Source of the DNA: Anncaliia algerae PRA339
Lineage: Eukaryota > Microsporidia > Tubulinosematidae
Length of the DNA stretch: 32,699 nt
Assembly: GCA_000385875.2 (NCBI GenBank)
Contig: KK365133.1
Span: 36,296-68,994, forward strand
Direction: 5' to 3'
Under the pieces are notes generated by a model that ran no database searches, was not told where the DNA came from, and worked only from the letters and a program-made list of their open reading frames with translations. A program made the translations under genes and the position numbers. Shown here one piece after another: positions 1-32,699 of this stretch; within the stretch, counting starts at the first letter, position 1; every line of letters begins with the position of its first letter.

Positions 1-481
1 ATTTTAACAATACTATTATTTAAATAATAATTTAAAATTACCCCAGGGAGGCAAGAACAAGCAAGGAGAGGATAAATAAGAATAAACAAAATAAGGCATT
101 AATTTTTAGCATATACAATTCTTATATAAAAACAAAAGGGATCCCATCTTTGAGGGACGATTTGGTTTTCAAATTTAAAAACATGGTATTATACGCTAGA
201 ATTTTTTATAAATAAATTCCCGCCTTTTTAGACGCTATAATAAAATATAAAAACAAAAAATTATTCTGCCCTTCGATAATATGAAAAAATATATATTTAA
301 AATTTTAATTTGCTATTTTTAAAAATTTAATATATATTAGTGTCTGCTGGTCCCCTTCTTTTGCCTGTTTCAATTTTTAAAAAATTTATGCAATTTATGG
401 AAAGATAGCAGATAAGTTTATTGCATTCATCAAGAATCTTCAAACGAGAATGCTTATTTTGCCAGTTGGATATAAAAACTC
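1..481. other. AT-rich sequence, no gene seen
   Basis: No open reading frame of convincing length or recognisable homology. A few G/C-richer islets (around 41-60, 140-165 and 345-365) stand out from the AT background and may be relics of a decayed element. The last part probably holds the unrecognisable N-terminal half of the transposase relic that becomes readable at 482. Confidence 0.5.
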
Positions 482-940
482 GTTGAAATAGACGATAAAA
501 TGATGAACTACAAATATGAATCCCTCATTAACAGATAGCCATCCCAAAACTTAAGTGATTTGTATTATTGAGTTTACTGATAAAATTACTAGATGTTTTG
601 CTACTATTATTCCCTATCAGCCTATTAAGACCATTTTACAAGTAATTGAAAGGTTATTACAGATGAATCATCGATTAATACTGATGGGCATATATCGTAT
701 CAGAGCCTAAGCTCACACGGTTATGAACATGGAACAGTGTGTCAAAGATATAAGTTTTTGAATAAAGGATTAGAGCAGATTCACAGCCGTAAACAATTTC
801 AATGCATATTTAAAATACAGGATAAGCTTTAAACAAGGTGTTGAAACCCAAAGAAGAGAAAGTTTTCAATTGAATTTACCCCGAGATATAATAATCAAAA
901 AATTGTTGTTAAGTGTGCTTTTAAATTAATTAAAATTTAA
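482..940 (+). pseudogene. Decayed Merlin (IS1595/ISXO2-like) transposase
   Basis: Scattered pieces in different frames match, in order, the intact Merlin transposase at 15604-16497. At 482 a segment reads VEIDDKMMNYKYES (intact copy: VQVDETMLNYRCKS, first catalytic Asp). Near 572-605 comes KITRCFATIIP. From 680 TDGHISYQSLSSHGYEHGTV matches the block holding the second catalytic Asp, and from 872 EFTPRYNNQKI matches EFCWKFNNKMF, ending at a TAA at 938-940 after KLIKI. Stops and frameshifts separate the pieces, so it encodes no protein. It belongs to the same lineage as the intact copy but is far older. No terminal repeats were recognised. This is a firm assignment by collinearity; the limits are approximate. 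Confidence 0.8.
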
Positions 941-1310
941 ATTTTTAAAATATTCTTTTGGGGTTTTTTAACAGCAATTTGGCTCTTTAAAAAGATTATC
1001 CAAAATTTCCTGTTGCAGAAGGGTTTAATATTTTCAACAGATGTAAATGAACTATTTCGAATCAAAAAATTGCTTATTTTTGTTATTTATCCATATAAAA
1101 CAAAAAGAATTAGTTCACAAAATGTAATTTTATAATTAAAAATATTTATTTTATTTTATAAACATAGTTAAATTATTAATTTATGTGATAGATTTTTATT
1201 AATCGATTTAAATTAATTTTTAAGTTAAAAAATTTTTTCTCTAATATTTCCATAATTATTTATTTATATCATATGAGTTAAAAATATAAAATGCTAAAAT
1301 TTATTCCCAT
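941..1310. other. AT-rich spacer and probable promoter of the 207-residue gene
   Basis: No ORF or repeat recognised. The 3' part immediately precedes the gene at 1311 and contains its CCC start-site signal. Confidence 0.4.
1306..1308 (+). promoter_or_regulatory. CCC start-associated motif
   Basis: The CCC lies 2 nt before the ATG at 1311 in a stretch otherwise almost free of C. Such CCC motifs close to the start codon are a known microsporidian gene signal, and this supports 1311 as the true start. Confidence 0.55.
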
Positions 1311-1934
1311 ATGAATCAAATTGACATTTTAATAATATTATTTTTAAAGTTTGCATCTACAACCAAAAAAAAAGAAATACCAGCAATTATCGCTAACAAC
1401 CGAAAAATTCAAGAGCTTTTATTCCTTAAATGTAAATATAAATCATTCTTGGAAAACTTATATGCCGAAGCTTATGATGAAGGCAAAAAGGGCTTATATA
1501 TAATAGTATCTAAGTATTTGAAAATGGATTACAAAAAAAATCCGATTCAAATTGAAAGAAAGGATGCAAAAAAATTATATCATGCTTCTCAGAACATATT
1601 GTCTTTTATAAATGAAATTCTAAATGATTTATCCGAAATTGAAACTGTGAAATCAGATTTACCCTTTATTTTATTACAAAAAAATAATCTCAAAGAAACT
1701 TTAAAAAATCTGAAAGCCTCAACAGAATTTTTTACTGAACTAATTAAGAGAGTTGTAATTGCAGAAAACAAAAGAAGAACAAATGATGGATTTTTTACGT
1801 GTAAATTGTTAAATGCATCTCTAGCTTTACAGATTTTATTAGATAATTTAAAATACCCAAATCTGTTAAGCAATAAAAACATCACAAGTGACTTTGCAAA
1901 TCCTGTTAAAAGAAAGCCAATAAAAAGATCATGA
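1311..1934 (+). CDS. Unknown protein, 207 residues
   Basis: The product is not recognised. It is a lysine-rich, mainly alpha-helical protein with a short hydrophobic N-terminal stretch (residues 4-14, IDILIILFLKF) that is too short for a clear membrane anchor, and a basic C-terminal tail ending VKRKPIKRS that could be a nuclear localisation signal. No catalytic or zinc-binding motif is seen. A real gene is supported by the uninterrupted length in a sequence where stop codons are very frequent, the ATG with a CCC motif 2 nt upstream, and a composition less AT-biased than its flanks. It stands alone between a transposon relic and a gene desert. It is probably a fast-evolving or lineage-specific protein. 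Confidence 0.65.
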   Translation: MNQIDILIILFLKFASTTKKKEIPAIIANNRKIQELLFLKCKYKSFLENLYAEAYDEGKKGLYIIVSKYLKMDYKKNPIQIERKDAKKLYHASQNILSFINEILNDLSEIETVKSDLPFILLQKNNLKETLKNLKASTEFFTELIKRVVIAENKRRTNDGFFTCKLLNASLALQILLDNLKYPNLLSNKNITSDFANPVKRKPIKRS

Positions 1935-4900
1935 AATTCTAAATTAAATGTTTTTATATCATTTTTAATATTATAACATCAAAAGTTAGTTTACTATTTC
2001 TTCGGATTTTTTATCGAAACACATTAAAGTATTGTTTTAAGTACAAATGATTAAATAAAAGTAAAACGAATAATATATTTTAAATAGTTGTCATATCAAA
2101 TAACACTATTAGTTTCGGAGCATGTTACCATTATTGATTATAGAAAAAATATTTTCATTGTTTTTAAAAAATAGACCACTGTTTTTTAATTTCTTATTAA
2201 AAATTAATATAAGAAAATCTAAAAAATGATATAAAGGCGTATTAATCTTTAAAAAAAATTTTAATTGAAATTAAATTTCCAATCAAACTTGTTGAAATCA
2301 CATATTAAACTAACCAGTCTTTTTTTGATAAAACATGCGCCTTTGGAGGATAGAGGCTTTCTTTTAAGACATATACACCTTTATAGTGCTGTTATGCAGG
2401 AATTTGATGGGTTTGCAAATGCATAACTATTGTTATCCTAATATGTTAGAACATTTGAAGTTCAAACTTTTATATGTTTTCTAATCATCTAAGTGAATTA
2501 TTGTTTCTATATATTATATTTGGTAAAGTGTTTTTGTCTCTATTCTAAACTGGAAAAGATAAAAATTTCCATTTGATCTTTATTCAATCATGTCAAATAG
2601 CAGATTCCTTCTATGTGGTGTGTTCAGTGGCTTTTTTTACAAATTTCGATTCGTTTATTTTGACGATGGTATCTATTTCATCTAAAGGAAATAATTCTTT
2701 TAATTATGTTTTTGATATTTTAACACCTTTTTTAAGAGTTTTCGAGCATATTTACATCAATAAAGCAATAATATTTAATATAAATCATTCAATTATAAAA
2801 TGCTATTATATTTAGGATGTATTCATTCTTTCTTTAACCATTAAAAATATATTCTTCAAAGTATTTCCTTATAATTTCAAGCTAGCAGATACAATTAATC
2901 TTGAATATATTTTGTTTGGATATATAGGCTTATTGGTAATATGTAAACTCTGTTTTAACTCATATAATACTTCCTAGAGTTATTAGGTAAATACAATTTA
3001 GGGATAATTTATATAAATTTTTGAACCCTTTAATATACAAATACTAGTTATTTAGCCTTTAATTTTACAAAACCACCCCAATTTATAACCCGTAGCAAAT
3101 ATGGATGATAAATTAAGAAATATTGAAATAGATTGATATTTTTGTTATAGAATTTCATAAAATTATAGCAAACTATGACAAAAATTTCATTTATATTTCA
3201 TTGATATTGTCAGTTTAATTTAGGTCATTAAATTAATATATTATTAGTAAGTTTAAAAACAGATTTATGAAATACTAAATCACTAACAACCAACGACTAA
3301 AAAAAAATATCTTGCCTTAAAATATTGAAGTTATAGAATATACAAGGAACAAAATAAACTAAAGCAAATATACAATGGTTCTCTCATAAGATACAAAAAT
3401 TTTTATCTAAAAATTTAAAAATTTGTTCTAATTATATTTAATTTCTTTATAATGCTTTATATAATATTTTATAATTAATTATAAAATTGCTTCCTTTTGT
3501 CTTTCTGCATGTTTATTTGTGCTTTTTAGAGATAAATAATTTAAACCTGGAAAATATTAAAATTTAAGAAATATCTAATATTTGGAATATTTTAGAAAAA
3601 TATAATTAATGAAGATGCGTTAAATAAAAATATTTAAGAAAATATATACTTTACACCTTTCCTTTCCAACAAGCCGAATCTACCATAAATTTAGTAGCCA
3701 TAAGACATATTTAAGGTAATAGATTAAATTCAAATTTGATCATTGTTTTAAATTGATCTTACAAAATATAGTGTATATAAATAATATTAAATTATACCCA
3801 AGATTTTTTATACTTTGATAAAATTAATTAATTTTATTCAATTTGTTAGCTGAAACATGAATAATTACTGAAGTAAGCTATAAATTTATAGTTATAAATT
3901 ATATTCTATGGAGCATATGGTAAATTTTCACTTTAAAATATTATACTATTTTTTAAGCGTTTTACTTTGGATTCAATAAATAAAGTAAAACTTTGTTCGT
4001 TTTCATTCAGGTGTTGGATTCAAGATTAAATATATTTATAAGAATTAAAGCTATTTTGTTGTATTATTATCATTAATAAATATTATTGTATCCAATTTTT
4101 TTAATTTAGAACTATTTTTAATACTCCAAAAAATGAAAATTAATTAAACCTTTTTTAAGAATCTAACAATTGGGTCCAATCTATAGGACAATATTTTATA
4201 TTTTGTCGCTTTAAATATTAGCCTTTTTAAATTCTAAAAACATATATTGGATGATTAATATGTTGAGTTGTTTCTACAATATAATATGATTGCAAATATA
4301 ATTATTCTATGTCAATAATAAACAACATTTGTACTTTAGGATTATCATTTTCTTGTTAATATTTATAAAATTTGATCTCTTTAAAATAATTCTAATCTTC
4401 CTTTTATATCTTTAAATTGTGTATTAAAAAATTAAGTATTCAATCTATAGGAAAAATTTAAATTATCTTTATGGTTTTATTTGTTTTAAAAATAATTATT
4501 TTGGATGCTTATAATTCATTGTAACTTCATATTGTGAAAATTACATGATAAAATAAAAAGCTTTTTTGTATAAAGTTTAAGTCAAAAAGATGAATTATGG
4601 TGTGTAAGTTGAATCAATTATTTTTAACTGTATTTAAATCTAAACATTTTATGAATTATAAAACTTTTGTAACGCAAAAAATTTTTTATTAATATTCTAT
4701 TGTTTGGAATCAATTTATAATGTAAAGGTTTTCTTTAAATTCTAATTACTTCTAATTATTTCAGTTTTCCTAAACATATGATTTAAAAAATACTTTGCTT
4801 TAAATTTAAGTTATTAAATAAACTTAATATTGCCATTCTATTCTTTTTCCTTTTTATGAGATTAAAAAAACAATTTATCATATAACTTAATTAAAATTAG

Positions 4901-5500
4901 TTTTCTATTTTTTTACAGGGTTTTAAAAAACTCATAAGTTTATGATTAACTAAAATAATAAATCTTTGAAAGTAAGATAACATACTATCATTTAAATTTA
5001 CTTTTGTTATCCTTCAACAGATTGATTTATTTAAAAAATTAAAGAGAAGTTAAAATTGTTTAAACACTTTTAAAGTAAAAGTTACTTTTATTATTCTTTT
5101 AAACATATATCCACTATAATTTAGCACCATGAATGACATAAAAATTTATAACTGAGCTACAAATAGCATTAGAAAAATTTTTACTCAGTAGGAATTTATT
5201 ATTTCCAAGGTTTTTTTAATTAGTTTTTTTTTTGATTATCTTAAAAGTTATGAGGAAATATAAAAATAAATTAAAAATATTTTAATATCAAGATTTGATT
5301 ATATCTAGCTTAGATATTAAATTAAAATATATTTAATTTATTTTTCATTTTTTAATATTAAATATTAGGAAAATCACATTTTTTGATTTTTTATTTATTA
5401 AGAGATGTTCTAATACAAATTTAAAAAAACCACTATCAATAACAAATAATCAAATTTCTAAAATAGCAGATATTTAAAATTATTTATAATATGGATCACT

Positions 5501-5530
5501 TATTGTAAAGAAAATTATTTCTTTACAATA
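5501..5530. repeat. Perfect 13-bp inverted repeat (hairpin)
   Basis: TATTGTAAAGAAA, a 4-nt loop (ATTA), then the exact reverse complement TTTCTTTACAATA. It lies in the gene desert and is not adjacent to any gene end, so it is not an obvious terminator. Function unknown; it could be a relic of an inverted-repeat element. Confidence 0.6.
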
Positions 5531-5971
5531 ATTAAAAAAATTTTTTCTTAAAAATAAAATTATATAAAGCAGTTTTAAAGGTTGAAATTAATTAAAATTT
5601 AAAAAACTAGTTCCTTCATAGGTAGTCTAAATGAAATATGAGATAAAATATTTTGCTTTTAAACTGATCAATTGAAAGTAGAATAAAAAAACAAAACCAT
5701 TCCATTTTTATAGTAGAAAGCAAAAAAATTCCCGCCGTTACTCAAAAAACATAATACAAAGTATATAAAATCTATAATTTATAGAATATTTAAGAAGTAA
5801 GTTATGAAATATACTTTAAAGCATTATATAAACATATAAAAATTTTTTAGATATTAACTACTCGATTGAATATTGCATAAAATAGAAAAATCTTCATAGC
5901 AAGTAAACATTTAAAGAATTTCAAGTTAAATATCACAAGAATAAGAACCTTTGAATAAATTAGGTTCTCAT

Positions 5972-6122
5972 ATATTTGTACAACATTAACATATTTTTGC
6001 ATTGGTGATGTAAATGACATTAAGATAGAATCATATAAAATTTTTACTTAATTTGAATAATATCTTATTAATTATGATTATTGAAAAATATTTACATCAT
6101 GCAAATTCTTTTGTACAAATAA
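5972..6122. repeat. Imperfect inverted repeat upstream of the Pam16-like gene
   Basis: The left arm (5972-6016) contains ATTTGTACAA, a TTGCAT core and TGATGTAAAT. The right arm (6086-6122) contains the complements in reverse order, with gaps. Arms of about 37-45 nt are separated by about 70 nt. It could be a MITE-like relic or a transcribed hairpin. It ends about 155 nt before the Pam16-like start codon. Confidence 0.4.
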
Positions 6123-6276
6123 TTCTTTTATGTAAAAACCATAATAAAACTTTTAACATTTAATATTTTTACAGCTAAGAGTTAAAATAAAAACACAAAA
6201 AGAAATTATAAAATTAAAGAAATATTTTTATATTTAAATTATAATAAATAAATTTACTTTATTTAAAGAAGCACTG

Positions 6277-6510
6277 ATGATTAAAGAAATAATTGTAGAC
6301 GCATCTAAAATATTTATTAAATCTACTTTTAATACATTTATGCATTTTATAAGTATACAAAAAGAACTATCAAAAGAAGAAGCATTTAAGATACTCAATG
6401 TTAATGATATAAGCAAAGTAGAAAATTCCTATAGTAATTTAATGAAAAGAGATTCTTCACCATACATAAAAAATATTATCAAGAATGCATATATAAAGTT
6501 AAATAAATAA
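6277..6510 (+). CDS. PAM16: Pam16/Tim16-like import motor subunit (mitosomal)
   Basis: This is a 77-residue protein with the degenerate J-domain of Pam16 (Tim16/Magmas), which tethers Pam18 to the TIM23 motor and controls mitochondrial Hsp70 during matrix import. Residues 32-43 (SKEEAFKILNVN) match the conserved family block around EAxxILN. RDSSPYIKNIIKNAYIKL aligns with the family's NDK-SxGSFYLQSKVxRAxERL region, where the DnaJ HPD motif is replaced. The N-terminal part (IKEIIVDASKIFIKSTF) fits the family's short hydrophobic or amphipathic segment. It is about half the length of yeast Pam16. The ATG is the first in its frame after a stop at 6235. In a microsporidian it would act in the mitosome. 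Similarity is short, so the name is probable, not certain. Confidence 0.6.
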   Translation: MIKEIIVDASKIFIKSTFNTFMHFISIQKELSKEEAFKILNVNDISKVENSYSNLMKRDSSPYIKNIIKNAYIKLNK

Positions 6511-6799
6511 AAATATATTTTATAAAGTTATAAATATATTTATTCCTATTATTTCATCATGTAGTTATTTCTTATGCTTCTGTTTATCTAAGCTAATAAA
6601 TTCTACCTTAATATTTATTTATTCTTAAAGAGATTCATTTGAATTAGTATTTATTGGTTAAATTAAACTTTATAAAAAATGATTTAAAATTTTACTATGT
6701 TTAATAAAATTAATACTAAACTTTAACAAAAATTTATAAAAATATAAATTCTGTATACCAAATATTTACTTATAAAATGTTTCTATCCATTTTTAACTT

Positions 6800-8227
6800 T
6801 TAGTGCTCCAGGATTGGGAGATTGCCATAAACTATTTTATCATCAAGAATAGCACCATCAGGAATATTTATAACACTATTCTCATCAGCAATTATTATAA
6901 CTGTTCCTTTAAGTGTAACATTCCTACCAAACCTTACATTACCACTCACTGTTAAATGATCTAATTCTAAGATATCAGGAATACTTTTAAAGTTCTCTAA
7001 GTAATAATCATACTTCTTAAAATTACTACCTAATAATTTAATAAGAGGGTTATTGGGATAAGCTCTCTTAGGATTCATCTTAAGTGATCCATGATCCTCT
7101 AAATATAAATTAGACTCAATTAAGAAAAGATCTGATGTAGTTTTAACAGGTAAAAACCTACTCCTTGGTACAACCATCCCAACAGAATTAGGAAAATACT
7201 TGATTGCTGCTCCTATTGCTGTCTCTAGTTGGATAACCTTCTCCTTTGATCCTGGAAGTGTTTTTCTGTTAACAATGATGTCTAAATTCATGCCTGTTGT
7301 CTCAATTACTTTCTTAAGTGCCTTTAAATTGATCCAGATTGAATTTGTGTTAAATATTTTAAATTTCCTTACACTTGTAAACTCAGACTTCTTTTCTGGA
7401 GGAACCTGTGCTATCTCTAAAAGATTTAATATTCCATCATGTTCAATGAGCGTACCTCCCTTGATATCTGCTCTTGTCTTGTCAGTTACTTCCATAAGGT
7501 AATCAATCTTATTCTCAAGCATAAAATCAATAATTTTAAAATCAACTGTTGCTGCTAAATTGTCTATGTTACTAATGAACAGAATCTCTTTTCCTTCATT
7601 TATTAGCTCATCAAGTAATCCAGTTTTATTTAGAGAGTAGAATAAATCACCATGTCCAGGAGGATACAATGCTTCTTTACCATTATTCTCGCCTACAGGC
7701 ATGAGTGTCTCAGCTGATATCCTTGGAAATGCACTCTGCATAAATGTTTTGACACAATCATACTTACAGATAAGCTTTTGTGTTGTCTTGTCAGTGTTAA
7801 AGCTATTCATGAGTATCAATGAAATATCAGTGTCATATTTGCTGTTTAAATGCTCCACTTGCTTTACGCATAAATCTAAAAAATTTTTTTCGTTTCTCAC
7901 ATGAATTGCACTCTTTGGACCAGTTAATCCCATTGTAGTCCCAAGGCCTCCATTAAGCTTTAAGATTGATATTTTGTTTATAATTTCTTTTTTATTCTTC
8001 TTTTCTGGTTCTTCTAAAGTATCATAATGAATAATTTTCTCCTCTGAAGGAGGGTTTATATCCTCCCATTTAATTTTAGTGTCCTTTCCTTCTATAAATC
8101 TAGAATATAATTTAATAAACTCATCCATGTCATTGTTAATAAGGCTTGTATCAGCATTATTGGACATGAATTCCAATTCTTCCTTCATCTTTTTTATGTA
8201 TCCTTTTGATCTTCTATTTTCTACCAT
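6800..8227 (-). CDS. UGP1: UTP--glucose-1-phosphate uridylyltransferase
   Basis: This 475-residue cytosolic enzyme makes UDP-glucose and pyrophosphate from UTP and glucose-1-phosphate. UDP-glucose feeds trehalose and other glycan synthesis. The nucleotide-binding signature LNGGLGT lies at residues 91-97, followed by GPKS, LMNSFNTDK, YPPGHGD, the LTDKTRADIKGGT-type block (here VTDKTRADIKGG), LLEIAQVP, FNTNSIWINL, QLETAIGAA and VVPRSRFLPVKTTSDL. The C-terminal left-handed beta-helix segment (LDHLTVSGNVRFGRNVTLKG) ends in NLPILEH, close to the yeast C terminus. Length is near yeast Ugp1 (499). The open frame runs upstream to a GTG at 8242, but the first ATG, at 8227, is taken as the start. It is complete and has every expected block. 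Confidence 0.95.
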   Translation of the reverse strand: MVENRRSKGYIKKMKEELEFMSNNADTSLINNDMDEFIKLYSRFIEGKDTKIKWEDINPPSEEKIIHYDTLEEPEKKNKKEIINKISILKLNGGLGTTMGLTGPKSAIHVRNEKNFLDLCVKQVEHLNSKYDTDISLILMNSFNTDKTTQKLICKYDCVKTFMQSAFPRISAETLMPVGENNGKEALYPPGHGDLFYSLNKTGLLDELINEGKEILFISNIDNLAATVDFKIIDFMLENKIDYLMEVTDKTRADIKGGTLIEHDGILNLLEIAQVPPEKKSEFTSVRKFKIFNTNSIWINLKALKKVIETTGMNLDIIVNRKTLPGSKEKVIQLETAIGAAIKYFPNSVGMVVPRSRFLPVKTTSDLFLIESNLYLEDHGSLKMNPKRAYPNNPLIKLLGSNFKKYDYYLENFKSIPDILELDHLTVSGNVRFGRNVTLKGTVIIIADENSVINIPDGAILDDKIVYGNLPILEH

Positions 8228-9056
8228 AATTTTACACAGCACTTTCTTATAAGCTTTTTTAAACCAATCACATTTTTACTCCTTTTCTGATAAAAATTTC
8301 TTTTGGTTCTGATGATCAATTTAATTAGGATTAACAAAAATTCTGAATTATGATTAAAATTTTTTTAGCTATTTACGATATACAATAGCTTAGTTGTAAA
8401 GACAGAATAAATTATTCTCCAGAAATATATTTTCTTTAGGATGATATCATATTTTATAAATTTCCTTATTTTAATTTTTGTTTTGATTTTTTCTAAGTGA
8501 TTGATTGAGAATTTAAATTATATAGCTTTAAGCATAAATGAACATTTTTTGAGTCAAAATTAATAATGTTTTTTAAATATGAATTCATTGAATAAAGAAA
8601 AGGCTATAATTTTATAAACTCAAAAGTTTTAAATAAGAAGACAGTTTTTTATCATTTAAAAATAGAAATAAGTTTTTGAAACATTTTACAAGATTCATAA
8701 AAGTTCTTATAAAAATTTTACAAATTTTTGTTAAAGTTAACATTTTTTTGAATATTTGACAGTTATTTTATTAAATATTTTTAGGAATTATTAATATTTC
8801 TAAACTCGTATAAATTATAATCACATAAAATTTATCTTAAAAAATTGACATCCTATTATATTAGAAGTAAAGTATCAAAGTAATAATAATTTTATGCATT
8901 TAGCTTATTCTTGCATTAAATATATATAATTTATTAAATATTTTATAGTATTTTAACCTTTTAAAAAGATCTGATAGAAAGCTAAACCAATGAAAATTTA
9001 ACATCGTTTTTGTTTCACAAATAAAATTTTAAGTAAAGTTAAGAAATTTTAAATAA
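8228..9056. other. Divergent intergenic region, no gene seen
   Basis: This AT-rich stretch lies between two divergently transcribed genes, so it should hold both promoters. No CCC motif adjoins either start, unlike several other genes here. No RNA gene or transposon relic was recognised. Confidence 0.5.
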
Positions 9057-9935
9057 ATGATGAAACAAAACCAAATAAAGAAAACAATAGGAATATTTTT
9101 ATATGTAATAAGTTCACTGATTACAATCACAATTAACAAATATTTGCTTAGTATTTTACATTTGAAATCCCAGTTTGTTTTCTTATCTATCCAATCATTT
9201 ATTGTTTCAATAATAGCCATTCTCTTTGCTCTTTTAAATTTAGTGAAGGTAAAAAATAAAAATATAATCCAATGGGTTCCGTTGTCAGTTATACTAACAA
9301 TAATGATTTATACTTCATCTAAAACCTTAGAATATCTCAGTATTTCTATATTTACTTTACTAAAGAATTTTTCTATTATTCTTACAGCTCTAATAGAATG
9401 GTACTTGTATGGTAAACTTATAGAGTTACAATCATGGGTGGCTTTTTTATTGATGTTTATTAGTTCCTATATAGGAGAGAATAATGAATTTTACATTAAT
9501 TCTTTTGGTTATTTCTTCATGTCATGCAACATAATTTCTACTTCTGTGTATGTTTTATTTCTTAAACATACATTGGATAAAGGAGTGTCCTTAGCAGATC
9601 CTGTTTTGTTTTGTAATTTGCTCTCTGTTCCTCAACTTTTGGTTCTTTCTTACTTCTTTGAGGATTTGTCATTCTCAATTCTTGATAATGTACAAATATT
9701 TTTAATATGTATTTCTGGAATAAGTGTTTTCTTTACATCTTACACCACATGTTATTGTTTGAGCTTGCTCTCCTCTACTACTCTTTCCATGTTAGGAGCC
9801 ATAAACAAATTGTTAATGTCATTCACTGGAATTATATTTATAGGAGAAAAAAATGTTGGAGCCCTAAAAATAAGTTCATTATTTTTAGGTTCTCTTTCAG
9901 GATTTTTATATTCTAATAGAATTAAAAAGGAATAA
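9057..9935 (+). CDS. VRG4: Golgi GDP-mannose transporter (Vrg4-like)
   Basis: This is a 292-residue multi-pass membrane protein of the drug/metabolite (nucleotide-sugar) transporter superfamily, with about ten hydrophobic segments. Two family signatures identify the GDP-mannose branch. LLKNFSIILTALIEW (residues 101-115) matches the FKNLTIILIAYGE block. GAINK (247-251) matches the GALNK nucleotide-binding motif, with a conservative Leu to Ile change. It would exchange cytosolic GDP-mannose for GMP across the Golgi membrane for protein O-mannosylation. It is slightly shorter than yeast Vrg4 (337), with minimal cytosolic tails. Two tandem ATGs (9057 and 9060) precede KQNQIKK; either may be used. 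Substrate is inferred from motifs only. Confidence 0.88.
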   Translation: MMKQNQIKKTIGIFLYVISSLITITINKYLLSILHLKSQFVFLSIQSFIVSIIAILFALLNLVKVKNKNIIQWVPLSVILTIMIYTSSKTLEYLSISIFTLLKNFSIILTALIEWYLYGKLIELQSWVAFLLMFISSYIGENNEFYINSFGYFFMSCNIISTSVYVLFLKHTLDKGVSLADPVLFCNLLSVPQLLVLSYFFEDLSFSILDNVQIFLICISGISVFFTSYTTCYCLSLLSSTTLSMLGAINKLLMSFTGIIFIGEKNVGALKISSLFLGSLSGFLYSNRIKKE

Positions 9936-10614
9936 TAAACAAATAGATTTATTTATGGTAAATAAATTTTAACTTAAGTTTTAATATTTTTAAAAAAAAG
10001 AATATTTTAAATAATTTTATAAAAAATAAAGAAATAAAAAATAATAAATAAAATAAAATTACTACAGGTTTATGTAAATAAATAGGAATTAAATTTTTAA
10101 ATTAAAACCTTATAAAAATAATTGTTGTACGTACATGTAAGTGCAGCAAAAATAAATATTAAATTAATAATTAATTAAATAAAAAAAATTAGATAATTAA
10201 ATATGGTATAATTAGATTTTACATAAAAATTAGAACAAAAGTGTATTTGTATACAAGATTCTGAATCTTGGCCCAATCTAAAATTTTAATATTTTTGAAA
10301 ATTAATTTTACTATTAGAAAAACACAAATTTTATTAATGAATCATAGAAGAACTAAAGGTAGTACTAAATAAACCAAATGAAACATAAAAATTAGGGATA
10401 TATATATTACTGAATTAAAGAATCTAGGCAATAAAATTGGAACAAACTGAAAAAATAATTTGTTATTCGTGCGTTTATATATTTAATTTTGCTTCCTTGG
10501 ATATGTTTAAAGTAGATTATAATCATAAATATCGAAGAATTCGACAAATTATGAATTCGGATATTCCTTAATAATTAAAGTCTATTAAAAGTTTTTATTT
10601 TGATACTTACACTA
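9936..10614. other. AT-rich spacer, no gene seen
   Basis: This region contains small palindromic words only (for example CAAGATTC-T-GAATCTTG at 10253-10269). No ORF or RNA gene is recognised. It ends at the TA dinucleotide (10613-10614) next to the mariner element. Confidence 0.5.
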
Positions 10615-10800
10615 TCTCAAAAAAAACTGTTCACCTGAGAAAATTAATTGTATTTAAAAATGAAGAGTACTTTTGCTTTAAAATTATTTCCTTAGAAACT
10701 TTATCATATTTTGCGTAAAAATTTAAAGATTTTTTTTATTAGGGCCCTAAAATATTTTTAAAAAAAACAATTGAATTTTATACAAAATCAAAAGTCAAAC
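10615..10800 (+). repeat. Left terminal inverted repeat of the mariner element
   Basis: This arm is collinear with the reverse complement of 12911-13095. It includes matching blocks around GTATTTAAAAATGAAGAGTA, GCGTAAAAATTTA, TTAGGGCC and TTTTATACAAAA, with scattered mismatches and small indels. The end nearest the flank is more diverged (CTGTTCACC versus CCGACCACC). Confidence 0.85.
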
Positions 10801-10820
10801 AAAAAACCGACCAATTTTAA

Positions 10821-11922
10821 TTAATATCTTGTATGAAGTCCACGAGCTCTTAAAACTGATTCGATTCGGTTTGGCATAGAATTTACAAGTTTCTTGCAGA
10901 TTTCATTAGGCATGATCCTCTATATTTCTCGAACTTTTCCTTAATTCGTTTATATTCTTGAGTGTGTGCTTTTTAATTCTCGTTTCACACAATACATAAA
11001 TGCTCAAAAGATTAAATTATGGGGATTGTGAAGGCCAATTAAGAACAAAGATTTCGTTTGACTTGAAAAATTCCAATGTTTTTTTAGCTGTATGTCTGGA
11101 TCGTTATCCTGTTGGAAATTGAAATCGTCAATTATCCCCAATTTTTCTGCAGATGAATGTAAATTTGTTGCTAAATTCGTTTGTAAAGAATAGAGTCAAG
11201 ATTATCTTTAATAAAAACTAAGTCTCGTACACCTTTGGATGACATACAGACCCATACCATTAGACTTTTGCCTCCGTGTTTTATTGTTTTAACACAATCC
11301 TTTATATATAATCCCTCATCTTGCTTCCTCCATAACAAAACACGTCGATCTGATTTAAAAAGGATTATTTTTGTCTCATCGCTAAAAAAAACTTTTCCCA
11401 TTTATTATCGTCCAATTACTCTATTGCTCTACAATCGACAATCTTGATTGTATGCTTTTCGATGTTAAAAGAGGGACTTTTTTGCTACTCTACTATAGAA
11501 ATCATTGGGCGAAGCGCATTGCGTATTGTTTGCGGAGAAACATTTATTATTCTTTTCTCCCTTAATATCTCGCATAATTTTAAAGTTGAAATATTAGGAC
11601 ATTTTTTCACTAACTTCACTAAAATACATTTATCATCAGAATTAAGTATAATTTTTCTGCCAGGGCTTTTTAATCTTTCATATTGATTGGAATTTTCATA
11701 TTTTGCGATATTATTTTGTATTGTATACTTTTAATTCCGGTTTCTGTAAAATTTTTTCTCTGTGAAAATTTTTGTTCAAACAAGCATATAATTTTAGCCT
11801 TTGTTTTGAGACAAATTGATTTAATCATAATAGGGATAAAAAAAATCTGAATATATAGTTTTTTTATTGAGGACATTTTGGGCGAGCATAATAGTTAAAA
11901 GTGGCGGTTTTTTCTTCGGCAT
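10821..11922 (-). pseudogene. Tc1/mariner transposase pseudogene
   Basis: Read leftward from the ATG at 11922 (MPKKKPPLL), fragments in several frames follow the usual Tc1 order. First comes a helix-turn-helix region (11600-11830, with a KCPNISTLKLCEILRE-like block and VSPQTIRNALR). Then come VFFSDETKI with the first catalytic Asp, KHGGKSLMVWVCMSSKG, FQQDNDPD near 11085-11135 with the second Asp, and NWPSQSP near 11030. The C terminus is MPNRIESVLRARG, ending HTRY and TAA at 10821. The position expected for the third acidic residue reads as a stop (IF-stop-AFMYCVKREL). Several frameshifts and stops are present, so no active enzyme is made. The start codon lies inside the target duplication of the nested Merlin element. 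Confidence 0.88.
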
Positions 11923-11927
11923 TTGAT
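11918..11927 (+). repeat. Left target-site duplication of the nested Merlin copy
   Basis: GGCATTTGAT here and at 12901-12910 in the same orientation. On the minus strand it reads ATCAAATGCC and contains the mariner transposase ATG. Merlin elements usually duplicate 8-9 bp, so one or two of the 10 matching bases may be chance. Confidence 0.7.
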
Positions 11928-11988
11928 ATTTTAATTAAAATTATAAATTAAATAATTTTAAGAAAATTGAAAAAAAGATATATAAAAT

Positions 11989-12839
11989 CTAATGCTTTAA
12001 TAAATCAAGAACTGAACTAAATAAATTATGCTTGTTGTTAAAAAAAAAACAAAATTCTTTTAAAAAATCAATTCTCTTTGTAGTCTTGACACAATTTCTA
12101 CTTTTAATCATAAGTATAAGTTCATTATTAAACGCCTCCACGGCTTGAGTATTAACCCCATTAGTTTTATTCACAAATTCATATTTGTGACAAACAGTAA
12201 TATGATGGAAGCATATTTTGAACAAAGATGAATAACTTTTATGCTCATCTGTCCATATATCAGATCCTGGTATCACTTGAGAGCATATAATTAGTAAAAT
12301 AGTGGTGAAACATCTTGTAATTTTATTTTTCCCTTAGACAATACATAACGCATCGCTTTTGTTTGATGAAGCCTTTCTCTATGATTCTTGCACTTGAACT
12401 TAACCATAGTTTCATCGATTTGAACGATGAAACCAGTTCCTCCAAGTTTTTTATTTTCAAAGTTAGGAAAAGTCATCAAAGCAATAATTTTTTCGTATAC
12501 TCTTTGTATTGTTCTAGCGAAAACATCTAAACTTTTTTGATGCTAAATAACTGCTTGCCGCGAGAATATTATAATTATACGCTTTATGTCTCTGATTGAC
12601 AGATTGATATTGCAAAAGAATGACCCGATGCGTATTGATTTGTATTTCTTATTATTTTTCTGTGCAACACCAAGCTAAAGCATCATTAGATCGTTTCATG
12701 TTCTAAGTTTTGTAATATTTGCACAAACAGTGCACCAATATTCTCTTTTTAAAATATTTAATTCCATTAAAAATAATGCGATTTCTCTTTCATTTGACTT
12801 GATTAAGAACTTTTCAAACTTGTCTGGTGTATATTCCAT
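11989..12839 (-). pseudogene. Merlin transposase pseudogene
   Basis: It begins at an ATG at 12839 (MEYTPDKFEKFLIK), one base after a CCC. Pieces follow the intact paralogue at 15604-16497. A zinc-ribbon start ILKREYWCTVC is followed by frameshifted KYKSIRIGSFF. KLGGTGFIVQIDETMVKFKC carries the first catalytic Asp, IWTDEHKSYSSL the second, CHKYEFVNKTNGVNTQAVEAFN the catalytic Glu, and FLKEFCFFFNNKHN sits near the C terminus. At least three frameshifts or stops (around 12290, 12480-12560 and 12640-12720) break it. The protein-level match to the intact copy is clear but well below identity, so the two are separate old family members and not recent duplicates. Confidence 0.88.
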
Positions 12840-12840
12840 A

Positions 12841-12843
12841 GGG
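12841..12843 (-). promoter_or_regulatory. CCC motif before the nested Merlin transposase
   Basis: On the minus strand CCC is followed by one T and the transposase ATG. It is the same signal as at host genes. Confidence 0.45.
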
Positions 12844-12900
12844 TTTTTTTAATTTAATTTATTTCTTTTTAATATTTTAACTTAAAATGAAGCAAAATTT

Positions 12901-12910
12901 GGCATTTGAT
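12901..12910 (+). repeat. Right target-site duplication of the nested Merlin copy
   Basis: GGCATTTGAT, the direct partner of 11918-11927. It adjoins the inner end of the mariner right inverted repeat. Confidence 0.7.
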
Positions 12911-13095
12911 CCGACTTTTGCTTTTGTATAAAATTGAATTGTTTTTTTGAAAATATTTTAGGCCCTAATAGAAAAATTCTTCTAAATTTTTACGCAAGAT
13001 ATGATAGAGTTTACAAAAAAAATAATTTTAAACCGAAAGTACTCTTCATTTTTAAATACAATTAATTTTCTCGGGTGGTCGGTTTTTTTTTAAGT
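12911..13095 (-). repeat. Right terminal inverted repeat of the mariner element
   Basis: This is the inverted partner of 10615-10800. The outer end reads, inward on the minus strand, ACTT, a run of A, then CCGACCACCCGAGAAAATT. The word AAAAAACCGACCA recurs at the inner edge of the left side (about 10802-10814), and AAAAAACCGCC lies at the transposase N terminus. Confidence 0.85.
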
Positions 13096-13340
13096 TAAAG
13101 TATTTAATATTCATTTTCAATATGTTTAAATGTACATATACTGACATTTTCTCCTAACTATGGAACAATATTCCAATAATACATCAAATATTAACATCTA
13201 TTTTTTAGACCTCATAATTATTGAAAGGTTAAAAAATAATATATTTTTGTTTGTATTAAGTATAAAATTAGAGTTAAAAATAATATTTTATTTATTTTAT
13301 ATATTTTTAATAAACATTAATATTTTGTTAATTCCATAGA

Positions 13341-13652
13341 ATGGTTAAGCAATCGATTATTGAAAGAACAATTATAGCAATATTAGCTGATGAAGATACA
13401 ATTAGGTCTTTCTCACTGACAGGTATTCCTTCTTTTAAAGAACCTCAAAATTTTATAACCGTAACTCATGATACTCTTGAAGAAGACCTAATGACACACT
13501 TTAATGACTTAATAAGTAGAAAAGATGTAGCTATTCTATTCATAGCTGATTTTGTTGCACAAAAAATACAAAAAAGTATTGATAAATACAAGGAAATTTT
13601 GCCTTCTTTAATTGAAATACCCTCACGATTAGGAAAAAATAAATTTTATTAA
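13341..13652 (+). CDS. VMA7: V-type proton ATPase subunit F
   Basis: This 103-residue subunit of the V1 sector sits in the central rotor with subunit D and couples ATP hydrolysis to proton pumping into vacuolar or endosomal compartments. It has the family order: IIAILADEDTIRSFSLTGI near the N terminus (the conserved xIADEDTVxGFxLxGI block), NFITV, a helical acidic segment (TLEEDLMTHFNDLISRKDVAILFIADFVAQKI, matching the RxDIAIILIxQxIA block) and the C-terminal LPSLIEIPSR motif. It is slightly shorter than yeast Vma7 (118), lacking the extended tail. The start is the only in-frame ATG before the conserved block. The gene converges with RPL13, with only 39 nt between the stop codons. Confidence 0.92.
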   Translation: MVKQSIIERTIIAILADEDTIRSFSLTGIPSFKEPQNFITVTHDTLEEDLMTHFNDLISRKDVAILFIADFVAQKIQKSIDKYKEILPSLIEIPSRLGKNKFY

Positions 13653-13691
13653 AAAGTAAAAATTTGTGTTAAATTTTAAAGAATTAAAAAT

Positions 13692-14183
13692 TTAATTAAG
13701 TTTAGCGATTTCTTCTGCTTTTATAGCCTCAACAATAACTTCTTTTTTCTTTAAAGGCATAATTTTTCCTTTATGTTGAACAGCTCCAGAACTTCTTGCT
13801 TGTGCTCTGTCACTATAAACAGTTACTTTGCTCATATAAGTTTTGATCCTTTCTACATTTTGATCAAATGATTCTTGGTTTTTGTTTCTTCTTCTTAAAT
13901 CAACAGAAATACCTAATTTTCTTGCATATGTATATTCCAATCCAGCAGCTTTACACTCTTCTGGAGTAAACCCTCTTCCTAGTCTTTCTCTGGTGTTGTG
14001 TCTGATTGTTTGGCACCTTACAATGGGTCTCAGTTTATTAATTGGCATTGGATAAAGCTTCTTTCCTTTATTTTTCCTGTTTTCTTTTCTTGCTGCCTTT
14101 CTTGCAGGCTGGTTAAACCAAGTCTTAAAACGAATGGCTGTTTTTCTAAAGTGGTTGTTGGGTAATTCATTGTTGTGTTTCAT
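13692..14183 (-). CDS. RPL13: Large-subunit ribosomal protein eL13
   Basis: This 163-residue protein is a structural component of the 60S subunit. The N-terminal half is highly conserved: MKHNNELPNNHFRKTAIRFKTWFNQPARKAARKENR, then the PMPINKLRPIVRCQTIRHNTRERLGRGFTPEECKAAG region, and YARKLGISVDLRRRNKNQESFDQNVERIKTY. The C-terminal extension of animal and yeast eL13 (about 200-210 residues) is shortened, as often seen in microsporidian ribosomal proteins. No intron is visible at the 5' end. A CCC motif lies 7 nt before the ATG. Codon choice is more regular than in neighbouring unknown genes, consistent with high expression. Confidence 0.96.
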   Translation of the reverse strand: MKHNNELPNNHFRKTAIRFKTWFNQPARKAARKENRKNKGKKLYPMPINKLRPIVRCQTIRHNTRERLGRGFTPEECKAAGLEYTYARKLGISVDLRRRNKNQESFDQNVERIKTYMSKVTVYSDRAQARSSGAVQHKGKIMPLKKKEVIVEAIKAEEIAKLN

Positions 14184-15495
14184 TATTATAGGGCATAAAA
14201 TTTTTTCTTAAATAATTTAATATTATTAAAAATAACATATTAAATAATTATTTAATAAAATATTAAATTATTAATAAATCATAAAATAATCTTAAATTAA
14301 ATTCATTTATTATGTGAGATAATATTTTTTCAATTTATTCTCCAATTTTACTACTAAAATATTAAATTATAAAATATGCAAGACAGTTAATTTTACACAA
14401 ACATAATAAAACAACTTTAATAAAAAAGGAGAATTTAATAAATTAAATTTTAAACAATCTTATATCTTCATTTAAACTTAAAACCTTTAATCATAAGAAA
14501 TATCTAAAATTGGCTTTATCATTTAATTAAATAGTATAAATATTTTTGTATTTAATTTTATAATATTTAGGTATTTATATTACATAAAGATATTTTATAA
14601 ATTAATAACAAAGAAAATGTAAACTTTATCCTTCTATATAAATTTATATCATTTCATTTCTTTAATATAAAAAAATATAAACGATACAAACTATTTCTAC
14701 AAAATATTAATCTATAAAAAATCTTTTTCAGGTATAAATTAGATTTATTTACCTATGTAACCTATAAATATACTCATAGAAACAAAGAATAACTAAATAT
14801 TTATTTATTAGCTATTGATTAAGTCATTTAGACTCAAATAAGTGTGTTTATTATGAATGTTAGTTGTAGGTCTTATAAAAAGCAAAGGAATATTTTTTTA
14901 ATTTAAAATTCTCCTCCTTTAATAATAGAAAATTATAATTAACTAAACTTAAATAAAAGATAAGTAAATATATATTTTTATTTATTTTAAAATTTAATAT
15001 AACTGATTCCAATACATCATTGTTTCCATAAGTGGAGTTAACAAAAAGTCTTAAGCATTTTGAATTTTGTATCCTTTAAAATTGTAAAAAAATATTTTTG
15101 TAAAGAAATATTGTTACTTTGTTAATTGAAAAGTATAAAAAATATATTTTTTTATTTGAAGAAATGTAAATACAAAAATATTAAAGGACTAACTCTTTAA
15201 AATTATACATTTTAATGAGACTTATAGTTTAATTATATCAGTAAATAATTCTCAATTAAATTTTATAATTTATCAGAATTAATTGTTAAAAATAATTATT
15301 TAAAAAATCATATTTAACCTTCTAAGAAAAATTAAAAATATTTTTAAATTATTTTTAATGATAGTGATAGTAAAAGAATCTTACATATTAAAACATACCA
15401 AAGAAAATATTAACTTTAGATATTCTTGATTTATAACTATTGTTTCATAATTAAAATATTCTTATTTTATAGTAAAAAATTATTTCAAAATATTA
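14184..15495. other. 1.3-kb AT-rich region, no gene seen
   Basis: This holds the eL13 promoter at its left end. The remainder is AT-rich sequence without a recognisable ORF, RNA gene or transposase fragment on either strand. It ends at the target duplication of the Merlin element. Confidence 0.5.
14191..14193 (-). promoter_or_regulatory. CCC start-associated motif of RPL13
   Basis: On the minus strand GCCC is followed by TATAATA and the ATG (7-nt spacer). Confidence 0.55.
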
Positions 15496-15503
15496 CATAA
15501 TTT
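15496..15503 (+). repeat. Left 8-bp target-site duplication of the Merlin element
   Basis: CATAATTT, repeated exactly at 16718-16725. Eight base pairs is the usual duplication length for Merlin/IS1595-type insertions. Confidence 0.88.
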
Positions 15504-15527
15504 GGATCAGATATATTTTTTAACCCC
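15504..15527 (+). repeat. Left terminal inverted repeat of the Merlin element
   Basis: 24 bp, identical to the reverse complement of 16694-16717. A near-copy of its inner part (TCAGATATATTTTTTAACC) follows at 15536-15554, a likely second transposase-binding site. Confidence 0.9.
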
Positions 15528-15603
15528 AGAATATATCAGATATATTTTTTAACCACACAATAAAAAAACTAAAAAAAATATTAAGTAAAAACTAAAGAAT
15601 AAA

Positions 15604-16497
15604 CTAATTTTTAATTTTAATCAATTCAAGTATCTTTTCAAGTCTAAACATTTTGTTATTGAATTTCCAACAGAATTCATCTAAAAATATTTGTCTTAGT
15701 TCAGTTTTGATTCCCTTTCTTCTTTTAATTTCTAATTTTATTTGACTGTTGAAGCTTTCCACTCCTTGTGTATTGACTCCGGTATCTTTATTGATAAAAT
15801 TATATTTATGGCAAACAGTACCATGAAAAAATCCATAACTAGTTAATGCAGAATAACTTCTGAATTCATCTGTGTATATAGTGGAAAAGGGCTTTACTTG
15901 TTCAATTATAATTGGAAGAAGTGTTGCAGCTTCCTTGTTGCTTATTACTTTGGCGAATGCCCGTGTTATATTATTTTTATATTCCACTATAGTGATTGCA
16001 TCTGTTCTATTACGAGAACTTCTTCCTCGATGAGACTTGCATCTGTAATTTAGCATAGTCTCATCGACTTGTACTATTGCTTCTCGGCCTCCTAACTTGT
16101 CTTCTGAAAAATCGATTGGACCTATTTTATCTAAAAGCCTTAAGATAACTTTTTGAATTGTTTTTTGATGTAGATTAAGGTTTTTTCTTATAGAATGCTG
16201 AGGCTGGTCACAGCACCACCTTGTTAAAATCTTAAAAATTGAAAGAAAATCAGTATTAAGGTTTTCAAAAAAGCTTCCACTTTTTATAGAATGCCTTTTT
16301 TTATAATCTTTACAGGCTTTGTTCATACACCTGAACATAAAACCATCTCTAATAGCTTGATACTCAACCAATTTCATTTTTTCATAACACGACATACAAA
16401 ATTGTTCGCGTTTAATTAGTTTATTTGCCATTAAATAGTCGATTAGTTCTTTTTTGTTGAATCTAATAAGCATATTTTCAAAATTATCAATATTCAT
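15604..16497 (-). CDS. Merlin transposase, intact (IS1595/ISXO2-like)
   Basis: This 297-residue DDE-type transposase has an N-terminal zinc ribbon (C34-x2-C37 and C57-x4-C62) for DNA binding. A helical linker (about 80-125) is followed by the RNase-H-like catalytic core: first Asp D145 in IVQVDETML, second Asp D210 in IYTDEFRSY, and Glu E247 in VNTQGVESFN. Also present are the GTVCHKYNFINK block before the Glu and a C-terminal FCWKFNN segment. All expected acidic residues and cysteines are intact. It starts at the ATG at 16497, with CCC 6 nt upstream. The same lineage is present as broken copies at 482-940, 11989-12839 and 29548-30270, so this is probably the source-type member locally. Confidence 0.93.
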   Translation of the reverse strand: MNIDNFENMLIRFNKKELIDYLMANKLIKREQFCMSCYEKMKLVEYQAIRDGFMFRCMNKACKDYKKRHSIKSGSFFENLNTDFLSIFKILTRWCCDQPQHSIRKNLNLHQKTIQKVILRLLDKIGPIDFSEDKLGGREAIVQVDETMLNYRCKSHRGRSSRNRTDAITIVEYKNNITRAFAKVISNKEAATLLPIIIEQVKPFSTIYTDEFRSYSALTSYGFFHGTVCHKYNFINKDTGVNTQGVESFNSQIKLEIKRRKGIKTELRQIFLDEFCWKFNNKMFRLEKILELIKIKN

Positions 16498-16503
16498 AAA
16501 AGA

Positions 16504-16506
16504 GGG
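16504..16506 (-). promoter_or_regulatory. CCC motif before the intact Merlin transposase
   Basis: On the minus strand TATCCC, TCTTTT, then ATG. It resembles the signal found at host genes and lies inside the transposon. Confidence 0.5.
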
Positions 16507-16673
16507 ATAAGATAAAACATAATTATATTTAAACCCTGTATATAATACTAAATTTATACTAAGAATGCATTTATTTAATAATAATTTACATTTTAATGAT
16601 ATGATATTTTTGTTTTAATTTATTACACTATGTGTAGGAAAATATAAATATTAAATATTATATTAATTTACAA

Positions 16674-16713
16674 CAGATATATTTTTTAACCCCGGGGTTA
16701 AAAAATATATCTG
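16674..16713. repeat. Perfect 40-bp palindrome at the Merlin 5' end
   Basis: CAGATATATTTTTTAACCCC is followed directly by its exact reverse complement, with no spacer. The outer half belongs to the terminal inverted repeat. The inner half is a mirrored copy of the terminal motif, lying upstream of the transposase gene. It could be a double transposase-binding site or a promoter/operator, and it could extrude a cruciform. Confidence 0.9.
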
Positions 16714-16717
16714 ATCC
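16694..16717 (-). repeat. Right terminal inverted repeat of the Merlin element
   Basis: 24 bp, exact inverted partner of 15504-15527, directly followed by the CATAATTT duplication. Confidence 0.9.
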
Positions 16718-16725
16718 CATAATTT
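16718..16725 (+). repeat. Right 8-bp target-site duplication of the Merlin element
   Basis: CATAATTT, exact direct copy of 15496-15503. Confidence 0.88.
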
Positions 16726-16867
16726 AATTCAAAAATCAATGCTGATAAATAAAAGTCAATGTAATTGAAATTAAAAATTATGTCATAAAAGAAAACAATC
16801 CTTTTATTTGATCAGAGTAAAATTTAATGCATTTATACAAATATTTATATAAAAATATATTTTGTTT

Positions 16868-17686
16868 ATGCAGTTTTTAGATTTTAGTTTAACCTGTAAC
16901 CAAGTACCACTACCACTTTGCAAGGCCTTAGGTAAAAATTGCAGATATACAAGCAGATTAGGAGAAATATCAACCTATAAAATATCCTCTCCATCCACAA
17001 TAGTGCTCCTGGCATGTGCAATTATTACTATAATGCATTTAATCAGGAGAACTAGAAAATATCACACACTCTTTTCTAAAAATGAATTTGTACTTTTCTT
17101 TTATTTATATTTAACTTCTATTTTTTTAGATATAATTTTAATATCAAACTATTTGAAGGATAATACAACCTTCATGTATGTTTTAATTGCACAGCTTTCA
17201 TTTTCCTGCACAGCTTTAGTTTCTTTACTCATAGGAAATATAACTTCAAAATTATTTGATAGTATTCAAGCATTTAGAAGCATAACAATAGCAAGAATTC
17301 TATGTTCCATTTACTTTATTATTGTTTATCCTTTTCTCTTTGTAGCAATTAAAAATAAAAATGCAACTCTTCTCTTTATTTTCTTAGTGTTTGTTAATTT
17401 GGGAATTGTTTTGGTTTATTTGATTTATCAAATTATACTATTAAGAGTCAGTGAAGCAGAAGTGTGGGCATATGGTACTTTATCAGTTGCAGTTGTATTT
17501 TTTTCTATTGCGTGTACCTTTTTATTTTATGGTTCAAATATTATTGCCTTTTTGTCTGAAAGGTATTTAGATGGATATTTTTTCTTCCATTTGTTTATAT
17601 TTTGCACTGTGTTGATGATTCATAAGTATTGGTATTCAATCAGTGACAATGAAATAGAGTGTGCAGATTTATTAAATGAAGTTTAA
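16868..17686 (+). CDS. CHS7: Chitin synthase export chaperone (Chs7-like)
   Basis: This 272-residue polytopic protein of the Chs7 family resides in the endoplasmic reticulum and is needed for export of chitin synthase. Chitin is a main component of the microsporidian endospore. The N terminus MQFLDFSLTCNQVPLPLCKALG matches the family's FxxLCxxxPLPLCxLvG block. About seven hydrophobic segments follow, from STIVLLACAIITIMHL to FFHLFIFCTVLMIHKYW. The C-terminal RYLDGYFFFHLFIFCTVLMIHKYWYSI region is the best conserved, ending before DNEIECAD (family: WDSITKxDLEF). The frame is open upstream through a TTG at 16862, but the first ATG is 16868. TAD3 follows 54 nt downstream on the same strand. Confidence 0.9.
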   Translation: MQFLDFSLTCNQVPLPLCKALGKNCRYTSRLGEISTYKISSPSTIVLLACAIITIMHLIRRTRKYHTLFSKNEFVLFFYLYLTSIFLDIILISNYLKDNTTFMYVLIAQLSFSCTALVSLLIGNITSKLFDSIQAFRSITIARILCSIYFIIVYPFLFVAIKNKNATLLFIFLVFVNLGIVLVYLIYQIILLRVSEAEVWAYGTLSVAVVFFSIACTFLFYGSNIIAFLSERYLDGYFFFHLFIFCTVLMIHKYWYSISDNEIECADLLNEV

Positions 17687-17740
17687 ACTTTTTATAAATT
17701 TTTAATAAATATTTGTTAAATTAATAAAATTTTGATAATT

Positions 17741-18427
17741 ATGAAAATCACACGTATATTAACAGCAGAAGAGGAATCTGAAGTGCAATTTGTATCTTTA
17801 GCTGCCAAAATTATAAAAAAGGTAGACATACAGAAATTCATTAATACAGCTGAAATATGTAATCTGCCAAGCCATTTGAAACTAATAAAAAATTATGACA
17901 GTGATCATGTCCTGATACTTACAGGAAATTCAGTAAAAATGGAAGAGGAAATGTTAGTAAAAGTCCCAATAAATCAGCCAATCACATTAAATCAGTATAA
18001 TATTAGTAAAAATATATGGCCATGCAAATATTTTATAAAAAAGGAAGAAAAGGTTTGCTTAAAATATGTTTATAACACATTTGAAATCCCTAGCACCAAT
18101 ATGAGCAAAATATGCTCTTTATTTTGTATAATTAGAGATGAGAACAAAGTATACAAGATTGAATACGATGATAATGCAATACTAGGACATTCTATCTTTA
18201 AAGCTATTGAAAAGGTATCCATGATGAAGGTTGGTTACTGCTGTACCAATTTGGATGCTTTTATTTATTGTGAACCCTGTTTATCTTGTTGTATGGCCTT
18301 TGTTCATGGAAGGATTAGACGTGTATTCTTCATAAAAAATACAGATTTAGGCACTTTTACAAAAATGAAACTTTGTTATAATAAAAATCTAAATCATCGT
18401 TACAATGTTTATTGCATTGAATTATGA
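17741..18427 (+). CDS. TAD3: tRNA adenosine-34 deaminase, non-catalytic subunit Tad3
   Basis: This 228-residue protein is the partner of Tad2 in the heterodimer that converts A34 to inosine in tRNA anticodons. The C-terminal deaminase fold shows the zinc ligands H150 in GHSIFKAI and C180/C183 in YCEPCLSCCMAFVHGRIRRVF, close to the family consensus EPCxMCxMAxVHSRIRRVF. Where active deaminases have H-x-E, this protein has HSI, so the catalytic Glu is missing, as expected for Tad3 and not Tad2. The N-terminal about 120 residues are diverged. An open frame begins at a TTG at 17732, but the ATG at 17741 is used here. It lies 54 nt after CHS7 on the same strand, probably separately transcribed. Confidence 0.9.
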   Translation: MKITRILTAEEESEVQFVSLAAKIIKKVDIQKFINTAEICNLPSHLKLIKNYDSDHVLILTGNSVKMEEEMLVKVPINQPITLNQYNISKNIWPCKYFIKKEEKVCLKYVYNTFEIPSTNMSKICSLFCIIRDENKVYKIEYDDNAILGHSIFKAIEKVSMMKVGYCCTNLDAFIYCEPCLSCCMAFVHGRIRRVFFIKNTDLGTFTKMKLCYNKNLNHRYNVYCIEL

Positions 18428-19730
18428 TATATTCTTGACCAATAATTTAAAATTAAATATATTAAGAAATCCTTAAATATTTTATGTATTTTAAAAATGT
18501 TTTTTAATGATAAAGTTTTATTTTATTTAAATATATTGGGTCAAAGATTTTTTTTCTGCCATTTCATATTGTAAGTTTTTTAATCTATGAATACCAACCA
18601 AACATTAAATATTTCTGGTGAACAAATTGAAGATTATTGCCAATTAAGATTAGCAAAATAAAAAACCTATTAAAATGTAATAAATTTTCCAAAAGTAAAA
18701 AAATATTTCAAACATTCTTAGTTATTAAGAAAATTATCATCAAATTTTTATTGTTAAAATACAGGGATTGTAAACCTAAATAAATTAGTTAAACAACTAA
18801 AATTTCACAATAATAGGTGATAAAACTTTCAATATAGTAAATAACAACTGCATTGTCTAGCACAAAAAAAGGCAGTGCAATATGCTTTAAAAAATCCTAG
18901 AAAAATGGTTAATATTTTTGCAAATTATTACAGAATACGCTGTAACAAAGCCATTATAAAGGAAGATGAATACAAGGTTGAATGCTGTAAATGCAGAAAA
19001 GATTGATTTGTTAATGGTGTATTAATTTGGGATATGGTTGAAGAAAGTTTAAGAAGAAGAATAATTTTACGCCATAATTTTAATTTCTAACAAAAAATAT
19101 TTACAATATTTTAAATTTTTATATCCAAAAAATTTTATAATTTGTATTGACAGTTTTAAAAGCTATTAACAATTGAAAGACTGCTTTTTATAACATAAAA
19201 GTGAAAAGATTTATATTTATTTATATATAAAAGCAATTGAATCATATTTGGCTGTTATTAGAATTAAAATTCCTTATCAGCATAACACTGTATTCAGAGC
19301 TCCACATTATTTAACAAAGCATATCTTAAAAAATGGAGAAGGTTGTCTGTTAATAATCATACCAACAGATAGTTTAGGTTAAGTCAATTAATTACATTCT
19401 CATTTTATTTAAATCTTTTAAATTTAATTGGTTAATTTTGGGGTGAAAAATAAATATTTTTAGATGGCAGAACAAATCTAAATCCTTATTCTTGATGGAA
19501 TACGAAATGAATTTTTCTATTGATAAATATTATTCATCTTATTTTTAAATGTTTAAAATAATAATTTATTCAATTTTAAATTTTCCTGTTAAAATATTAA
19601 AATTTAAAAGGAAAAAAATATTTTAATTAAAATTTTAATTTGTGCAAAAGCGATTCAATTTATCAAAGATTATGCTTGATAAAATTTGATATAAAAAGGA
19701 GAAAATAAATAGAAAAAATTAACCCAGCCA
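18428..19730. other. Intergenic region with coding-like fragments
   Basis: No intact gene. Three short frames look like decayed coding sequence. At 18587-18661 is MNTNQTLNISGEQIEDYCQL. Near 18870-19010 is a piece containing NYYRIRCNKAIIKEDEYKVE followed by CCKCRKD, with a Cys pattern like a zinc finger. Near 19230-19380 is a piece with NTVFRAPHYLTKHILKNGEG. They may come from one old gene or transposon, but no family was recognised. Confidence 0.4.
19723..19725 (+). promoter_or_regulatory. CCC start-associated motif
   Basis: CCC lies 5 nt before the ATG at 19731, inside AACCCAGCCAATG, and supports that start. Confidence 0.5.
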
Positions 19731-20468
19731 ATGAATATATTCATAGATTTAATAAAAGAAAAAATAAGAAATTCATTTGAAAAGCTATTTGTAATATATG
19801 AAATAGAAGCAACAATGATAAACGTATTCTATGGAGTAATGTTATTTTTAAGCCTATTTGTTTGCTTCGTAGGAATCAGATTATTTAAGCTTTCTTCATG
19901 CATAATTATATTTTTTATGTATGCATTAAATGTTGCAAAAATATTTGCTTCTAAAAATAAAATCCCTGAAAAAACTCATTATTGCATAAGATTTCACAAA
20001 TATCTGTACAAATACGCATTAGATGAACCAAAGATATTTTGGGCATGTATTATTGTTGTTGTTTTAATTCTGTTTATTTTAATTGGATTGCTAAAAAGAA
20101 TGGCTGCCTTAATAGCCTCTGCACTCTTCACTTTGGCTTTTATAGATAGAGAAGATGTGCAGAATTTAATTGGTGATTCAAAGGATAATCCTTGGATATA
20201 TTTATTAATATCACTCTCTACATTTTTGGTGATTGGTTTTATTTTGAATCTTTTTTTAAAGGTAGGATTCAGCATATTTTTCTCAGCAGTTGGTTCATTA
20301 ATTTCATGCGCTGCAATATTTGCTCTTTATATTTCTATATGTGTAGAATTAGGAATAGATTACTTTACATACAGTGATCAATTTTATTTTGATGTATTAA
20401 TTTATAGCACTTTTGCATTCTTCTTTATTATGGGCTTTATCATACAAATTAGTAGCCTTAAGAAATAG
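19731..20468 (+). CDS. Multi-pass membrane protein (TMEM198/DUF4203-like)
   Basis: This 245-residue protein has an N-terminal soluble or amphipathic segment (1-28) and about seven hydrophobic helices. They include VFYGVMLFLSLFVCFVGIRLF, CIIIFFMYALNV, FWACIIVVVLILFILIGLL, AALIASALFTLAF, IYLLISLSTFLVIGFIL, VGSLISCAAIFALYIS and STFAFFFIMGFIIQI. The spacing, and the opening YGxxLFxxxxxxxFxGxRLFK, resemble the TM7S3/TMEM198-type (DUF4203) domain. That assignment rests on pattern and is tentative. Function is unknown; it is possibly in the endomembrane system or plasma membrane. It starts at an ATG with a CCC motif 5 nt upstream and converges with the HP1 gene, 177 nt apart. Confidence 0.7.
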   Translation: MNIFIDLIKEKIRNSFEKLFVIYEIEATMINVFYGVMLFLSLFVCFVGIRLFKLSSCIIIFFMYALNVAKIFASKNKIPEKTHYCIRFHKYLYKYALDEPKIFWACIIVVVLILFILIGLLKRMAALIASALFTLAFIDREDVQNLIGDSKDNPWIYLLISLSTFLVIGFILNLFLKVGFSIFFSAVGSLISCAAIFALYISICVELGIDYFTYSDQFYFDVLIYSTFAFFFIMGFIIQISSLKK

Positions 20469-20645
20469 TTTTATTATTTTATCATATTTTATGAATTAAC
20501 TTTTAATAAATCACCAATTATTTTATTTAATTTAAATATTTATTAAAAGATTTATTAAATATTTTTCTTTATTTAAATATTATATTTTATTAAACAAAAT
20601 AATATTTTAATTAAATAAAAAATATAAAATTTAAACATCATTTAT

Positions 20646-21119
20646 TTAACTGCTATCATTTTCTTGTTCATTCTCATCACTATGAAATGATAAGTTATCT
20701 TCGTAATAGTAAATAACTTTTAAAGGAAATAATTTGTGAGCCTCTTCTCTGCTGAATACACCAGTAGATCCGTCTAAATATTCCACTTGAAAGAATAATA
20801 ATCCTTCTTTCTGATAAACACTCTTAACTAACTTAACTTTATCATTTATATCTTTAATCTCATATTCAGTCTCTGAAACCACTTCTTTTTTTATAGGTTT
20901 CTTTTTGGATGGTGTGGGTGCTTTTTTCTCAACCTTCTTATTCTTCTTCTTATTTTCAAATTGTTGTATTAAATCTTTACAAAATACGTCTTTGGCATAT
21001 TCCCAAGTGTTGTGTTCATGGTCATATCCCTCCCATTTTATGTAGTATTGTTTTTTACCCATGTAATCTCTTGAATCCAATATTTCTTCTACATTGTACA
21101 CATCCTCTTTCTTTGCCAT
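20646..21119 (-). CDS. HP1-like protein, chromo plus chromoshadow domains
   Basis: This is a 157-residue heterochromatin protein of the HP1/Swi6 family. The chromodomain spans about residues 6-57 (VYNVEEILDSRDYMGKKQYY, then IKWEGYDHEHNTWEYAKDVF). The three aromatic-cage residues that bind methylated H3K9 are present as Y8, W29 and Y32. A Lys-rich hinge (57-80) follows. A chromoshadow-like domain (about 87-147) ends in VIYYYEDNLSFH, matching the family's VISFYEERLTWH dimer-interface segment. The acidic tail is NEQENDSS. It is slightly shorter than animal HP1. The CCC motif lies 5 nt before the ATG. It implies that H3K9-type silencing is retained, which matters in a transposon-rich genome. The target modification is inferred. 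Confidence 0.88.
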   Translation of the reverse strand: MAKKEDVYNVEEILDSRDYMGKKQYYIKWEGYDHEHNTWEYAKDVFCKDLIQQFENKKKNKKVEKKAPTPSKKKPIKKEVVSETEYEIKDINDKVKLVKSVYQKEGLLFFQVEYLDGSTGVFSREEAHKLFPLKVIYYYEDNLSFHSDENEQENDSS

Positions 21120-21124
21120 TTTTA

Positions 21125-21127
21125 GGG
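21125..21127 (-). promoter_or_regulatory. CCC start-associated motif of the HP1 gene
   Basis: On the minus strand TTACCC, TAAAA, then ATG. Confidence 0.5.
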
Positions 21128-21327
21128 TAAAAATATTTCCTTTAAGTTAATTAGCATGAGGTAAATATTTTATTTTTTAAATCTAAATTTGTAATAAAAA
21201 TAAAAATATTATAAATTAAATCATAAAAAATATTTTTTAAAAAATATAAAATAACAATGATTTATTCATGTGTTTATGAAATGTAAGATTTTTGAAGTTT
21301 TGACTTGTAATTTCTATATTTAATATT

Positions 21328-22722
21328 CTAAGTATTCTTTCTCTCAATAATAATCTTTGTTTCAGTTTTAATAGCTTCAACTTTATCTTTGTCTTTAACT
21401 CTTGATGCAAGAAACAAAGAACCAATAAAAATTACTCCCATTCCTAAGGCAAAGCCATAGAACTGATTGTAGGAGAAATACTCAAAATCAGAAAAGAATA
21501 TTCCTGCATTTATCATAGACAAAATAGTCCACATTGCATGAAATACGGGCAATGTAAGTAAAGCATCATAGTGCCTGAGAGCCCGATTAAGCCAATATAT
21601 TTGCCAAAAGGTAAACGTAACGAGAAGAATAAAAAATAAATATGTCACTGAAAACACAAACTGATTATCTCCAGACAGGGTTTTTTCCACCATCTCTCCA
21701 AAACTTTTTGCAAATAGAGAGGTAAATGCTGCTACGGAAGCAGAAATTCCAACATAAAATGTCAGCATAAAATATTTTAGCATTAAACTAGTGTCTTCAT
21801 AAAAAACATTTTCTTTTTTTAAGAAACTAAAGGTATCATCTGGAAATGACCAATCAGAATTTATTTCTACAAATTTAACTACTAAATATAAAATTAATAT
21901 GAAAAGAAACAAAGTTGTGAACCAAAGAATATTTTGATTGGTTGTATACATCTTTAGTAATTCACAAAGAGAATACACTTTATTAGATCTTCCTGAATTG
22001 GCCATAATGATTGAAGAGCCACCTAGTACACAAATAATTGAGAAAAAATCTTTATATGTAAATACCTCCTCATTAATTAAAGGGGCAAATATTGAATTAG
22101 CAATTAAACCGAATGCAGAAAGTGATGCTAGCAATGATTGATTTCCGTAGATGTATGCTGCAAAAGACAGTATTTTTCCTAATGTGTAAAGTATTGCTCC
22201 AAAATAAAGTGTATTTGAATTAACTCCAAAGATATTTATTTTAGGATAAATGTAAGATCTCTTTTGTAAATTTATACCAATGTTAATACACAAATTACCT
22301 GAAATGGAAAGTATTACACCATATATCCAATCATTTAGATTACCAGATTTACATTTAAATGTACCATTTTCATCCATTAAACATCCTTGTTTAGCATTAC
22401 AACCATTTAGCAAATTAGGCCTATGAGGTAAGCACTCTCTGTTTTCAGGTACTGGTCTACAGCAATATTTAGATGTTATCTGAATTACACCTATCCTATC
22501 ACATTCACTCTCTGCACGACATTTAGCAGTGCATGCAAGAGGTCCATAGTAGAAGTAAGATGCACAATCACTAGGTTTTGTGCAATTGTCTCCAGGACCT
22601 AGTAATTTTTGACACAATCCATCAACACAATATAATGAATGAATATCTGGTCTATTCTTTGACCAACAATCACTGTCTACTGCACATTCTTTAGCAATTA
22701 TAGTTAATAAATATATTATCAT
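21328..22722 (-). CDS. NIPA-like magnesium transporter with Cys-rich ectodomain
   Basis: This 464-residue protein has a short hydrophobic N terminus (MIIYLLTIIA) that probably acts as a signal peptide. A cysteine-rich lumenal or extracellular region (residues 13-124) contains 15 cysteines. The membrane part (about 130-440) has nine helices and NIPA/DUF803 features: IYGVILSISGNLCINIGINLQK, LASLSAFGLIANSIFAPLI and DFFSIICVLGGSSIIM. The C-terminal part is QIYWLNRALRHYDALLTLPVFHAMWTILSMINAGIFF, close to the family's LNxALxxFxxxxVxPxYYVxFTxxxIxxSxIxFxE block. NIPA proteins transport Mg2+ in other eukaryotes; transport here is inferred. The appended Cys-rich domain is absent from ordinary NIPA proteins. 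Tail KTETKIIIERKNT is cytosolic. The start is the first ATG. Confidence 0.88.
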   Translation of the reverse strand: MIIYLLTIIAKECAVDSDCWSKNRPDIHSLYCVDGLCQKLLGPGDNCTKPSDCASYFYYGPLACTAKCRAESECDRIGVIQITSKYCCRPVPENRECLPHRPNLLNGCNAKQGCLMDENGTFKCKSGNLNDWIYGVILSISGNLCINIGINLQKRSYIYPKINIFGVNSNTLYFGAILYTLGKILSFAAYIYGNQSLLASLSAFGLIANSIFAPLINEEVFTYKDFFSIICVLGGSSIIMANSGRSNKVYSLCELLKMYTTNQNILWFTTLFLFILILYLVVKFVEINSDWSFPDDTFSFLKKENVFYEDTSLMLKYFMLTFYVGISASVAAFTSLFAKSFGEMVEKTLSGDNQFVFSVTYLFFILLVTFTFWQIYWLNRALRHYDALLTLPVFHAMWTILSMINAGIFFSDFEYFSYNQFYGFALGMGVIFIGSLFLASRVKDKDKVEAIKTETKIIIERKNT

Positions 22723-22856
22723 TGTTTTGTTGTTTTAAAATTTTTTTAAAAAGGTAAATTTCTATGAGTTGATGTATTCTTTTTCTATTTATTTTTTTTT
22801 ATGTTTTATTTGGGTATTTAATATTTTAGAATTCAGGATTAAACATAATTAATATT

Positions 22857-23010
22857 GGTACCTAAAAGGGGGTAGTGTTTTTTTTAAACTATCCCCTAAA
22901 AATGGAAATTAAAAAAACAAGTTAAATATGAAATAAGAAATAAACAAAAACAAATTTTAAATTAAGAAAAAAAACAAGATTATATATAATAAGTATTTGA
23001 ATAAACTATA
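22857..23010 (+). repeat. Left long terminal inverted repeat, second Merlin element
   Basis: Collinear with the reverse complement of 23945-24097, with small indels and point differences. GTTTTTTTTAAACTATCCCC on this side corresponds to a diverged run on the other. Confidence 0.85.
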
Positions 23011-23165
23011 TTAATATGCTTGTAATAAGAAAAAGTATAGGAAAATAACTAGTTATACATAAAGGATATAATCAATGAATATTTTTTAGGGCCACTTCTT
23101 GATTTTTAAAACTAAAAACTATAATGAATTAAAATTAAAACCTATAAATGATTATAATATAACAA

Positions 23166-23950
23166 GATGTACAAGAATTGAAAGAAGAATTAAATGAAAT
23201 AATTACAAGTAAACAATATTTTTGCAAAAAATGTCATTTTAAATGTGTTTGGAAGAGCAAAAAAAAGTATTTACTAATTTATAGTCAGAAAGCATGTGCA
23301 TTAAAGCAAAGTAAAATTAGGGGTACTCTATTTTTTCGATAAAAGCTTAAAATTGATAAATTACTTGATATAATTGTTTATTTTACTTATGGATTATCAA
23401 TTAAAAATATTAGTTTAATGTCGGGGAGCCGAAGACAGTGATTTCAAAAATTTTAAAAAGTAAATAAATTAGTGGTAGAAGACTATTATTAAAATTATTC
23501 TTTTATTGTTGGTGAAAATATAACCGTCGAAATAGACGAAAAAGGCTTTGCAAGAGGAAATTCGACCGAAAACACCGTATTGAAGGAGTCTGGGTGTTTG
23601 GTATGGCAGAGAGAACGCCCAAAAAAATACTTTTATGACCGCTAAGAAATGAGATGAGAAAATTTAATTACTGCTATTAAATACCATGCGAAAAAGGGAT
23701 CTATTATTTACTCAGATTGTTGGAGAGCCTATGACAATATAGGAAGTGAATCTTATATACATATGACTGTATATCACATCAACCTATATATTAATTATGA
23801 TAATGGAGTGCATACCAATACGATTGAGGTAATTGGTCTTCAATTAAAAGGACAATTCCAGAATCTCATCGAAGACTCTCTTTAAATTATATGTATTTAG
23901 TTAAATACACGGTTAAAAGAAAGGAAGAAGGTTATTTACAATTTAGTTTA
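23166..23950 (+). pseudogene. ISXO2/Merlin-type transposase pseudogene (second lineage)
   Basis: A zinc-ribbon start (KQYFCKKCHFKC near 23210-23250) is followed by FTYGLSIKNISLM and the catalytic core. VEIDEKGFARGN (near 23526) has the first Asp. A frameshifted block then reads KFDRKHRIEGVWVFGMAERT in another frame. KKGSIIYSDCWRAYDNIG (near 23690-23745) has the second Asp, and DNGVHTNTIEVI (near 23800) the Glu. In-frame stops and at least two frameshifts disrupt it. The HTNTIE and EGVWVFG motifs are typical of the classical ISXO2 domain, whereas the other lineage in this window has VNTQGVESF instead. So this is a separate Merlin family, now inactive. Confidence 0.85.
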
Positions 23951-24097
23951 TTTAAATACTTATTATAATCTTGTCTTTTTTTTCTTAATTTTAAGTTTGT
24001 TTTTATTTATTACTTATTTCATACTTAACTTGTTTTGTTAATTTTCCATTTTTAGGGTTTACTTTTTTTAAAAAACACTATCCCTCTTTTAGGTACC
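23945..24097 (-). repeat. Right long terminal inverted repeat, second Merlin element
   Basis: Inverted partner of 22857-23010. It starts within or just after the 3' end of the broken transposase frame. Confidence 0.85.
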
Positions 24098-24541
24098 AAT
24101 ATTAATTACATTAGCCCATCTAACTCATATATTTTATCTACTTATTTAAGAATATTTTTTAAATATTTTGATATTTTCCCTCCTTTTTTCCTTTCAATTT
24201 TGCCCGCTGTCAAAAAATCGAATTTCAACCAAATATTATTATTGATGATGAACAAAAATTATTAAAATGGTATTTATGGTTTCTAATGATAAAAGGAAAT
24301 TGATTGAGAATGTATAAGAACTAGAATATTGTTTTAATGAATTTCTTATTTCATTTTTTTTAATTAACATGTCTAAAATCATCTGCACAAGCAAATCATA
24401 GGTGTTTACCAAAAGGGTTATATTTTTAGATTATTTAAAATTTTAAAGATTAAAATTCAGCCTCAATAATTTATAAATTATCTTTAAATTAAATCATTTA
24501 TTGTATAATTTAAATAATATTTTCAAATTCTTATTAAACTC
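24098..24541. other. AT-rich spacer, no gene seen
   Basis: No ORF, RNA gene or transposase similarity recognised. It holds the upstream region of the gene at 24542. Confidence 0.5.
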
Positions 24542-24790
24542 ATGGGAAATAAGAAAAATGAAGAGTTTAAGAGAGAAAAAAAGTATTTAGTAAAAATTAA
24601 GAAAACCAAAAGAATAAAATCATCCTTACCATCTGTAATTACACAATGGAAAAACAAAAGAGGATATCTCATATCATTAGAGAAAAGACTATCAGCTCTG
24701 CAGGATGAAGATTTAGAAGTAAATATTGAAGCATTTAAAAAATTTAATGAGGAGTTAGAAAAATTAGATGAAAAATATAGAGATTTATAA
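24542..24790 (+). CDS. Small basic coiled-coil protein, 82 residues
   Basis: The family is not recognised. The N-terminal about 30 residues are very basic (NKKNEEFKREKKYLVKIKKT). The remainder is predicted helical and acidic, with a likely short coiled coil (EKRLSALQDEDLEVNIEAFKKFNEELEKLDEKYRDL). A basic N terminus plus helical C terminus suggests binding to nucleic acid or to a complex, but no function can be named. The frame is intact and less AT-rich than its flanks, and the ATG is preceded by an A/T-rich leader without a CCC. It converges with the small gene at 24961-25131. Confidence 0.6.
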   Translation: MGNKKNEEFKREKKYLVKIKKTKRIKSSLPSVITQWKNKRGYLISLEKRLSALQDEDLEVNIEAFKKFNEELEKLDEKYRDL

Positions 24791-24960
24791 TTAATTTTTA
24801 TAAAATATAATATTTAAATGATTTAATTCTAAAATATTAATTAAATTAAGCATTGAATAAAAATAATTGTTTCAATCAATGCATATTTAGTGAGCATTAA
24901 ATAAATCATCATTCTATAAAAGTTTGATGAAAAAATATTGTAGTTTATACTTCATTTTAT

Positions 24961-25131
24961 TCATAGACTATTTTTAGTTATATCTCCCATAGACATAGAC
25001 ACTTCTTGTGCTGTCTTTTCTAATTCATTTAGCATAGCCTCAAGATCATTGATATGTTCCTCTAAAACTACTAGTCTTTTCTTAGTTTTCTCATATAAAG
25101 TATCTAAACCTTCTTCTTCCATGTTGCTCAT
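24961..25131 (-). CDS. Short coiled-coil protein, 56 residues
   Basis: Small gene on the minus strand. It begins MSNMEEEGLDTLYEKTKKRL, continues with a heptad-like helical stretch (VVLEEHINDLEAMLNELEKT) and ends SMGDITKNSL before TGA. Support for a real gene: the ATG directly abuts a CCC motif (TATCCCATG, as at 28245), the local composition is distinctly less AT-rich than the flanks, and the frame is clean from start to stop. The size and single helical segment recall small subunits of kinetochore or tubulin-related complexes, but no family match can be claimed. It is divergent from the coiled-coil gene at 25300, sharing a 168-nt promoter region. Confidence 0.65.
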   Translation of the reverse strand: MSNMEEEGLDTLYEKTKKRLVVLEEHINDLEAMLNELEKTAQEVSMSMGDITKNSL

Positions 25132-25134
25132 GGG
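25132..25134 (-). promoter_or_regulatory. CCC start-associated motif of the 56-residue gene
   Basis: On the minus strand TTTATCCC immediately followed by ATG (0-nt spacer). Confidence 0.55.
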
Positions 25135-25299
25135 ATAAATTAATTTACTAATAAATTAATTTATTATTGGTTCATTCACAAAATAATAAAATAAGAATTA
25201 GGCATAGGAAACATAAAAATTAAATTTATAAAATATTAGAATTAAATTTATAATTGGTTTAATTTTTTAAAATAATAAAATACAAAATATCCTTAAAAA

Positions 25300-26130
25300 A
25301 TGGAGAAGGAAAATTTTGATACAATAGAGACAGATTTACAAATAGCTAAGCAACAATTCTCAGAAGCAAAATATATTATTTATGAGACAGGATCATTTAA
25401 TGTATTTTTAGAGAGACTTAGTAAAAATCAATTTAAGGATCCCAAAATTTCTATAATTAACAAAGAAGCTAAGGAAAAGTTAGTAGAAGTAAAGAATACT
25501 TCTAGGAAATATGATGAAGAGATTAAAGCAATGAGTGTTGCACTTTACAATGAATGTGAAGAAATTAAGGAATTAGAAGAGAAAGAAAATTCATTGGAGA
25601 AGGAAATAAATGATTTACAGATTAAGAATTTAGAAATTGAACAAAGAGAGAGTGCAAATCTAGAAATAATTGACTTACAGGAGAAATTAAAAGAATCAGA
25701 AAAAGAAAGAGAAATGTTATTGCAAGAGATAAGAATGAAGAGGGATGAACTAGAAAGATATAATTGTATTGCTCTCCAAGAAAAAGCAGAATCTTTGATA
25801 GAAAAGAAAGAATCTCTTTTAGAACAAGAGAGAGAAATACAGAAGGATAAAAATGATTTAGAAGATTTGTATTCCTGGTATAAGAATGGATTTGAATTGA
25901 TTGAGAAATTATTTGGTTATAAGTATGAGGGTTGCAAGGTAGAAAGTAGTAATACATTTGTTAATTTATCATTAAATGATAAATCAATACAATTAGTATT
26001 GGAAGAAGGAGTACTTAAGGATATTAAGTCAGAAGAATATGATTGGGTAAAAATATTAAAGGAAATATCCATCAAAATGAATGATCCAAGGATATTTTTA
26101 TTAGAATATAAAAAGTATTTTAATAAATAA
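25300..26130 (+). CDS. Long coiled-coil protein with C-terminal globular domain, kinetochore-like
   Basis: This 276-residue protein has helical N-terminal residues (1-60), a long charged coiled coil (about 75-190, rich in E, K and L heptads) and a compact C-terminal domain (about 192-276). The domain starts LYSWYKNGFELIEKLFGYKY, continues with beta-rich NTFVNLSLNDKSIQLVLEEG, and ends in a helix. Coiled coil plus a small alpha/beta (RWD-like) end is the plan of kinetochore proteins such as Spc7/KNL1, Spc25 and Spc24. The IEKLFGYKYEGCKVE...IQLVLEEG pattern fits that fold best, but identity is not proven; another microtubule or SMC-associated coiled-coil protein is possible. It is complete, with its start at the first ATG. 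Confidence 0.6.
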   Translation: MEKENFDTIETDLQIAKQQFSEAKYIIYETGSFNVFLERLSKNQFKDPKISIINKEAKEKLVEVKNTSRKYDEEIKAMSVALYNECEEIKELEEKENSLEKEINDLQIKNLEIEQRESANLEIIDLQEKLKESEKEREMLLQEIRMKRDELERYNCIALQEKAESLIEKKESLLEQEREIQKDKNDLEDLYSWYKNGFELIEKLFGYKYEGCKVESSNTFVNLSLNDKSIQLVLEEGVLKDIKSEEYDWVKILKEISIKMNDPRIFLLEYKKYFNK

Positions 26131-27646
26131 ATTTATGGTGTAAAAATTATTTTACGATTACTTTCTTTGGAAGAATTTATTGAAATATTTTTTACTTTTA
26201 TAAATATTAAATCTTAAATTACATAGAATATCTTCACATTTAAAATAAAAACCATATTAATATAAAAGAGAAGTAACATTAAAATATAATAAAAGTATTA
26301 AAAATTTATACTTAGAAAAGAATTATATTAAAAAAGAAATATTAAATTAGAGTTATTCTTTACTTTAGTTATAAATAAATATTTAGATTTCTTATTGTCT
26401 TGATCGCACGTGTATACATTGTATAACAAGTGCTTAAGGTACATAGATACAATTTTAGAAATAATCAGAAGATTTTTGTACTTCACTTTTATTAATCTGT
26501 TCTCGTCCACGGGCTCCCATTTGATTAATTTATATAATATGTTTTGAATAAAAGGCTTATCCCGAGATTCGAAACTTTTGATTTATAGGTCACTACACCT
26601 AAATAAAAATAATTTTTTTAACTGCTTTAATCTTAGATATTATTTCTTATGATTATTGTAACTATTATATTGATGATATTTTTTATCAGGAAAAATTTAG
26701 GGATAAAGAGCAAATGAACAATACAAAAATAAATATATGAATATTAATGAGATAAAACATCACATAGTGCATGCATTTTGTGTGTAAAGCACACAAATGA
26801 TACCACTTTTTCTTGCCCTTCCCTCGGGAAATACCTAAAAGAAACTATATTTCTTTATTGTGCCAGAAGGGAATTTTAAATTATCCTGTATCCTGATTAT
26901 TCAATTTAAAAAACTATATGTTGGTAAAATTTAAATTAATTATGAATTCTAAAGATAGGTCCTTTATATTTAAATCTTATAAAACAGACTATCCTTCTTC
27001 CTCTCTCTTCCAGAGATATTAAAGGAAAGAATGAAGACCCCGGGCTACGACAATTGATTTCTGTCTTAAAAAATTTACAGAGAAAGAATTTTCCGATTTA
27101 AAATATCCATCTAAATTTTTTGTGTGATGACACATCTTAATACTGGAAACCAATGAGTATTTTGATTAAATTGGCTGAAATAGATAAATTGTTCTTAATC
27201 AAAAAACTATGCCAAAAGAAGAGAGCAAAAAGAAGGGATAGATATGAAGGATAATAAAGATAAATAAAATAAGTGTTCCAGTTATAAACAGTTTTAGTTC
27301 ATGTTGCTTTTTATAGCCTTTTTAGTATTTAAACACTAAAATTAAGATATTCTTGAAAATATTTTTATTATTAATAAGATATTCTTGAAATTATTTTTAT
27401 TTTTAATAAGATATTTTTATTAAGGTTTATTAAAAAAATTGTAATCATTTTATAAAATAGCATGAAAAAAAGACAAATACTTTTAAATTTTTATTAAGCG
27501 TTTCTCATAGGTTTCATAATATTCTTTGTATATTGTCAATTTTTTACTTTAAAAATTAATTTATTCCAAAAAATTAATAAATATTAATAATTAATTACAT
27601 TCAATAAAATATTATTTATTTAAAAATTAATTTAATTTTTAATTAA
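26131..27646. other. 1.5-kb intergenic region with GC-richer islets
   Basis: No gene recognised. A hairpin lies at 26777-26797. Short GC-rich words (CCACGGGCTCCC near 26508, GCCCTTCCCTCGGG near 26816, ACCCCGGGCTACG near 27038) stand out in an AT-rich context. The 3' half has several copies of TAATAAGATATT (27360-27420). This may be a relic of an unrecognised element. A GTTTCGAATC word near 26575 on the minus strand resembles a tRNA B box, but no tRNA fold fits it. Confidence 0.4.
26777..26797. repeat. Small hairpin
   Basis: TTTGTGTG, loop TAAAG, CACACAAA: a perfect 8-bp stem. No adjoining gene end, so probably not a terminator. Confidence 0.45.
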
Positions 27647-28114
27647 ATGGATGATTGCGACGAATACAAAGCAGGATTCTGCACAAAAACAGAATTTTTT
27701 ATTGAGGGAAAAACTGAACCTTGTACTCATCAACATACAACTTCTACATCATTTAAACTCAACCCATTGCCTACTTATACACAAATAATACAAGAAATAG
27801 AAGAAAAAATAGAATCAAATTTATTCTTTTTAGAATTGAAATCTTCTTCTTATTCAAAAATGGAAATTATTGACAAAATTAAAGAATTTATTGACAGATG
27901 TGATAATACTTTACTTATTAAAAGATTTATTAAGGCATATGGTAGATGTTTAAGAAATATTAACAATAATGAGCATATTGACATAGGAGTATGCAATATA
28001 TGTGCCGCTTTCTACAGTTTAGATGATGAGTGTAAACATATATTTCATAATAAATATAAGATTCTTAGGGAAGTAAGAGATAAACTAAGCAAAGAGAACT
28101 TTAATGTAAAGTAA
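27647..28114 (+). CDS. LUC7: Luc7-like U1 snRNP-associated protein, reduced
   Basis: This 155-residue protein fits the Luc7 family, whose members bind U1 snRNP and help choose 5' splice sites. The first zinc finger is C4-x7-C12-x13-C26-x3-H30 (family: C-x7-C...C-x3-H in the LVGFCPHDLFxxT region; here KAGFCTKTEFF). A helical linker (about 43-108) precedes the second finger, IGVCNICAAFYS (C116, C119), ending CKHIFHNKYKILREVRDKL. This aligns without gaps to the family's HLxGKQHxGYxKIREKL. Its second His is replaced by Tyr, with H134 as an alternative ligand. The C-terminal RS-type tail is missing. It implies that residual splicing exists. Length is about 60% of yeast Luc7. Confidence 0.82.
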   Translation: MDDCDEYKAGFCTKTEFFIEGKTEPCTHQHTTSTSFKLNPLPTYTQIIQEIEEKIESNLFFLELKSSSYSKMEIIDKIKEFIDRCDNTLLIKRFIKAYGRCLRNINNNEHIDIGVCNICAAFYSLDDECKHIFHNKYKILREVRDKLSKENFNVK

Positions 28115-28241
28115 AATAAATTAAATAATATTTTTACATTAAATTTAGAAAGTATTTAAAATATTTTTTAATAAATAAATAATAATTTAAATAAAAAATA
28201 AATCTCATTTTTAAAAAAATATTTTTTAATTAATAATTTAT

Positions 28242-28244
28242 CCC
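28242..28244 (+). promoter_or_regulatory. CCC start-associated motif
   Basis: TTTATCCC directly abuts the ATG at 28245 and supports it as the start. Confidence 0.55.
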
Positions 28245-28529
28245 ATGGATGAAAATAACTTACCAAAATCAAAGTATTTTGATGCTAAACCATACTTTTC
28301 ATTCAATCAAAGATATTATAAAGCAATAGATTTAGAGAAAAATGTTAAAAGTTCAACAAAAAAATTACTTGTCAAAGAGATAAGTAAAAAGAAAGAATCA
28401 ATAGTGGAAAATAAAGAAGTAATTAAATTTATTTTAGAAAACAAGGATATTCTACCAAACAAGGATGAAATTGAGATAAATGAAAATTGTGTAATTGGTA
28501 AATTTAAGGGAAGAAGTAGGAAATATTAA
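28245..28529 (+). CDS. Unknown protein, 94 residues
   Basis: The family is not recognised. The protein is lysine-rich, with an aromatic N-terminal region (KSKYFDAKPYFSFNQRYYKA), a central charged helix (ISKKKESIVENKEVIKFILENKDIL) and a basic C terminus (GKFKGRSRKY). There is no Cys pair, membrane segment or signal peptide. The CCC motif immediately before the ATG, the intact frame and its position 130 nt after LUC7 on the same strand support a real gene. A small nuclear or ribosome-biogenesis protein would fit the composition, but nothing more specific can be said. Confidence 0.65.
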   Translation: MDENNLPKSKYFDAKPYFSFNQRYYKAIDLEKNVKSSTKKLLVKEISKKKESIVENKEVIKFILENKDILPNKDEIEINENCVIGKFKGRSRKY

Positions 28530-29547
28530 AGCAATTTTAGATTCTCACAATGGTTTTTATTAAATATATTTTATATTAATATTAGATTTATAAATTAATA
28601 TTTTAACACATATAATTGTAAGCTAATGAAATTTTTAATATTTTATTGTTAAAATTTTTAATTCTTTTTTCTGGGAGATTAAGATACTATAAATTTATAA
28701 ATTTCTACAAAAATAAACATTATTTATTAGAAATAGAAAATAAAAGAATCCTTAACGTTATCATTTAATTAATACCAGAGACTTACAAAATCTTCCATAT
28801 GTACAAGAGAATAAATAAACTTTACTGATTATTTATAATCATTCATTTTCGGATCTAACAAGATCGAATTGATAAATTTACAAATTATTTTCTATTTTTA
28901 TTGGCAGAACCTTTGTTTTTAAGGATTTTTTTATGTAAAGAATGACAACTTTTTTTGAAGAACCGAGAAAAAAGCACAACAATTCTATTTAGGAGTTTTA
29001 TGAATAAGTAAACACACGAACCTCAACACAAATCGAATGAAACAATTAGATTGCCTCCGACTAATTAATTTATATGTTTATACTATAAATGCTTGAGTTT
29101 AAGTCAAGGATGATGAAAAAGCATAGAAATCCGGGATTAATAAATCCATATTCCTCACATTAATAATTAGTAAATAACCTAACCAAAAAAAACATATAAT
29201 TGTCATATCCATCAGTATACGACCTCAAGAAAAGTGTTTTAAATAAATAGATTTTTATTGAGAATCATTATTCTTTTAGTTTCTGTGTTATTTGCGGGGT
29301 TTTTACCATTAAAATATATTTGTTTAGTTTGATTTTGATTTTTAATTAAACGTTTTCTTAAATATGGTTACATGTTATGTGCATGACAACACCATTAAAT
29401 ATTTATAAAATAAGAAATAATTTTTGCATTCTTGTTTAAATCTAGAATCTTGGATTAATTACAAATAAAACATAATAAAGAGATATTGAAATGATTTATA
29501 TTCTGATATATTTTTTATGAAAAGAACTCCAATCCTGGTTTTGCAAT
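28530..29547. other. 1-kb AT-rich region, no gene seen
   Basis: No ORF, RNA gene or clear repeat. It may include the 5' end of the Merlin relic that begins to be readable near 29548, but no terminal repeat was recognised. Confidence 0.45.
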
Positions 29548-30270
29548 GTTTAATAAATTTAAAGTTAGAAAGAAAAAATGTTTTATGTGCTTGGAGATGT
29601 ATGAATTTTATTTGAGCAAATTTAAAAATAGTTTCCATCAGAAATGATTCCTTCTTTCATGATGTACCCAGAAATCTAACCTATAACAAGAATATTGTTA
29701 AAATCTTCATCACAATCATCTGTTTATAGAGTTTTAACATTCAATAGCATAAAAAGTTTAAATTTATAAAATAATCGCTAATCCGATCAATGATTTAGGC
29801 ACAGGTTATAGCAACAACAAATTAGGAGGATCCAGTTTCATTATTCAAATCGATGAAAAATGCAAATTTCTTGTGAAGTATCCACAATGGTCTTTTACTT
29901 TCAATAACATTGATTGCGTATCTTTGAATGCTATATCGGACCACTAGTGATGTTTCAAGAATTACTCCAAATGAAGATACAAAACACTTACTCCTATAAC
30001 CACATCACAATTAGTCTTCTTATCAACAATGTTGATTGATTAACATCGTCATATTCTAATTTTACAACATTAGAATTAAATAATTCAATGTAAGAGCAAA
30101 TATGAATTTGTGAATATAAATGGAATAAATACTCAAGCAGTTAAATCATTTAACAATTGCATTAAAAAAAATTTAAAGCCTAAAAGAAATCAAGACTAAT
30201 GAAAGTGAAATTTCTTAAAGGAGAAGGTATTTTTTTAATAATGAATTCTTATTTTTTAGAAAATTATAAA
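29548..30270 (+). pseudogene. Decayed Merlin transposase (same lineage as 15604-16497)
   Basis: Collinear fragments: NKFKVRKKKCFMCLEMYEF near 29550-29610 matches the zinc-ribbon start (NKLIKREQFCMSCYEKMKL). KLGGSSFIIQIDEKC near 29820-29870 carries the first catalytic Asp. CKSKYEFVNINGINTQAVKS, then FNN, near 30090-30165 matches CHKYEFVNKTNGVNTQAVEAFNN of the nested copy. NFLKE...FFNNEF near 30205-30245 matches the C-terminal block. The second catalytic segment is lost. Multiple stops and frameshifts. The closer resemblance of VNINGINTQAV to the nested copy suggests a shared sublineage. It ends about 120 nt before the coatomer gamma gene. Confidence 0.8.
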
Positions 30271-30393
30271 TTTTATAAAAAATTCATTTCTAGAGTTTTT
30301 AACATATGTTTTTAAAATATTTGTATTTTAAATAAATAATTTTATTAAATCCTAATAAAATTATATTTTATTTATTTAAAGAATCCTTAAATA

Positions 30394-32694
30394 ATGACCC
30401 CACAAATGACGGAGACCAATTTAGTAGACTTAGACATAAATGAAATATCATCTCAACTTAAAGCATTTAACACACAACCATTGATTACAAGAAAATGTGT
30501 GGTAGCACTAAATTCTCTAATGCTACTTCATACTAAGGAAGAACTTAAAGAAAGTCATTTAAACTCATTCTTTACAAGAATACTTAAATCATTTCAGTCA
30601 AAGGAGAGGTATTTAAAATTCATGACTCATCTTGTGATTCAGAAGATTGGTAAGGATTGTTCTGATTCCTTTCTTTCCATAAGTTCATTGCTTAAGGATT
30701 TAACTGATAAAAATTACAAGGAGAGTGCACTAAAAGCATTATTCTCTGTTATCCCAGATCAAATGTTAAATGATTATAAACCAGTTTTAATGCAAGGATA
30801 TGTTTCTAGGAATGAGGAAGTAGAAAATATTTCTTCATGTATTTATTATTCATTGCTTAAGAAAAACATGGTAAATGACTGGATAGTTTCTCCCTCCTCA
30901 GAGAAATCCTTGATAAAAATGGCACTTAATTTTGAAATTAAGAAAAATGACAAAAATTTCCTAAGCTCAATGTTAAATAACCCACTCAAAGATGCTAAGG
31001 GAGTATTTGTAGTTAAGGTAGGATTCTTTTTATATTCTAAAGATAAAAGAAAGGATGAATTTATCAGGGAAGCTTTAAAATTAAAATTTAATCAGGAAAT
31101 GATTTTTGTTGAGGCATGCAAACAATTACTTAATTTAGAGGATGAGGATATCCTTAAATTTCTAACCATAGCACTTGACTCTTTAAAATCACTGCTTAAA
31201 TCAAAGAATACCATCATTAAATTTACCAGTATTAAATTACTCAATCAATTAGCAAAGAAATTCCCTCAACATTGTGAAGTCTTAAGTGAAGAGGTAGAGG
31301 AATTAATTAATGATAAGAATAAAAATATAAACATAATTGCAACAACAACTATTCTACTGATAGGAGGAGAAGAGAGTGCAAGTAGGTTAATTACAAAGAT
31401 ATCCAATGTTTTTAGCACACTTTCTGATTCATATAAAACTTTCTTAGTAGAAGCAGTGACTAAACTTTTGAAGAAGTTTAAAAGTAAGAAGAGTGAATTT
31501 GTTTCTTTCTACAAAACAGCCTTGGAAGAAAAAAGCTCCTTTGAGTTTAAAGTTTTTTTATTGAAGTGTATAAAAGAAGTGATGGCATCAAACAGAGAAA
31601 GTTTTCTTAAGTTGCTTTCCTTTTACATTGAGGATTCTTTAAATTATAAAATTACTATTTTAGTTTTAGGAATTCTTTCTGAGGAAATTCCAATGCTCTT
31701 AGACGAAAAGATTTCTAAAAATTATTTAATTGATAATTTTTTAATTCACATATTTAACAGACTTATATTGGAGAATAATCACGTAAGAATAGCAGCTTTA
31801 GAGTGTTTAACTAATATTTCTAAATACATTGACTTTATACAAACAGATGTAATTAATTTACTCAATAAATACTCAAAGGATGATGCCTTAAAGGATATTT
31901 CTTTATTTCTATTACAAACTTATGAGATAAAGGGAGAGGAATTATCCTCTACTGAACTTAAAAATTTAGGAATCAAGAGAGAAGAAGTTAATAAACTTAT
32001 AAAAGAGTGCAGAATTGATTTATCAGAGAGAAATTCAGATTTAAAGGTTTCACTTAGGAAAACTATTTTTACTGATTTTATTGATTTAACCTTTTTCTTA
32101 GAGAATAATTTGAGTGGTATTTTAATAAAAGAAGGGGTATTTTCATTGGCTATTTTTTTACAGGAGACTAAGAAAGAATTTGAATTTTCATTTGATAATT
32201 TAAAAGTTGGAAATAAAAGAGAATTTAATTTAAAAATACAAAATTATGATTTACAAATTGATAGTACAAATTTACAGTTTAATGAAGTTATAAATGTTAA
32301 TTCAGTAATTGATTATGTTTTATGTCCAGAGAATGATTTTTCTGAGGTAGAAAGAGAAACAGTTTCACTCGATCCCTTTAGAATTACATTTATGGATTAT
32401 TTTATCCCATCCTTTGCTAAAAATGATTTATTATTCTCCTCAAGCTCTTCATTTATTTTAGACTCAGTTGATTTAAATGATTCTCTCCAAAGGATTTTAA
32501 AGATTCTTAATTTACAATTGATAACCCAGAATGAAGAGAATAATGAGATTAAATGTGTTGTAGAGGGAAATTATGATGATAATTTAATAAGAGTATGTGT
32601 TGAATTATGGAAGAAAGATACTGTACAAATGAATTTGGATGTTTTTAGCAACAAAGAGTTTTTATCAGAGAGTGTTATAAAATTATTTGAATAA
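30394..32694 (+). CDS. SEC21: Coatomer subunit gamma (COPI coat)
   Basis: This is a complete 766-residue protein ending just inside the window. It is the gamma subunit of the COPI coat, which buds vesicles for Golgi-to-ER and intra-Golgi transport. The N-terminal helical-repeat trunk begins with the family's pattern around residues 22-47 (LKAFNTQPLITRKCVVALNSLMLL, matching the ARxFNExPInpRKCxxxLxKxLYL block). Heat/Armadillo-like repeats run to about residue 540. The C-terminal appendage (about 595-766) has the beta-sandwich and platform parts, for example DPFRITFMDYF and the final VQMNLDVFSNKEFLSESVIKLFE. It is shorter than yeast Sec21 (935). ATGs at 30394 and 30406 are both in frame; a CCCC at 30398-30401 precedes only the second, which may be the true start (762 residues). 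Confidence 0.9.
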   Translation: MTPQMTETNLVDLDINEISSQLKAFNTQPLITRKCVVALNSLMLLHTKEELKESHLNSFFTRILKSFQSKERYLKFMTHLVIQKIGKDCSDSFLSISSLLKDLTDKNYKESALKALFSVIPDQMLNDYKPVLMQGYVSRNEEVENISSCIYYSLLKKNMVNDWIVSPSSEKSLIKMALNFEIKKNDKNFLSSMLNNPLKDAKGVFVVKVGFFLYSKDKRKDEFIREALKLKFNQEMIFVEACKQLLNLEDEDILKFLTIALDSLKSLLKSKNTIIKFTSIKLLNQLAKKFPQHCEVLSEEVEELINDKNKNINIIATTTILLIGGEESASRLITKISNVFSTLSDSYKTFLVEAVTKLLKKFKSKKSEFVSFYKTALEEKSSFEFKVFLLKCIKEVMASNRESFLKLLSFYIEDSLNYKITILVLGILSEEIPMLLDEKISKNYLIDNFLIHIFNRLILENNHVRIAALECLTNISKYIDFIQTDVINLLNKYSKDDALKDISLFLLQTYEIKGEELSSTELKNLGIKREEVNKLIKECRIDLSERNSDLKVSLRKTIFTDFIDLTFFLENNLSGILIKEGVFSLAIFLQETKKEFEFSFDNLKVGNKREFNLKIQNYDLQIDSTNLQFNEVINVNSVIDYVLCPENDFSEVERETVSLDPFRITFMDYFIPSFAKNDLLFSSSSSFILDSVDLNDSLQRILKILNLQLITQNEENNEIKCVVEGNYDDNLIRVCVELWKKDTVQMNLDVFSNKEFLSESVIKLFE
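30398..30401 (+). promoter_or_regulatory. CCC-type motif suggesting the second ATG for coatomer gamma
   Basis: ACCCCACAA lies between the in-frame ATGs at 30394 and 30406, ending 4 nt before the second. At other genes in this window the motif precedes the ATG by 0-7 nt, so the second ATG fits the rule. The motif is also partly coding if the first ATG is used. Confidence 0.45.
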
Positions 32695-32699
32695 AAAAA

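Follow-up and report, generated by a model that had tools for sequence, protein, structure and literature searches.

A complete Merlin element lies in the 32,699-nucleotide stretch of DNA analysed here (the window), on contig C4 (242,006 bp) of a searched assembly of 78 contigs and 5.6 Mb. Direct reading bears out what an earlier note had claimed: a 1,214-bp element, flanked by the 8-bp duplication CATAATTT (8/8), with perfect 24-bp terminal repeats (24/24) and an uninterrupted transposase of 297 stop-free codons, in which C34, C37, C57, C62, D145, D210 and E247 are all in place. The protein is built of four zinc-ribbon cysteines, a helical region and an RNase H-like DDE domain. Identical octamer pairs at the spacing of the duplication number 2 of 31,399 in the window, one of them being, by its coordinates, the CATAATTT duplication itself. 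When the genome was scanned for 23 bases of the terminal repeat, with three mismatches allowed, the only sites returned were four within the element (control, 0).

Table 1 Features of the Merlin element, in window coordinates
Feature	Position	Strand	Remarks
Target-site duplication CATAATTT, left	15496..15503	.	direct reading
Merlin element	15504-16717		1,214 bp
Outer terminal repeat, 3' side of transposase gene	15504..15527	+	tip GGATCA; 24/24 against the other end
Inner repeat copy, left end	15533..15556	+	same direction as its outer repeat, the starts 29 bp apart; over positions 3-24, 21/22 identical; AT in place of GG at the tip
Transposase ORF	15604..16497	-	297 aa
CCC, 7-9 nt ahead of the start codon	16504..16506	-	resembles the microsporidian CCC-like signal
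Inner repeat copy, right end	16670..16693	+	opposite direction to the adjoining outer repeat, with 0 bp between; over positions 3-24, 21/22 identical; AC in place of GG at the tip
Right-end palindrome	16674-16713
Outer terminal repeat, 5' side of transposase gene	16694..16717	-	tip GGATCA
Target-site duplication CATAATTT, right	16718..16725	.	direct reading

The element and its surroundings

The transposase matches DDE_Tnp_IS1595 (PF12762; E 1.9e-19, 70.6 bits against a cut-off of 27) and the NCBIfam model of IS1595-family transposases, NF033547 (93.3 bits, cut-off 75). The catalytic D, D and E are all present in 59 of 60 aligned proteins, the window transposase included. It has no Pfam match to Zn_Tnp_IS1595, yet the four cysteines occur in 57 of the 60, in contrast to the Merlin proteins of PMC8101967: in the available part of that paper, these are first described without the domain, and then with it in a few proteins, e.g. 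two of C. briggsae. A search of solved structures with the transposase sequence gave no meaningful match.

According to the same part of PMC8101967, eukaryotic Merlin elements have 8-bp (or 9-bp) duplications, repeats of 24-462 bp starting with 5'-GG and many divergent families per genome. The window element has the 8-bp duplication, 24-bp repeats with 5'-GG, DDE_Tnp_IS1595 and D145/D210/E247: terminal repeats, duplication and transposase domain thus all agree with the earlier assignment to Merlin as a complete element. Merlin elements already described in A. algerae share with it the terminal inverted repeats and an IS1595-type transposase gene (DDE_Tnp_IS1595) of ~880 bp (PMC4202319, partial text). 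Prokaryotic IS1595 insertion sequences have the same transposase domain and 8-bp duplications (PMC8101967, partial text) and differ in host: the element sits here among eukaryotic, microsporidian genes, not in a prokaryote.

Protein matches of the window genes identify the genome as that of Anncaliia algerae, and thus as microsporidian, the kind of genome that had been foreseen. The neighbour at 16868-17686 encodes Chs7, a chitin synthase export chaperone (85% of it matches a partial PRA109 protein at 100%), and a NIPA protein lies at 21328-22722 (100% over 67% to a PRA109 protein); for these two, the PRA109 partials are the only matches named Anncaliia algerae, which may be an annotation gap. 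A protein at 20646-21119 (minus strand) has a chromo and a chromo shadow domain, a build that we take to be HP1-like, in a reduced genome. A CCC-like signal in microsporidia is named in the available part of PMC2803860; a CCC also stands ahead of 5 of the 15 other ORFs in the window.

The transposase is identical at 295 of 297 residues to protein H312_01798 of strain PRA339, the differences being at residue 106 (N here, K in PRA339) and residue 181 (F here, S in PRA339). In the 60-protein alignment, which leaves out the PRA339 copy, position 181 is F, Y, W or L. H312_01798, H312_01791 and H312_01802 are each listed on a contig of 79,856 bp. The best matches of the latter two in the assembly (64% and 96%, respectively) both fall on C78, that of H312_01802 at C78:4142-4981; this match is a faint hint that the element may occupy another locus in PRA339.

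Doubled ends and free-standing units

A repeat search of the element revealed what the first description had lacked: positions 3-24 of the repeat recur once more at each end, in a copy devoid of the terminal GG. On the 3' side of the gene (left in the window) this copy is in tandem, 29 bp from the tip; on the 5' side it is inverted and abuts the outer repeat.

We surveyed every exact GGATCA within 500 bp of Merlin matches in the retrieved loci, the significance of inner copies being judged by base shuffles of the inner stretch. A second copy is significant at 18 of 37 exact tips (11 tandem, 7 inverted) and absent at 19; some of these 19 will be chance occurrences of GGATCA. A curated set held 24 ends, 19 of them at p < 0.01; the marginal C53 5' end, labelled inverted, was added by hand to make 20, and the C39 5', C50 3', C4_113 3' and C7 5' ends, without a call, stand outside them. 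Among the curated ends, tandem copies are offset by 28-29 bp (11/11) and inverted copies lie at a gap of 0-2 bp (9/9).

The terminal repeats vary in sequence from element to element, and inner copies resemble their own outer repeat: the mean score is 16.4, against 7.4 for cross pairs, ~15% of which reach the lowest self score, the best of them joining related elements. Identity between inner and outer copies is 1/20 at position 1, 5/20 at position 2, 18/20 at position 3, 15/20 at position 4 and 19/20 at position 5, and none of the 20 inner copies carries GG. Outer tips were located through the string GGATCA, so that their conservation reflects the way they were selected; a GG on inner copies would still have shown.

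Inner copies are significant at both ends in six elements, and all six are mixed, with one tandem and one palindromic end. The window element, C47 and C52 have the palindrome at 5' and the tandem at 3'; in C8, C19a and C78 the tandem is at 5' and the palindrome at 3'. The 3' outer tip of C19a and C78 was not found, and their inner copy was recognised through the outer repeat of the 5' end (p 0.0018 and 0.0012, respectively); at C8 3' the copy gives p 0.008 against the outer repeat of that end and 0/5,000 shuffles against the other one. C53, marginal at 5' (p 0.03-0.06), is a possible seventh mixed element and was kept out of the strong six; C7, with no significant second copy at 5', was left out of the both-ends count. 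In C39 and C50 one end is palindromic, and the opposite end gave no second copy that reaches significance. The C10 3' end is a weak tandem call (p 0.0014), the one same-orientation copy on the 5' side of C9a (p 0.0014) may be its outer repeat, and weaker inverted scores also occur at C47 3' (p 0.002) and C78 5' (p 0.012).

In the transposase tree, the elements with the palindrome at 3' group in a single clade with support 94, of which C52 and C4_48 are members too, C52 joining C8. Because the elements are related, the six of six amount to few independent events. A role of the palindrome in RNA was considered as its general cause and rejected, since it lies 5' of the gene in one group and 3' in the other.

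The 16 end stretches of eight weaker loci gave four usable tips; three exact tips have no second copy, and a near-tip at C77 3' has an inverted one whose gap of 4 exceeds the 0-2 seen elsewhere. In the long-repeat clades, doubling is not significant in C19b, C9b and C4_191, an inverted copy reaches p ~0.04 in C4_180 and C23, and p 0.001 at the C56 5' end. The right end of C6a, outside the GGATCA clade, is a palindrome in which both arms retain the tip and the gap is ~9.

A genome-wide search with a pattern for palindromic ends returned 22 rows, which correspond to 13 places, six known and seven new (reversed control, 0), and a second pattern gave three places, all known (control, 0). Three of the seven new places, on C14, C49 and C3, are palindromes; their inner tips read AA, CG and TT, respectively, and their gaps are 0, 0 and -1, the inner copies of C14 and C49 being identical to the outer ones at 22/22 of positions 3-24. 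C14 and C3 adjoin the 5' part of Merlin matches, and the C49 palindrome lies at the end of a contig for which no Merlin match is listed; the pattern matches at C22 and C1 are not significant and were not counted. A stem search of 146,820 unique bases from loci centred on Merlin, with a minimum of 14 for the stem score and of 20% for arm G+C, found 4 hairpins, 52 to 326 bp from Merlin matches; the window gave one, the right-end palindrome. The loci had been picked for Merlin, and the count is not a genome background rate.

The remaining two of the seven new places are units that consist of a head-to-head repeat pair with nothing between, each within an 8/8 duplication: one of 46 bp at C9:75306-75351 (L098 27-72; GAAAGTTT) and one of 50 bp at C8:186268-186317 (L097 69-118; AAATGTTC). 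Both have GGATCA at both tips, and their arms match at 20/23 (C9) and 21/25 (C8). They may be units that moved as such or internal deletions of full elements, to judge from their sequences. We lean slightly towards the latter, full elements that lost their interior in place: a search of the assembly for GGATCA-N28-46-TGATCC returned these two units only (control, 0), and neither a close relative of the C9 repeat (no other site within three mismatches in the assembly) nor one of the C8 repeat (none among the retrieved Merlin loci scanned) was found. Incomplete gap repair is, moreover, a known source of internal deletions. Such an origin nevertheless asks for two deletions ending at the inner edge of the repeat and yielding the geometry of a palindromic end twice.

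Other Merlin copies, age and mobility

A DNA search of the assembly found the element in full length a single time; 15 further matches are partial at 65-80% or are its own repeats. A Merlin protein search gave at least 131 matches, a lower bound in which pieces of a single copy are counted apart; 16 of the 131, the window element included, are stop-free over at least 225 of 297 residues. The earlier note had called every other transposon in the stretch broken. Within the window this stands for the Merlin remnants (479-937 and 11995-12824 with stops; 23661-23858, 66 residues), the statement covering the Merlin stretches and, for other transposon classes, 10 ORF products. In the assembly the element is not singular as an intact copy: of 22 other loci examined for their ends, five likewise have an uninterrupted frame and well-matched terminal repeats within an 8/8 duplication. 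These repeats match at 21/23 in C47, 40/40 or more in C19b and C4_180, and 35/40 in C6b; in C9b (L068 1201-2643; duplication AAACAATT) they are ~200 bp long at 99%. C31b has an 8/8 duplication with poor terminal repeats, and C56 an 8/8 duplication with one stop in its frame.

For the two of these five loci that were searched, the next-best copy reaches 74% (C9b) and 83% (C19b). Several divergent Merlin lineages thus coexist in the assembly, each as one well-kept copy. The same single-copy picture would arise if identical copies had been collapsed during assembly; A. algerae is among the genomes discussed for tetraploidy in PMC12558613 (partial text), so collapsed haplotypes are possible. For A. 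algerae, Parisot and co-workers give 120 consensus families of Merlin, of which 84 are complete (PMC4202319, partial text). Relatives sought in viral_contigs and genome_contigs gave 101 and 65 pattern matches, respectively, none of them confirmed. Between clade members dS is saturated (1.9 or more, or not computable), and dN, at 0.41-0.65, is consistent with constraint and nothing more. Strings like GGTTCGAATC occur in terminal or near-terminal regions of Merlin elements C56, C68 and C6a; they presumably resemble a tRNA T-arm or Pol III B box, and ARAGORN called no tRNA genes behind these motifs of Merlin ends.

The age proposed for the element, probably recent, is weakly founded: 32/32 identical paired positions (24 of the repeat and 8 of the duplication) bound pairwise divergence only below ~9%. 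Recency because the duplication is exact was rejected as a sufficient argument. Copies C52:16055-17097 (terminal repeats 21/24, duplication TCAATAAT) and C8:147646-148725 (terminal repeats 19/24, duplication AAAACTTG) both have frames broken by stops and duplications intact at 8/8. In these copies the target duplication has outlasted the transposase gene, which makes an exact duplication weak evidence of youth. Near-identical copies are absent from the assembly, so that all copies here are diverged, one half of what the earlier note had named as telling against activity; an empty allele of the insertion site was not found in this assembly.

It is quite conceivable, if on balance less probable, that the insertion is old and vertically inherited, neither recent nor active, and that its short repeats stayed unchanged by chance. 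The single copy in the assembly, the 295/297 copy in PRA339 and the exact duplications around dead Merlin copies would all fit. What such an age explains less well is the state of preservation: the 297-codon open frame has all its catalytic residues and the repeats match at 24/24, the best kept of seven elements compared. As judged from these features, the element is possibly still mobile, as a candidate only.

A possible role of the inner copies

The locus holds a structurally complete, IS1595-like Merlin cut-and-paste transposon, present once in the assembly, and we consider it fairly probable that its inner copies are sites for binding only and make its ends asymmetric. The transposase would bind all four 22-bp sites and cut only at the two outer ones, where GG meets the host junction, with the inner sites holding extra transposase subunits. 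With tandem sites at one end and a palindrome at the other, the ends would differ as protein-DNA complexes, and this unlikeness may favour the pairing of a left with a right end. Without GG, the inner sites would also keep the palindromic end from being excised alone.

Two transposase sites per end, as proposed here, are familiar from Sleeping Beauty and other Tc1-like elements of the IR-DR type. There, the two sites are far apart and in direct orientation at both ends, whereas here they are close and of mixed orientation. A narrow literature search found no paper on the layout of Merlin end repeats or on transposase binding. In its available text, PMC8101967 reports internal tandem repeats in Merlin and, in the Symbiodinium family Sy.m_F1, an oppositely oriented duplicate of a 5' repeat region, possibly related to the doubled ends seen here; palindromes, subterminal and direct repeats go unmentioned in that text, as do palindromes, hairpins, direct repeats, zinc, target sites and TSDs in the main text of PMC4202319, as far as available. 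The Merlin-like MITEs of Nosema bombycis (PMC4405373, partial text) have the same 8-bp duplications, with 24-34-bp terminal repeats; the 46- and 50-bp units differ from them in being two repeats and nothing else.

Inner copies could instead be by-products of aborted repair or replication slippage, kept alike by gene conversion and without any role in transposition. We judge this unlikely: random duplications are not expected to keep a near-fixed offset (28-29 bp in tandem, 0-2 bp when inverted), nor does such an origin account for identity that breaks sharply at position 3 across ends of different sequence. Speaking for it, the inner copy is missing from one end of C39 and C50, other tips of the family have none at all, and the inner copies of C14 and C49 are flawless over 22 bases, a state to be expected of fresh duplications. 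Domestication of the transposase as a host gene, for which its one copy with an open frame and the possible Merlin domestications reported in PMC8101967 (partial text) could be cited, is highly improbable, with complete ends and an exact duplication around it and sister elements of the same build.

A bolder form of the binding-site reading, to which we give little credence, is a branch of microsporidian Merlin elements with an end code: of four putative sites, in tandem at one end and as a palindrome at the other, GG would license the outer two for cutting, and a palindromic end tipped with GG on both sides could move alone, as a 46-50-bp unit. If true, these units would be among the smallest mobile DNA elements.

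For Merlin mobility the window element is a precise, checkable candidate, and for the AT-rich genome of A. algerae the locus carries a caution: exact 8-bp duplications do not date an insertion. Beyond one more complete Merlin of a known family, what is new is the doubled, lopsided layout of the ends, common to several relatives and not to all. It touches a general question: how left comes to be paired with right when the ends that a DDE transposase acts on look symmetrical. These elements offer a natural comparison set, in which the sequence of the sites varies while their number, spacing and orientation are nearly fixed.
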